From Caulobacteraceae bacterium (GTDB taxonomy: Bacteria > Pseudomonadota > Alphaproteobacteria > Caulobacterales > Caulobacteraceae), in contig JAIBAU010000003.1 of NCBI GenBank assembly GCA_019695035.1, positions 62,001-126,000 of the forward strand: 64,000 nt of DNA, written 5' to 3'. Positions 1 to 64,000 of this stretch are shown here, in pieces; positions within the stretch are counted from its first letter, which is position 1, and every line of letters begins with the position of its first letter. The notes under the pieces were generated by a model. It was given only the letters and a program-made list of their open reading frames with translations. It made no database searches and was not told where the DNA came from. The translations under genes were made by a program, and so were the position numbers.

Positions 1-1
1 C

Positions 2-619
2 CGGGGCGGCGCGGTGGTGTCCGTGGTCGGGCCGTCCGGCGCCGGCAAGAGCGCCTTCGCCAACCTGGCGGCCGGCATCGAGACGGCGCTGGAGGGCCGC
101 CTGCTGGTTCGGGGAAGGGACGGCGCCTCGCTCTCGCCCGCCCGCCGCCGGCGCCTGATCGGCTTCGCCAGCGCCGCCGCCCCCCTGGTGCGCGGCAGCT
201 TGCGCCTCAACCTCGTCTATCGCGCCCCGCGCGCCGACGCGGCGGCCCTGGCCGAGGTGATTTCGCTGTGCGGGCTCGACCGGTTGATCCGGCGCCTTCC
301 CGGAGGCCTTGACGGCCAGCTGGTCGAGGGCGGGCACAATCTTTCAGAAGGCGAGCGCCAGGCCGTGCTAGCCGCACGCGCTCTGCTGGGGGAGCCGGAC
401 CTTCTCATCCTCGACGGTGTCGACAGTGCGCTCGACCCCGACGTCGCCCGACGGATCGCCGAACGTCTGCGCGGCTGGAAGGGCGGCGTCCTGATGATCG
501 CCCGTCGGCCCGAATTTCTCGCCGTCGCGACCGAGACCTGGGTCGTGGGCCGCGAGCGCGTCAGCGTTCGCCGTCACCCGATCCCCGCGCCCCAACCGTC
601 CATCCACGAGGCAGCCTAG
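2..619 (+). CDS. ABC transporter ATP-binding domain, 5'-truncated by window edge, degenerate
   Basis: The frame is open from base 2, so the true start lies outside the window; 205 codons are visible. They form an ABC nucleotide-binding domain with Walker A GPSGAGKS and an ABC signature LSEGERQ, most like the ATPase half of an exporter. Several catalytic positions are altered. Walker B reads LLILDGVDSALD, with Gly where the catalytic Glu is expected. The H-loop region reads MIARRPE, with Arg in place of His. The Q-loop region has no obvious Gln. It may bind ATP but hydrolyse it poorly, perhaps working with a partner encoded upstream. The stop codon overlaps the start of the next gene, so the two are probably co-translated. 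The transported substrate cannot be told. Confidence 0.8.
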   Translation, partial: RGGAVVSVVGPSGAGKSAFANLAAGIETALEGRLLVRGRDGASLSPARRRRLIGFASAAAPLVRGSLRLNLVYRAPRADAAALAEVISLCGLDRLIRRLPGGLDGQLVEGGHNLSEGERQAVLAARALLGEPDLLILDGVDSALDPDVARRIAERLRGWKGGVLMIARRPEFLAVATETWVVGRERVSVRRHPIPAPQPSIHEAA

Positions 620-1467
620 TGACCCTGCACATGCGCCCGATTCAAACCTCGCACGCCACCCCGCCCGGACGCGTGCTCTATCAGTCCCAGCCGGGCGAGC
701 CCGGACGGGAATGGTTCGTCTATCGGCCGGCCTCGGCGCGCCCTGGGGGGCCGCTCCTGGTGGTCGTGCATGGCATCGCCTGCAATCCCGCCGAGTACGT
801 GTTCCGGATGGCGGACGCGGCGGAGCGTCGCGGCGTCGTGGTGGCGGCCCCTCTGTTCGCCAAAGGCGCCTACGGCCAGTACCAGCAGGTGATCGACCCC
901 CGCAGCGGCGTGCGCGCCGACTTGGCCCTCCTGGACATCATCACCGAGGTGGCGCGCGCCACGGACGCCGACGATGAAAGGGTTCACCTCTTCGGCGTGT
1001 CCGGCGGCGCCCAGTTCGCCCACCGCTTCGCCATGATGCATCCCGAGGCCGTCGCCTCGGTCGGGCTGGCCGCGGCCGGCTGGTACACCTTCCCGGACGC
1101 GGAGCAGGCCTGGCCCCTCGGGCTCGCCGGCCATCCGCTGGGCGTCGAGGGTGTCGATCCCGCCTTCCTGGACCTGCCCTGGCGGGTCTTCGTCGGCGAG
1201 CGTGACGTCGAGCGTGACGTCTCGCTGCGCAAGTCAGACGCGCTCGACACCCTGCAGGGCCGGGACCGGTTACAGCGCGCGCGCGCCTGGGTCGAGGCCA
1301 TGCGGGCTCGCGGCGCGGACGTCAGCCTGACCCTTATCCCCGACACCGGCCACGCGCTTGGCCGCGCCTTCGAGCGCCGCGCGCTGGCCGACCTCATCCT
1401 CGACCCTGTCGCGCCGGAACTCTCCGGCGCTCCCCTGAAGGCCGTTCCCCAGGAGACCCGTCAATGA
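619..1467 (+). CDS. Alpha/beta hydrolase (esterase or PHB depolymerase-like)
   Basis: A 282-residue alpha/beta-hydrolase-fold protein. It has the oxyanion-side VVVHGIACNP strand, a nucleophile elbow GVSGG (GxSxG) and a late DTGHALG segment carrying the likely catalytic His. There is no signal peptide, so it is predicted to be cytoplasmic. The chosen GTG start overlaps the upstream stop as TAGTG; an ATG four codons later is an alternative. The stop overlaps the ATG of the following porin by four bases. This suggests an ABC-hydrolase-porin unit that imports and hydrolyses an ester-type substrate, but the substrate is unknown. Confidence 0.78.
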   Translation: MTLHMRPIQTSHATPPGRVLYQSQPGEPGREWFVYRPASARPGGPLLVVVHGIACNPAEYVFRMADAAERRGVVVAAPLFAKGAYGQYQQVIDPRSGVRADLALLDIITEVARATDADDERVHLFGVSGGAQFAHRFAMMHPEAVASVGLAAAGWYTFPDAEQAWPLGLAGHPLGVEGVDPAFLDLPWRVFVGERDVERDVSLRKSDALDTLQGRDRLQRARAWVEAMRARGADVSLTLIPDTGHALGRAFERRALADLILDPVAPELSGAPLKAVPQETRQ

Positions 1468-2639
1468 CCCGCAATATCCGACTGGCCGCCCTGGCCGCAG
1501 CTTCGGTCGCCGCCCTTGTCGCGACGCCTGCCCTCGCCGACGACGAGGGTTTCGACTTCGGTTCCGAAGGCCTGACCTGGTCGGCCCTGGACGGCGATCT
1601 GGAGCTCAGCCTCGGGGGGCGGGCCCACTACGACCTGCTGGCCTACGACGACGGGGTGCTGGACGAATCCTTCAACGGGTGGCGACGCGCCCGGCTGGAA
1701 CTGGGCGCCCGCATCGGCAAGCGGTTGAAGCTTCGCGTCGACCGCGAATTCACCAATGGCGGCGCCTGGCGCAACGTGTGGGCTTCGTATGACCTGACAG
1801 ACGATCTCAGCCTCAAGGCCGGCAACTTCATCGCGCCCTTCAGCCTGGAAGACCTGCAGAGCTCCAACGACATGATGTTCATGGAGCGATCGCTCTCCAA
1901 CGGCCTGGCGCCGGGTTACGGCGTCGGTGGACAGCTCTCCTATTCGGCCGACAACTGGAGTGTCGCGGGCGGCTGGTTCGGCGAGGCGATCGACGCCGAT
2001 GAGGATGGGCGACCCAAGGATCGCGGAACCGGGTTCACCGCCCGGGGCGTCTTCCGCCCTGTCGAATCGCATGGCCGGATCCTGCATCTCGGCGCCTCCG
2101 TGGACAGCCGCCGCTTCGGGCGCAACGACCTGACCAGCGTGTCCGCCCAGCCAGAGGTGGCCTTCGCGCCGAACCTTCTGCGCACCGGCCCGCTGGCCCT
2201 CGTTGATTCGGAACTGAGTCTCGGAGCGGAGGCCGTCTTCATCGATGGCGACAAGATCGTCCAGGCGCAGGTCATTCGCTCGAATTTCGATCGCGACGGC
2301 CTGCCCGACTTCGAGGCGACCGGCTGGTATGTCCAGGCGGGCTGGGTGGTGACTGGGGAGCGGTACGAGTACGCGCAAGGATCCGGAGTGGTCCGCGGCG
2401 TCAAGGCTCGCAAGCGTCGCCCGGGCGTGGAGCTGACCGCTCGCTACGACCAGCTGGACCTGGTCGACGGCGGCGTCGCGGGCGGCCTCGGCCGCAACTG
2501 GACGGTAGGCGCCAACATCTATGTTACGCGGAACGCGCGGATCATGCTCAACTACGTGCATGCAGATGCTCAGGACGTCGCGGGACGACCGGATCGCGAG
2601 GCGGACATCGTCGCCGCCCGCCTGCAGGTGAATTTCTAG
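1464..2639 (+). CDS. Outer-membrane porin, phosphate-selective porin O/P type
   Basis: A 391-residue protein with a clear Sec signal peptide (Arg/Asn start, Ala/Val-rich core, cleavage after ATPALA). The mature part is rich in alternating hydrophobic and polar beta strands and ends in a strand finishing with Phe (LQVNF), as outer-membrane beta-barrels do. The GGRAHYDLLAYDDG and KLRVDREFTNG segments and the overall length fit the OprP/OprO-like porin family. Its ATG overlaps the TGA of the hydrolase gene, so it is translationally coupled to it. Substrate specificity is not readable by eye. Confidence 0.8.
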   Translation: MTRNIRLAALAAASVAALVATPALADDEGFDFGSEGLTWSALDGDLELSLGGRAHYDLLAYDDGVLDESFNGWRRARLELGARIGKRLKLRVDREFTNGGAWRNVWASYDLTDDLSLKAGNFIAPFSLEDLQSSNDMMFMERSLSNGLAPGYGVGGQLSYSADNWSVAGGWFGEAIDADEDGRPKDRGTGFTARGVFRPVESHGRILHLGASVDSRRFGRNDLTSVSAQPEVAFAPNLLRTGPLALVDSELSLGAEAVFIDGDKIVQAQVIRSNFDRDGLPDFEATGWYVQAGWVVTGERYEYAQGSGVVRGVKARKRRPGVELTARYDQLDLVDGGVAGGLGRNWTVGANIYVTRNARIMLNYVHADAQDVAGRPDREADIVAARLQVNF

Positions 2640-2670
2640 GGGCCGCGCGCACGCGGAGGGGGAACGACCA

Positions 2671-3696
2671 ATGCGTAAATCGATCTTGCTCGCCGCCGTG
2701 GCCGGCGCGGGATTTCTGGCCACGCCGGCGCTCGCGGCGGACGGCCTCCGGTGGGACTCGGGCGATTGGGCCTTTTCGGCCCATCTCGCAGGCTCGGCCC
2801 AGGCCGGCGACGCCAGTGAGGATCTGCCCCCTGCCAGCGGCGACACCACCCATCTCGACGGTTATGTGCGGCTGAACGCCGACTGGACGTCGGACGATGG
2901 CTGGACGGCGGGCGCCAACCTCGAGGCCAGCACCAACGACCGCGAGACGGAGGCGCTGAACACCGGCGAAATCTACGTCTACGTCGCCTCCGAGCTCGGA
3001 CGCCTCGAGATCGGCAAGCAGGACGGCGCTGCGGACGCCCTGGCGCTGCGAGCGCCGGTCATTGCGCTGGGTCAGGTCCGGGGCGACTTCGCCCGCTACG
3101 CCGGCAGCCAGGCCCTTCTCTCAGCCTACGACAGCGGCGATGCGCCCAAGGTCGTCTTCCTGTCGGCGCCCTACAGCGGTTTGCGGGTGGGGGTGTCCTG
3201 GGCTCCTCAGGACAATCGCGATGATCTCGCCGGTCTACCCGTCAAGCATCACGACGTGGTCGAGCTGGGCGCCCAGTTCGAGCGTCCCGTGGGGGACTGG
3301 GTGCTGGGGATCAGCGGCGGATACGTCACCAGCCAGTCGGTGGGCGTCACCCAGGACATCCGTTCCTGGAGCGTCGGCGTGGAGGCCAAGCGCGGCCCGC
3401 TGCGCCTGGGCGCGGGCTATGTCGACCGGGGCGACTCCAACCAGCTGTTCATCGACTTCGACCAGCGCGAATGGAGCGTCGGCGCGGCGTGGGTCAAGGA
3501 GCGCTGGGGGGTCGCCGCATCGGCGGCCTGGAGCGAGGCGTCGGTGTTCGACAACCAGTTGCTTGGCATCGGCGGCTTCTTCAACCTGAACGACTACGTC
3601 ACCCTGCGCGCCGACGTCGTGCACGTGGACGAAGAGCGGTTCGGACTCGAGAGCCAGGGCGTCGTCGGTCTGGCCGAAATCGAATTCCACTACTGA
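2671..3696 (+). CDS. Outer-membrane porin, general Gram-negative type
   Basis: A 341-residue exported protein with an N-terminal signal peptide ending ATPALA, then strand-rich porin-like sequence. IYVYVASELGRLEIGKQDG resembles the GxLxxGxQ turn of general bacterial porins, and the last residues (IEFHY) give a terminal aromatic residue for barrel assembly. It lies 31 bases after the first porin in the same direction, with a GGAGGGGG ribosome-binding site before ATG. It may be the second barrel of the same uptake operon. It differs from its neighbour in sequence and family. Confidence 0.75.
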   Translation: MRKSILLAAVAGAGFLATPALAADGLRWDSGDWAFSAHLAGSAQAGDASEDLPPASGDTTHLDGYVRLNADWTSDDGWTAGANLEASTNDRETEALNTGEIYVYVASELGRLEIGKQDGAADALALRAPVIALGQVRGDFARYAGSQALLSAYDSGDAPKVVFLSAPYSGLRVGVSWAPQDNRDDLAGLPVKHHDVVELGAQFERPVGDWVLGISGGYVTSQSVGVTQDIRSWSVGVEAKRGPLRLGAGYVDRGDSNQLFIDFDQREWSVGAAWVKERWGVAASAAWSEASVFDNQLLGIGGFFNLNDYVTLRADVVHVDEERFGLESQGVVGLAEIEFHY

Positions 3697-3704
3697 GTGC
3701 GCGC

Positions 3705-3726
3705 GCCGGCGGCCGTGGCCGCCGGC
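3705..3726. terminator. Inverted repeat between convergent genes
   Basis: A perfect 10-base inverted repeat (GCCGGCGGCC and its complement) separated by two bases lies between the porin stop and the anti-sigma stop. The position suits a bidirectional terminator, but there is no T-run, so function is inferred. Confidence 0.5.
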
Positions 3727-3727
3727 C

Positions 3728-4456
3728 TCATCTCCAGCCCGCGCTGATCGCCGCCGCCTCCTGGGCGGCGTCCATCGGTTCGCCGGCGATCAGTCCGTCG
3801 ACCATCTCGCTGACGTGGTCCTCCCCGGGTCCCTCGGCGGTGGTGTAGGCTCCCGATCGGCCGGTCGTTTCGGCCAGGGCCCGCACCCGCCAGGCGGAGC
3901 CGTCCCGGCAGGCCAGCCCCGACATGGGCGCCTTGCCCTCGATGGCGAACTGCCGACAGGCCTGTCCGTCGGCGGTCCGGAAGCTGATCACCGGACGCAC
4001 CGATGCGTCGGCCGAGATCTTCTCGAGGCGGCCGCTGGGCGCGGCCGACAAGGCCCCGGCGAGGGACCTGGATGCGGCTCCGCCAGGGCCGATCAGCCCC
4101 GGGTCGGAATGCTTGGCCAGCCACCCGGCGGATATTCCGACGATGAGGGAGGCGGCGATGGCGGCCGGCCAGGCGGCGCGCCGCACCCACGCCGCGCGCG
4201 CTGCGCGGCGAGCCGACAGGTCGACGACCTCGCCCGAACCGGCGAGACGCGCCCGGATCAGCTCGGCCAGATGCTCGTCAGCGGGCGTTGGCGTCGGCTC
4301 CGGAAAGGCGGCCCGAACACTGTGCGCGCCGGCTCGAAGCGCTTCGATCTCGGCCCGGATCGCGGGATCCTCTTCCATGGCCTTCTCGACGGCCCGGGCC
4401 TCGGCCGGCTCGGCCTCCCCGTCCACGTAGGCCATCAGTTGCTCACGCGTGATCAT
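3728..4456 (-). CDS. Anti-sigma factor, membrane-anchored
   Basis: A 242-residue protein downstream of and overlapping the ECF sigma gene by 14 bases, the usual layout for a cognate anti-sigma factor. The N-terminal segment (MITREQLMAYVDGEAEP) matches the start of RskA/ChrR-type anti-sigma domains. No HxxxCxxC zinc motif is present. A single membrane helix lies near residues 97-114 (PAAIAASLIVGISAGWLA), leaving a periplasmic C-terminal domain of about 125 residues with two Cys. The start was chosen at MITREQ because it matches the family. The signal it senses is unknown; release of the sigma by proteolysis or shape change is inferred from the family. Confidence 0.82.
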   Translation of the reverse strand: MITREQLMAYVDGEAEPAEARAVEKAMEEDPAIRAEIEALRAGAHSVRAAFPEPTPTPADEHLAELIRARLAGSGEVVDLSARRAARAAWVRRAAWPAAIAASLIVGISAGWLAKHSDPGLIGPGGAASRSLAGALSAAPSGRLEKISADASVRPVISFRTADGQACRQFAIEGKAPMSGLACRDGSAWRVRALAETTGRSGAYTTAEGPGEDHVSEMVDGLIAGEPMDAAQEAAAISAGWR

Positions 4457-4961
4457 GGCCGACCGCTCCCTTCGCAGGCTCCGCCAGCCGGGCCTCCAGC
4501 GCCTGACGCGCACGCGACAGTCGGCTCATCACCGTGCCAATGGGAATGTCGAGGATGTCCGCCGCTTCCCGGTAGGCGAACCCCTCCACCAGAACCAGCA
4601 TGACCACGGCGCGTTGGTCCTCGGGCAGGGCGGCGACGGCTTGCCGGGTCTCGCCCAAGGCGAGGTGGGCTTCGGTCTGCACCCGGCCGTCGACCCCCGG
4701 AAGACTTTCCGCGGCAGACAGATCGGCATGCGGCTTCGCCGCGCGCATCTGGTCGATCCACAGGTTTTGCAGGATGCGGAACATCCAGCTGTCCAGTCGT
4801 GTGTCGGGTCGCCATTGGTCCACTCGGCTGAGGGCCCGCTCCACCGTGGACTGCACCAGGTCGTCGACCTCCTGGGGCCGCCGCGTCAACGACGCCGCAA
4901 AGCGCCGCAAGCGGGGCAGGAGGGCCACCATCTGGTCCGCCAGGTCGGCGCGGACGTTCAT
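4443..4961 (-). CDS. ECF-family RNA polymerase sigma factor
   Basis: A 172-residue group 4 sigma factor. Region 2 contains DDLVQSTVERAL and the -10 contacting part around SWMFRILQNLWID. Region 4 holds a helix-turn-helix around YREAADILDIPIGTVMSRLSRARQAL. Length and domain order are typical. It directs RNA polymerase to a small regulon. Its own upstream region has GGAATA-N16-CGTT, matching promoters of the divergent protease and the RTX gene, so autoregulation is likely. The downstream overlapping gene is its anti-sigma factor. Which ECF subgroup it belongs to was not determined. Confidence 0.9.
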   Translation of the reverse strand: MNVRADLADQMVALLPRLRRFAASLTRRPQEVDDLVQSTVERALSRVDQWRPDTRLDSWMFRILQNLWIDQMRAAKPHADLSAAESLPGVDGRVQTEAHLALGETRQAVAALPEDQRAVVMLVLVEGFAYREAADILDIPIGTVMSRLSRARQALEARLAEPAKGAVGHDHA

Positions 4962-4973
4962 TCACGACTCCAC

Positions 4974-4999
4974 AACGGTGCGACGCCGCTTCTTATTCC
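4974..4999 (-). promoter_or_regulatory. ECF-type promoter of the sigma/anti-sigma operon
   Basis: Reading the minus strand, GGAATA (4999-4994) and CGTT (4977-4974) are exactly 16 bases apart, 12 bases before the sigma ATG. The same arrangement recurs at two other nearby genes. It fits -35 GGAA and -10 CGTT elements of ECF sigma factors. The leader would be very short. An EcfG-type general stress sigma could also recognise it. Confidence 0.65.
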
Positions 5000-5034
5000 G
5001 AAACCTTCGGAAACGGAGCAATAATCGACTGCGC

Positions 5035-5060
5035 GGAATAAACCGCAGTTGCGTTGCGTT
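5035..5060 (+). promoter_or_regulatory. ECF-type promoter of the protease gene
   Basis: GGAATA (5035-5040), a 16-base spacer and CGTT (5057-5060) lie 34 bases before the protease ATG, divergent to the matching promoter of the sigma gene. The shared spacer length and both elements make one common sigma factor likely. Confidence 0.65.
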
Positions 5061-5094
5061 CTGGAGTCGCGCAGGGGGCGCGGACGAGGCGAGA

Positions 5095-6981
5095 ATGTTC
5101 AGGTTGCGCGACATCGATGCACGTCGGACGCGGGGCTCGGCCGCTACGGTCCTGGCGGTGATCCTGCTGGCGGGCGCCGTAAACATTGCGGGCGCCGATG
5201 TGGCGCGAGCCAGAGCCCAACTGTCGCAGGCCGACGAGCGCTACGACAAGGGCAGTTCCGACGGCGGCGACTCCGACGACAGCGATAACAGCGGGTCCGG
5301 TTCTGACGGTTCGGACAGCGGCGACTCGGGCGACGGCGACTCGGGCGACGGCGATTCCGGAGATGGCGATTCCGGCGACGGTGACTCCGGCGACGGGGAC
5401 TCCGGCGACGGCGACTCCGGTGATGGCGGCGACGGCTCCGACGGCGACAGTTCGGGTGACGGTTCCGATGGCGATTCCGGTGAAAACTCCGGCGACGGAT
5501 CGGACTCCGGAGACTCGGACGGCGACGGCGGATCGGACAACAGCGGTTCCGGCGACAACAACGGCTCTGACGACAACAGCGGTTCCGGGGGCTCCGACGA
5601 CAACAGCGGCTCGGGCGGCTCAGACGACAACAGCGGGTCGGGCGGCTCAGACGACAACAGTGGGTCGGGTGACAACAGCGGCTCGGGCGGGGGCGGAGAC
5701 AATTCCGGCCACGGCGGCGGCGACGGCTCCGACGACAATTCGGGGTCTGGCAGCGGTTCCGACGACAACTCCGGTAGCGGCAGCGACGGCTCCCCGGACA
5801 ATTCGGGACACGGCAGCGATGATTCCGGGGACGACAACTCGGGTTCCGGAGACAACGGTTCGGGGGACAGCGGCTCCAACGGCTCCGGCAGCGGGTCGGA
5901 CGACGATCGCGACACGGCCGAGAACGCCGACACCGCCGATGTGCTCGAGCCCGCGGAACTCGACGCCGACCGATCGGGATACCGGTACCGTCGTGACGAA
6001 ATCCTGGCCGTCGACCTGCAGCCCGAGGACCTGGAGGCGGCGCGCGACCTGGGCTTCGAGGTGCGCGCCGAGATCGAGATGCAGGCCGTGGGCGGCTCGG
6101 TCCGCATCCTGCGGGCGCCGGCCGGAACCAGCGCGGACGAGGCGCTCGACCGCCTGCGCACCGCGGCGCCGAACGGGGCTTTTGCGCTCAACCACCTGTT
6201 TCTCAAGCCCCAGGCCGGCCGAACCCCGCCTGGACCTGGGGTCAACGCCCGCACGCCTGCTTGTTCCTGCCGCATCGGCATGATCGACACCGGGGTCGCG
6301 CCGGCGCCCCTGCGCGGCGTTTCGGTGCGCCAGCGGGCTTTCGGCGGCCAGGCGGTGCGCCCCGACGGCCACGGCACCGCGGTCGCCTCGCTGATGTTCA
6401 GCCGTTCGGGCGATCGCAGCGAACTGTTCGTCGCCGACGTCTTCTCCGGGGTGGGGTCCACGACCGGGGCCGCATCGGCCATCGTGCGCGCGCTGGACTG
6501 GCTAGCCGGCCAGGGCGTGACCGTAATCAACATCAGCCTCGCCGGGCCGCCCAACCCCGTCGTCGAACGCATCATCGCCAAGCTGGCCGCCCGAGGCGTC
6601 GTCGTGGTGGCGGCGGCCGGCAATGACGGGCCGGCGGCGCCGCCGGCCTATCCGGCCGCCTATCCGGGGGTGCTGGCGGTGACCGCCGTGGACGCGGCCA
6701 ACGCTGTCTACCGCTACGCCGGCCGCGGCGACCACATCGACTACGCCGCCCTCGGCGTCTCGGTGAACGCGGCGCGCGCAAACGGGAGCTATGCGCCCAT
6801 CTCCGGCACCTCCTTCGCCAGCCCCGTGGTCGCCGCCCGGATTGCGCACGTCTATCGCACCCGCGATCCGGCGACCGCGAGGCAGGTGGTCCGCGACGTC
6901 TCGGTGCACGCCCGGGACCTCGGCGCCCCGGGCCGTGACCGGGTCTACGGGGACGGGCTCGTCGATCCGGGCGCCGAATGA
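5095..6981 (+). CDS. Secreted subtilisin-like (S8) serine protease with Asp-Ser-Gly repeat region
   Basis: A 628-residue exported protease. Residues about 12-42 look like a signal peptide (VLAVILLAGAVNIAGA). Residues about 55-275 are a low-complexity Gly/Ser/Asp/Asn region. Residues about 295-375 may be a propeptide-like domain. The C-terminal part is a subtilase with Asp398 (GMIDTG), His426 (DGHGTAVAS), Asn510 (AAAGNDGP) and Ser573 (SGTSFASP). The frame is open further upstream, but the ATG at 5095 was chosen because it follows the ECF-type promoter, has GAGG in front and begins the signal peptide. It overlaps the next gene by four bases. The acidic repeats could bind calcium or act as a stalk; substrates are unknown. 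Confidence 0.88.
   Translation: MFRLRDIDARRTRGSAATVLAVILLAGAVNIAGADVARARAQLSQADERYDKGSSDGGDSDDSDNSGSGSDGSDSGDSGDGDSGDGDSGDGDSGDGDSGDGDSGDGDSGDGGDGSDGDSSGDGSDGDSGENSGDGSDSGDSDGDGGSDNSGSGDNNGSDDNSGSGGSDDNSGSGGSDDNSGSGGSDDNSGSGDNSGSGGGGDNSGHGGGDGSDDNSGSGSGSDDNSGSGSDGSPDNSGHGSDDSGDDNSGSGDNGSGDSGSNGSGSGSDDDRDTAENADTADVLEPAELDADRSGYRYRRDEILAVDLQPEDLEAARDLGFEVRAEIEMQAVGGSVRILRAPAGTSADEALDRLRTAAPNGAFALNHLFLKPQAGRTPPGPGVNARTPACSCRIGMIDTGVAPAPLRGVSVRQRAFGGQAVRPDGHGTAVASLMFSRSGDRSELFVADVFSGVGSTTGAASAIVRALDWLAGQGVTVINISLAGPPNPVVERIIAKLAARGVVVVAAAGNDGPAAPPAYPAAYPGVLAVTAVDAANAVYRYAGRGDHIDYAALGVSVNAARANGSYAPISGTSFASPVVAARIAHVYRTRDPATARQVVRDVSVHARDLGAPGRDRVYGDGLVDPGAE
5323..5427 (+). repeat. Tandem 15-base repeat coding DSGDG
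   Basis: Seven consecutive in-frame units encode Asp-Ser-Gly-Asp-Gly within the protease. Synonymous changes between units show the array is kept at protein level rather than freshly duplicated. Confidence 0.9.
5563..5670 (+). repeat. Tandem 27-base repeat coding GSDDNSGSG
   Basis: Four in-frame units of nine residues (GSDDNSGSG) follow the DSGDG array in the protease. The surrounding 300 bases hold looser variants of the same motif. Confidence 0.88.
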
Positions 6982-7622
6982 CCGTTCTGCTGGTCGCCTT
7001 CGCCGCCGCCCTCGTCCAGGCGGCCCCGCTGCCCGACTACGAGCGGGGCGACGCTTTCGTCTTCGACGACGGCCGGGTCGAGCGGGTGCGCGAAGTCGGC
7101 GATTCCAGCATCGAGTGGAGCGGCCTGTCGAACCGGCGCTGGCGGCGTGACGCCAACTTCGTGGTTCCGGTGCTGGCCTGGACCCTGGGCGAGCGCGAGG
7201 GTCGAAGGACCGTGTCGCCCGGCGCGGAACGCCTCTGGCCGCTGGCCCGGGGCAAGTCGGCGCGGTTTCGAGTCGTCACCGAGACCCGGACCCGGGGCGA
7301 GCAGACCTGGCGCAAGTCCGTGGCCCTGTGGACCTGCAGCACCGGCCAGATGCGCGCGGTCGTCACGCCCGCGGGCCAGTTCGACGCCTGGCCGGTGACG
7401 TGCGATCGCTATTCACCGTCGACCATGAAGCTGCTGGAGCAGTGGAGCTGGGACTACGCCCCGGACCTGGGTCACTACGTGCGGCGCACCGTGGTCGACT
7501 ATCGCAAGGCGACGCGCGTCACGATCACCCTGTTCGCCGCCCTGCACGGACCCGCCGCCAGCACCGACCGGCTCGCGGCCCTGTCGCGGGCCGCAAAGGC
7601 TTCGGCGCCCCGCCGGGAATAA
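6978..7622 (+). CDS. Exported protein of unknown function, co-translated with the protease
   Basis: A 214-residue protein whose ATG overlaps the protease stop (ATGA). Residues 1-16 form a short signal peptide (LLVAFAAALVQAAP). No known domain was recognised. The mature part has many Trp and Arg residues and two Cys (LWTCSTGQ, WPVTCDRY) that could form a disulphide. Tight coupling suggests it helps the protease, for example as a periplasmic chaperone, inhibitor or processing partner, but this is inference. Its stop codon overlaps the -35 element of the next promoter. Confidence 0.75.
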   Translation: MTVLLVAFAAALVQAAPLPDYERGDAFVFDDGRVERVREVGDSSIEWSGLSNRRWRRDANFVVPVLAWTLGEREGRRTVSPGAERLWPLARGKSARFRVVTETRTRGEQTWRKSVALWTCSTGQMRAVVTPAGQFDAWPVTCDRYSPSTMKLLEQWSWDYAPDLGHYVRRTVVDYRKATRVTITLFAALHGPAASTDRLAALSRAAKASAPRRE

Positions 7623-7641
7623 AGGCGCGGCCGCTTCCGTT
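7616..7641 (+). promoter_or_regulatory. ECF-type promoter of the RTX gene
   Basis: GGAATA (7616-7621), 16 bases, CGTT (7638-7641), 46 bases before the RTX ATG. This is the third copy of the pattern within 2.7 kb, and GGAATAA is identical in all three. Confidence 0.65.
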
Positions 7642-7686
7642 GTCACTCCAGCCGGCGACAGATGGGCCGGGCAAGGGGAGACTTCC

Positions 7687-8565
7687 ATGCGCATGAAATC
7701 CTTCGCCACCGCCAAGGGCGGCGGCTCCTCAGGACCGGTCGCCACCTCGGGGGACGACATCCTCAACGGCGGAACTGGCGCCGGCCTGATCAAGGCCCTG
7801 GGCGGCAACGACACCGTCCACGGCAATGACGGCAACGACAAGATCGAGGGCGGGTCGGGCAACGACAGCCTGTTCGGCGACCTCGGCAATGACGAGCTGC
7901 GCGGCGACTCCGGCAATGACGTGATGTCCGGCGGCGATGGCGTCGACAAGGTTCGCGGCGACGACGGCGACGACATCGTCCACGGCGACGCCGGCAACGA
8001 TGAGGTGCGCGGCGACGCGGGCGCCGACACGGTCTATGGCGACGACGGCGCCGACAAGGTCTACGGCGACGCCGGGGCGGACCTTCTCTACGGCGGGACC
8101 GGCGCGGACACCATGCAGGGCGGCACGGAGAACGACCGCGTGTTCGGCGAGGCGGACAACGACAAGATCGAAGGCAACGACGGCGACGACTGGCTGGTCG
8201 GCGGCGACGGCCTCGACACGGTCAAGGGCGGCCTGGGCGCGGACACCTTTGTGCTGGGCGCCACCTCGGCCAGCAAGGACAAGATCGGCGACTTCGTCAG
8301 CGGCCTCGACCACATCGGCATCGACGCCGCCCTGTTCGGCGGCGGCCTTGTCGCCGGCCAGGCCCTGACCGCCGACCAGTTCGTGGCCAACAGCGCGCCG
8401 GTCGCGGCCACGGCCGGGATCGGGACCTTCCTCTACGATACCGACAACGGCGCCCTGTACTGGGACGCCGACGGCGCCGGCGGGGCGGCGGCGGTGCAGA
8501 TCGCCACCCTGGACCTGCATCCCACGCTGACCGCGTCGGACTTCTTCATCTTCGGCGGCGGCTGA
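7687..8565 (+). CDS. RTX-type calcium-binding protein
   Basis: A 292-residue protein. Residues about 18-190 hold many consecutive GGxGxDxhx-type nonapeptides (GGNDTVHGN, GGSGNDSLFGD, GGTGADTMQGG), which form a calcium-bound beta-roll. The C-terminal 100 residues include ADTFVLG and DKIGDFVSGLDHIGID, the usual ending of proteins exported by type I secretion. There is no N-terminal signal peptide. A GGGGAG ribosome-binding site precedes the ATG. No type I secretion genes are in the window. It lies behind a promoter matching the nearby ECF sigma locus. No enzymatic domain is visible, so it may be structural or adhesive. Confidence 0.88.
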   Translation: MRMKSFATAKGGGSSGPVATSGDDILNGGTGAGLIKALGGNDTVHGNDGNDKIEGGSGNDSLFGDLGNDELRGDSGNDVMSGGDGVDKVRGDDGDDIVHGDAGNDEVRGDAGADTVYGDDGADKVYGDAGADLLYGGTGADTMQGGTENDRVFGEADNDKIEGNDGDDWLVGGDGLDTVKGGLGADTFVLGATSASKDKIGDFVSGLDHIGIDAALFGGGLVAGQALTADQFVANSAPVAATAGIGTFLYDTDNGALYWDADGAGGAAAVQIATLDLHPTLTASDFFIFGGG

Positions 8566-8591
8566 GCCGCGACCCGGTACGCCAAGGCAAG

Positions 8592-8621
8592 GGGCCCGCG
8601 CCGCGCCGGCGCGGGCCCTTT
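8592..8621 (+). terminator. Rho-independent terminator after the RTX gene
   Basis: GGGCCCGCGCC and its complement form an 11-bp stem with a 5-base loop, followed by TTT, 27 bases after the RTX stop. Confidence 0.8.
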
Positions 8622-8739
8622 CCCTGTCCGCCGCCCGGGCCGCTCGCCCGGGCGCTTGTTAAACAGGCCCTCCGCCGCTACATCCCGCGCACCCCATTCC
8701 CGTCAGTTCAGACGCCTCGACCAGCGGACCCGCGCGCCC

Positions 8740-10382
<1,643 letters not shown>

Positions 10383-10401
<19 letters not shown>

Positions 10402-10494
10402 GGGGCGGCCAGGCCGCGGCTCCTGGAATTTCCGAGCCCCCCCGCGAAGGCGGGGGGCCAGCCTGCGCCAGAAGTTTGGGAGGTAGGGGGGCGG
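10383..10494 (+). repeat. Imperfect direct repeat of the ettA 3' end with hairpin between
   Basis: CAGAAATTCGGGAGGTAGGG at the ettA stop recurs 85 bases later as CAGAAGTTTGGGAGGTAGGG, with both copies continuing into GG and CGG. Between them a C-rich/G-rich hairpin (8-bp stem, 10438-10457) could end ettA transcription, though it has no T-run. The duplication beside the defence island may be a recombination scar. Confidence 0.6.
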
Positions 10495-10676
10495 GGGGCA
10501 AGGATGAGGCCTGGAACTTGATCCGGTGCGCCTCCTAGTCGCTTAACCGCCTCGAGTCGCAGTCGTCCGTGGGTTTGACCATGTTGCCCAGCCGTCGGGG
10601 CGTGAGTAGCGTGATAAGAGCGTGATCACAGCGAAGGCGAATTGGGAGGGATTCGACTCTCCAATGAGGGGGCATC
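10495..10676 (+). other. Leader region of the restriction island
   Basis: This stretch between the ettA repeat and hsdR has no convincing gene. It is less GC-rich than the sequence to its left, especially from about 10600, marking the left edge of the island. It should hold the hsdR promoter, but no clear -35/-10 pair could be chosen. Confidence 0.4.
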
Positions 10677-13022
10677 GTGGACAAAGCTGAAAGGGAAAAG
10701 CTGAGCGAAAGCGACGTCTGCGATCTGTTTATAACGCCAGCGATCGTCAACGCAGGCTGGGATCAGCTGCGACAGGTCAGGCGTGAAGTAACGCTTACTC
10801 CTGGACCAGTTGTTGTTCGCGGAAATCTATCATCGAGAAACAAAAAGAAGCGCAAGTTCGCGGACTACGTTCTGTCTTGGCAGCCTGGCTTGCCGGTGGC
10901 GATTATTGAAGCGAAAGACAACAAGCACGGCGTAAGCGACGGCTTACAGCAAGCTTTGGGCTATGCTGAGATTCTGAACCTTCCGACAGCCTTCAGTTCC
11001 AACGGCGATGGCTTCGCTCAGCACAACCGCGCGGCCGCTGAGGGCGAAGATACAGAAACCGCCCTGCCCATGGATGGTTTCCTGCCTCCTCAGGAGCTTT
11101 ATCTCCGCTACTGCCGCTTTCACGGGATCGCGCCAGAGCACGGGGCGCTGATCGAGCAGCCCTATTACGTCGACAGCGCCGGCAAAGAAGCGCGCTACTA
11201 CCAGATCGATGCCATCAACCGGACCATCGAAGCCATTGCGAAGGGAGATCGTCGGATCTTGCTGGTCATGGCAACGGGCACCGGCAAGACCTACACTACT
11301 TTCCAGATCATCTGGAGGCTTTGGAAGGGCGGGCAAGCGAAGCGCGTGCTGTTTCTCGCCGACCGCAACATCCTCGTTGATCAAACACTGGTGAACGACT
11401 TCAAGCCGTTCGGCCAGCACATGACCAAGGTGCGCAACCGCAAGATCGATCCCGCATACGAAATTCACCTTGGTCTGTATCAGGCGCTGACCGGACCTCA
11501 AGAAACCGACAAGATATTCAAGTCGGTGTCGCGCGACTTCTTCGACCTCGTCATTGTGGATGAATGCCACCGCGGTAGTGCGGCGGAGGACAGCGCGTGG
11601 CGCGAAATCCTCGACTATTTCGAAGGCGCGATTCAGATCGGCATGACCGCCACGCCGAAGGAGACCGAGTACGTCTCTAACATCACCTACTTCGGCGAAC
11701 CGGTTCACACCTACAGCTTGAAGCAGGGCATCGAGGATGGCTTTCTCGCGCCCTACAAGGTCATCCGCATCGACATCGACAAGGACTTGCTGGGCTGGAC
11801 CCCGCCAGCGGGCATGAAGGACGATCTCGGCAACGAGGTTGAGCAGCGCGAATACAACCGCTTGGACATGGACAGGGTGCTTGTCCTCAACCAGCGCACC
11901 AGGCTGGTCGCGGAACGCGTCATGCGATTCCTCAACGCCACGGACCCCATGTCGAAAACGATCATCTTCTGCGAGGATATTGACCACGCCGAGCGGATGC
12001 GCGCCGCCATCGTGAATGCGGCCGGCAAGATTGCGCGCGACAACCCGCGCTACGTCATGCGGATCACTGGTGACAGCATCGAGGGCAAGGCACAGCTCGA
12101 CAACTTCATCGACCCGGAGCAGCCCTTCCCCGTCATCGCCACGACGTCGCAGCTCTTGAGCACCGGCGTCGATGCCAAGACCTGTAAGCTGATCGTGCTC
12201 GATCGGACGATCACCTCCATGACGATGTTCAAGCAAATCATCGGCCGGGGCACCCGCATCGACGAGGATCACAACAAATATTTCTTCACGATCATGGACT
12301 TCAAGAAGGCGACCGAGCTGTTCCGCGATCCCGACTTCGACGGGGAGCCGGTGGTGATCTACGAGCCGGAGGACGATGACCCGCCGGTCCCGCCCGATCC
12401 CGACGATGGCGACCCTGGCGACGATGCCGATGACGAAGATGCCGGCGGCACGAAGCTGGTCGTGTCCGGCGTGCCTGTCCACATCATTGCCGAACGGATC
12501 GAATATGTCGGCAGCGACGGCAGCTTGATCACCGAAAGCTATCGCGAGTTCGCCAGGAAGGCGGTGTTGTCCGAATATCGCTCGCTGGATGAGTTCATCG
12601 CCAAATGGAATGCCAGCGACCGCAAGCAGGCGATCATTGCAGAGCTTGAAGAGCACGGTGTCGTCCTAGCCAATCTGCAAGCCGAAGTCGGCAAGGATGT
12701 GGGTGACTTCGATTTGCTCGCACATATCGCCTACGATCAGCCGCCACTCACCCGCCGGGAGCGCGCGAACAAGGTGCGCAAGCGCAACTATTTCGCCAAA
12801 TATGGCGAGCAGGCGCGGGCGGTACTGGAAGCCTTGCTCGACAAGTATGCCGATGAAGGCATTGAAACCATCGAAGACACCAAGGTGCTTCGCCTGCGCC
12901 CGTTCGATGGTATCGGCACCCCCATTGAAATCATAAAGGGTGCCTTCGGCGGCAAGGAGGCTTACGACGCCGCGCTGACCGAGCTTGAAGCCCAAATTTA
13001 CGGACGAGCGGCAAACGAATGA
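10677..13022 (+). CDS. hsdR: Type I restriction enzyme, R (translocase/endonuclease) subunit
   Basis: A 781-residue HsdR. The N-terminal nuclease domain has Asp63 (FADYVL) and Glu78-Ala-Lys80 (IIEAK), a PD-(D/E)xK arrangement, then a Gln-rich motif (LQQALGYAE). The motor has Walker A ATGTGKT (199-205), DECH at 295-298 and GMTATPKE, followed by RecA2 motifs (TTSQLLSTGVDAKT, IIGRGTRIDED). An acidic linker lies near residues 575-600 before the C-terminal assembly domain. It is shorter than EcoKI HsdR and looks like the EcoEI type. The start is GTG with GAGGG upstream. It overlaps hsdM by four bases. All catalytic motifs are intact. Confidence 0.93.
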   Translation: MDKAEREKLSESDVCDLFITPAIVNAGWDQLRQVRREVTLTPGPVVVRGNLSSRNKKKRKFADYVLSWQPGLPVAIIEAKDNKHGVSDGLQQALGYAEILNLPTAFSSNGDGFAQHNRAAAEGEDTETALPMDGFLPPQELYLRYCRFHGIAPEHGALIEQPYYVDSAGKEARYYQIDAINRTIEAIAKGDRRILLVMATGTGKTYTTFQIIWRLWKGGQAKRVLFLADRNILVDQTLVNDFKPFGQHMTKVRNRKIDPAYEIHLGLYQALTGPQETDKIFKSVSRDFFDLVIVDECHRGSAAEDSAWREILDYFEGAIQIGMTATPKETEYVSNITYFGEPVHTYSLKQGIEDGFLAPYKVIRIDIDKDLLGWTPPAGMKDDLGNEVEQREYNRLDMDRVLVLNQRTRLVAERVMRFLNATDPMSKTIIFCEDIDHAERMRAAIVNAAGKIARDNPRYVMRITGDSIEGKAQLDNFIDPEQPFPVIATTSQLLSTGVDAKTCKLIVLDRTITSMTMFKQIIGRGTRIDEDHNKYFFTIMDFKKATELFRDPDFDGEPVVIYEPEDDDPPVPPDPDDGDPGDDADDEDAGGTKLVVSGVPVHIIAERIEYVGSDGSLITESYREFARKAVLSEYRSLDEFIAKWNASDRKQAIIAELEEHGVVLANLQAEVGKDVGDFDLLAHIAYDQPPLTRRERANKVRKRNYFAKYGEQARAVLEALLDKYADEGIETIEDTKVLRLRPFDGIGTPIEIIKGAFGGKEAYDAALTELEAQIYGRAANE

Positions 13023-14500
13023 GCAATGTTTCAGGCGCGGTGAAGTCCATCCAGGACATCATGCGCAAGGATGTCGGCGTTGACGGCGATGCCCAGCGCA
13101 TCAGCCAGATGGTCTGGATGATCTTCCTCAAAATCTATGACGACCGCGAGGAGGAGCTGGAACTGACCGAGCCTGAGTTCCGCTCGCCCATCCCGGAGGA
13201 GTTCCGCTGGCGCAATTGGGCCAAGGACCGCGAGGGCATCACCGGCGAGGCGCTGGTCAAGTTCGTCGATGAACTTTTCTTCGCCCTGAAGAACAGCCTG
13301 CCCGCCATCGGTGAGATCGGCAGGCGCGCCCAGGTTATCCGCGACGTGTTCGAGGATACCTACAACTACATGAAATCCGGCACGCTGATGCGGCAGGTGA
13401 TCAACAAGATCAACGAGATCGACTTCAACAACACTCAAGACCGCCACACCTTTGGCGCGATCTACGAACAGATCTTGAAAGATCTGCAAAGCGCCGGGAA
13501 CGCGGGTGAGTTCTACACCCCGCGCGCCGTCACTCGGTTCATGATCGACCGGCTGGCACCCAGGCTCGATGAAATCGTGCTCGATCCCGCCTGCGGCACC
13601 GGCGGCTTCCTGGCCTGCGCCATCGACCACAAGCGCCAGTTCGTGAAATCGCCGGAGGATGAGGCGACGCTGGTGGCCAGCCTGCGCGGGGTCGAGAAGA
13701 AGGCGCTGCCGTATATGCTGTGCGTCACCAATATGATCCTGCATGGCATCGACACGCCAGAGGGCATCCGCCACGGCAACACGCTGGAAAAACCTTATCG
13801 CGACTATGGCGATCGGGACCGTGTGCCGGTGATCGCGACCAACCCGCCCTTCGGCGGCATGGAGCAGGACGGGATCGAGAGTAATTTCCCCGCCCATCTC
13901 CGCACCCGCGAAACCGCTGACCTCTTCATGGCGCTGATTATCAAGCTGCTGCGCAATGGCGGACGCGCGGGCGTGGTGCTGCCCGATGGCTTCCTTTTCG
14001 GCGAAGGCGTGAAAGCCACGCTTAAGCGCACGCTGTTGGAGGAATGCAACCTCCACACCATCGTCCGTCTGCCCAATGGCGTGTTCAATCCCTACACCGG
14101 GATCAAGACCAACCTGCTGTTCTTTACCAAGGGTACGCCCACCAAGCACATCTGGTTCTATGAACACCCCTATCCGCCGGGCGTCACCAGCTACAACAAG
14201 TCGCGCCCGATGCAGTTCGAGGAGTTTGCGGCGGAGCGAGAATGGTGGGGCGATGAGGCGGACGGCTTCAAGGCGCGTGTCGAGACCGAACAGGCTTGGC
14301 GCGTCAGCGCCGAGGAGGTTGATGCATCGGGCTTCAATCTTGACCGCAAGAACCCGCATATGCCCGACCGGGAGAGCCATGACCCCGATGAGCTGCTGGC
14401 CCAGTATGCTACCCAACAGGGCGAGATTCAGGGTTTGCGCGACCGGTTGAAGACGATCCTCGCCGATGCGCTGGCGGCCGGCGAGCGGGCCGACGCATGA
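13019..14500 (+). CDS. hsdM: Type I restriction-modification system, adenine methyltransferase subunit
   Basis: A 493-residue N6-adenine methyltransferase. Residues 1-150 form the helical HsdM N-terminal domain. The catalytic domain follows with GEFYTPRAV, the SAM-binding motif DPACGTGGF (189-197) and the catalytic NPPFGG (275-280). It methylates the recognition site chosen by HsdS and is part of the M2S core. Start and stop overlap hsdR and hsdS by four bases each, so the three subunits are made together. All core motifs are intact. Confidence 0.94.
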   Translation: MSNVSGAVKSIQDIMRKDVGVDGDAQRISQMVWMIFLKIYDDREEELELTEPEFRSPIPEEFRWRNWAKDREGITGEALVKFVDELFFALKNSLPAIGEIGRRAQVIRDVFEDTYNYMKSGTLMRQVINKINEIDFNNTQDRHTFGAIYEQILKDLQSAGNAGEFYTPRAVTRFMIDRLAPRLDEIVLDPACGTGGFLACAIDHKRQFVKSPEDEATLVASLRGVEKKALPYMLCVTNMILHGIDTPEGIRHGNTLEKPYRDYGDRDRVPVIATNPPFGGMEQDGIESNFPAHLRTRETADLFMALIIKLLRNGGRAGVVLPDGFLFGEGVKATLKRTLLEECNLHTIVRLPNGVFNPYTGIKTNLLFFTKGTPTKHIWFYEHPYPPGVTSYNKSRPMQFEEFAAEREWWGDEADGFKARVETEQAWRVSAEEVDASGFNLDRKNPHMPDRESHDPDELLAQYATQQGEIQGLRDRLKTILADALAAGERADA

Positions 14501-16125
14501 GCGACATTGCCGCGCTAGTCAGCGATCACCTCGACATCTGGACGTCGGCCGTCGAGCGCAAGAACGGCGGCGGTAAGCGGATGAGCCTCTACGGGGTCGA
14601 GCGGCTGCGGGCGCTGATCTTCGATCTCGCCGTGCGGGGAAAGTTGGTGCCCCAGGATACGAGCGACGGCGATGCGACTACCTTGCTAAAGTCGATCGCG
14701 AACGAAAGGCGCAATTACGTTCCAAGCCGTGGTTTGAAGGTGCCAAAGCTTTCCGAGCAGTCGCGTCGCGATCCGTTCGATCTTCCGGACAACTGGGCAT
14801 GGACCACAGTGGGAATGACCGGCGTCATCTTCTCAGGTAACAGCATAAATGAAGACACTCGAGCGCGGCTAGCTTCGACAGAGGCAGGGCGTCCATTCGT
14901 TGCAACGAAAGATGTAGGCTATGGTGGAGATCCCATCACCTACGACACGGGCTTGCACGTATCCGAGCATGACCCCTCCTTCGTGTGGGCGCGTCCTGCA
15001 ACAGTCTTCATATGTGCAGAAGGCGGTAGCGCCGGTCGAAAGATGGCGCTTTCAGACCGCGAGATTTGTTTCGGCAACAAGCTGATAGCGAACGAGACTT
15101 GGGGCGGAGTAGACCCGAGCTTTGTCCTTTTGGTGTATCGGTCTGACTTCTTCTATACCGCGTTTGCCCTTGAGATGACCGGCATTATTGGCGGCATATC
15201 GCGTGCGAAGTTTTTGGCCTTACCGTTTCCGCTCCCCCCCCTCGCCGAACAGCGCCGGATTGCGGCGAAAGTGCATGAGTTGATGACGCTGTGCGACGCG
15301 CTTGAGCGAGAGAGCGCGGCAGCGCTGACTGCGCATCAAACGCTGGTCGAAACCCTGCTCGCCACCGTCGCGAACAGCGCCGACGCGGCCGATCTCGCGA
15401 CCCATTGGTCCTGCCTCCGAACCCATTTCGATACCCTCTTCACCACCGAAGCCAGCGTAGATTCCCTAGCTTCGGCGCTAGTCGAATTGGCACTGCGAGG
15501 CTTCTTGACGAATGGTTCGACCGCGCCAGCCACCCAAAAATCTCTCCTCGAGCTTCTCGTTTTCGGGCCAAAAAATGGATTCTCTCCGAGGTCTGTAGAC
15601 CATGATACCGGAATAAAGAGTTTGTCTCTTTCTGCCACAACCCGTGGCCAATTTGATGAACGCCATTACAAGTACGTTGACATAGAGCGGCCAGAGGAAA
15701 GCTCGGAGCTTTGGATTAAGAATGGAGACTTGCTTGTACAGCGGGCCAACTCGATAGAGTATGTTGGTGTAGCGGCCCTGTACGAAGGGTCAGATAATTG
15801 CTTCATCTATCCTGATCTTATGATGAAAATCAGGTTTCGCGCCGACATCGTTCCGAAATATGCCGCGCTATGTCTGAACTCCGGACCGGTTCGCAGATAC
15901 TTACGTTCACGTGCATCTGGCACGTCTGGCAGCATGCCCAAAATCAACCAGTCCACGCTTCTCAGCGTGACTATTCCTGTGCCAGACACACATGAACAGC
16001 TGCGCATCGTCGCTGCCGTCAACGCTCTAAAGTCTCTCTGCGATGAACTGAAAGCATGCATTGCCGATGCCGGGCAAACACAAATGCGCCTTGCCGACGC
16101 CATCGTCGAACGCGCTGCTGCCTAA
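14497..16125 (+). CDS. hsdS: Type I restriction-modification system, specificity subunit
   Basis: A 542-residue HsdS with two target-recognition domains, roughly residues 75-250 and 350-515. Each is followed by a helical conserved region (PLAEQRRIAAKVHELMTLCD and THEQLRIVAAVNALKSLCDE). It sets the bipartite DNA site. Both recognition domains use visibly more A/T than the rest of the operon, as expected for parts exchanged between strains. The recognition sequence cannot be read from the protein. The reading frame is intact, so the system should be functional. Confidence 0.92.
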   Translation: MSDIAALVSDHLDIWTSAVERKNGGGKRMSLYGVERLRALIFDLAVRGKLVPQDTSDGDATTLLKSIANERRNYVPSRGLKVPKLSEQSRRDPFDLPDNWAWTTVGMTGVIFSGNSINEDTRARLASTEAGRPFVATKDVGYGGDPITYDTGLHVSEHDPSFVWARPATVFICAEGGSAGRKMALSDREICFGNKLIANETWGGVDPSFVLLVYRSDFFYTAFALEMTGIIGGISRAKFLALPFPLPPLAEQRRIAAKVHELMTLCDALERESAAALTAHQTLVETLLATVANSADAADLATHWSCLRTHFDTLFTTEASVDSLASALVELALRGFLTNGSTAPATQKSLLELLVFGPKNGFSPRSVDHDTGIKSLSLSATTRGQFDERHYKYVDIERPEESSELWIKNGDLLVQRANSIEYVGVAALYEGSDNCFIYPDLMMKIRFRADIVPKYAALCLNSGPVRRYLRSRASGTSGSMPKINQSTLLSVTIPVPDTHEQLRIVAAVNALKSLCDELKACIADAGQTQMRLADAIVERAAA

Positions 16126-16128
16126 GCC

Positions 16129-17256
16129 ATGGCCACGGCACCCGCCCTGCTAAGTTGGTGCGAGGAAGACCGCCATCGCAAATACAGCGATCATCGCGAC
16201 TTCAACGAGTGGTTTGATGGCGCGGAAGGAGTCGAAGCGCGAGAGTCTGCCAAGGTCGCTGGGCTAGCCAGCCCAAGCAAGGCCTTCTTCGTCGGCGACC
16301 GCGAGGGCTATGGCCTCGCCATCGAGGAATGGCGACAGAGGCAGCGAGCTCAGTGGTTGAGCCGCGAAATCCTCATCGAGCTATGCGCCGACGAGCACTG
16401 GGCCGACCGCAATGCCACGCGCTTCGATCAGCTTTGTGATCAGATCGCGCTCGACAATGTGGTGCCATTCATCGGTGCCGGGCTATCGCAGCCGGGCGGC
16501 TTCCCGACATGGAAGGACCATCTGCGCCAGCAAGGGCGCACCGCTGGGTTGCCGCATGATGATGTCGAGGCGATGCTTGCCGCCGGAGAGTACGAGAGCA
16601 TCGTTCACGCCATCGAAGACAAGCTGGGACAGCCGGTCTTCAGGCAGGAATTGCGCGATGCCTTCGCCCGCAATGGCACCATCCCGCCTGCCGATTATCT
16701 GATCGCCGAGCTATTCTCCGATACGCTGATCACCACCAACTATGATCGCCTGCTCGAGCAGGCATTCGACGTCGGCGGCGGGAGACCGGTGCAGGTGTTG
16801 ACGCCCGCGAGTATTCTCACGCCGCCCGATGCCGGAAGCGTGACGATACTCAAGTTGCACGGCGACATTGCCGCGCCCGGCGGGTGCATCCTCAGCCGCA
16901 ACCAGTATGCCGCTGCCTATGGCGATGGTGCCATTGATCTGGGCCTGCCGATTCCGCAAGCGCTCGACTACTACTTCCGCAACTCGAGCCTGCTGTTCCT
17001 GGGGTGCAGTCTCAATCAGGATCGAACGGTTCAGGTCTTCGGGTCGATCATGGATCGCGCCCTGGCAGAATCGGCGGACCTGCCGCAGCACTTCGCCCTC
17101 GAGCAATCGCCAAGCGATGAGGCGGCCCTGATCGCGCGCAACGCGGCGCTGCTGCGCATCGGCGTCACCCCGATCTGGTTCCCGGCAGGCGCGTTCGAGT
17201 TCATCGAAGAAATTCTCCGACTTGCGCGAAATGAGATGCATTTTCGGCGTGAGTAG
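16129..17256 (+). CDS. SIR2-domain protein, candidate antiphage NADase
   Basis: A 375-residue protein starting three bases after the hsdS stop. Residues about 1-100 match no domain I recognise. Residues 104-350 are a SIR2-like fold with the NAD-binding GAGLS (116-120), TTNYDRLLE with Asn205, LHGD with His244, and a late FLGCSLNQDRT. These are the positions used by defence NADases of the ThsA/DSR kind. There is no membrane segment. By context it is the fourth gene of the hsd operon. It could be a suicide effector that depletes NAD when restriction fails or is inhibited, but no trigger is known and activity is inferred. Protein deacetylase activity is less likely because the zinc-binding Cys set is not seen. 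Confidence 0.82.
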   Translation: MATAPALLSWCEEDRHRKYSDHRDFNEWFDGAEGVEARESAKVAGLASPSKAFFVGDREGYGLAIEEWRQRQRAQWLSREILIELCADEHWADRNATRFDQLCDQIALDNVVPFIGAGLSQPGGFPTWKDHLRQQGRTAGLPHDDVEAMLAAGEYESIVHAIEDKLGQPVFRQELRDAFARNGTIPPADYLIAELFSDTLITTNYDRLLEQAFDVGGGRPVQVLTPASILTPPDAGSVTILKLHGDIAAPGGCILSRNQYAAAYGDGAIDLGLPIPQALDYYFRNSSLLFLGCSLNQDRTVQVFGSIMDRALAESADLPQHFALEQSPSDEAALIARNAALLRIGVTPIWFPAGAFEFIEEILRLARNEMHFRRE

Positions 17257-17455
17257 AACGTAAGCCGGCAAAGGGCGGCAATCGTCTGATGCGCAGCCGA
17301 CTTCGGCGCCGCGCCCCCCAGCCTCGCCTCACCTCTTCCTCCCGCCGCCGCGTCTCCACCTCGCCCATCGGCCGCAGCATCTCGGCCACGCACCGTGGGT
17401 CGCCGTTCATGGCGTATTCGGCAACGCGGCGCGGGAAGGCTTCGGCTAAGGGCAT
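17201..17455 (-). pseudogene. Possible gene remnant on the minus strand
   Basis: From an ATG at 17455 an 84-codon frame runs leftward into the end of the SIR2 gene. The first 45 or so codons (start MPLAEAFPRRVAEYAMNGDP) have the G/C third-base bias and amino-acid balance of a real gene, then it becomes Arg-rich and loses this character. There is no good ribosome-binding site. It is probably a fragment of a chromosomal gene cut by arrival of the island; the family was not recognised. Confidence 0.3.
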
Positions 17456-17576
17456 AGCGCGGTGCTCGCCCGAGGTTCGCCTGGGGTTCGCCGGTTGCGC
17501 GCCCTGACTTGTTCCGCATGCGCGATCATGGTGTCTTGTCGGCGCTGGACCCGGGGTCCGGGAGGGGGGCGGAGTG
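17257..17576. other. Intergenic region at the right edge of the restriction island
   Basis: About 320 bases with no intact gene. It contains the coding-like remnant listed separately on the minus strand and, near its right end, GGACC/GGTCC inverted halves (17547-17559) just before the ribosome-binding site of the next gene. No promoter could be chosen with confidence. Confidence 0.4.
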
Positions 17577-19403
17577 ATGAGCCGACGGATTGTTCTGCCG
17601 ATCGATGACGAGCTGCGGTTCGCGCCCGCGTCGGGCCAGGCGTTGTCGCGCGCCTCGGGCGAGGGCGTCGCCAAGGTGTTCACCGGCGGGGCCGGGCCCA
17701 CCATCCTCTTCGGCACCGACGGCGACGACACCATCTCCGATCCTTCGGGCGTCAACACGCTGAACGGCCTGGGCGGGTCCGACAAGATCACCGGCGGCAA
17801 GGACCAGGACACCCTGAACGGCGGCGAAGGGAACGACACCCTCAACGGTGGCAAGGGCGACGACGCCCTGCACGGCGACAACGGCGACGACGTGCTGATC
17901 GGCGGCGACGGGGCCGATTTCTATGACGGCGGGGCGGGGACCGACACGGCCGACTTCTCGACGGTGACCGTGGCCCTGACCATCGACCTCGATTTCGGCG
18001 GGGCCCAGAACACCGGCCAGGGGATGGACACCTTCAGCCAGGTCGAGGGGGTGAAGGGCGGCACGAAGAACGACACCCTGCTGGGCTCGATCGTGGACAA
18101 CACCCTGGACGGCGGGGCGGGCGACGACGTGCTGAACGGCGGCGACGGCAACGACGTGCTGATCGGCGGCAAGGGGCGCGACACCCTGATCGGCGGCGCC
18201 GGCTTCGACATCGCCAGCTACGCCTTCTCGACCGCCAAGGTCTCGATCAACCTGGCCGGCGGGGCGAGCGGCGGCGACGCCGGCGGCGACAGCTTCAGCG
18301 GCATCGACCTGTTCGTCCTGTCCGCCTACGCCGACACCTTCGTGGGCTCGGCGGGCCTCGACCGGGTCTCCGGCGGCGCCGGCGCCGATGTGATCTCCGG
18401 GGGCGCGGGCAATGACTCCCTGGTGGGCGGCGAGGGGAACGACACGCTCAACGGCGGCGACGACGACGACGTGCTGGCGGGCGGGGCGGGGGCCGACACC
18501 CTGAACGGCGGCAGCGGCAACGACTACGTCACCTACAACGGCAGCTACCCCTCGGTGTCCATCAACCTGTCGACGGGGATCCACACCGGCGACGCCGCGG
18601 GCGACGTCTTCATCAGCATCGAAAACTTCCAGCTGAGCTTCGGCAACGACTCCTTCGTGGGCGCCGGTGGCAACGACGTGGTGGCGGGGACCGACGGCAA
18701 CGACCAGCTGGTCGGCGGCGGCGGCGACGACATCCTGGACGGCGGAAACGACGGCGACTTCCTGGACGGGGGCGCCGACAACGACACCCTCTATGGCGCG
18801 GCGGGCGACGACACCCTGATCGGGGGCGCGGGGGCCGATACCTTCGACGGCGGCGACGGCCACGACACCGTTTCCTACGCCACCTCCGCCAACCAGGTGA
18901 CGCTCGACCTCATCTACGGCGCCATCCTGCACAGCAACGTCGGCGACGCGGTCGGCGACACCTTCGCCAATGTCGAGGCCTATGTATTCAGCGCCTTCAA
19001 TGACCAGTTCAGCGGCTCGATGGGTGACGATATCGCGAGCGGCATGGGCGGCGTCGACATCCTCGACGGGCGGGAAGGCAATGACACGCTTTCCGGCGAC
19101 GACGGCGGCGATGTCCTGACGGGCGGGGCGGGTGACGACATCCTGTCCGGCGGGGCGGGCTCGGACTTCTTCCGGTTCATGACCGGGGCCACCGGGGCCG
19201 ACACCATCACCGACTTCGAGAACGGCGTCGACCTCGTCAACTTCACCAACTACGCCGGCGTGACCGGGTTCAGCGATCTGGTGATCTCGACCAACGGGTC
19301 GGGATGGGCGGTGATCACCCTGCCGGACGGGGCGACCATCACCCTGACCGGCGTCACCGCGGCCCAGGTCGACGCCTCGGACTTCTACTTCCTGACCTTC
19401 TAG
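17577..19403 (+). CDS. Large RTX-type calcium-binding protein
   Basis: A 608-residue protein (a GTG one codon earlier is an alternative start; GGGAGGGGGG lies in front). It contains four similar modules. Each has several GGxGxDxhx nonapeptides and then a beta-rich segment of the form VxINLxxG...GDxFxxIE, seen around bases 17950, 18230, 18550 and 18890. The final 60 residues (DTITDFENGVDLVNF) resemble a type I secretion signal. There is no N-terminal signal peptide and no enzyme domain. It is probably a secreted or surface-bound beta-roll protein. It is alone in its transcription direction block and unlike the smaller RTX protein has no GGAATA-N16-CGTT promoter. Confidence 0.87.
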   Translation: MSRRIVLPIDDELRFAPASGQALSRASGEGVAKVFTGGAGPTILFGTDGDDTISDPSGVNTLNGLGGSDKITGGKDQDTLNGGEGNDTLNGGKGDDALHGDNGDDVLIGGDGADFYDGGAGTDTADFSTVTVALTIDLDFGGAQNTGQGMDTFSQVEGVKGGTKNDTLLGSIVDNTLDGGAGDDVLNGGDGNDVLIGGKGRDTLIGGAGFDIASYAFSTAKVSINLAGGASGGDAGGDSFSGIDLFVLSAYADTFVGSAGLDRVSGGAGADVISGGAGNDSLVGGEGNDTLNGGDDDDVLAGGAGADTLNGGSGNDYVTYNGSYPSVSINLSTGIHTGDAAGDVFISIENFQLSFGNDSFVGAGGNDVVAGTDGNDQLVGGGGDDILDGGNDGDFLDGGADNDTLYGAAGDDTLIGGAGADTFDGGDGHDTVSYATSANQVTLDLIYGAILHSNVGDAVGDTFANVEAYVFSAFNDQFSGSMGDDIASGMGGVDILDGREGNDTLSGDDGGDVLTGGAGDDILSGGAGSDFFRFMTGATGADTITDFENGVDLVNFTNYAGVTGFSDLVISTNGSGWAVITLPDGATITLTGVTAAQVDASDFYFLTF

Positions 19404-19499
19404 GGGCGGCCGGGAACGCTTTCCCTCCGTCGACGGATTTACTTGCGCCCTCGGCGGTCGTAACCGGGGGCCCGGGCCCGAATCCCGTGGAGATCCCCG

Positions 19500-20141
19500 A
19501 TGCTGAACTGGTTCCAGGCGCTGCTGCCCAAGGAAGAGGCGTTCTTCGACCACTTCAACCAGCACGCCGAGATCCTCGTCGCCGGCGCCCAGGCGCTGCG
19601 CCGGCTGCTGGACGGGGGCGACCAGATCGAGGCCAACTGCCAGACGATCATGGCGCGCGAGGACGAGGCCGACGCCATCGCCCACCGGGTCATCCTGGCC
19701 GTGCGCAAGACCTTCATCACCCCCTTCGACCGCAGCGACATCCGCGATCTGATCAACTCGATGGACGACGCCATCGACCAGATGCAGAAGACGGCCAAGG
19801 CCATCCTGCTGTTCGAACAGCGCCAGTTTCCCGACGCGATGCGCGAGATGGGCGACGAGATCGTCGAGGCGGCGATCATCACCCAGCGCGCCGTCTCCAT
19901 GCTCAAGGAGATCAACCGCAACGCCGCCGAGCTGGGCGAGCTGACCCACCGGGTGACGGACCTCGAGGATCGCTCCGACCGCATCTACGACGCGGGCATG
20001 AAGGCGCTGGTGAAGGGGACTAAGCAGGAGCCCATGGCCTACATCGCCGGGGCCGAGATCTATGACCACCTCGAGAAGGTCATGGACCGCTTCGAGGACG
20101 TGTCGGACCGCATCAGCGGCATCCTGACCGAAAACCTCTAG
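19500..20141 (+). CDS. DUF47/PhoU-like phosphate transport accessory protein
   Basis: A 213-residue, all-helical protein of the DUF47 family, related to PhoU. Recognisable features are MAREDEADAIAHRV, the FITPFDRSDIRDLINSMDDAID segment and a final EKVMDRFEDVSDRIS helix, with acidic residues suited to metal binding. Genes of this family almost always sit beside a Pit transporter, and here the stop is 12 bases before pit. It is inferred to regulate or support the low-affinity phosphate permease. Confidence 0.9.
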   Translation: MLNWFQALLPKEEAFFDHFNQHAEILVAGAQALRRLLDGGDQIEANCQTIMAREDEADAIAHRVILAVRKTFITPFDRSDIRDLINSMDDAIDQMQKTAKAILLFEQRQFPDAMREMGDEIVEAAIITQRAVSMLKEINRNAAELGELTHRVTDLEDRSDRIYDAGMKALVKGTKQEPMAYIAGAEIYDHLEKVMDRFEDVSDRISGILTENL

Positions 20142-20153
20142 GAGCGCCGGGCG

Positions 20154-21167
20154 GTGGACGGCTCCTTCTTGGTCCTGGTGTTCCTGATCGGCGTGGCCTT
20201 GGCGTTCGATTTCATGAACGGCCTGCACGACGCCGCCAATTCGATCGCCACCATCGTCTCCACGCGGGTGCTCAAGCCCCACCTGGCGGTGCTGTGGGCG
20301 GGCTTCTTCAACTTCATAGCCTTCCTGTTCTTCGGCACAGCTGTGGCCAAGACCGTTGGATCCGGGATCATCGCGCCCGAGGCGATCGACAACGCGGTGA
20401 TCTTCGGCGCGCTGATGGGGGCCATCGTCTGGAACGTCGTCACCTGGCTGGGCGGGATTCCGTCCTCCAGCTCGCACGCCCTGGTGGGCGGCCTGATCGG
20501 GGCGGGCGTGGCCAAGGCGGGCCTGGGCGTGGTGGTGATGAAGGGCGTGATCAAGACCGGCACCGCGATCTTCCTGTCGCCGGCGGTGGGCTTTGGACTG
20601 GCGCTGCTGCTGGTGCTCATCGTCTCCTGGTTGTTCGTGCGCGCGCGGCCCAACTTCGCCGACTCCGTTTTCCGCAAGCTGCAGTTCGTCTCGGCCTCGC
20701 TCTACTCGCTTGGCCATGGCGGCAATGACGCCCAGAAGACCATGGGGATCGTCGCGGCGCTGCTGTTCGCCCACGCCCAGGCCAACGGCGCCAAGGGCGG
20801 CGACCTGACCATCCCGCTCTGGGTGGTGCTGAGCTGCCAGGCGGCCATGGGGCTGGGCACGCTGATGGGCGGCTGGCGCATCGTGAAGACCATGGGCTCC
20901 AAGATCACCAAGCTGTCGCCGATGCAGGGCTTCTGCGCCGAGACCGGCGGCGCCATCACCCTGTTCCTGGCCACCCACCTGGGGGTGCCGGTCTCCACTA
21001 CCCACACCATCACAGGCGCCATCATCGGCGTGGGTTCGGCGCGGCGGGTGTCGGCAGTGCGCTGGGGGGTCGCCCAGTCGATCGTCGTCGCCTGGTTCAT
21101 CACCATCCCGGCCGCGGCCCTGGTCGGCGCCGTCTTCTTCTGGCTCTGGAAGGCGGTCGCAGGTTGA
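20154..21167 (+). CDS. pit: Inorganic phosphate transporter, Pit family
   Basis: A 337-residue polytopic membrane protein. The two Pit family signature halves are visible: FMNGLHDAANSIATIVSTR near residue 20 and SLGHGGNDAQKTMGI near residue 185, as expected from an internal duplication. About nine to ten hydrophobic helices can be counted. It imports phosphate as a metal complex with protons. It starts with GTG preceded by GGAG that overlaps the end of the DUF47 gene, and its stop overlaps the next start. Confidence 0.92.
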   Translation: MDGSFLVLVFLIGVALAFDFMNGLHDAANSIATIVSTRVLKPHLAVLWAGFFNFIAFLFFGTAVAKTVGSGIIAPEAIDNAVIFGALMGAIVWNVVTWLGGIPSSSSHALVGGLIGAGVAKAGLGVVVMKGVIKTGTAIFLSPAVGFGLALLLVLIVSWLFVRARPNFADSVFRKLQFVSASLYSLGHGGNDAQKTMGIVAALLFAHAQANGAKGGDLTIPLWVVLSCQAAMGLGTLMGGWRIVKTMGSKITKLSPMQGFCAETGGAITLFLATHLGVPVSTTHTITGAIIGVGSARRVSAVRWGVAQSIVVAWFITIPAAALVGAVFFWLWKAVAG

Positions 21168-21628
21168 CCAAGCGGCGGGAGCGCAAGGTCCAGTACGCCG
21201 CCCTGCCGTTTCGGCCGGGAGCCCACGGGATCGAAGTGCTGCTGATCACCTCGCGCGAAACGCGCCGCTGGGTGATCCCCAAGGGCTGGCCCATGAAGGG
21301 CAAGACGCCCCACGAGGCCGCCGCCGTCGAGGCCCACGAGGAAGCCGGCCTGGACGGCGACATCTCGCCCCAGTCGGTCGGCTCCTATCGCTACGCCAAG
21401 CGTCTGAAGTCGGGCAAGGACCGGCTGGTGCAGGTGCAGGTTTTCCCGCTGCGGGTGACGTTCGAAGGCGATGACTGGCCCGAGAAGGAGCAGCGGGTGC
21501 GCCGCTGGGGACCGCCGGCCGAGGCGGCCGCCCTGGTGGTGGAGCCGGAACTGAAGGCGCTGATCATGGCCTTCGGGCGCGTGCCGCTTGACGCGGACCG
21601 TCCCGGCGAGCCTATCCAGAGATCATGA
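21164..21628 (+). CDS. NUDIX hydrolase
   Basis: A 154-residue NUDIX-fold protein of the diphosphoinositol-polyphosphate/Ap(n)A hydrolase-like type. The NUDIX helix is KTPHEAAAVEAHEEAGLDG, with Val where the usual Arg stands but the metal-binding EExG kept; WVIPKGWPMKGK comes just before it. It starts with TTG overlapping the pit stop, and its end overlaps the dehydrogenase start. The substrate is uncertain. Coupling to phosphate uptake suggests a pyrophosphate-containing substrate. Confidence 0.82.
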   Translation: MTKRRERKVQYAALPFRPGAHGIEVLLITSRETRRWVIPKGWPMKGKTPHEAAAVEAHEEAGLDGDISPQSVGSYRYAKRLKSGKDRLVQVQVFPLRVTFEGDDWPEKEQRVRRWGPPAEAAALVVEPELKALIMAFGRVPLDADRPGEPIQRS

Positions 21629-22557
21629 GCGAAAAGCCCGGCATCCTGATCATGCAGCGGCACCTGGCGCCGCTGACCGCCTTCCTCGAGAGCGCCTATA
21701 CGGTGCACCGTTTCTGGGAAGGCCCGCCGGTCGAGGCGGCGGACACCATCGGCGCAATCGTCGTGGCCGGTGAGTTCGAGCTCGACAAGCGACTGATCGC
21801 GAGCCTGCCGAACCTCGGCCTGATCGCCTGCTTCACCTCGGGATACGATGGCATCGACGTCGCCTGGGCCCGGGCCCGCGGCCTCGGCGTGACCCATGCT
21901 CCGGCCGTGAATCACGAGGACGTCGCCGACCATGCGCTGGGCCTGATCCTGGGCGCGCGGCGTCAGATCGTCAGCGGCGACCGCCAGGTGCGCGGCGGCG
22001 ACTGGGCCCTGGAGACCCGCACCATCACCCGCTCCATGCACCGCCAGAAGCTGGGCGTGGTGGGACTGGGATTGATCGGCCAGGCCCTGGCCCGGCGGGC
22101 CGAGGCCTGCCGCATGGACGTCGCCTGGTGGGGGCCCAATCCCAAGCCGGACGCCGCCTGGCCCAGGGTCGACGACCTCGTCCAACTGGCCCGCGAAAGC
22201 GATATCCTCGCCGTCACCTGCCGCGCCGACGAGAGCAATCGCGGGCTGATCTCGGGCGCGGTCCTCGAGGCGCTCGGCCCCGAAGGGTTGCTGGTCAATG
22301 TCTCACGCGGCCAGGTCGTGGACGAGGACGCCCTTATCGCTGCCCTGCGCGCGGGCAAGCTCGGGTCGGCGGCGCTGGACGTCTTCGTGGAGGAGCCGAC
22401 GCCGGCGGCCCGCTGGACCGACGTGCCCAATACGGTGCTGACGCCGCACACGGGGGGCGCGACCAACGAGGCGGTGCAGGGCATGCTGGGCCTGCTGATG
22501 GCCAACCTCGCCGCCCACTTCGCGGGCGAACCGCTGCGGACGCCGGTCGCCGAATAG
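21625..22557 (+). CDS. D-isomer-specific 2-hydroxyacid dehydrogenase
   Basis: A 310-residue NAD(P)-dependent dehydrogenase of the glyoxylate/hydroxypyruvate reductase group. It has the Rossmann motif GVVGLGLIGQALA, catalytic Arg in TCRADESNRG, Glu in DVFVEEPTP and His in LTPHTGG. The start overlaps the NUDIX stop. It should reduce a 2-oxoacid such as glyoxylate or hydroxypyruvate. Exact substrate preference cannot be settled by eye. Confidence 0.88.
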   Translation: MSEKPGILIMQRHLAPLTAFLESAYTVHRFWEGPPVEAADTIGAIVVAGEFELDKRLIASLPNLGLIACFTSGYDGIDVAWARARGLGVTHAPAVNHEDVADHALGLILGARRQIVSGDRQVRGGDWALETRTITRSMHRQKLGVVGLGLIGQALARRAEACRMDVAWWGPNPKPDAAWPRVDDLVQLARESDILAVTCRADESNRGLISGAVLEALGPEGLLVNVSRGQVVDEDALIAALRAGKLGSAALDVFVEEPTPAARWTDVPNTVLTPHTGGATNEAVQGMLGLLMANLAAHFAGEPLRTPVAE

Positions 22558-22603
22558 GCGCTTCGGCTTGCGCGCCCGCGGCGGACCACGCCATTCTGCC
22601 GCC

Positions 22604-22951
22604 ATGGACAGGTTGCTGAAGCTGCTGCTGGGCCTGCAGGCCCTGATCCTCATCCTGGCCGCGGCCGCCCACATGGGGTTGCCGGTGCCCTGGCTGGCCG
22701 GGCCCCGGGTCATCACCGCCGCTGTGGCAGAGGGGATCGGCGGCCTCGCGATCCTCTACGCTTCGCTGCACGGCGGCGCCCGCACAGCCTTCGTCTGCCA
22801 AGCCATCGCCCTGACCGGCGCGCTGTTGAGCCTCGCGGCCATCTCGCAATCGGGCGCGCCGCGTTATGTGATCACCGACCTCGGCCAGGTCATGCTGCTG
22901 GCGGCGCTTGCTGCGGGCCTGGTGATCTCGGACCGCGGAGCGCGGTCCTAA
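22604..22951 (+). CDS. Small integral membrane protein
   Basis: A 115-residue hydrophobic protein with about four membrane helices (LLLGLQALILILAAAAHM, VITAAVAEGIGGLAILYASL, FVCQAIALTGALLSLAAI, LGQVMLLAALAAGLVIS). The ATG at 22604 was chosen over a TTG 12 codons upstream because it begins directly before the first helix. Family and function were not recognised. Confidence 0.65.
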   Translation: MDRLLKLLLGLQALILILAAAAHMGLPVPWLAGPRVITAAVAEGIGGLAILYASLHGGARTAFVCQAIALTGALLSLAAISQSGAPRYVITDLGQVMLLAALAAGLVISDRGARS

Positions 22952-22953
22952 CC

Positions 22954-23370
22954 CTACTCGGCGACGCTGGCGGGGAATTGCGCGCGGCGGCAGTCGGTGG
23001 CGTTGCTGTCCTTCAGGTAGACCCCGTTGAACTTGAAGCGGTACTTCGACCCCGGTGCATAAATGCCCAACTTGACCACCTGATAGGCGCTGTTCGGAGG
23101 CGCGGTCACCACGGAGACGCGGCGCGGCACATAGACCCACTCCTCGTCGTAGACCTCGAAGCGGAAGCAATAGGTTTCGGCCGAACGGTTCACCAGCCGC
23201 ACGTCGTCCTCGACCCGGCCCGACGGCAGGTGGTTGGGCGTCAGCACCAGCACGATCTTGGGATCGCCGTGCACATTGATCATCTTCAGTCCCGCCGCCG
23301 CGATCGCAGGCGACACGGCGGCGAGGGTGGCGGCCGCCGCTGCGGCGGCGGGCAGGGTCCAGCGGGCCAT
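22954..23370 (-). CDS. Exported protein of unknown function
   Basis: A 138-residue protein with a signal peptide (AAAAAAATLAAVSPAIAAA) and a short beta-rich mature domain with two Cys (ETYCFRFE and ATDCRRAQ). A periplasmic immunoglobulin-like or cupredoxin-like sandwich is possible, but metal ligands are not clear. It is transcribed away from the methionine regulator, so both start within the same 98-base region. Confidence 0.7.
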   Translation of the reverse strand: MARWTLPAAAAAAATLAAVSPAIAAAGLKMINVHGDPKIVLVLTPNHLPSGRVEDDVRLVNRSAETYCFRFEVYDEEWVYVPRRVSVVTAPPNSAYQVVKLGIYAPGSKYRFKFNGVYLKDSNATDCRRAQFPASVAE

Positions 23371-23445
23371 CCTGATGCTCCCAGCTCAATCAACCAATGA
23401 TCGGCGAAGCGAGAAATCTGTCAATCTCAGGCTTGCCATAAAGAC

Positions 23446-23461
23446 ATAAAGATATCTTTAT
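23446..23461. promoter_or_regulatory. Perfect palindrome, probable operator of the ArsR-methyltransferase regulator
   Basis: ATAAAGATATCTTTAT is a perfect 16-base palindrome ending 7 bases before the regulator ATG. AT-rich palindromes of this kind are the usual targets of ArsR-type winged-helix dimers. Its position between divergent genes suits autoregulation and control of the met operon. An extra half-site (CATAAAG, 23437-23443) lies just to the left. Confidence 0.7.
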
Positions 23462-23468
23462 ATGCGAT

Positions 23469-24434
23469 ATGAACCTGAGCGCAGACGAGGCGGTTGACGT
23501 GCTGCGGGCGGCCGGCGAGCCGACCCGCCTGCGCATTCTTGCGCTGCTCGCCCTCGAGGAGCTCTCGGTCATGGAGCTGTCGCGCATCCTCGACCAGAGC
23601 CAGCCCCGGGTGTCTCGCCACCTCAAGCTGATGAGCGAGGCGGGCCTGATCGAGCGCTTCCCGGACGGGGCCTGGGTCTTCTACCGCCTTCCCACGGAGG
23701 GCGCGCGGCGCAAGCTGGCCGATGCGGTCCTGGACCTGCTGGGCGAGCCGGGTGAGGCGGACCGTGACTTCCAGCGGCTGCAGGCGGTGCGCGACGAGCG
23801 GGAGACCACGGCGGCCGCCTACTTCGAGCGCATCGCCCCGCGCTGGGACGAAATCCGCTCCCTCTACGCTCCCGAAACCAGCGTCGAAGCCGCGGTGGAG
23901 CGGGCGGCCGGACCGGGACCGTTCGAACGGGTGGTCGACCTCGGCACCGGCTCGGGTCGCATGCTCACCCTGCTCGGGCGGAAGGCCAAGATGTCGATCG
24001 GTCTGGATCTGTCCCAGCAGATGCTCAACATCGCCCGCTCCAATGTCACCCGCGCGGGGCTGGAGAAGGTCGAGCTGCGCCACGGCGACATCTTCGCCAC
24101 GCGGCTCCCCGCCCAGTCGGCGGACCTCGTCGTGGTGCACCAGGTGCTGCACTACCTGAGCGACCCGGCGGCGGCGGTGGCTGAAGCCGCACGCCTCGTG
24201 GCGATCGGCGGACGGCTGCTGATCGTGGACTTCGCGCCGCACGCCCTGGAGTTCCTGCGCAGCGAGCACCAGCATCGACGCCTCGGCTTCTCCGACGACG
24301 AGATGGCTCGATGGCTCGACGAAGCCGGCCTGAAGTGCGCCGAGCCCATCACCCTGGCCCCGGACAAGGAAGGCCTGACGGTGAAGGTCTGGACGGGACA
24401 ACGCGACCGCCAGGTCCGGCGGGACGCCGCGTGA
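23469..24434 (+). CDS. ArsR-family regulator fused to a SAM-dependent methyltransferase domain (SahR-like)
   Basis: A 321-residue two-domain protein. Residues 1-90 are an ArsR winged helix (SVMELSRILDQSQPRVSRHLKLMSEAGL). Residues 105-300 are a class I methyltransferase fold with the SAM motif DLGTGSG (157-163). The ArsR metal-site CxC is absent. This architecture next to metF and metH is that of the SahR group, which senses S-adenosylhomocysteine and controls methionine-cycle genes. Identity as SahR is inferred from context and domain order. The next gene follows after 10 bases. Confidence 0.85.
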   Translation: MNLSADEAVDVLRAAGEPTRLRILALLALEELSVMELSRILDQSQPRVSRHLKLMSEAGLIERFPDGAWVFYRLPTEGARRKLADAVLDLLGEPGEADRDFQRLQAVRDERETTAAAYFERIAPRWDEIRSLYAPETSVEAAVERAAGPGPFERVVDLGTGSGRMLTLLGRKAKMSIGLDLSQQMLNIARSNVTRAGLEKVELRHGDIFATRLPAQSADLVVVHQVLHYLSDPAAAVAEAARLVAIGGRLLIVDFAPHALEFLRSEHQHRRLGFSDDEMARWLDEAGLKCAEPITLAPDKEGLTVKVWTGQRDRQVRRDAA

Positions 24435-24444
24435 AGGCCCGGTC

Positions 24445-25386
24445 ATGAGTCTCGCCGCCGCCCGCGCCATGCTGCTGTCGCCGCTGGGTCCGATCGCCCG
24501 GGCCGGCGGGCGCGAGCATCCGGACCTGAATGTCTCGTTCGAGTTCTTTCCGCCGAAGACCGAAGAGGCCGAGGCCAACCTGTGGAGCTCGATCCGTCGT
24601 CTTGCGCCGCTGCAACCCAGCTTCGTGTCCGTGACCTATGGCGCGGGAGGATCCACGCGTGAGCGGACCCACCGCACGATCCGCCGCATCCTCGACGAGA
24701 CCAACCTCAGTCCGGCAGCCCATCTGACCTGCGTCGAGGCGTCGAAAGGCGAGATCGGCGACATACTGGACGCCTACTGGGACGCAGGCGTCCGGCATCT
24801 GGTCGCCCTGCGCGGCGATCCGCCCGGCGGCCTTGGCGGTCCCTACATTCCCCAGCCGGATGGCTACGCCAACGCCACGGAACTGGCCGCGGCTGCGGCC
24901 GCGCGCCACCCGTTCGAGATCAGCGTCGGCGTCTATCCCGAAAAGCATCCCGAAAGCCCCTCCCTCGATCATGATATCGACGTGCTGAAGGCCAAGGTCG
25001 ACGCGGGCGCAACCCGGGCGATCACCCAGTTCTTCTTCGACATTGACGCCTTCCTGGCGTTCGTCGACCGGGCGCGATCGCGCGGCGTGACCATCCCGAT
25101 TGTGCCGGGGGTCATGCCGGTGACGAACTTCAACGGTCTGAAGCGCATGGCCACGACCTGCCAGTGTCGGGTGCCGGACTGGCTCTCCAACCTGTTCGAG
25201 GGTCTGGACCAGGACCCCGATACGCGGCGGCTGATCGCCAGCTCGGTCGCGGCCGAGATGTGCGCCAGGCTCGAAGAGGAAGGATTCAAGGACTTCCACT
25301 TCTACACCCTCAACCGTGCCGACCTGGTCTACGCCATCTGCCGCGTGCTGGGACTGCGGGAGCAGGCCGAGGGGCAGGGCGCATGA
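24445..25386 (+). CDS. metF: 5,10-methylenetetrahydrofolate reductase
   Basis: A 313-residue TIM-barrel flavoprotein. Family motifs are SFEFFPPKT near the start, SVTYGAGGSTRERT, HLTCVEAS, LRGDPP and ITQFFFDIDAF. It makes 5-methyl-THF, the methyl donor for the MetH genes just downstream. Length matches bacterial MetF. It lies between the ArsR-methyltransferase regulator and metH in one direction, so it is probably co-regulated through the palindrome at 23446. Confidence 0.93.
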   Translation: MSLAAARAMLLSPLGPIARAGGREHPDLNVSFEFFPPKTEEAEANLWSSIRRLAPLQPSFVSVTYGAGGSTRERTHRTIRRILDETNLSPAAHLTCVEASKGEIGDILDAYWDAGVRHLVALRGDPPGGLGGPYIPQPDGYANATELAAAAAARHPFEISVGVYPEKHPESPSLDHDIDVLKAKVDAGATRAITQFFFDIDAFLAFVDRARSRGVTIPIVPGVMPVTNFNGLKRMATTCQCRVPDWLSNLFEGLDQDPDTRRLIASSVAAEMCARLEEEGFKDFHFYTLNRADLVYAICRVLGLREQAEGQGA

Positions 25387-25397
25387 GCCGTGATCGA

Positions 25398-25423
25398 TCC
25401 CTTCTCCCGCAAGGGGAGAGGTC
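25398..25423 (+). promoter_or_regulatory. Hairpin overlapping the metH ribosome-binding site
   Basis: TTCTCCC, a GCAA loop, then GGGGAGA form a stable stem whose right arm is the Shine-Dalgarno sequence in front of the metH ATG. It may reduce translation, or be a small dispersed repeat; similar C/G-rich hairpins occur elsewhere in the window. Confidence 0.4.
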
Positions 25424-26487
25424 ATGAATCGGGCCGGACGCATCGCGGCCCTGAAGGCCGCCGCCCGCGAGCGCATCCTGATCCTGGACGGATCCTGGGG
25501 CGTGTTCATCCAGTCCAAGGGCCTGACCGAGGACGACTTCCGCGGCCAGCGCTTCGCCACCCACAACCACCCGCTGAGGGGCGACTATGACGTGCTCTGC
25601 CTGACCCGGCCCGACATCGTCACCGAAGTCCACGACGCCTACTTCGCCGTCGGCGCCGACATCGGCGAGACCAACACCTTCACCGCCACGGCCATCGCCC
25701 AGGCCGACTACGGCCTGGAGAGCGCGGTCCACGACATCAACTACGAGGCCGCCCGCCTGGCCCGCGAGAGCGCGGACCGCTGGACCGCCAAGACCCCGGA
25801 CAAGCCCCGCTTCGTCGCCGGCGCCATCGGCCCGCTCAACAAGACCTTGTCGATAAGCCCCGACGTGAACGACCCCGGCGCGCGCGGCGTCACCTGGGAC
25901 GAGGTTTATTCGAGTTACCGTGAGCAGGTCCGTGCCCTGCACGAGGGCGGCGTCGACCTGTTTCTCGTCGAGACCATCTTCGACACCTTGAACTGCAAGG
26001 CCGCCATCAAGGCCATCCTCGACCTGGAGGACGATGGCTACGAGCCGCTGCCCATCTGGATATCCGGCACGGTTACTGACCGCTCGGGCCGTACCCTGTC
26101 GGGCCAGACCGTGGAGGCCTTCTGGAACTCTGTCGCTCACGCCAAGCCGTTCGCGGTGGGGCTGAACTGCGCGCTCGGCGCCGACATCATGCGCCCCTAC
26201 ATCGCCGACCTGGCCCGCGTCGCCGACACCCTCGTGGCCGCCTATCCCAACGCCGGACTGCCCAACGCCATGGGCGGCTATGACGAGACTCCGGACCAGA
26301 CCAGCGGCATGCTGGGCGAGTGGGCCAGGTCCGGCCTGGTCAACATTCTCGGCGGCTGCTGCGGCACCACCCCGGACCACATCCGCCGGATCGCCGAAGC
26401 CGCCGCCGGCGTGACGCCGCGCCAGGTTCCGGAACGGCCCAAGGCGATGCGCCTGTCCGGGCTGGAGCCGTTCGAGTTGGCCGGCTG

Positions 26488-26488
<1 letters not shown>
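25424..26488 (+). CDS. metH: Methionine synthase, homocysteine-binding subunit (MetH domain 1)
   Basis: A 354-residue protein matching only the first domain of cobalamin-dependent methionine synthase. It has DGSWGVFIQ at the start, the zinc ligands Cys249 (GLNCALG) and Cys312-Cys313 (GGCCGTT). It activates the thiol of homocysteine. It ends in TGA overlapping the ATG of the second part, so the two chains are made in equal amounts and should associate. This two-gene form is usual in Caulobacter relatives and is not a frameshift: the end PFELAG is a normal linker. Confidence 0.9.
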
Positions 26489-29154
<2,666 letters not shown>

Positions 29155-29220
29155 GGGGCGGCGCGAAATCGCCGTGGCGGCGTCAATGCTCGTCCGAAAG
29201 GTGAATTCGTGCCGTCCGCG

Positions 29221-29601
29221 TCAGCGGCAGGGGTAGTTTTCCTGCATGGTCACCAGGACGATATCGGCCGCCGGATAGCTCCGTTTGTCCGGGTGAGCGT
29301 TCATCTGGGCGACTGTGAGGTCGATCAGCCGCCCGAGAGCGACCTGATTGGCGGGGATGCAGACGGTGCTGGGCATCCCCATGCGTTTCGTCGCCTGCTG
29401 GAATTCGGACATGGTGTCCACCGCGCCGAGCAGATAGCCGCCGCAGAGGTAGAAGTCCGGCGATTCCTCTGGCGCCGTGCAGTAGGCGTAGAGCTGATTG
29501 CCGTCGAGGTAGGCCCAGTCGTCGACCGTGGATTTCGCCCCCGCCGAAGAGGCCGCGCAGGCCAGGAGTAAGGCCGCGGCTGCGCCGGATACGAGCTTCA
29601 T
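29221..29601 (-). CDS. Exported Rap1a/Tai-like protein
   Basis: A 126-residue protein with a signal peptide (LLLACAASSAGA) and the Rap1a/Tai domain pattern: GNQLYAYC, a Cys-Gly-Gly-Tyr-Leu-Leu-Gly segment, TVCIPANQV, then NAHPDKRSYPAAD and a C-terminal YPC. Four Cys fit two disulphides. Founding members protect against type VI secretion amidase effectors, but many relatives are of unknown function, and no type VI genes are visible here. It stands alone between methionine genes and another exported protein. Confidence 0.78.
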   Translation of the reverse strand: MKLVSGAAAALLLACAASSAGAKSTVDDWAYLDGNQLYAYCTAPEESPDFYLCGGYLLGAVDTMSEFQQATKRMGMPSTVCIPANQVALGRLIDLTVAQMNAHPDKRSYPAADIVLVTMQENYPCR

Positions 29602-29675
29602 GATGTCCCCCCGTGAAGTCCCGGGGACAACCTAGTCCAATAGCGGCTGATCAAAAAATCCGGGCTGGTCGGGCC

Positions 29676-30512
29676 CTACTCGCGCCGGCCCCACGGGAAC
29701 AGGCGTCCCTTGCGCGGCATGTGCACGACCTTCCCGTCGGACGCCGTGCGGCTGTCGGCTGCGGGCGTCGGCGCAGGGGCCGGCTCGGCGGCGGCCACGG
29801 TCGCCGGCGCTGCTTCGGCGGGCGTGGACTCATCGGGCATCACCGTGGCGCCGCCTGCGGGCGTAGCGTCGGCGGCGCTCTCGGTGGCCGGCGTTTCCGA
29901 GGTCATCCAGGTCTGGCCGACCGGGCCGGCGGCCGACAGGGGCTCCGCCGTCGAGGACGGGGCGGGCGAGGCGGCCGCGGGCGCCGCGGCGGGAGCCTGG
30001 GCCACGCCGGTTCCGACGGCCTCGAGGTCGTCGTTGCCGGGCGCCATCTGGAAGATGTCGTCGCGTTTGGCCACTCTCTTGGCGGCGTGCTCGCAGCGCC
30101 CGGGCAGTTGCCAGGCCAGATAGGTGTCGGCGCCCAGCTGGAGGTCTGCGCCCATCGCGGTGTTCCAGTTGGCGCGGGCCGCGTGGCGGATCGCCTGGGC
30201 CGCGTCGAGTTCGGCTTCCGAGCGTCCCTTCTTGCCGATCTGCAACGCCTGTTCGTAGCCCCGCAGGTAGGCGTTTCCGATCTTCTGCTGCGCCTCGTCC
30301 AGGGGCAGGACCGACTGCACGTGCTCGGCCAGCGCCATGTGGCCCTCAAGCACGCCCTGGCACCAGGCCACGAAATTGTAGTCGTCACGGGGCGCCCCGT
30401 CCGGCGTGTACTCGGCGGTGCCGGGCTGGTTCGAAGGATCGGGCGCGGCCTGGACCGGCAGGGCGGACGCGGCCGCCAGCGCGGCGGCGAGAAGGAAGGT
30501 CGGAAGCCTCAC
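29676..30512 (-). CDS. Exported protein with Ala/Pro-rich tail, function unknown
   Basis: A 278-residue protein starting with GTG before a signal peptide (LPTFLLAAALAAASALPVQA). Residues about 25-150 are helical with two Cys (VAWCQGVLEG, LPGRCEHA) and are probably the folded domain. Residues about 150-260 are Ala/Pro/Thr-rich and likely disordered. The end is basic (KGRLFPWGRRE). The longer open frame upstream lacks a signal peptide start, so the GTG was preferred. No family was recognised. Confidence 0.68.
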   Translation of the reverse strand: MRLPTFLLAAALAAASALPVQAAPDPSNQPGTAEYTPDGAPRDDYNFVAWCQGVLEGHMALAEHVQSVLPLDEAQQKIGNAYLRGYEQALQIGKKGRSEAELDAAQAIRHAARANWNTAMGADLQLGADTYLAWQLPGRCEHAAKRVAKRDDIFQMAPGNDDLEAVGTGVAQAPAAAPAAASPAPSSTAEPLSAAGPVGQTWMTSETPATESAADATPAGGATVMPDESTPAEAAPATVAAAEPAPAPTPAADSRTASDGKVVHMPRKGRLFPWGRRE

Positions 30513-30673
30513 GGGCAGATCCCCACTTAGATGTGGCCCGCCCGGGGCGGACTCGAACCGGTACTTGAGCGCGAAAGATAACCCGGACCGCGCCGGGCCG
30601 CCACTCCGCGGGCCAGCTCCTGCCACGCGAAACGGGTCACTTTGAGGCCCGATTCCTGTTATGCACTGGGCGC

Positions 30674-31366
30674 ATGGGGTTCTGGAACCGGATAGCCGGC
30701 CGCGCCGCAAAGGGCGTCGACGCCGCCGAGTGCGCGCAATGCCCGCCAGGCTTGCCAGGCGAGGACCCTGCGTTCTCGACCGCCGTGACGGCGCTGGGCG
30801 CCAAACTGGCCAAGGCCGACGGCCGCGCGGACGCCAGCGAGTACGAAGCCTTCGCCGAGGTGTTCCAGCCTGATCCGGCCAGCCAGCGCAACGTGCAGCG
30901 TCTGTACGAACTGGCCCGCCAGACCACCCACGGCTACGAGAGCTACGCCAAGCGCCTGGCCAAGCGGTACGCGGCCTGCCCGCAGCTGCTGGAGGACGTG
31001 CTGGACGGCCTGTTCTACATCGCCGTCGCCGACGGCCAGGTGACGGCCGAGGAGCTCGACTACCTTGAGCGCGTCTCGGGGCTGCTGGGGCATTCGCCCA
31101 TGACCTACCGGCGCATCAAGGCCACCTACGTCGGCGCGGCGGCGGACGATCCCTACGTGATCCTGGGGGTTCGGCCCGACGTGGCGGACGAGGACCTGCG
31201 CGCGGCGCGCAAGGCGCTCCTGGAGGAGTTCCATCCTGACCGGGTGCGGGCCCGCGGCCTGCCGGAGGAGTTCATCGAGGTCTTCACCGCCAAGGCGGCG
31301 GCGGTGAACAAGGCGTTCGACGACGCCATGGGCGAGCGGCGCGAATGGGCCGGCCAGGTGATCTGA
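30674..31366 (+). CDS. DjlA-like J-domain protein (TerB plus DnaJ)
   Basis: A 230-residue protein. Residues about 30-145 are helical and acidic like the TerB domain (GAKLAKADGRADASEYEAF, IAVADGQVTAEELDYLERV). Residues about 160-225 form a J domain (DPYVILGVRPDVADEDLRAA) with the HPD tripeptide (EFHPDRV) needed to stimulate DnaK. No membrane helix is present, unlike E. coli DjlA. It should act as a DnaK co-chaperone. Confidence 0.85.
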   Translation: MGFWNRIAGRAAKGVDAAECAQCPPGLPGEDPAFSTAVTALGAKLAKADGRADASEYEAFAEVFQPDPASQRNVQRLYELARQTTHGYESYAKRLAKRYAACPQLLEDVLDGLFYIAVADGQVTAEELDYLERVSGLLGHSPMTYRRIKATYVGAAADDPYVILGVRPDVADEDLRAARKALLEEFHPDRVRARGLPEEFIEVFTAKAAAVNKAFDDAMGERREWAGQVI

Positions 31367-31467
31367 GCGCCGGCGACGCACCCGTTCACGGCGCTTTCAG
31401 TTGACGGGGCCTCCAAGGCCCCCGACAGTGCAGGCGTCCGCCAGAACCGGCGGACTTGAGGTGAGTG

Positions 31468-31782
31468 ATGAACGCTTTCACGCGCATCCCCCTGGGACAC
31501 CAGCCGACGCCGCCGCGGGGCCGCGGATTCGCCGGCATGGTCTCGGGATTCCTAGGCGGTGTAACGGCGGCGGTGGCCATGGTCATCGGGGCGGTGCTGG
31601 CGGTGATCGCCGCGGCGGCGGTGGCGTTCCTGGCCGTGGTGGGATCGGTGCTGGTGTTCCTGACCGGGCTGGTGCTGCGCACCCGGCGGCGGACGCGGGC
31701 GACCGATGACCCGCAGATCCTCGAGGCGCGCAAGGTCGGCCACGCCTGGGTCGCCTATGGCTGGGACCAGCCGGCGCGCTAG
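31468..31782 (+). CDS. Small membrane protein, function unknown
   Basis: A 104-residue protein with two adjacent hydrophobic segments (about residues 22-45 and 48-68), then a basic stretch (RTRRRTRA) and a short soluble tail. The ATG was preferred over a GTG one codon upstream; GAGGTGAG lies in front. A 7-bp hairpin (GTCCGCC/GGCGGAC, 31436-31455) lies just before the ribosome-binding site. The stop overlaps the amidase GTG, so the two are coupled and it may act in the envelope. Confidence 0.65.
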   Translation: MNAFTRIPLGHQPTPPRGRGFAGMVSGFLGGVTAAVAMVIGAVLAVIAAAAVAFLAVVGSVLVFLTGLVLRTRRRTRATDDPQILEARKVGHAWVAYGWDQPAR

Positions 31783-32540
31783 TGAGCCTTCGCGAGATTA
31801 TCGAGGCGCCGTCTCCCAATTTCGACGAGCGATCCGGTCCGCCCGACCTGCTGGTGCTGCACTACACAGGCATGCGCAGCGGCGAGGAAGCCCTTGCGCG
31901 GCTTAGGGATCCGGAGGCCAAGGTCAGCGCCCACTACCTCGTCGAGGAGGACGGTCGAGTGTTCCGTCTGGTGCCGGAGGAGCGGCGGGCCTGGCATGCG
32001 GGCAAGTCGTTCTGGAAGGGCGAGACGAACGTCAACGCCCGCTCGGTCGGCGTCGAGATCGTGAACCCCGGGCACGCCTTCGGTTACCGCGAATTTCCCG
32101 ACGCCCAGATCGCCTCGGTCATTGATTTGATTGCGGATATCCGGTCCCGCTGGACGATTGAGAATGCCCGCATTCTGGGCCATTCGGACGTGGCGCCGGA
32201 CCGCAAGGAGGACCCCGGCGAACTGTTCCCCTGGAAGCGGTTGGCGGAGGCGGGGCATGGGCTCTGGTTCGAGCCGGTCCCGGCGCCGGGCCCGGCGCTG
32301 CAGGAAGGGGACACGGGCGTGGGGGTGTTCGCGCTCCAGGCCGGGTTGCACCGCCTGGGATATGAGCCTTTGCCATCAGGGACTTACGACGCCGAAACGG
32401 CGACCGTGGTGCGCGCCTTCCAGCGGCACTGGCGGCCCGAGCGGGTGGACGGCGTCGCGGACGGAGAGACGCGGGCGCGGCTCATGGGGCTGCTGCAGCT
32501 GGCCTCGGCGGAGAGCCTGACGGGCGTGCTGGAGGGCTGA
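31782..32540 (+). CDS. N-acetylmuramoyl-L-alanine amidase (Amidase_2 with peptidoglycan-binding domain)
   Basis: A 252-residue zinc amidase. The Amidase_2/PGRP domain spans residues 1-160. Zinc-ligand candidates are His in LVLHYTG and in GHSDVAPDRKEDPG, and AWHAGKS provides a further active-site His. Residues about 175-240 form a peptidoglycan-binding domain (GVFALQAGLHRLGYEP, VVRAFQRHWRP). It cleaves the peptide from MurNAc. No signal peptide is visible, as in cytoplasmic or non-classically exported AmiD/AmpD relatives, so a role in recycling is likely. Confidence 0.88.
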   Translation: MSLREIIEAPSPNFDERSGPPDLLVLHYTGMRSGEEALARLRDPEAKVSAHYLVEEDGRVFRLVPEERRAWHAGKSFWKGETNVNARSVGVEIVNPGHAFGYREFPDAQIASVIDLIADIRSRWTIENARILGHSDVAPDRKEDPGELFPWKRLAEAGHGLWFEPVPAPGPALQEGDTGVGVFALQAGLHRLGYEPLPSGTYDAETATVVRAFQRHWRPERVDGVADGETRARLMGLLQLASAESLTGVLEG

Positions 32541-32555
32541 TTTGCCTTTCGCCTT

Positions 32556-32576
32556 CCCTTGAGTCACAAGGGTTTT
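32556..32576 (+). terminator. Terminator between the amidase gene and rnpB
   Basis: CCCTTG, loop AGTCA, CAAGGG and then TTTT. It ends one base before the RNase P RNA, so the rnpB promoter must overlap it or lie inside the amidase gene. Confidence 0.6.
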
Positions 32577-32577
32577 G

Positions 32578-32967
32578 GATCAGACGGCCGGGCGGTCGCG
32601 GCGGGCTTCGGCCTGTCGAGGAAAGTCCGGGCTCCACGGCGAAAAGGCGGCGGGTAACGCCCGCCCGGGGTGACCCGAGGGATAGCGCCACAGAAAGCAA
32701 ACCGCCCCGAAAGCCCTTGTGGCTCAAAGGGTAAGGGTGAAAGGGTGGGGTAAGAGCCCACCGGGCCGCTGGCAACAGGGGCCGCATGGCAAGCCCCGCC
32801 TGGAGCAAGACCGAATAGGGACGCCGCGCCGCGCAAGCGGCAGGGCTCGCCGGCCCGAGGCGTCCGGGTAGGTCGCGAGAACCGTCCAGCGATGGGCGGT
32901 CCAGAGGAATGACCGTCACGGGCCGCAAGGCCTTCGACAGAACCCGGCTTACAGGCCGTCTGATCCT
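32578..32967 (+). ncRNA. rnpB: RNase P RNA (type A)
   Basis: Outer stem P1 is formed by GATCAGACGGCC (32578-32589) and GGCCGTCTGATC (32954-32965). Inside are the conserved blocks GAGGAAAGTCCGGGCTCC, CACAGAAA, GGGTAAGGGTGAAA and GGAGCAAGACCGAATAGG. Size of about 390 bases and block order are those of alphaproteobacterial type A RNase P RNA, the catalytic RNA that matures tRNA 5' ends. Exact ends are estimated from P1. Confidence 0.95.
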
Positions 32968-33437
32968 TTGTCCTCAAGGGATTGCGATAGTATGCCCTGA
33001 TCCGGGGCCGACCGGCGAGGCCCGAATTTCGCGCGGAATTCGGGGCATTCTCCGGTCGGGTGGATACGACGTCCGGTCGCCGGGATTCGATCGCCGGCTG
33101 GTCAAGTGCGGGCGCCGGCCGGCCCACTCGCATTTCCGGGCTCCGAGCGGCGCGCCGAAAGAGTTCGCTTGCACCGTGCCGGATCAGTCGACGGACGTCG
33201 CGGGGTCCGGCTCCGCCGTTAACCAATCTGAACAGATTGGCGCGCGATTCTGTCCACAGCCTGTGAATACTCTCGATGTTCCGCAAACGTTCGCGGAATT
33301 ACAGTGTTGAGCGCGTCACAACGCCGCCAGCAGGGTTAAAATGGCAGTAGGTGTCATTGCAGCCCATTTCATCCCGTGTTAACCCAATTGCTCAGGTCAG
33401 GGTTATCGGGGGCGGATCCGGTCAGGTCCGAAGGCAA
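32968..33437. other. Non-coding region upstream of the dcw cluster
   Basis: About 470 bases with no convincing gene; it should hold the mraZ promoter. It contains an 18-base dyad CCAATCTG-AA-CAGATTGG (33223-33240), a GATTC site (33246-33250) and two facing DnaA-box-like sequences (CTGTCCACA at 33250-33258 and TGTGAATAC at 33262-33270). TTAACC half-sites resembling CtrA boxes lie at 33219 and near 33378. None can be assigned with certainty. Confidence 0.5.
33223..33240. promoter_or_regulatory. Dyad in the dcw leader
   Basis: Two perfect 8-base arms (CCAATCTG/CAGATTGG) around AA, overlapping a TTAACC sequence. It could be a repressor site controlling the cell-wall cluster. The binding protein is unknown. 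Confidence 0.45.
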
Positions 33438-33905
33438 GTGTTCCTCTCGACGTTCGAGAAGCAGCTCGACGCGAAGCGGCGCATCGTTGTGCCGCAGGAA
33501 TATCGTGCGGCCGCCGCCTCCTCGTTCGACGGCGTGTTCTGTTTCCCCTCCATCGAGGCCGACTGCCTGGAAGGCGGCGGCAAGGCGCTGTTCGACCGCT
33601 ACGTCGGCATGATCGAGGAGCTCGATTTCGGCGACCCGCTGCGCACCCAGCTCGAGACGGTGGTCTACGGCGGCATGCACCAGCTGGCCTTCGATTCCGC
33701 GGGTCGCATCGTGCTGCCCGAGGCGTTGTGCGAAGCGTTCGAGTTGACCGACTGGGTCGCCATCGTCGGGCTCAAGGACCGCTTCCAGATCTGGAACCGC
33801 GACCGCTTCCGGGCCTGGCGCGAAACGCAGCGCGCCGCCGCCCGCGCCGGCCTCGCCGAGCTGCGCACCCGCCAGCGTTCGGCCCGCGCGGAGCAGGGCG
33901 GATGA
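33438..33905 (+). CDS. mraZ: Transcriptional regulator/cell-division protein MraZ
   Basis: A 155-residue protein with two AbrB-like DNA-binding repeats. The first holds [19 protein letters not shown], the second [19 protein letters not shown]. It is the usual first gene of the dcw cluster and represses that operon in other bacteria. GTG at 33438 was chosen because it gives the family start [11 protein letters not shown]; an upstream open frame adds 29 unrelated residues. It overlaps rsmH by four bases. Confidence 0.92.
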
Positions 33906-34867
33906 GCGGGGTCGGGGCGTCCGTGGCGCATGTCTCCGTCCTGCTGGACGAGGTGGTCGAGGCGATCGATCCCCGGGCGGGCGACACCGTCATCGACGGC
34001 ACCTTCGGCGCGGGCGGCTACTCGCGCGCCTTTCTCGAGCGGGGCGCGGCCGTGATCGGCCTGGATCGCGACCCGCGCGTGCGGCCCCACGCCGAAGCCC
34101 TGCTGGCGCGCTTTCCCGACCGCTTCCAGCTTGTGCCCACGCGGTTCTCGCGGATGGACGAGGCGCTGGAGGATCTGGGCCGGAGCCATGTCGAGGCCGT
34201 GGCCCTGGATATCGGCGTCTCCTCCATGCAGCTGGACGAGGGCGAGCGGGGCTTTTCGTTCATGCGCGACGGTCCCCTGGATATGCGCATGGGGGCCGAC
34301 GGCCCCACCGCCGCGGACCTCGTCAACGAGACGCCCGAGAACGACCTGTCGCGGATGTTCTGGAAGTACGGCGAGGAGAAGGCCTCGCGCCGCATCGCCC
34401 ACGTCCTGGTCCGCCGGCGCGCCGAAGCGCCCTTCACCCGCACCCTTGACCTGGCCGAGACCATCGAAAAGGCGGTCGGCGGCCGTCGCGGCGCGCCCGT
34501 GCATCCGGCCACCCGCGTGTTCCAGGCCCTGCGCATCGCGGTCAACGACGAGCTGGGCGAGTTGGAGAAGGGTCTGGAGGCCGCCGAGCGCGTGCTCGGT
34601 CCCGGCGGCCGGCTGGCGGTGGTCACCTTCCATTCCCTCGAAGACCGCATCGTGAAGAGCTTCTTCGCCGAGCGCGGCCGCCAGAAGCCGGCAGGCTCGC
34701 GTCACGCTCCGCCGGTGGAGCAGGGGCCCGCGCCCACCTTCGAGATGCTGTTCAAGGGGCACCGCGAGCCCGGCGCGGCCGAGCAGGCCGCCAATCCGCG
34801 AGCGCGCTCCGCCAAGCTGCGGGCCGGCCGCCGCACGGCCGCTCCTGCGTGGAGGGCGGCCGCATGA
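33902..34867 (+). CDS. rsmH: 16S rRNA (cytosine(1402)-N4)-methyltransferase
   Basis: A 321-residue protein, formerly MraW. Signatures are [13 protein letters not shown], the SAM-binding [39 protein letters not shown] and [12 protein letters not shown]. It methylates C1402 of 16S rRNA. Full length, in the standard place after mraZ and overlapping both neighbours by four bases. Confidence 0.94.
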
Positions 34868-35280
34868 GCCCGCTGGCCCGCCTGTTCGATCGACGCGTGC
34901 GCGGCTTCCGGGTCGTCGAGGTTGCGGCCCTCGCCTGCCTGATCCTGCTGATCTTCTGGGTCTATCTCACCAAGGCCCAGGCCGGCGACGAGCGGGCCCG
35001 CATCGCCCGCATCGAACACGAGATCGCCAGCGAGCAGCAGAAACTGCGCATGCTGAAGGCGGAGAGCGCCCACCTTGAACAGCCCGGCCGCATCGAGCGG
35101 CTGTCGGAGGCCTACCTGGGTCTCGAACCCGTGCCGGCCAAGCGGGAGGCGACCCCCGGATCGCTGCCGGAGATCGTGCGCTCGCCCGCGCCCGCCCCCG
35201 CCCCCGCCCCCGCACCGGCCCCGGCCGCCGAGCCGGCCCCGCCGGCGGCCGATACGCCTCCCGCGGAGGCGCAGCGATGA
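34864..35280 (+). CDS. ftsL: Cell division protein FtsL
   Basis: A 138-residue bitopic protein: short basic cytoplasmic start, one membrane helix ([20 protein letters not shown]), a periplasmic leucine-zipper-like segment, then an unusual Ala/Pro-repeat tail ([12 protein letters not shown]). Identity rests on size, topology and position between rsmH and ftsI. In the divisome it pairs with FtsB and helps activate FtsW-FtsI. The ATG overlapping the rsmH stop was preferred over a GTG five codons upstream. Confidence 0.85.
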
Positions 35281-37037
35281 GGCCGGGCGACATCAAGGTG
35301 ACGCCCAATCCGTCCTGGCGCTGGCTGGCCGAACGGGTCTGGTCGGTCGAGCACGCCTTCGAGCGCATCAAGGCCGAGGGCCGCGCCGAGGAAGACACGC
35401 GCGTGCGCATCTTCTTCGTCCTGGCCGCCTTCTCCCTCGCCTTCGTGATCCTCGCCTTCGGCGCGGCGCGCGCGGCGCTCTTCTCGGGCAACGCCCACGC
35501 CCGGTCCGGTCCGGCCGCGGCGGCCGAGCGCGCCGACCTCGTCGACCGCAACGGCCTGCTGATGGCCGCCAACCTGACCCACTACAAGCTGTTCATCGAC
35601 CCCGAGGAAGTGTGGGAGCCGGCCGAGACCCGCCGCGCCATCCGGCGCGTGCTGCCCAAGGTTTCGGCGGACCGACTGCGCAAGGCCATCCAGGGTCAGC
35701 GCCGGGCCTTCATCATCGGCGGCCTGACGCCGCAGCAGCGCCAGGCCGTCCACGACCTCGCCCTGCCCGGCGTCTACTTCGAGGAAGAGGACAAGCGGGC
35801 CTATCCCCTCGGGACCTCGGCGGCGCATCTGATCGGCTTCGTCGACGCCGGCGGGAAGGGCCTGGCCGGGGTGGAGCGGGCGCTGGACGCCGACATCCGC
35901 ACGGCCGGCCGCGACGGTCGGCCGGTAGCCCTGTCGATCGACCTGCGGGTGCAGGCGGCGCTGGAGGACGAACTGGCCGGAGCGGCGCGGGACCAGCAGG
36001 CGCGCGGCGCCGTCGGCATCGTCACCGACGTCCGCACCGGCGAGATCCTGGGCCTGGCGAGCTACCCCAGCTTCGATCCCGGAGCCGCTGGCCGCGCCAG
36101 CGACGACCAGCGCCTGAACCGCGCCACCCAGGCGGTCTACGAAATGGGTTCGACCTTCAAGGTCTTCACCCTGGCCGCCGCCCTCGATTCCGGGGCCGCC
36201 AACCGCAACTCGACCTTCGACGTCGCCTCCCCGCTGAACCTGGGCGGCCGCGTGGTGCACGACCACGACGCCAAGGGCGGCCGCGTCACGCTCGAGGATG
36301 TCTTCATCCACTCGTCCAACATCGGCACCTCCAAGCTGGCCCTGTCCATGGGCGCGCCCACGGTCACCCGTTACTTCAAGGCGCTGGGGCTGTTCGCGCC
36401 GGGCGAGCTGGAGCTGAGCTCGGCCTGGCCGATCCGGCCGCGCAAGTGGGATCCCAACACCCTCGCCTCGGTGTCCTTCGGCCAGGCCATCTCGGTCTCG
36501 CCCGTGACCCTGGCCCAGGCCATGGGGGCGGTGCTGAACGGCGGCCGCCTGGTGCCGCTGACCATTCGCCGCCTCGAACCCGGCCGGGCGCCGGAGGGCC
36601 AGCGGGTGATCAGTGAAGCCACCAGCCGCAACATGCTGGACCTGATGCGGCTGAACGTGGTGCGCGGCACGGGCTCGAAGGCCAACGCCGCCGGGCTGCG
36701 CGTGGGCGGCAAGACCGGGTCGGCCCAGAAGGTCGTCAACGGGCGCTACGCCCAGACCACGCTGGTTTCGTCCTTCGCCGCCGTGTTTCCGACGGACGGT
36801 CCCATGGACCGCGACCGGTACCTGGTGCTGGTGGTGCTCGACGAGCCGCACGGCTCGGCCGCTTCCGGCGGGGCGCGCACCGGCGGCTGGACCGCCGCGC
36901 CGGCGGCCGGACGCATCATCGACCGCATTGCGCCCTTCCTCGGAGTGCGTCGCGCCGCCGATCCCTTCTCGACGGCCACCGGCGAAAAGCTGGCCGTCGA
37001 GGAGACCCCGGACGCGCTGGGGGAGGCGGAGCAGTGA
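35277..37037 (+). CDS. ftsI: Septal peptidoglycan transpeptidase FtsI (PBP3)
   Basis: A 586-residue penicillin-binding protein. One membrane helix lies near residues 44-65; the pedestal domain follows; the transpeptidase has Ser292-Thr-Phe-Lys295, Ser346-Ser-Asn348 and Lys479-Thr-Gly481. It cross-links septal peptidoglycan with FtsW. Overlaps ftsL and murE by four bases each. Confidence 0.95.
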   Translation: MRPGDIKVTPNPSWRWLAERVWSVEHAFERIKAEGRAEEDTRVRIFFVLAAFSLAFVILAFGAARAALFSGNAHARSGPAAAAERADLVDRNGLLMAANLTHYKLFIDPEEVWEPAETRRAIRRVLPKVSADRLRKAIQGQRRAFIIGGLTPQQRQAVHDLALPGVYFEEEDKRAYPLGTSAAHLIGFVDAGGKGLAGVERALDADIRTAGRDGRPVALSIDLRVQAALEDELAGAARDQQARGAVGIVTDVRTGEILGLASYPSFDPGAAGRASDDQRLNRATQAVYEMGSTFKVFTLAAALDSGAANRNSTFDVASPLNLGGRVVHDHDAKGGRVTLEDVFIHSSNIGTSKLALSMGAPTVTRYFKALGLFAPGELELSSAWPIRPRKWDPNTLASVSFGQAISVSPVTLAQAMGAVLNGGRLVPLTIRRLEPGRAPEGQRVISEATSRNMLDLMRLNVVRGTGSKANAAGLRVGGKTGSAQKVVNGRYAQTTLVSSFAAVFPTDGPMDRDRYLVLVVLDEPHGSAASGGARTGGWTAAPAAGRIIDRIAPFLGVRRAADPFSTATGEKLAVEETPDALGEAEQ

Positions 37038-38488
37038 GCGCGCCGCACCTCTCCGATCTCGTGCGCAAGGACCTGGCGGTCGACCCGCTGATCACCGGCG
37101 TCACCTCGGACAGCCGCAAGGCCGGGCCCGGCACCCTGTTCGCCGCCCTGCCGGGCACGGCCGCCGACGGACGGGCCTTCATTCCCCAGGCGCTGACTCA
37201 AGGGGCGGCCGCCGTGCTGGCCCCGACCGACACGCCGGGCGACGCGGCGCCGGTGCTGGTGCGCTCCGGCGACGTGCGCCGCGCCTACGCCCTGGCGGCC
37301 AAGGCGTTCTACGGCGCCCAGCCGAAGACCTGCGTGGCCGTGACCGGCACCAACGGCAAGACGTCGGTCGCCACCTTCTGCCGCCAGATCTGGCGCGCGC
37401 TGGGCCACGCCTCGGCCTCGATGGGCACCCTGGGCGTGGTGGCCCAGACCGCGGCCGGAACCGAGGCCCTGACGGGACCGGGCCTGACCAGTCCCGACGC
37501 CGCCGATGTGGCGCGGCTGATGCATGAACTGACCCAGCGCGGGGTCACCCACCTGGCGCTGGAGGCGTCTTCCCACGGCATCGACCAGCGGCGGCTGGAC
37601 GGGGTGACGCTGAGGGCGGCCGCCTTCACCAACCTGAGCCAGGATCACCTCGACTACCACGGCACCATGGACAGCTACCGCGAGGCCAAGCTGCGCCTGT
37701 TCGAACAGCTCCTGCCGCGCGGCCGGCCGGCGGTGCTGAACGCCGACTCCGACGCCTATGGACCTTTCGCCTCGGCCAGCCTGATGGCGGGCCTGTCGAT
37801 GTTCAGCGTCGGCGAGCGCGGCCGCAACCTGTCCCTCTACTCGCGGCAGGCGGTCCCCGAGGGGCAGCGGCTGAAGATCGAGGCCGAGGGCCGGCTCTAC
37901 GACTTGCTCCTGCCGCTGGCCGGGGCCTTCCAGGCTTCGAACGCGCTGGTGGCCGCGGGCCTGTGCGTGGCGGCGGGCGACAAGGTCGATCGCGTGCTGG
38001 GCGCGCTGGAGACCCTCGAGGGCGCCCAGGGCCGGCTGCAGCATGTCGGTTCCGGCGCCCATGGCGGCGAGGCCTATGTGGACTACGCCCACACGCCCGA
38101 CGGCCTGCAGACGGTGCTCGAGGCGCTGCGTCCCCACGCGACAGGCCGACTGATCGTGGTGTTCGGGGCGGGCGGGGACCGTGACGCGGGCAAGCGGCCG
38201 CAGATGGGCGCCGTCGCCGCGCGCCTGGCCGACATCGCCATCGTCACCGACGACAATCCGCGCTCGGAAGAGCCGGCGCTTATCCGCAAGGCCGTGCTGG
38301 CCGGCGCGCCCGACGCCGCCGAGATCGGCGACCGCCGCGAGGCGATCCGGGCGGCCTGCGCCATGCTGAAGGCCGGCGACGTGCTGGTGGTGGCCGGAAA
38401 AGGTCACGAGCAGGGTCAGATCGTCGGCAAAACGGTCTATCCCTTCGACGACGCGACGGAAGTCGCGGACGCGTTGAAGGGAGCCTAG
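37034..38488 (+). CDS. murE: UDP-MurNAc-Ala-Glu:meso-diaminopimelate ligase
   Basis: A 484-residue Mur ligase with the ATP-binding TGTNGKTSVATF and the conserved EASSHGIDQ. Asp407-Asn-Pro-Arg410 is the motif that selects meso-diaminopimelate rather than lysine. GTG start overlapping the ftsI stop. It adds the third residue of the stem peptide in the cytoplasm. Confidence 0.95.
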   Translation: MSAPHLSDLVRKDLAVDPLITGVTSDSRKAGPGTLFAALPGTAADGRAFIPQALTQGAAAVLAPTDTPGDAAPVLVRSGDVRRAYALAAKAFYGAQPKTCVAVTGTNGKTSVATFCRQIWRALGHASASMGTLGVVAQTAAGTEALTGPGLTSPDAADVARLMHELTQRGVTHLALEASSHGIDQRRLDGVTLRAAAFTNLSQDHLDYHGTMDSYREAKLRLFEQLLPRGRPAVLNADSDAYGPFASASLMAGLSMFSVGERGRNLSLYSRQAVPEGQRLKIEAEGRLYDLLLPLAGAFQASNALVAAGLCVAAGDKVDRVLGALETLEGAQGRLQHVGSGAHGGEAYVDYAHTPDGLQTVLEALRPHATGRLIVVFGAGGDRDAGKRPQMGAVAARLADIAIVTDDNPRSEEPALIRKAVLAGAPDAAEIGDRREAIRAACAMLKAGDVLVVAGKGHEQGQIVGKTVYPFDDATEVADALKGA

Positions 38489-38833
38489 ATGGTGAAGCCG
38501 GGTCTGACGGTCGCAGCCTGCCTGTTCGGCGCCGCCGCCGCCACCGCCTCGCACGCACAGGACGTTCTGGGCGCGCCCTACGCCACGGCTCGCGAGACCC
38601 TGATCGGCATGGGCGCTGAGCCCCGGCCCGCGGTGCGCACCGAAGCCAGTGCGGCCGCCTGCCGGCATCCCGACGGCGACTGGTGCGAGCGCTGGCCCGA
38701 ACTGATCGACTGTGCGGGCTCGGGGGCCGGGGCTTGCGTGTTTCTCTGGCGCGCCGCCGACGGGGCGGTCATCACCATCGTCACGGCGGGAGAGACAAAT
38801 CCGCGCGTGACCGCGATCATTCCGGCGGGTTAA
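38489..38833 (+). CDS. Small exported protein of unknown function inside the dcw cluster
   Basis: A 114-residue protein whose ATG directly follows the murE stop. It has a signal peptide (LTVAACLFGAAAATASHAQ) and a 90-residue mature domain with four Cys (AACRHPDGDWCERW, LIDCAGSGAGACVFLW), enough for two disulphides. No family was recognised. Its place between murE and murF suggests a periplasmic or envelope role linked to growth or division, but this is only by position. Confidence 0.78.
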   Translation: MVKPGLTVAACLFGAAAATASHAQDVLGAPYATARETLIGMGAEPRPAVRTEASAAACRHPDGDWCERWPELIDCAGSGAGACVFLWRAADGAVITIVTAGETNPRVTAIIPAG

Positions 38834-38842
38834 GCCCATCCC

Positions 38843-40258
38843 ATGACCACCGACACGACTCCGCTCTGGACCGCCGCCGAGGTCCTCACCGCCACCGGAG
38901 GACGCCTCGAAGGCCTGGCCTTCGAGGCCACGGGGATCACCTTCGACAGCCGCGAGGTGAAGCCGGGCGACCTGTTCGTGGCGCTGAAGGGCGTGCGCGA
39001 CGGTCATGACTTCGTGGCCCAGGCCTTCGCGGCCGGCGCGGCGGCGGCCCTGACCGAGCGGCCGGTCGACGGCGGCGCCTCGGTGGTCGTCGGCGACACC
39101 CTGAGGGGGCTGGAGGCCCTGGGCGCCTTCGCCCGTGACCGCGCCCCGGAGGTGCGTCGCGGCGCGGTGACCGGCTCGGTGGGCAAGACCAGCGTCACCC
39201 AGGCGATCCGCGCGGGCCTCGCGCTGGCCGGACCGGCCCATTCGTCGGTGAAGAGCTTCAACAACCACATCGGGGTGCCGCTGACGCTCGCCCGCATGCC
39301 GCGCGAGACGCAGCGCGCGGTGTTCGAGATCGGCATGAACCATCCCGGCGAGATCGCGCCGCTGTCGCGCATGGTGCAGCCGCACGCCGCCTGCATCACC
39401 AACGTCGGCCCGGTGCACATCGAAGCCTTCGAGAACGGCGAGGAGGGCGTGGCCGACGAGAAGTCGGAGATCTTCGCCGGCCTGGGGCCGGGCGGCGTGG
39501 CGGTGATCAATGCCGACCTGAAGTGGTTCGACCGGTTGAAGTCGGCCGCCCTGCGCCAGGGCGCGCGGGTGATGTGCTTCGGTTCGGACGAGACCTGCGA
39601 CGCGCGGCTGATCGACTTCCAGCCCGAGCCGGGCGGCGCGCGGGTCTCGGCCCGGGTGTGGGGGCGCGACTACGTCTTCACCCTGGCCCAGTCGGGTTTC
39701 CACTGGGGGGCGAACTCCCTGGCCGTGCTGCTGATGCTCGACGCCCTGGACGTGCCGGTGGAGACCGGGCTGGCGGCGTTGTCGGAGTTCGCGCCCCTGT
39801 CGGGTCGCGGCCAGGAACTGCTGGTGGCGCTGGACGAGGGGGCCTTCACCCTGATCGACGAGAGCTACAACGCCAACCCGCTGTCGATGAAGGCCACCCT
39901 GACCAGCCTGGGGGCGCGGCGCGCTTCGGGCGACGGCCGGCGGATCGTGGCCCTCACCGACATGCTGGAGCTGGGACCCCAGTCGGCCGCGCTGCACGCG
40001 GGACTGGCCGAGGCCATCGAAGCGGCCCAGGTTGACCTGGTGTTCCTGGCCGGCGAACAGATGAAGCATCTCTGGGACGCGCTGCCCGCGCCCCTGCGGG
40101 CCGGCTGGGCCGCCGACGCCGCCGAGATCGCGCCCGAGGTGGCGCGGTCGGTGCGGCCGGGCGACCTGGTCATGGTGAAGGGTTCAAACGGCTCGAAGGC
40201 GTCGACGATCGCCCGGGCCCTGGCGGCGCTGGACGCCGCCAACGGGGAGCACGCCTGA
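38843..40258 (+). CDS. murF: UDP-MurNAc-tripeptide:D-Ala-D-Ala ligase
   Basis: A 471-residue Mur ligase with [14 protein letters not shown] (P-loop), [21 protein letters not shown] and [13 protein letters not shown]. It adds D-Ala-D-Ala to complete the pentapeptide precursor. The family-typical Thr-Gly-Ser replaces the Thr-Gly-Thr-Asn-Gly of MurC/D/E. Its stop overlaps the mraY start. Confidence 0.95.
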
Positions 40259-41370
40259 TGTTCTACGCGCTGTACCAGAACTTCTCGGCCTATGCCGACC
40301 AGCTGCCGCTGCTGAACCTGCTCAAGTACCTGACGGTGCGCATCGGCCTGGCGCTGTTCACCTCGTGGTTCGTCTGCCTGGCCATGGGCTCGCGCTTCAT
40401 CCGCTGGATCCAGGCCCGGCAGGGCCGTGGCCAGCCGATCCGCGAGGACGGCCCCGAGGGTCACCTGCTGACCAAGCGCGGCACCCCGACCATGGGCGGA
40501 TTCATGATCCTGGCCGGGGTGACGGTGGCGACCCTGCTGTGGGCGGACCTGACCAACGTCTATGTCTGGGTCGTGCTGGGCGTGACGATCGGCTACGGCC
40601 TGCTGGGCTTCATCGACGACTACGCCAAGGTGACCAAGCAGACCTCGGCGGGCCTGTCGGGCAAGCAGAAGCTGTTCTTCCAGTTCCTCATCGCGGGCAT
40701 CGCGGTGGCGGCGCTGATCCTGCTGGCGCCGGCCTCGCCGTCGTCGCCCGGCCTGGAGCGCTCCGTCGCCTTCCCCTTCGCCAAGTCGTTCCTGATCTAC
40801 CTGGGCTGGTTCTACGTGGCCTGGGGCGCGTTCACGATCGCGGGCTTCTCCAACGCCGTGAACATCACCGACGGGCTGGACGGCCTGGCGGTGGTGCCGG
40901 TGATGATGGCGGCGGCCGCCTTCGGCCTGATCGCCTACCTCGTCGGCAACTTCGTCTTCGCCGAATATCTGCAGGTCCACTTCGTGCCGGGTTCGGGCGA
41001 GGTGGCGGTGATCTGCGCGGGCCTCATCGGCGGAGGCATGGGCTTCCTCTGGTACAACGCGCCGCCGGCGAAGATCTTCATGGGCGACACCGGATCGCTG
41101 GCCCTGGGCGGCGCGCTCGGCGCGATCGCGGTGACCACCAAGCACGAGATCGTGCTGGGCATCATCGGCGGCCTGTTCGTGGTCGAGGCGCTCTCGGTGA
41201 TGATCCAGGTCGGCTACTACAAGCTGACCAAGAAGCGGGTCTTCCTGATGGCCCCGATCCACCACCATTTCGAAAAGCTGGGCTGGGCCGAGAGCACCAT
41301 CGTGATCCGCTTCTGGATCGTGGCGGCGCTGCTGGCGCTGATCGGCCTGGCCACGCTGAAGCTGCGCTAG
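40258..41370 (+). CDS. mraY: Phospho-N-acetylmuramoyl-pentapeptide transferase
   Basis: A 370-residue protein with about ten membrane helices. Active-site segments include [39 protein letters not shown] and [11 protein letters not shown]. It links the MurNAc-pentapeptide to undecaprenyl phosphate, making lipid I at the inner membrane. Confidence 0.96.
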
Positions 41371-41383
41371 GGGGAATGATCCG

Positions 41384-42808
41384 GTGATCCCGGTCCGGGG
41401 CTTCGAAGGCGACAGGGTGGCGGTGTTCGGCCTCGGCCGGACCGGGCTGACGGCCGCCCGCGCCCTGCTGGCCGGCGGGGCCGCGCCGGTGCTCTGGGAC
41501 GAGAGCGAGACGGCTCGCGCCGCGGCCGTTGCCGAGGGGTTCCAGGTCGAGGACCTGAACACCGCCGACTGGTCCGGCTTCGCGGCCTTCCTGCTTTCGC
41601 CAGGCGTGCCCCTGACCCATCCGAAGCCGCACTGGACGGTGGAAAAGGCTCGCGCGGCCGGGGTCGAGGTGCTGGGCGACATCGAACTCTACGCGCGCAC
41701 GGTGGCGCTGGCGCCCCTGGCCAAGCGGCCGCGCACCGTGGCCATCACCGGCACCAACGGAAAATCGACCACCACCGCCCTGATCGGGTGGGTGCTGAAG
41801 CAGGCCGGCCGCGACGCCCGCATCGGCGGCAACATCGGCATCGGCGTGCTGGGGCTTGAGGACATGCACGCGGGCGCGGTCTATGTGATCGAGACCTCGT
41901 CCTACCAGCTGGACCTGACACGCACCTTCCGGCCGGACGTGGCGGTGCTGATGAACCTGTCGCCCGACCACCTGGACCGCCACGGCGGCATGGACGGCTA
42001 CGTCGCGGCCAAGCGCCGCATCTTCGCCAACCAGGGGCCGGGGGACACGGCGGTGGTGGGAGTCGACGACCCCTACGGCCAGCAGATCTGCACCGAGCTG
42101 ATGGCGGCCGGGAAGTCGGCGGTGCGGCCGATCTCGTCAGGCCGGGCGATCGGGCGGGGCGTCTACGCCCTGGGCGGAGTGCTGTACGACTCCACCGGCG
42201 AGCGGACGGTCGAGGTGGCGGACCTGACCCGGGCGCGCTCGCTGCCGGGCAAGCACAACTGGCAGAACGCGGCCGCCGCCTACGTCACCGCCCGCGCCCT
42301 GGGCGTCAGCCAGGACGACGCGGTCGAGGGGCTGATGAGCTTCCCCGGCCTGGCGCACCGCATGGAGGAGGTGGGGCGCGTGGGCGAGGTGCGCTTCATC
42401 AACGACTCCAAGGCCACCAACGCCGACGCCGCGCGCCAGGCCCTGCAGAGCTACCCCCGCGTCTACTGGATCGCCGGCGGGCGGGCCAAGGAGGGCGGCA
42501 TCGAGGAGCTGGCCGACCTGTTCCCTCGCGTGGCCCGCGCCTACCTGGTCGGCGAGGCGGCCGAGGCCTTCGCCGGCACCATCGGATCGAGCGCGCCGTG
42601 GACCATTTCGGGCGACATCCCGCGCGCCGTCGCCGACGCCTTCGCCGACGCCGCCGCCAGCGGCGAAGAGGCCATCGTGCTGCTGTCCCCGGCCTCGGCC
42701 TCGTTCGACCAGTTCGCCGATTTCGAGGAGCGGGGCGAGGCCTTCCGCCGCGCCGTGGCATCGTTAACCGGGCGTAAAAATTCGAAGGCCCAGACTAGCG
42801 CGGCATGA
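41384..42808 (+). CDS. murD: UDP-MurNAc-L-alanine:D-glutamate ligase
   Basis: A 474-residue Mur ligase with the N-terminal FGLGRTGLTAARAL, ATP-binding AITGTNGKSTTTALIG, ETSSYQLD, NLSPDHLDRHGGM and FINDSKATNADAA. It adds D-Glu. GTG start 13 bases after mraY; an ATG slightly upstream is stopped after three codons. It overlaps ftsW by four bases. Confidence 0.95.
   Translation: MIPVRGFEGDRVAVFGLGRTGLTAARALLAGGAAPVLWDESETARAAAVAEGFQVEDLNTADWSGFAAFLLSPGVPLTHPKPHWTVEKARAAGVEVLGDIELYARTVALAPLAKRPRTVAITGTNGKSTTTALIGWVLKQAGRDARIGGNIGIGVLGLEDMHAGAVYVIETSSYQLDLTRTFRPDVAVLMNLSPDHLDRHGGMDGYVAAKRRIFANQGPGDTAVVGVDDPYGQQICTELMAAGKSAVRPISSGRAIGRGVYALGGVLYDSTGERTVEVADLTRARSLPGKHNWQNAAAAYVTARALGVSQDDAVEGLMSFPGLAHRMEEVGRVGEVRFINDSKATNADAARQALQSYPRVYWIAGGRAKEGGIEELADLFPRVARAYLVGEAAEAFAGTIGSSAPWTISGDIPRAVADAFADAAASGEEAIVLLSPASASFDQFADFEERGEAFRRAVASLTGRKNSKAQTSAA
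42764..42778 (+). promoter_or_regulatory. CtrA-like box before ftsW
   Basis: TTAA-N7-TAAA, one base off the TTAA-N7-TTAA CtrA pattern, in the 3' end of murD, 27 bases before the ftsW start. Candidate only. Confidence 0.35.
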
Positions 42809-43995
42809 CCGCCGCGACCCCTCACGCCACCTCCTACGCCCAGCCCTTCGCCCGCACCGACCGCACCGCGTTCGGCCTGTGGTGGTGGACCGTCGACCAC
42901 TGGCTGCTGGGCGGGGTGGCGGCGCTGATGTTCCTGGGCGTGGCCCTGTCGTTCGCGTCCAGCCCGGCGGCCGCCCAGCGCATCGGCATCGACAACGAGC
43001 TGCACTTCGCCATCCGGATGTGCATCTTCTCGGGCCTCGGCGCGGCGATCCTGCTGTTCTCGTCGATGATGTCGCCCCGGGGCGTGCGGCGCGTGGCCTT
43101 CTTCACCTTCGCCGTTTCGATCCTGATCATGATCGCCCTGCCGTTCATCGGCCATTCGGCCAAGGGGGCGCAGCGCTGGCTCCAGCTGGGCGGGTTCGGG
43201 CTGCAGCCGTCGGAGTTCGTGAAACCGGCGCTGGTCGTGCTGGCGTCCTGGATGTTCGCCGAAGGGCAGAAGGGGCAGGGGGTGCCGGGCGTCTCCATCG
43301 CCTTCTTCATGTACCTGCTCACCGTCGGTCTTCTGCTGATCCAGCCCGACGTCGGCCAGACCGTGCTCACCACCATCGCGTTCGGGGCCTGCTTCTTCAT
43401 GGCCGGCGTGCCGCTGCGCTGGATCCTGGGGCTGGGCGTGGTTGCGGTGAGCGGCCTGGTATCGACCTATTTCCTGTTCGACCACGTGGCCCAGCGGGTG
43501 CAGAAATTCCTCGGCGCCGAGGCGGCGGACACCACCCAGATCGACCGCGCCTCCGACGCCATCGCGGCGGGGGGCCTGTTCGGCGCCGGCCCGGGCGAGG
43601 GCGTGATGAAGCGTCACGTGCCCGACCTGCACACCGACTTCATCTATTCGGTGGGCGCCGAGGAGTACGGTCTGCTGTTCTCGCTGCTGCTCATCGGCCT
43701 GTTCGCCTTCGTGACGGTCCGGGGGCTGTACAAGGCGATGCGGCTGTCGGACCCGTTCGAGCAGGTGGCCGCGGCGGGTCTGTTCGTGCTGTTCGCCCAG
43801 CAGGCCTTCATCAACATCGCGGTGAACCTGAACCTGATCCCCACCAAGGGCATGACCCTGCCCTTCATCAGCTACGGCGGCTCGTCGATGCTGGCCATGG
43901 GCCTGACGCTGGGGCTGGCGCTGGCGCTGACCCGCAAGCGGCCGGGCGCCTATGCGCAGACGGAAGGGCTCGCGCCGACCCGCGCATTCCAGTAA
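42805..43995 (+). CDS. ftsW: Septal peptidoglycan glycosyltransferase FtsW (SEDS family)
   Basis: A 396-residue polytopic SEDS protein with about ten helices. Conserved parts include GAQRWLQLGGFGLQPSEFVKPA, LLLIQPDVGQT and the end segment LPFISYGGSSMLA. It polymerises glycan strands from lipid II at the septum together with FtsI. Overlaps the murD stop by four bases. Confidence 0.95.
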   Translation: MTAATPHATSYAQPFARTDRTAFGLWWWTVDHWLLGGVAALMFLGVALSFASSPAAAQRIGIDNELHFAIRMCIFSGLGAAILLFSSMMSPRGVRRVAFFTFAVSILIMIALPFIGHSAKGAQRWLQLGGFGLQPSEFVKPALVVLASWMFAEGQKGQGVPGVSIAFFMYLLTVGLLLIQPDVGQTVLTTIAFGACFFMAGVPLRWILGLGVVAVSGLVSTYFLFDHVAQRVQKFLGAEAADTTQIDRASDAIAAGGLFGAGPGEGVMKRHVPDLHTDFIYSVGAEEYGLLFSLLLIGLFAFVTVRGLYKAMRLSDPFEQVAAAGLFVLFAQQAFINIAVNLNLIPTKGMTLPFISYGGSSMLAMGLTLGLALALTRKRPGAYAQTEGLAPTRAFQ

Positions 43996-44005
43996 CCGTT
44001 CGCCC

Positions 44006-45100
44006 ATGTCTTCGAGATCGAGAACCGCCGTCGTCGCCGCGGGCGGCACGGGCGGCCACATGTTCCCCGCCGAGGCCCTGGCCCGCGAGTTGACCGCCCG
44101 GGGCTGGAAGGTCGTGCTGGCCACCGACAGCCGCGGCGACCAGTACGCCCACGCCTTCCCGGCCGACGAACGGATCGCGCTTGACGCCGCGACTTTCAAG
44201 ACCACCGACCCGATCGGCGCGGTCCGCGGCGGACTGAAGATCTGGCAGGGCGTGGGCCAGGCCCAGAAGGCCTTCCGGCGCCTGAACCCGTCCGTGGTGG
44301 TCGGCTTCGGCGGCTATCCCTCGCTGCCGGCCTTGCTGGCGGCGCGGGTGCAGGGCCGCCCCACCGTCATCCACGAGCAGAACTCGGTGCTGGGCCGCGT
44401 CAACCGGCTGCTGGCCGGCGGCGCGACGGCGGTCGCCTGCGCCTTCCCGACCCTGAACAAGGCATCGCCGCGGGTGAAGGCCGCCGCCCACGTCGTGGGC
44501 AATCCCGTGCGTCCCGACATCCAGGCGCTCTACGACAAGCCGTTCAAGGCGCCCAAGGACCGCATCAACGTGCTGGTCACCGGCGGCAGCCAGGGCGCGC
44601 GCCTGCTGTCCGAGACCGTGCCCCAGGCCATCGCCCGCCTGGCCGAACCGATCCGCACGCGGCTGAAGGTCGACCAGCAGTCGCGGCCCGAGACCATGGA
44701 CGTCGCCCGCGCCGTCTACGCGGAGGCCCTGGTCGAGGCCCAGGTCGCGCCGTTCTTCCGCGAGATGGCCGGCCGCCTCGGAGCGGCGCACCTGATCATC
44801 GGCCGCGCCGGCGCCTCGACCTGCTGCGAGATCGCCGTGGCCGGCGTGCCCTCGGTGCTGATCCCGCTGAAGATCGCCACCGACGACCACCAGACCACCA
44901 ACGCCGCCCAGCTGGTTGACGCCGGCGGGGCCGTGGCGATCCAGGAAGACGACCTGACCGTCGACGGGCTGGCCAATGTGCTGCAGGCGCTGCTCAGCGA
45001 TCCCCGCAAGCTGGCGTCCATGGCGAAGGCGGCGCGGTCGGTGGGCCGTCCCGACGCCGCGTCGCGACTGGCCGACCTGGTGGAGCAGGTGGCGCGCTGA
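44006..45100 (+). CDS. murG: Lipid II synthase (UDP-GlcNAc transferase) MurG
   Basis: A 364-residue GT-B glycosyltransferase. Start region AAGGTGGHMFPAEALA, then VGFGGYPSLPALLAA, HEQNSVLGRVNR, VTGGSQGARLLSE and IGRAGASTCCEIAVAGVPS. It adds GlcNAc to lipid I. The ATG at 44006 gives the family N-terminus; an upstream start would overlap ftsW without matching. Confidence 0.95.
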   Translation: MSSRSRTAVVAAGGTGGHMFPAEALARELTARGWKVVLATDSRGDQYAHAFPADERIALDAATFKTTDPIGAVRGGLKIWQGVGQAQKAFRRLNPSVVVGFGGYPSLPALLAARVQGRPTVIHEQNSVLGRVNRLLAGGATAVACAFPTLNKASPRVKAAAHVVGNPVRPDIQALYDKPFKAPKDRINVLVTGGSQGARLLSETVPQAIARLAEPIRTRLKVDQQSRPETMDVARAVYAEALVEAQVAPFFREMAGRLGAAHLIIGRAGASTCCEIAVAGVPSVLIPLKIATDDHQTTNAAQLVDAGGAVAIQEDDLTVDGLANVLQALLSDPRKLASMAKAARSVGRPDAASRLADLVEQVAR

Positions 45101-45154
45101 CGCTCGCGCGCGAACGTGGATGCAATCATCCGCGTCCCTCGCTATGACGCGATC

Positions 45155-46585
45155 ATGACGCCTCGATCCAAGCTTCGCCCCATCCCGTTCGACATCGGGC
45201 CGGTCCACTTCGTGGGCATCGGCGGGATCGGCATGAGCGGCATCGCCGAGATCATGCTGAAGCTGGGCTATGCGATCCAGGGCTCGGACGCCAAGGCCAG
45301 CGCCAACACCCGGCGGCTGGAAGGCCTCGGCGCCAAGGTCTTCATCGGCCACGACGCCGCCCACATCGATGGCGCGTCGGCGGTGGTCTATTCGACCGCG
45401 GTCAAGCCCGACAATCCCGAGTACATGGCCGCGCGCGAGCGGCGCATTCCGCTGGTGCGCCGGGCGGAAATGCTGGCCGAACTGATGCGGCTGCAGTTCT
45501 CGGTGGCCGTCGGCGGCACCCACGGCAAGACCACCACCACCTCGATGGTCGCCGCCCTGCTGGACGCCGGAGGCCTGGACCCCACGGTCGTCAATGGCGG
45601 GATCATCAACGCCTACGGCACCAACGCCAAGGTCGGGGACGGGGACTGGATCGTGGTCGAGGCCGACGAGTCCGACGGCTCGTTCCTGCGGCTGAAGTCC
45701 ACCGTGGCCATCGTCACCAACATCGACGCCGAGCACCTCGACCATTGGGGCGACTTCGAGCAGGTGAAGAAGGGCTTCCGCGACTTCGTCGAAAACATCC
45801 CCTTCTACGGTTTCGCCGCGGTCTGCGTGGACCACCCCGAGGTGCGGGCTCTGGCGGCCACGGTCGAGAACCGGCGTCTCGTCACCTACGGCATCAATCC
45901 CCAGGCCGAGGTCCGCGCCGACAAGGTCGAGATGGCCGCCGACGGCGCCTGGTTCGACGCGGTGATCAACCCGCTGGAAGGCGAGGAAATCCGCATCGAC
46001 CGTCTGCATCTGCCGATGCCCGGCTGGCACAACGTCTCGAACGCCCTGGCCGCCATCGCCGTGGCGCGCGAGCTGGGCGTCGACGCCGACGGCATCCGGG
46101 CGGGCCTGTCGACTTTCGGCGGCGTGCGCCGGCGCTTCACCACCACCGGCGAGGCCAACGGGGTGCGCGTCGTCGACGACTACGGCCACCACCCGGTCGA
46201 GATCGCCGCCGTGCTGAAGGCCGCCCGCCAGGTCGCCGGGGGCAAGGTCGTCGCGGTAGTCCAGCCGCACCGCTACACGCGCCTGCGGGACCTGATGGAA
46301 GAATTCTCGGCCTGCATGAGCGACGCGGACACCGTGGTGGTCGCCGACGTCTATCCGGCCGGCGAACCGCCGATCGAAGGGGTGGACCGGGACGCCCTGG
46401 CCGAGGGCATTCGCCGCTACGGCCATCGCCGCGTACTGACCCTGAGCGGACCTGACGCCCTGGCGGCCCTGATCGCCGAAGAGACCCAGGCGGGCGACCT
46501 GGTGGTGTGCCTGGGCGCCGGAGACATCACCCAATGGGCCTACGCCCTGCCCGAGGAGCTGGCCGCCCTGGGGGGCGCGGCGTGA
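45155..46585 (+). CDS. murC: UDP-N-acetylmuramate:L-alanine ligase
   Basis: A 476-residue Mur ligase with [54 protein letters not shown] and [14 protein letters not shown]. It adds the first residue, L-Ala. The ATG at 45155 is preferred to a GTG at 45116, which would add 13 non-family residues; the ribosome-binding site is weak for either. Its stop overlaps murB. Confidence 0.94.
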
Positions 46586-47487
46586 GCGCCTGGATCGACA
46601 GGCTGCCCGACGTTCGCGGCAAGCTGGTGCGCGACGCCGACCTGGCCCCCTTCACCTGGTTCCGGGTCGGCGGCAAGGCCGACCTGCTGTTCCTGCCGGC
46701 TGACCACAACGACCTGGCCGACTTCCTGAGGGGCCTGCCCGAGGACGTGCCGCTGACGGTGCTGGGCGTCGGCTCCAACGTCATCGTCCGCGACGGCGGT
46801 GTCGAGGGCGTGGTGATCCGGCTGATGGGCAAGGCCTTCGCCTATCTCGGCCTCGACGAGGACGGCCACATCGTCGCCGACGCCGGCGTGCTGGATTCCA
46901 TGGTCGCCCGGTTCGCGGCGAAATCAGGCCTCGCGGGGCTCGAGTTCTACGCCGGCATTCCGGGCACCATTGGCGGCGCCCTGACCATGAACGCCGGCTG
47001 CTACGGACGCGAGACCAAGGACGTGCTGGTGCGGGCCTGGGGTTACGACCGCAAGGGCGAGATGCACATCCTGTCCAACCGCGACTTCGGCTACACCTAT
47101 CGCCACTCGGAAGTGCCCGAGGGATCGATCATCTGGGTGCAGGCGACCTTCCGGGGAGAGCCGGACGATCCGGCCGCGGTGCAGGCCCGCATCGACGAGA
47201 TCACCAACCGCCGCGAAACGACCCAGCCCATCCGCGAGAAGACCGGCGGCTCGACGTTCAAGAACCCGCCCGGCCATTCCTCCTGGAAGCTGGTGGATGA
47301 GGCGGGCTGGCGAGGCAGGCTGCACGGCGGCGCCAAGTTTTCGGAGCTGCACGCCAACTTCATGATCAACACCGGCGAGGCCACGGCGAAGGACCTCGAG
47401 GACCTGGGCGAGCGGGTCCGCGCCGACGTGAAGGCCCGGACCGGCGTCCAGCTGGACTGGGAGATCAAGCGGATCGGGCGGCCCTGA
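46582..47487 (+). CDS. murB: UDP-N-acetylenolpyruvoylglucosamine reductase
   Basis: A 301-residue flavoenzyme (type II MurB). FAD-binding segments are [28 protein letters not shown] and [29 protein letters not shown] and the catalytic C-terminal [13 protein letters not shown] follow. It reduces the enolpyruvyl group to give UDP-MurNAc. GTG start overlapping the murC stop. Confidence 0.95.
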
Positions 47488-47536
47488 GCGGTCGCCGGTT
47501 GTTTTCCACCGCCATTTTTCGCCCGCCCGGCGAGGC

Positions 47537-47551
47537 TTAACCAACCGTCAA
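47537..47551 (+). promoter_or_regulatory. CtrA-like box before the kinase-like gene
   Basis: TTAA-N7-TCAA in the murB/kinase intergenic region, 40 bases before the TTG start. One base from the CtrA consensus pattern. Candidate only. Confidence 0.38.
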
Positions 47552-47590
47552 GCAAGGCTCGTGAGGTTGCGCTAACCCGGGAGCTCGACC

Positions 47591-49192
47591 TTGCGCCTCA
47601 AGACCTGGCTGCTTTTCGGCGGTCTCTTCGCCCTCGTCGCCGCGCTTTGCGCGGTGAGCCTGGGCTTCTTCCGATCCCACTCCATCGAGGCCGCCGTCTG
47701 GCCCGCCAACGCGATCGTGCTGGCGATCCTGCTGCTGGCGCTGAGAACCTCGCGCGAACGGGCCATGGGCATTGGCGTCACGCTCCTGGCCATGCTGGGC
47801 GCAAACCTGGCCTTCGGCGTGCCGGCCCCGCTGGCGGTGGGCTTCTCGGTCGCCAACGGCCTCGAGATCGGGGTGGCGGCCTGGTTTCTCCGCGGCCTCA
47901 GGATGCCGCTGTCCGATCCGCGTGACTACCTGAGGTTCGCAGTCGGGGCGGTGGTGCTGGGGCCGCTCTGTTCGACGGTCTTCGCGGCGATGGCCATGGG
48001 CGCCGCCGGGGTCGCCAGCGGCGCCGACCTGATCGCCTTCATGGGCCGGTGGTTCCGGGCGGACGCCCTCGCGATGGCGGTTGCGGCGCCCTTCGCCTTG
48101 TCGATCCCCGCCATGAAGTCCAGCTTCCCGATGGACCGCAATTGGGTGCGCGGCGCGCTCGCGCAGGCGCTGGTGCTGATCTTCCCGATCTGCGCCTGTC
48201 TGCCCCTGCCCACGCCGTTCCCGTTTTCGGTGTTCATCTTCCCGGCGGTGGCCATCGCCGTGTTCGCCAACCGTGACATCGGCGGCCTGATCGCCGTCAC
48301 CAGCGTGGCCGTGGTGCTGACCGTCGGCGCCGCGCTGGGGGCGGGACCCGCGGCCCGCGCGACCCAGGTGGGTGCGGACGGCATGCTGATGGTGCAGGCC
48401 CTGCTGGCCGCTCTGGTGGCGACCGTCCACCCGCTGTCCGCGGTGCTCCGCCGACTCGACGCATACGCCGCCGAGGCGGAGGCCCGGCGCCGCCAGGCCG
48501 AGACCGCCTCCGCCTCGAAGACCCGGTTCCTGACCGCCATGAGCGAGGAGTTGCGCTCGCCGCTGACCGGCGTGCTGACCGTGGCCGAACTGGTCAAAAG
48601 CGGCCGCCTGGGCGCGCTCACCCCCAAGCAGGCCGAGCTGATGACCCAGCTGGTGGAGAGCGGCGAGCAGATGGAGATCCTGACCCGCAAGCTGGGCGAC
48701 GCGGCGGCCCTCCAGTCCGGCGAGCGCGCCCTGCCGGGCGAGGCCTTCAACCTGCCCGGCCTGCTGGTCGGCGCGGTGACGGCGGCCCGATTCCGCTCCC
48801 GTCGCGACTGCGACATCCGGCTCGGCGTGGAGAATGACGCCCTCGAGGCCTGGGGCGATCCCCAACGCCTGCGCCAGGCGCTGATCCGGCTGCTCGTCGA
48901 CGCCTCTCGCTTCTCGGCCAAGCCCGGCCTGGTCCAGATTTCCGCCTTCGAGGCCAACGACGGCCGCGTGCGCATCCACATCGAGGACGACGGCGACGGC
49001 GTGCCCCTGGAACGCCTGCTGGAACTGAAGTCCGCCTCGAGCCAAACCTCCGGTTCGGGCGTCGGACTGGGCCTCACCCGAGACATCATGCGCCTGCTCG
49101 GCGGAGACCTGGGGGTGGAGCCCGGCAACCTCGGCGGGGCGCGGGTCTGGATCGAGCTGCAGACGCCGCGCGCGGCGCGCCGCGCGGCCTGA
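47591..49192 (+). CDS. MASE1-like membrane protein with degenerate histidine-kinase core
   Basis: A 533-residue protein. Residues 1-280 form about eight membrane helices like a MASE1 sensor (AAVWPANAIVLAILLLAL). A short coiled linker follows, then a HisKA-like helix and an ATPase domain (HIEDDGDGV near 463-471; GSGVGLGL at 488-495). The phospho-acceptor position reads MSEELRSPL, so Glu319 stands where His is required, and the N-box Asn is Asp437 with Arg433 four residues before. It may therefore bind nucleotide without phosphorylating itself. TTG start with GGAG 7 bases ahead. The place between murB and ddl suggests a link with cell-wall or division control. Confidence 0.82.
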   Translation: MRLKTWLLFGGLFALVAALCAVSLGFFRSHSIEAAVWPANAIVLAILLLALRTSRERAMGIGVTLLAMLGANLAFGVPAPLAVGFSVANGLEIGVAAWFLRGLRMPLSDPRDYLRFAVGAVVLGPLCSTVFAAMAMGAAGVASGADLIAFMGRWFRADALAMAVAAPFALSIPAMKSSFPMDRNWVRGALAQALVLIFPICACLPLPTPFPFSVFIFPAVAIAVFANRDIGGLIAVTSVAVVLTVGAALGAGPAARATQVGADGMLMVQALLAALVATVHPLSAVLRRLDAYAAEAEARRRQAETASASKTRFLTAMSEELRSPLTGVLTVAELVKSGRLGALTPKQAELMTQLVESGEQMEILTRKLGDAAALQSGERALPGEAFNLPGLLVGAVTAARFRSRRDCDIRLGVENDALEAWGDPQRLRQALIRLLVDASRFSAKPGLVQISAFEANDGRVRIHIEDDGDGVPLERLLELKSASSQTSGSGVGLGLTRDIMRLLGGDLGVEPGNLGGARVWIELQTPRAARRAA

Positions 49193-49288
49193 TCGAGCTC
49201 GCTTGCGGCCGGCGCAGGCGCGACGGCCATTACCGGTTCTCAACTTCCGGCGCGTTTGCTATCGCCGTCTCGTCCTCGGAGTTTCGCC

Positions 49289-50227
49289 ATGGCCGCCCCC
49301 CTCGCCGGTAAGCACGTCGCCGTCCTGCTGGGAGGCCTGTCGTCGGAACGCGAGGTGTCCCTGGTTTCAGGCGAGAGCTGCGCGGAGGCGCTGGAGCGGC
49401 TGGGCGCGCGGGTGACGCGCATCGACGCCGGCCGCGACTTGGCGGCTCGCCTGTCCGAGGTCAGGCCCGACGTCGCCTTCAACGCCCTGCACGGCGCCTG
49501 GGGCGAGGACGGCTGCGTCCAGGGCGTGCTTGAAACCCTGGCCATTCCCTACACGCACTCCGGCGTGCTGGCCTCGGCGCTGGCCATGGACAAGGCCAAG
49601 TCCAAGTCGGTCATGGCCGCGGCCGGCGTGGCGGTTCCCGGCGGGGGCCTGTTCAACCGCTTCGAGGTCGCTCGCGGCCACGTCATCGAGCCGCCCTATG
49701 TGGTGAAGCCGAACGCCGAAGGCTCCTCTGTCGGCGTATTCATCGTGAGGGAGGGCGCCAACGCTCCGCCGCGCGAGCTGGCGCGGGAAAGCTGGACCTT
49801 CGGCGAGGAGGTGATGGTCGAGCCCTACGTCGCCGGCAAGGAGCTGGCGGTGGCGGTGCTGCACGAGAAGGAAGGGCCCCGCGCCCTGGCCGTGACCGAG
49901 ATCATCGCGGCCACCGGCTTCTACGACTACGACGCCAAGTACGGCGAAGGCGGCTCCCGCCACGAGGTGCCGGCTAAGATTCCGGCCAGCGTGGCCAAGG
50001 AGGCCATGCGCCTGGCCGAACGCGCCCACGCCGCGCTTGGTTGCCGAGGCCTTACCCGTTCCGACTTTCGTTATGACGATATTAAGGACGTCCTCGTTCT
50101 TCTGGAGGTCAACACCCAGCCCGGCATGACGCCGACCTCGCTCGCCCCCGAGCAGGCCGGCCATGTGGGAATAGGGTTCGATGATCTGGTCCGGTGGATC
50201 GTGGAGGACGCTTCATGCCCGCGATAG
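49289..50227 (+). CDS. ddl: D-alanine:D-alanine ligase
   Basis: A 312-residue ATP-grasp enzyme with [32 protein letters not shown]-binding [13 protein letters not shown], the catalytic [13 protein letters not shown] ending. It makes the D-Ala-D-Ala used by MurF. ATG at 49289 with GGAG ahead. The 3' end overlaps ftsQ by 13 bases and carries a likely promoter. Confidence 0.95.
50071..50085 (+). promoter_or_regulatory. CtrA-like box for ftsQA inside ddl
   Basis: TTAT-N7-TTAA, one base off the CtrA pattern, lies 130 bases before the ftsQ start. The codons here (CGT TAT GAC GAT ATT AAG) end in T or A unusually often for this genome, as if held by a DNA signal. In Caulobacter crescentus ftsQA transcription depends on CtrA. 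Confidence 0.5.
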
Positions 50228-51105
50228 TGCGGGGTGGAAGACGAGACAGTCAGAAACCCGCGCCGAGAAAGGCGAAAGGCGCCCGCGCCAGGTCCATTCC
50301 GGCGGGTAAGCTGCATGCCGTGAAGAGCGTCGGCCTGTCGCCCGGCGCGACCGGCGCGGCGGTGGCCGCCCTCCTGCTGCTGGGCGCGACCGTGACCCTC
50401 GCCACCGGCGGCCGGGCCCAGGAGCTCTCCGACGCGGTCGGGGTGATCACCGGCGACCGCCTCGCCGACATGGGATTTCGGCTGGCCAAGGTGCATCTCG
50501 AGGGCGTGTCGCCCGAGGCCCTGCCGGCGGTGAAGCAGGCGATGGGCCTCTACAAGGACCAGCCGCTGGCCCTGATGGACCTCGGCGCGCTCAAGCTGCG
50601 CCTGGAGCAGGTGGGCTGGGTCAAGGAGGTGCGGGTTGTACGCCTGCTGCCGGACACCCTGGTCATCGACGTGGTCGAACGGCAGCGCCTGGCGGTCTGG
50701 CAGCACAACGGCCGGGCCTCGGTGATCGACGCCGAGGGCGGGGTGATTCCGGAGGCCGACGCCGCGCGCTTTCCGCGCCTGCCGCTGGTGGTGGGCGAGG
50801 GGGCCGATCAGGGCGCCGGACGGATCATTCCGCAGGTGGCCTCGCGGCCGCGCCTGATGAGCCGGGTCGAAGCCCTGGTGAGGGTCGACGACCGCCGGTG
50901 GGACCTGCGGCTGAAGGACGGTTCGCTGATCCAGCTGCCGGCCACGAACGAGGATGCGGCCCTGCTGCGACTGGACCAGCTGGACCAGGAGTCGCGGGTG
51001 CTGGAGCTGGGTTTCGCGCGCATCGACCTGCGCGATCCCGATGTCATCGCGGTGAGGCCGCGCGACGGGGCGACCGTGGCGCAGCCGACCGACGGCGGCG
51101 CCTGA
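50215..51105 (+). CDS. ftsQ: Cell division protein FtsQ
   Basis: A 296-residue bitopic protein. Basic cytoplasmic tail, one membrane helix ([19 protein letters not shown]), then a POTRA domain ([22 protein letters not shown]) and beta domain ([22 protein letters not shown]). It recruits FtsL/FtsB. ATG at 50215 has GGAGG at the right spacing; a GTG 7 codons upstream is less likely. Confidence 0.93.
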
Positions 51106-51135
51106 CGAAACGCGTGGGGTAGAGGGGCTTAGGGT

Positions 51136-52470
51136 ATGTCGCGGTTGGAAGACCGGCGGGTGGCGAAGGATGGTCTGGGGGGGCTCCGTGGAGGCGGACC
51201 CCAGATGGTTGCGGCGCTGGATATCGGCGCGTCCAAGGTGGCATGCTTCATCATGAAGGCCGACGGCGTGCGCCGTTGCGACAAGACCGTGCGCGTCGCG
51301 GGCGTGGGCTATGTCCAGTCCCACGGCGTCAAGGGCGGCGCCATCGTGGACGTCGACGAGGCGGCCAAGGCGGTGGCCCAGGCCGTCGAACGCGCCGAGG
51401 CCATGGCCGGCGTGGTGGTGCAGGGCGTGACCGTGACCTCCTCGGTCGGCCAGATCGCCAGCCACCGCGTCACCGCCTCGGTCTCGCTGGGCGCGCGGCC
51501 GATCTCCGACGGCGACCTGTCGCGCGCCATCGCCGCGGGCCTGGCCCAGGTGCGCTTCCCCAACCGCCGCCCCATCCACCTGCTGCCCGTGGGCTGGGCC
51601 GTCGACCAGCAGCGGGGCGTGCGCGACCCCCGTGGCATGCACGGCACCCAGCTCGGGCTGGAGCTGCTGGTGGTGACCATGAACGCCAATGTGTTCCAGA
51701 CGCTGGGGCACTGCCTGGAGCTGGCGCACCTGACCTTCGAGGGCATGGTGGCGTCGCCCTTCGCCTCGGCGCTGGCGGCGCTGGAGGACGACGAGATGGA
51801 CCTCGGGTGCATCTGCATCGACATGGGGGCGGGGGCGACCTCGGCGGCCGTGTTCGCCAACGGCTCGCTGGTGCACGTCGACAGCCTGGCCGTGGGCGGC
51901 GGGCACGTGACCTCCGACATCGCCCGCGCAATCTCGACCTCGGTCGCGGGCGCCGAACGTCTGAAGACCCTGCACGGCTCAGCCATCGCCTCGGCCAACG
52001 AGGATCGCGAGACCGTCGAGGCGCCGCCGCGCGGGGACGACCCGGGCGCCGGCCCCATCGTGGTGCCCCGCTCGATCCTGAAGACCGTCATCGCGCCGCG
52101 CGTGGAGGAGACCCTCGAACTGCTGCGCGAACGGCTCAAGGCGGCCGGGGTGGCGCTGGAGCCAGGCGCCCAGGTGGTGCTGACCGGCGGGGCGTCGCAG
52201 TTGGCGGGGGTGCGTGAGCTGGCGGTGAGGGTATTCGATCGCCCGGCGCGCCTCGGCCGGCCGCGCCGCGCGCCTCACCTGGCGGACGCGGCCTCGGGCC
52301 CGGCCTTCTGCGCCGCATCCGGGGTGCTGCTGCGCGCGGCCTACGGCCCGCGGGAGGCGGTCGCGCCGCGCAAGCTGATGACCGCCAAGGTCGGCCCCCG
52401 CGACGCGCCCGCCATCCACAAGGGCGGAGTGTTCAACCGCGTGGCCGGCTGGCTCAGCGAAAACCTCTAG
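51136..52470 (+). CDS. ftsA: Cell division protein FtsA
   Basis: A 444-residue actin-like ATPase. ALDIGASKVACFIM is the phosphate-1 loop, ICIDMGAGATSAAVF phosphate-2, and VVLTGGASQLAGV the adenosine site; the 1C domain lies near residues 95-190. The end (FNRVAGWLSENL) is the amphipathic membrane-targeting helix. It ties FtsZ to the membrane. In other Caulobacter-type genomes ftsZ follows directly; here two extra genes intervene. Confidence 0.95.
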   Translation: MSRLEDRRVAKDGLGGLRGGGPQMVAALDIGASKVACFIMKADGVRRCDKTVRVAGVGYVQSHGVKGGAIVDVDEAAKAVAQAVERAEAMAGVVVQGVTVTSSVGQIASHRVTASVSLGARPISDGDLSRAIAAGLAQVRFPNRRPIHLLPVGWAVDQQRGVRDPRGMHGTQLGLELLVVTMNANVFQTLGHCLELAHLTFEGMVASPFASALAALEDDEMDLGCICIDMGAGATSAAVFANGSLVHVDSLAVGGGHVTSDIARAISTSVAGAERLKTLHGSAIASANEDRETVEAPPRGDDPGAGPIVVPRSILKTVIAPRVEETLELLRERLKAAGVALEPGAQVVLTGGASQLAGVRELAVRVFDRPARLGRPRRAPHLADAASGPAFCAASGVLLRAAYGPREAVAPRKLMTAKVGPRDAPAIHKGGVFNRVAGWLSENL

Positions 52471-52527
52471 GGCGTCCCCGGCGGAGGCGGCCCGCCGGGC
52501 GGACTTGCCAAACCGCCGCGGCTGTGA

Positions 52528-52546
52528 ATTGTATACAGTATGCAAT
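52528..52546. promoter_or_regulatory. Inverted repeat over the GntR gene start
   Basis: ATTGTATACAGTATGCAAT is an imperfect palindrome of the AT-rich kind bound by FCD-type GntR regulators. The start codon (52540-52542) lies inside it, so the product could block its own transcription. Confidence 0.55.
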
Positions 52547-53208
52547 TTTCGCCCCACCTGGCGGACCGGCCGAACCTGAGCGACAGCCTCGCCGATGCGG
52601 TTCGGACCATGATCGTGGACGGACGGCTGGCCGCGGGCGCGCGCGTCAATGAGGTCCACCTGGCCGCGGCGCTGAAGGTCAGCCGCACCCCGCTTCGCGA
52701 GGCCCTCTCCCGCCTGACCGCCGAGGGCGCGCTCCAGGCCGTCCCCCGCAGGGGCTACTTCGTGGCGCCGCTGACGGCGTCCGAACTGGAGCAACTCTAC
52801 GACCTGCGGCCGCTGCTGGACCCCGAGGCGCTGCGGCTGGCCGGGGTTCCCGGTCCGGGACGCCTGCAGACGCTGGACGCGATCAACGCCCGCCTGGCTC
52901 GTGAATCCACGCCCGAGAAGATCGTGGCCCTCGATGACGTCTGGCACCTCGAGCTCATCGCCGGCTGCCCCAACCGGGTGCTGGTGGAGATGATCGAGCA
53001 GATCATGCGGCGCACACGGCGCTACGAGCTGGCCCTGATGCGCGAGGCGCCTCCGGCTGAAAAGGCGGTGGATCACCACGCCGCGGTCACCGCCGCCCTG
53101 CGGTCCGGCGATCTCGACGGCGCCTGCGCGGCGTTGAAAGCCAACCTGACGCACGGCCGCGAGCCTCTGCTCGCCTGGCTGCGCGATCGCGAGCGCCGTC
53201 GGGCGTGA
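52540..53208 (+). CDS. GntR-family regulator with FCD domain
   Basis: A 222-residue regulator. Residues about 10-75 are the winged helix (ALKVSRTPLREALSRLTAEGAL). Residues about 85-215 are the helical FCD ligand domain, with metal/ligand candidates in LDDVWHLELIAGC and KAVDHHAAVTAAL. Such proteins usually sense an organic acid and control adjacent genes. The stop overlaps or abuts the following serine-hydrolase gene, its likely target. It separates ftsA from ftsZ. Confidence 0.88.
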   Translation: MQFSPHLADRPNLSDSLADAVRTMIVDGRLAAGARVNEVHLAAALKVSRTPLREALSRLTAEGALQAVPRRGYFVAPLTASELEQLYDLRPLLDPEALRLAGVPGPGRLQTLDAINARLARESTPEKIVALDDVWHLELIAGCPNRVLVEMIEQIMRRTRRYELALMREAPPAEKAVDHHAAVTAALRSGDLDGACAALKANLTHGREPLLAWLRDRERRRA

Positions 53209-53222
53209 TGGGAGTCTCCCCT

Positions 53223-54962
53223 ATGAAATCCGCAATCTTCGCCCTCGCGGTCCTGGCGGGCCTCGGGCTGTCAGGCGCCGTTGCGGCCCGGGATCCGGCT
53301 CCCACGGTGCGCGACCTGGAAGGGCTGTGGGAGGCGAGCGCCTTCTACGGGCCGGAGTTGCGCGGAGCGGTGACGGTCGAGCGCACGCCGCTGGGCTGGC
53401 GCGCGGACCTGAAGGGGCGGCTGGCGAGCGGCTCGGTCGGCGCCGACGGGCGGGTGCTGTTCGATTTCGGCGAGAACCGCAGCCTCAGCTTCGACCCGGC
53501 GTCGCCGGACGGAGCGTTCTGGCGGCAGGGCGCGGGCGGCTACGGCTACAACTTCCTCACCCCGGTCAGCCTTGCGGCCGAGGCGCGAGGGCGCTGGCGC
53601 GGCGAGGTGCGGCCGCTGGACGACGTGCTGACCCTCTACCTGCCGGTGCGGGTCGGCCCGGACGGAGCAGCGGCCTTCATTCGCAATCCTGAAGCCAATG
53701 TCGGGCGCTTCCTCAAGATCAGCCGGGTCGAGCTGGCGGACGGCGAAGTGCGCCTGATCGGCCGCCCCTTCGGCGCGCGTGAGGACGAGATCGTCGGCCG
53801 CGGGCCCTACGATCCGGACAACGACACGGTGTCGATCTATATCCGGCGGGTCGGCCAGGGCTATGTGTTCCACCGGGTGGGCGAGGGCCGGCCGACCGGC
53901 TTCCATCCGCGCGTGGGCGGTTCACCCTACCGCTACGCCCCGCCGCCGGCCCGCAGCGACGGCTGGCCGGTGGGGACGCTGGAGGAGGCCGGCCTCGACC
54001 GCGCAGCGATCGAGCGGTTCGTCCAGCGTCTCATCGACCTGCCGATGGACTCCAACGGCGCCTCGGACGTGCATGCGGTGCTGATCGCCCGGCGCGGGCG
54101 GCTGGTGCTGGAGGAGTATTTCCACGGCTTCGACCGCGACCGTCTGCACGATACCCGGTCGGCGGCCAAGAGCATCGCATCGGTGCTGATGGGCGCGGCC
54201 ATGCAGGGCGGCGTCCGCCTCGGGCCGTCGACGCCGGTATACCGGACCCTGGGCCACGCGACCGAGGACGCCAAGAAGCAGGCGATGACCGCCGAGCACC
54301 TGCTGCTGCAGACCTCCGGCTTCTTCTGCGACGATTCCAACGACGAGGCGCCCGGCAGCGAGGACCGGATGCAGCAGCAGCGCGGGCAGCCCGACTGGTA
54401 TCGCTACGCCCTGGACCTGCCGATGCTGAACGCGCCGGGCGCGGCGGCGCCGGTCTACTGCTCGGCCCAGCCGAACCTGCTGGGGGCGGTGATCGCGCGG
54501 ACGGCCGGGCAGCCCCTGGAGGCGCTGTTCCGGGACCGGATCGCCCGGCCCATGGATATCCCGCGTTACGCCATGAACCTGCAGCCGACGGGCGAACCCT
54601 ACATGGGCGGAGGGCTCTACCTGACGCCGCGCGACTTCCTGAAGTTCGCCCAGCTGATGGAGGACGGCGGCGCCTGGCGGGGCCGGCGGATCGTCTCCCT
54701 CGACTGGGCCCGGCGCTCGACCTCGCCGCTCGAGACCTTCGGGGACCGCCAGTACGGTTACCTGTGGTGGTCGCAGACCTATCCCTACAAGGGCCGCCAG
54801 GTGCGCGCCTTCTATGCGGCCGGGAACGGCGGCCAGATCGCCATGGCCGTCCCGGAGCTGGAGCTGGTGATCGGCTTCATGGGCGGCAACTACTCCGATC
54901 CGGCCCTCTACATTCCCCAGCGCAGCTACATTCCGGAGTTCATCCTGCCGGCGGTGCAGTAA
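53223..54962 (+). CDS. Exported serine hydrolase (class C beta-lactamase/PBP-like)
   Basis: A 579-residue protein with a signal peptide (SAIFALAVLAGLGLSGAVAA). Residues about 30-235 are a beta-rich domain that I did not recognise. Residues 255-579 are a beta-lactamase/D-Ala-D-Ala-carboxypeptidase fold with Ser313-Ala-Ala-Lys316, Tyr412-Cys-Ser414 in place of the usual Tyr-x-Asn, and a late GNGGQ. It may act on peptidoglycan peptides, esters or other amides in the periplasm. The ATG at 53223 has GGAG in front and begins the signal peptide. It follows the GntR gene closely. Confidence 0.83.
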   Translation: MKSAIFALAVLAGLGLSGAVAARDPAPTVRDLEGLWEASAFYGPELRGAVTVERTPLGWRADLKGRLASGSVGADGRVLFDFGENRSLSFDPASPDGAFWRQGAGGYGYNFLTPVSLAAEARGRWRGEVRPLDDVLTLYLPVRVGPDGAAAFIRNPEANVGRFLKISRVELADGEVRLIGRPFGAREDEIVGRGPYDPDNDTVSIYIRRVGQGYVFHRVGEGRPTGFHPRVGGSPYRYAPPPARSDGWPVGTLEEAGLDRAAIERFVQRLIDLPMDSNGASDVHAVLIARRGRLVLEEYFHGFDRDRLHDTRSAAKSIASVLMGAAMQGGVRLGPSTPVYRTLGHATEDAKKQAMTAEHLLLQTSGFFCDDSNDEAPGSEDRMQQQRGQPDWYRYALDLPMLNAPGAAAPVYCSAQPNLLGAVIARTAGQPLEALFRDRIARPMDIPRYAMNLQPTGEPYMGGGLYLTPRDFLKFAQLMEDGGAWRGRRIVSLDWARRSTSPLETFGDRQYGYLWWSQTYPYKGRQVRAFYAAGNGGQIAMAVPELELVIGFMGGNYSDPALYIPQRSYIPEFILPAVQ

Positions 54963-55237
54963 CGCGGTCGCCGCTGGTCCTCGCCGGGGACCGGCGGGTC
55001 CGGCGGCGAATGCTGGGTCCTATTGTTGCGCTTCACTCAAAGCGTCACAGCAACGTCGCCGTCTATCCACAGACCGCGACCCCATGACTCAAAGAAAACC
55101 CTTACCGAAAAGCCGACTCACGCTAGTCGGTTAACGGACCGTTAGGGAAGCTGGTTGTCCTATTAACCCTTCCCGAGCGCCGCCTTTCGCATAAGGCGCA
55201 AGCGGTTCGAGGGGTCTTGGGTCCAAGAGGTCGGTTA
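54963..55237. promoter_or_regulatory. ftsZ promoter region with DnaA-, GANTC- and CtrA-like sites
   Basis: This 275-base stretch has no gene. It holds CTATCCACA (55063-55071, one base off a DnaA box), GACTC at 55086-55090 and 55115-55119 (CcrM-type sites), TTAA-N7-TTAG (55131-55145, CtrA-like) and TTAACC at 55163. The same set of regulators (DnaA, GcrA/CcrM, CtrA) is known to time ftsZ in Caulobacter crescentus. Confidence 0.6.
55131..55145 (+). promoter_or_regulatory. CtrA-like box of ftsZ
   Basis: TTAA-CGGACCG-TTAG, about 93 bases before the ftsZ start; seven of the eight conserved positions of TTAA-N7-TTAA match. Confidence 0.6.
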
Positions 55238-56809
55238 ATGGCAATTTCTCTGTCGGCGCCCCGCGCAACGGAACTGAAGCCCCGCATCGTCGTGTTCGGC
55301 GTCGGCGGCGCGGGCGGCAACGCCGTCAACAACATGATCGAGTCCGGCCTTGAGGGCGTCGAGTTCACGGTGGCCAACACCGATGCTCAGCAGCTCCAGT
55401 ACGCCAAGACCGAAAACCGCATCCAGCTGGGCGTCTCGACGACGCAGGGGCTGGGCGCCGGCGCCCACCCGGAAGTCGGCATGCACGCCGCCGAGGAGAG
55501 CGCCGCCGAGATCGAGGAGCGCCTGGAAGGCGCCCACATGGTCTTCATCACCGCCGGCATGGGCGGCGGCACCGGGACGGGCGCCGCGCCGGTCATCGCC
55601 AAGTGCGCGCGCGAAAAGAACATCCTGACCGTCGGCGTGGTGACCAAGCCCTTCATGTTCGAAGGCCGTCACCGCATGCGCCTGGCCGATGCCGGCATCG
55701 CCGAGCTGCAGCGCTACGTCGACACCCTGATCGTCATTCCGAACCAGAACCTGTTCCGTGTGGCCAACGAGCGCACGACCTTCGCCGAAGCCTTCGGCAT
55801 GGCCGACCAGGTGCTGCACTCGGGCGTGCGCTCCATCACCGACCTGATGGTGCTGCCGGGCCTGATCAACCTCGACTTCGCCGACGTCCGCACGGTCATG
55901 ACCGAAATGGGCAAGGCCATGATGGGCACGGGCGAGGCCTCGGGTGAGGACCGCGCCCTGATGGCCGCCCAGAACGCCATCCAGAACCCGCTGCTCGACG
56001 AGACCTCGCTGAAGGGCGCCAAGGCCGTGCTGGTGAACGTCACCGGCGGCATGGACATGACCCTGCTGGAGGTCGACGAGGCCGCCAACGCGATTTCCTC
56101 GGAAGTCGATCCGGAAGCCAACATCATCTTCGGCGCCGCGTTCGACCCGGCCCTGCAGGGGAAGATCCGCGTGTCGGTGGTCGCCACCGGCATGGACGGC
56201 GCGGCCATCTCCAAGATCGAGCCCAAGGCCGAGCCCAAGCGCACCCTGGCCGTCAGCGACGTCCCGGCGCCGCGCGTCGAACCGGTGGCGGCCGCTCCGA
56301 TCGCCGAACCGGACCTGATCGACGAGCCGGTGTTCATGCAGTCGCCGGTGATCCAGGACGAGGTCCGTCCCGCAGCCCGCGCGGAACCCCGCATCGAGGC
56401 GCCCGCCAGCCGTGAAATCCGCGAACCGCTGATCGAACAGCCGCGCGCCGCCTACGGCGAAGAGCGTCCGATCGCCCGCATCGTGGATCCGCTGGTGGCA
56501 GATGACGAGGAGCTGCAGGGCGACCTCTATCTCGACACGCCCATGGCCCGGCAGCCGCAGCCGGCCGCCCGCCGGCCGGCCCCGCAGCCCGAGCCGGAGC
56601 TGGAATACGAGGAGCCCCGCCGCGGCGGCTGGCGCTCCCTGTTCGGCGGTCGGCCCAAGATCGAGCAGCCGCGGCAGGACTTCGGCCGGGCCCGCCCTGA
56701 ACTGCGCCAGACCCAGCAGATTGAACCCGAGATCGAGCCGGAACCTGCCCAGCCGGAAGCCCAGGACGACCTGGAGATCCCGAGCTTCCTGCGCCGCCTG
56801 GCGAATTGA
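55238..56809 (+). CDS. ftsZ: Cell division GTPase FtsZ
   Basis: A 523-residue tubulin homologue. GTP-binding segments: [15 protein letters not shown], the tubulin loop [13 protein letters not shown] and the T7 loop [11 protein letters not shown]. Residues about 330-505 are a long Pro/Glu/Arg-rich linker, as in Caulobacter. The last residues ([12 protein letters not shown]) are the conserved peptide that binds FtsA and other partners. The ATG at 55238 gives the family start MAISLSAP. It forms the Z ring. Confidence 0.97.
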
Positions 56810-56836
56810 TCCACCCCACCGTGGGGGACGACGAGA

Positions 56837-56864
56837 GGCCGGTGGCTAGCGCCGCCGGCCTTTT
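56837..56864 (+). terminator. Rho-independent terminator after ftsZ
   Basis: A 10-bp stem (GGCCGGTGGC/GCCGCCGGCC, one G-T pair) with loop TAGC, then TTTT, 27 bases after the ftsZ stop. It ends the dcw cluster. Confidence 0.88.
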
Positions 56865-56874
56865 CGTCGCCCGG

Positions 56875-57096
56875 TCAGTTGAAGGTATGCCCGCACGCCG
56901 TGCAGACCTTGTCGCCGGCGACGCGGTCGAAGACTTCCTGGCCGACGAAAAAGAGTGACGCGGCCACGCCTAGAAACGGGTGCGCGCGGTGGGCGGCGGC
57001 GCCCATCGAATGCCTGTGCTGACGATTGAAGCGGTCCTGGGACGTCTCGACCTTGCGGGACTCTCCACCGCATCTGGGGCACTTTGGAAAGAACAT
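56875..57096 (-). CDS. Small zinc-ribbon protein
   Basis: A 73-residue protein with CPRCGG at residues 6-9 and CTACGHTF near the end, two CxxC knuckles able to hold one zinc ion. A hydrophobic stretch (PFLGVAASLFFVG) lies in the middle. GGGAGA stands before the ATG. Function unknown; it runs opposite to ftsZ and lpxC. Confidence 0.75.
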   Translation of the reverse strand: MFFPKCPRCGGESRKVETSQDRFNRQHRHSMGAAAHRAHPFLGVAASLFFVGQEVFDRVAGDKVCTACGHTFN

Positions 57097-57294
57097 CGTC
57101 GTCTCCCTTCTGCCTGCGCGTTTCCTTACCCCTGAAGGGTCTGAGCAGAAAGTCCGGAGCGCCCGACAGCGTCGCCTTCGCGCGCCCGGGGAATAGACGG
57201 TTACATTTGTAACAAAGCGAAACCCGAGTTGGGTTGGACTCGCAGGACCTTGAACGTATCCGGTTCGGTCGGGGCGTTTCCGCTCGCGCGTCTG

Positions 57295-58224
57295 ATGCGG
57301 GCATCAAGGGCTTTTCTTTTGTCGACATCGACTTCGGACATCCATGAGCACACCCTCGCGGGTCCGGCGATCATCGCCGGCGTAGGCGTGCACACGGGTC
57401 GCCGGACTCGCCTGTCGATCCGCCCCGCCGCGCCCGGCCACGGCATCGTCTTCGTCCGCACCGATGTGAAGGATCGCGACAACCGCGTGCCGGTTTCCGG
57501 CGAGGCGGTGGTGAAGACGCAGCTGGGCACCGTGATCGCCAACGCGGACGGTGTCGAGGTCTCGACCATCGAGCACCTGATGAGCGCGCTCTGCATCCTC
57601 GGCGTGGACAATGTGCTGGTCGAGCTGGATGGCCCCGAGGTCCCGATCATGGACGGCTCGGCGCTGCCTTTTGTCCAGCTGCTGGACCGGGCCGGCTTCC
57701 GCCGCCAGGAGGCGCCGCAGCGCTACATCGAGATTCTCGAGCCCATCCGGGTCGAGGAGGGCGAGGGCAAGACCGCCGAGCTGAAGCCCTGTGACCGCTT
57801 CGAGATGTTCTTCGAGATCGAGTTCGACTCCGACCTGATCGGCCGCCAGTCGGTCGACCTGGTGATGGACGAGGAGACCTATCGCCGCGAGATCATGTCG
57901 GCGCGCACCTTCGGCTTCGCCCACGAGGTCGAACACCTGCGCTCGATCGGCCTGGCCCGCGGCGGCTCGCTGGAGAACGCGGTGGTCATCGACGGCGACC
58001 GCATCCTGAATCCCGAAGGCCTGCGTTTCGCCGACGAGTTCGTGCGCCACAAGGCGCTGGACGCGGTCGGCGATCTCTATGTCCTGGGCATGCCCATCCT
58101 GGGTCGCTTCGAGGGGCGCAAGGCCGGACACTCGGTGAACAACAAGCTGGTGCGCGAGCTGCTCGCCAATCCGCAGGCCTGGCGCGTCGTCAGCTTCGAA
58201 CGCGAACTGGCGGCCACGGCCTAG
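57295..58224 (+). CDS. lpxC: UDP-3-O-acyl-N-acetylglucosamine deacetylase
   Basis: A zinc deacetylase, first committed step of lipid A synthesis. Zinc ligands are His in STIEHLMSAL and the His/Asp pair in FVRHKALDAVGD; the catalytic His is in RKAGHSVNNK. GVGVHTGRRTRL starts the fold. Length is 309 residues from the ATG at 57295; no start has a good ribosome-binding site, and TTG/ATG alternatives nearby are possible. Confidence 0.93.
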   Translation: MRASRAFLLSTSTSDIHEHTLAGPAIIAGVGVHTGRRTRLSIRPAAPGHGIVFVRTDVKDRDNRVPVSGEAVVKTQLGTVIANADGVEVSTIEHLMSALCILGVDNVLVELDGPEVPIMDGSALPFVQLLDRAGFRRQEAPQRYIEILEPIRVEEGEGKTAELKPCDRFEMFFEIEFDSDLIGRQSVDLVMDEETYRREIMSARTFGFAHEVEHLRSIGLARGGSLENAVVIDGDRILNPEGLRFADEFVRHKALDAVGDLYVLGMPILGRFEGRKAGHSVNNKLVRELLANPQAWRVVSFERELAATA

Positions 58225-58418
58225 GCGTCCGGCGGCCGGCTCGTCTCGTCTTTCCAGGCCCATCCCCAGCAGTCCTTCGCCCCAATCCCGCCGCAGGGGA
58301 GGGGTTGTGTGGGGGACGTTGGCGGGCCTTGCGGGGTCGTGTAGAAGCGGAGGCCGGGACGGGGACCGGATTCTGCGGATTGCCCCCCGGGTCGTCGCGT
58401 TTTCGAGAGGTCTGACCG
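58225..58418. other. lpxC-bamD intergenic region
   Basis: About 190 bases with no gene. It contains a C-rich stretch followed by a G-rich one (58257-58316, CCCATCCCC... GGGGAGGGG) resembling a small dispersed repeat that could fold as a hairpin. Confidence 0.4.
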
Positions 58419-59468
58419 TTGTTTGCGAAACCCTCCAGCCGCTGGGCGCTTGTCGCCGTCCTGATGGCCGCGGCGGCGCTCAGCGCCTGCGCCGGCACCA
58501 AGAAGAAGCCGCAGCTGGCCTATGTGGAGCGTCCGGTGGACCAGCTCTACGCCACAGGCGCGCGCCGCCTGGACGAGCATCGCTGGACCGAGGCGGTCGA
58601 CTACTTCGAGGAGGTCGAGCGGCAGCACCCCTATTCGGAGTGGTCACGTCGCGCGATCCTGATGACGGCCTACGCCTACTACTCGGGCAACCAGTATGAG
58701 GACGCTGTCGCCGCCGCCGACCGCTTCATCCAGCTCTATCCGGGCAGCCCGTCGGCGGCCTACGCCTACTACCTGAAGGCTATCTGCTATTTCGAACAGA
58801 TCGCCGACGTTCAACGCGACCAGGGCGCGACGCAGAACGCCCTGGCGGCCCTGCGCGACGTCGCCCGGCGCTATCCGACCACCGATTACGCCCGGGACGC
58901 CCGGGTTAAGGTCGACATGGTCTACGACCAGCTGGCCGGCAAGGAGATGGCGGTGGGCCGCTGGTACTTGCGCCAGAATCAGCCCCTGGCGGCCATCGGC
59001 CGTTTCAAGAAGGTCGTGGACGACTACCAGACCACCTCGCATACGCCGGAGGCGCTTTACCGCCTCGTGGAGGCCTACCTGACCATCGGCGTGGTCGAAG
59101 AGGCCAAGCGCAACGCCGCGGTGCTGGGCTTCAACTATCCGGGCGATCGCTGGTATCAGGACGCGTACAAGCTGATGGAACGCCGCGGGCAGCCGATGGA
59201 GCGCCGCCCGACCCCGGCCTCCAATGTCGTCAATCCCGGCCCCGACACCCCTACCGAGAGCGCGCCCCTGAGCTCGGCCTCACCGGCCCTGCCGCCCCCG
59301 GAAAACACCGACGCCCTTCCGCCGGCCGAGGGCGCGGCGCCGGCTTCCTCGGCGTCCCCCGATGCCGGACCGCCGGTGGTCGACGCCCCGGGCGATGCGG
59401 CCAGCGCGCCCGCCAAGCCCAAGCGCTGGTGGCAGAAGCTCAACCCCTGGGACCGCAGCGGCCGCTAG
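58419..59468 (+). CDS. bamD: Outer-membrane assembly lipoprotein BamD
   Basis: A 349-residue lipoprotein. The N-terminus has a hydrophobic core and lipobox LSAC, so it should be acylated at Cys and placed in the outer membrane. Residues about 35-245 contain TPR-like helices (YATGARRLDEHRWTEAVDYF, RRAILMTAYAYYSGNQYEDA). A Pro/Ala-rich tail of about 95 residues follows, making it longer than E. coli BamD. It is part of the BAM complex that inserts barrel proteins such as the porins at the left of the window. TTG start, with GAGAGG ahead. Confidence 0.9.
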   Translation: MFAKPSSRWALVAVLMAAAALSACAGTKKKPQLAYVERPVDQLYATGARRLDEHRWTEAVDYFEEVERQHPYSEWSRRAILMTAYAYYSGNQYEDAVAAADRFIQLYPGSPSAAYAYYLKAICYFEQIADVQRDQGATQNALAALRDVARRYPTTDYARDARVKVDMVYDQLAGKEMAVGRWYLRQNQPLAAIGRFKKVVDDYQTTSHTPEALYRLVEAYLTIGVVEEAKRNAAVLGFNYPGDRWYQDAYKLMERRGQPMERRPTPASNVVNPGPDTPTESAPLSSASPALPPPENTDALPPAEGAAPASSASPDAGPPVVDAPGDAASAPAKPKRWWQKLNPWDRSGR

Positions 59469-59490
59469 AGAATCCGCTTAGGCTGGCGTG

Positions 59491-64000
<4,510 letters not shown>

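Follow-up and report, generated by a model that had tools for sequence, protein, structure and literature searches.

A membrane pseudo-histidine kinase between murB and ddl in the dcw cluster of a Caulobacteraceae bacterium

What is a histidine-kinase-like gene that does not encode the phospho-acceptor histidine doing among genes of the dcw cluster, and how could its product signal? We address this question for a gene in a 64,000-nucleotide stretch of DNA (hereafter ‘the window’; positions 62,001 to 126,000 of contig JAIBAU010000003.1) from a Caulobacteraceae bacterium. The features on which the analysis rests, in window coordinates, are as follows.

46507–47487, plus strand: murB, the upstream neighbour (NCBIfam)
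47591–49192, plus strand: MASE1-HisKA-HATPase_c pseudo-histidine kinase, 533 amino acids, TTG start (translation and Pfam)
47606–48454, plus strand: MASE1 membrane sensor domain, residues 6–288 (Pfam PF05231, 51.9 bits)
48518–48718, plus strand: DHp/HisKA domain, residues 310–376 (Pfam PF00512, 35.2 bits)
48545–48547, plus strand: codon GAG for Glu319, at the position of the phospho-acceptor histidine (codon reading, alignment)
48854–49165, plus strand: degenerate HATPase_c domain, residues 422–525 (Pfam, 54.5 bits; orthologue alignment)
48899–48901, plus strand: codon GAC for Asp437, at the position of the N-box asparagine (codon reading, alignment)
49256–50227, plus strand: ddl, the downstream neighbour (NCBIfam)

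The matches to MASE1 (a membrane-embedded domain), HisKA and HATPase_c each exceed their curated Pfam cut-offs, and the TTG start is backed by the N termini of orthologues in the alignment. The reading frame is free of stops, with a GC3 of 0.90–0.97 along its length compared to an intergenic GC content of 0.64. Family searches identified murF, ftsW, murG, murC and murB on the upstream side and, on the downstream side, ddl, ftsQ and ftsA, with ftsZ further on at 55217; the ORFs between murF and ftsW lie where mraY and murD usually stand and are named by position only. These neighbours confirm the placement inside the dcw cluster, between murB and ddl, that was proposed in a first-pass annotation. 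No receiver gene is present among the annotated dcw neighbours. A scan for sigma-70 promoters found nothing, and the single terminator-like stem is at chance level. The gap between murB and the pseudo-kinase gene contains a sequence (TTAACCAACCGTCAA, 47537–47551, plus strand) that corresponds to a CtrA box (TTAA-N7-TTAA) with one mismatch and is not conserved at the orthologous loci. Further along the cluster, a GntR/FCD regulator gene and a gene for a protein with a beta-lactamase fold separate ftsA and ftsZ (52540–54962, plus strand), neither of the two genes having been found near ftsA in a relative, genome G008.

Inspection of the translated catalytic motifs indicated losses well beyond the acceptor residue. 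The H-box reads MSEELRSPL (within FLTAMSEELRSPL; Glu319 is numbered with the TTG codon as residue 1) and the N-box reads RLLVDASRF, so that a functional HisKA kinase's acceptor histidine and N-box asparagine are replaced by Glu319 and Asp437; the GAG and GAC codons bear out both substitutions as first annotated. The accompanying statement that the G-boxes remain holds for G1 (DxGxG, here DDGDG) and G2 (GxGxG, here SGSGVGLGL), but it missed that the F-box (FxxF) and approximately seven residues of the ATP lid are gone relative to the orthologues. The whole DHp domain (residues 310–376) contains no histidine, and a second DHp histidine acting as a substitute acceptor was rejected for that reason. 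The assignment as a pseudo-kinase is therefore well supported, and we infer that autophosphorylation by this protein would be impossible. The docking face of DHp helix 1 (RSPLTGV..VAEL) is retained in the alignment. Among the 30 best HisKA domains of the genome, the acceptor position is histidine in 28, tyrosine in one and glutamate in one, the last being the pseudo-kinase itself. A DivL-like protein with a tyrosine H-box (SYELRTPL) is encoded elsewhere in the same genome (locus L145, G000:C11:57907-58104). For the cytoplasmic part, AlphaFold2 run on the single sequence gave a model too poor for use (mean pLDDT 48).

Such a reading could in principle come from an artefact of sequencing or assembly, or from the choice of a wrong start or frame. 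Conversion of histidine to glutamate requires two base changes from CAC or CAT, which excludes a single sequencing error; several independent motif losses fall within one intact ORF, and the same glutamate is found in another genome (G226, below). Nothing was found in favour of this explanation, and we regard it as having almost no chance of being correct. It is also very improbable that the protein performs an altered phosphotransfer, in which a nucleotide-binding ATPase half phosphorylates some other protein or the other protomer of a heterodimer. The retained DxGxG and GxGxG motifs and the 54.5-bit HATPase_c match are compatible with that idea, but the N-box asparagine (a Mg site) is replaced by aspartate, the F-box is absent along with part of the lid, and the G226 protein has no nucleotide motifs.

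The origin of the gene was examined in a set of 390 genomes of the family, in which the genus of the window genome is represented by one genome. Matches to the pseudo-kinase at E ≤ 1e-55 occur in only seven of the 390, a patchy distribution, and six of those seven (from the window, G003, G024, G008, G012 and G226) lie in the murB-ddl slot; the surroundings of the remaining copy, in G260, yielded no dcw genes. In domain order and in locus the window protein belongs to this MASE1-HisKA family of the dcw cluster. The aligned proteins of G003, G024, G008, G012 and G260 read SHEIRSPL in the H-box and have their N and G boxes intact, and the first four of these, from three genera, occupy the murB-ddl slot. 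The copy from G226, a genome of another genus, sits at the same locus and reads GEELRSPL; it lacks the N-box asparagine and the G1 and G2 glycine patterns, so that its ATPase domain is more degraded than that of the window protein. A search of genome contigs with the pseudo-kinase protein alone returned distant kinases only. One paralogue (L002, 32% identity) has a normal histidine and is flanked by thiE and aldolase genes; no receiver gene was recognised beside it, and it therefore gives no hint about a partner.

The first-pass annotation had considered that homologues with a normal histidine at this position would point to a recent loss. Such homologues do exist at the locus, in the four genomes and three genera named above, and given their intact N and G boxes the ancestor would most simply have been a canonical MASE1 kinase, present in the murB-ddl slot in the ancestor of several related genera, with the loss of histidine being derived. 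To that extent the objection applies. Its other half, that the loss is a private and recent accident, does not, since the same glutamate is present at the same locus in G226.

Whether glutamate arose once or twice was addressed by tree comparisons. In a full-length tree the two Glu proteins are sisters (support 97/96), and they remain grouped when the H-box columns are removed (92/91). Forcing either of them to join the G003/G024 pair was marginally rejected (p-AU ~0.05). A tree from MASE1 alone did not resolve the grouping (16% of bootstraps), a tree from MASE1 plus DHp gave the pair support of 40/59, and in the dcw gene tree the genera form a polytomy. The pairing of the two Glu proteins could be an effect of long-branch attraction. 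On these sequence comparisons a single origin of glutamate is favoured.

The constraint on each domain bears on a more serious alternative, that a dispensable kinase is in slow decay, having lost its histidine once its pathway was no longer needed, with its catalytic domain eroding and the gene heading for loss. For MASE1, the window and G226 proteins have terminal branches of 0.65 and 1.16, respectively, compared to 0.98–1.37 for the His types G008, G012 and G260; for DHp plus CA the corresponding values are 1.22 and 3.8, compared to 0.54–0.91 in the same His types. MASE1 identities are 28–42% throughout, in His and Glu types, and CA identities are 46–56% among the His types (leaving out the near-identical G003/G024 pair), 33–44% for the window protein and 24–30% for G226. 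The DHp core has also drifted, as its identity between Glu types and others (40–57%) falls below the range among His types (56–71%). In the His types the transmitter shows stronger conservation than MASE1, a pattern that is weakened or reversed in the Glu types. Decay would account for the nearly erased catalytic domain of G226 and for a CA region whose first and second codon positions diverge as much as the third between the two Glu genes (0.54/0.50/0.48 for positions 1/2/3). It would also account for the absence of the gene from most members of genus g3, where the other sampled genomes have the murB-ddl locus with no MASE1 kinase; in G164, the sister of G226 in the dcw-gene tree, a 1.4-kb gap between murB and ddl contains no kinase remnant. 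Against decay, both Glu genes are intact, stop-free ORFs with a GC3 of ~0.9 (intergenic GC 0.64), MASE1 is evolving normally in both, and both have the identical glutamate and a conserved RSPLTGV docking face. The pattern fits a release of catalytic constraint with the constraint on MASE1 sensing kept in both proteins, and early decay would match it less well than a loss of catalysis with the sensor kept. We consider decay unlikely, if still to be taken seriously.

The reading that we prefer, at a probability of roughly 0.58, is that the protein is a catalytically dead sensor, descended from the ancestral canonical MASE1 kinase of the murB-ddl slot, that signals by docking in the manner of DivL and LovK. 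The residues for phosphate transfer have been lost, while the sequence retains MASE1, the helices of the DHp dimer and the receiver-docking face; the protein therefore probably signals by binding other proteins and not enzymatically. The missing histidine and retained docking face would be compatible with a DivL-like mode, with putative docking of a receiver. A lipid, metabolite or protein signal at MASE1 would alter the DHp dimer, and the altered dimer would bind a partner, either a receiver domain or another kinase, and so change the phosphorylation of that partner, as with DivL or with LovK in its unphosphorylated form. Glu319 may favour the dead state; that it mimics a phosphorylated histidine, as first annotated, is a bare possibility. 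Nucleotide signalling, the other mode envisaged at first, is unlikely to be a conserved function because the G226 Glu protein has lost its ATP-binding motifs. A role in envelope sensing is putative, with gene position as its sole link.

DivL has neither kinase nor phosphatase activity, yet its DHp domain binds DivK~P (PMC4211667). The window protein resembles DivL of Caulobacter in combining HisKA and HATPase_c, in the replacement of the acceptor histidine, in its DHp domain as a (here predicted) docking platform and in a Caulobacter-like gene background, as judged from gene content (the DivL-like protein and the dcw gene order). It differs in being encoded by a separate gene and in having MASE1, a glutamate and further catalytic losses; the tyrosine H-box and PAS sensors that mark a DivL orthologue are not those of this protein. 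LovK, which is LOV-based, has a histidine in its wild-type form and belongs to HWE/HisKA_2; the likeness is to a histidine-kinase scaffold that signals without phosphorylation, as proposed for the window protein. LovK(H180A) is active though unphosphorylated (PMC6530869). MASE1 of E. coli DgcE is a membrane signal-input domain at which an activating protein docks (PMC6510439), although the output of DgcE is a diguanylate cyclase and not a kinase. The canonical murB-ddl kinases (G003, G024, G008 and G012) are orthologous by locus and sequence and share the domain order, but their H, N, F and G boxes are intact.

A search of the literature available to the analysis found no paper on a pseudo-kinase in the murB-ddl slot. 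The protein would be a second type of pseudo-histidine kinase beside DivL in these bacteria, and one with a traceable origin, as one locus carries, across related genera, canonical versions, a partly dead one and one almost without its ATPase. This series would allow a direct test of what a scaffold retains after catalysis is lost, and of selection for glutamate. A broader proposal, that a MASE1 pseudo-kinase lineage fixed glutamate, progressively lost its ATPase and was retained among the dcw genes as a pure sensor-scaffold linking a membrane signal to wall or division control without phosphate chemistry, is rather doubtful; if a tie to division or wall synthesis were established, the protein would be a non-catalytic sensor within a core wall operon.

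Within the family, the murB-ddl slot itself varies by genus (loci L060–L079), containing a MASE1 kinase, a peptidase-like gene (M28-type as judged by eye from its sequence, not by family search), unrelated genes or almost nothing. Elsewhere in the window, a region of low GC content (10677–17256, plus strand; 57–65%, with the minimum at 14–16 kb, compared to ~70%) carries the type I restriction-modification genes hsdR, hsdM and hsdS and, after them, a gene for a SIR2-domain relative of ThsA-like defence proteins; it is probably an acquired defence island. A bacterial RNase P class A RNA gene is located at 32580–32967 on the plus strand.
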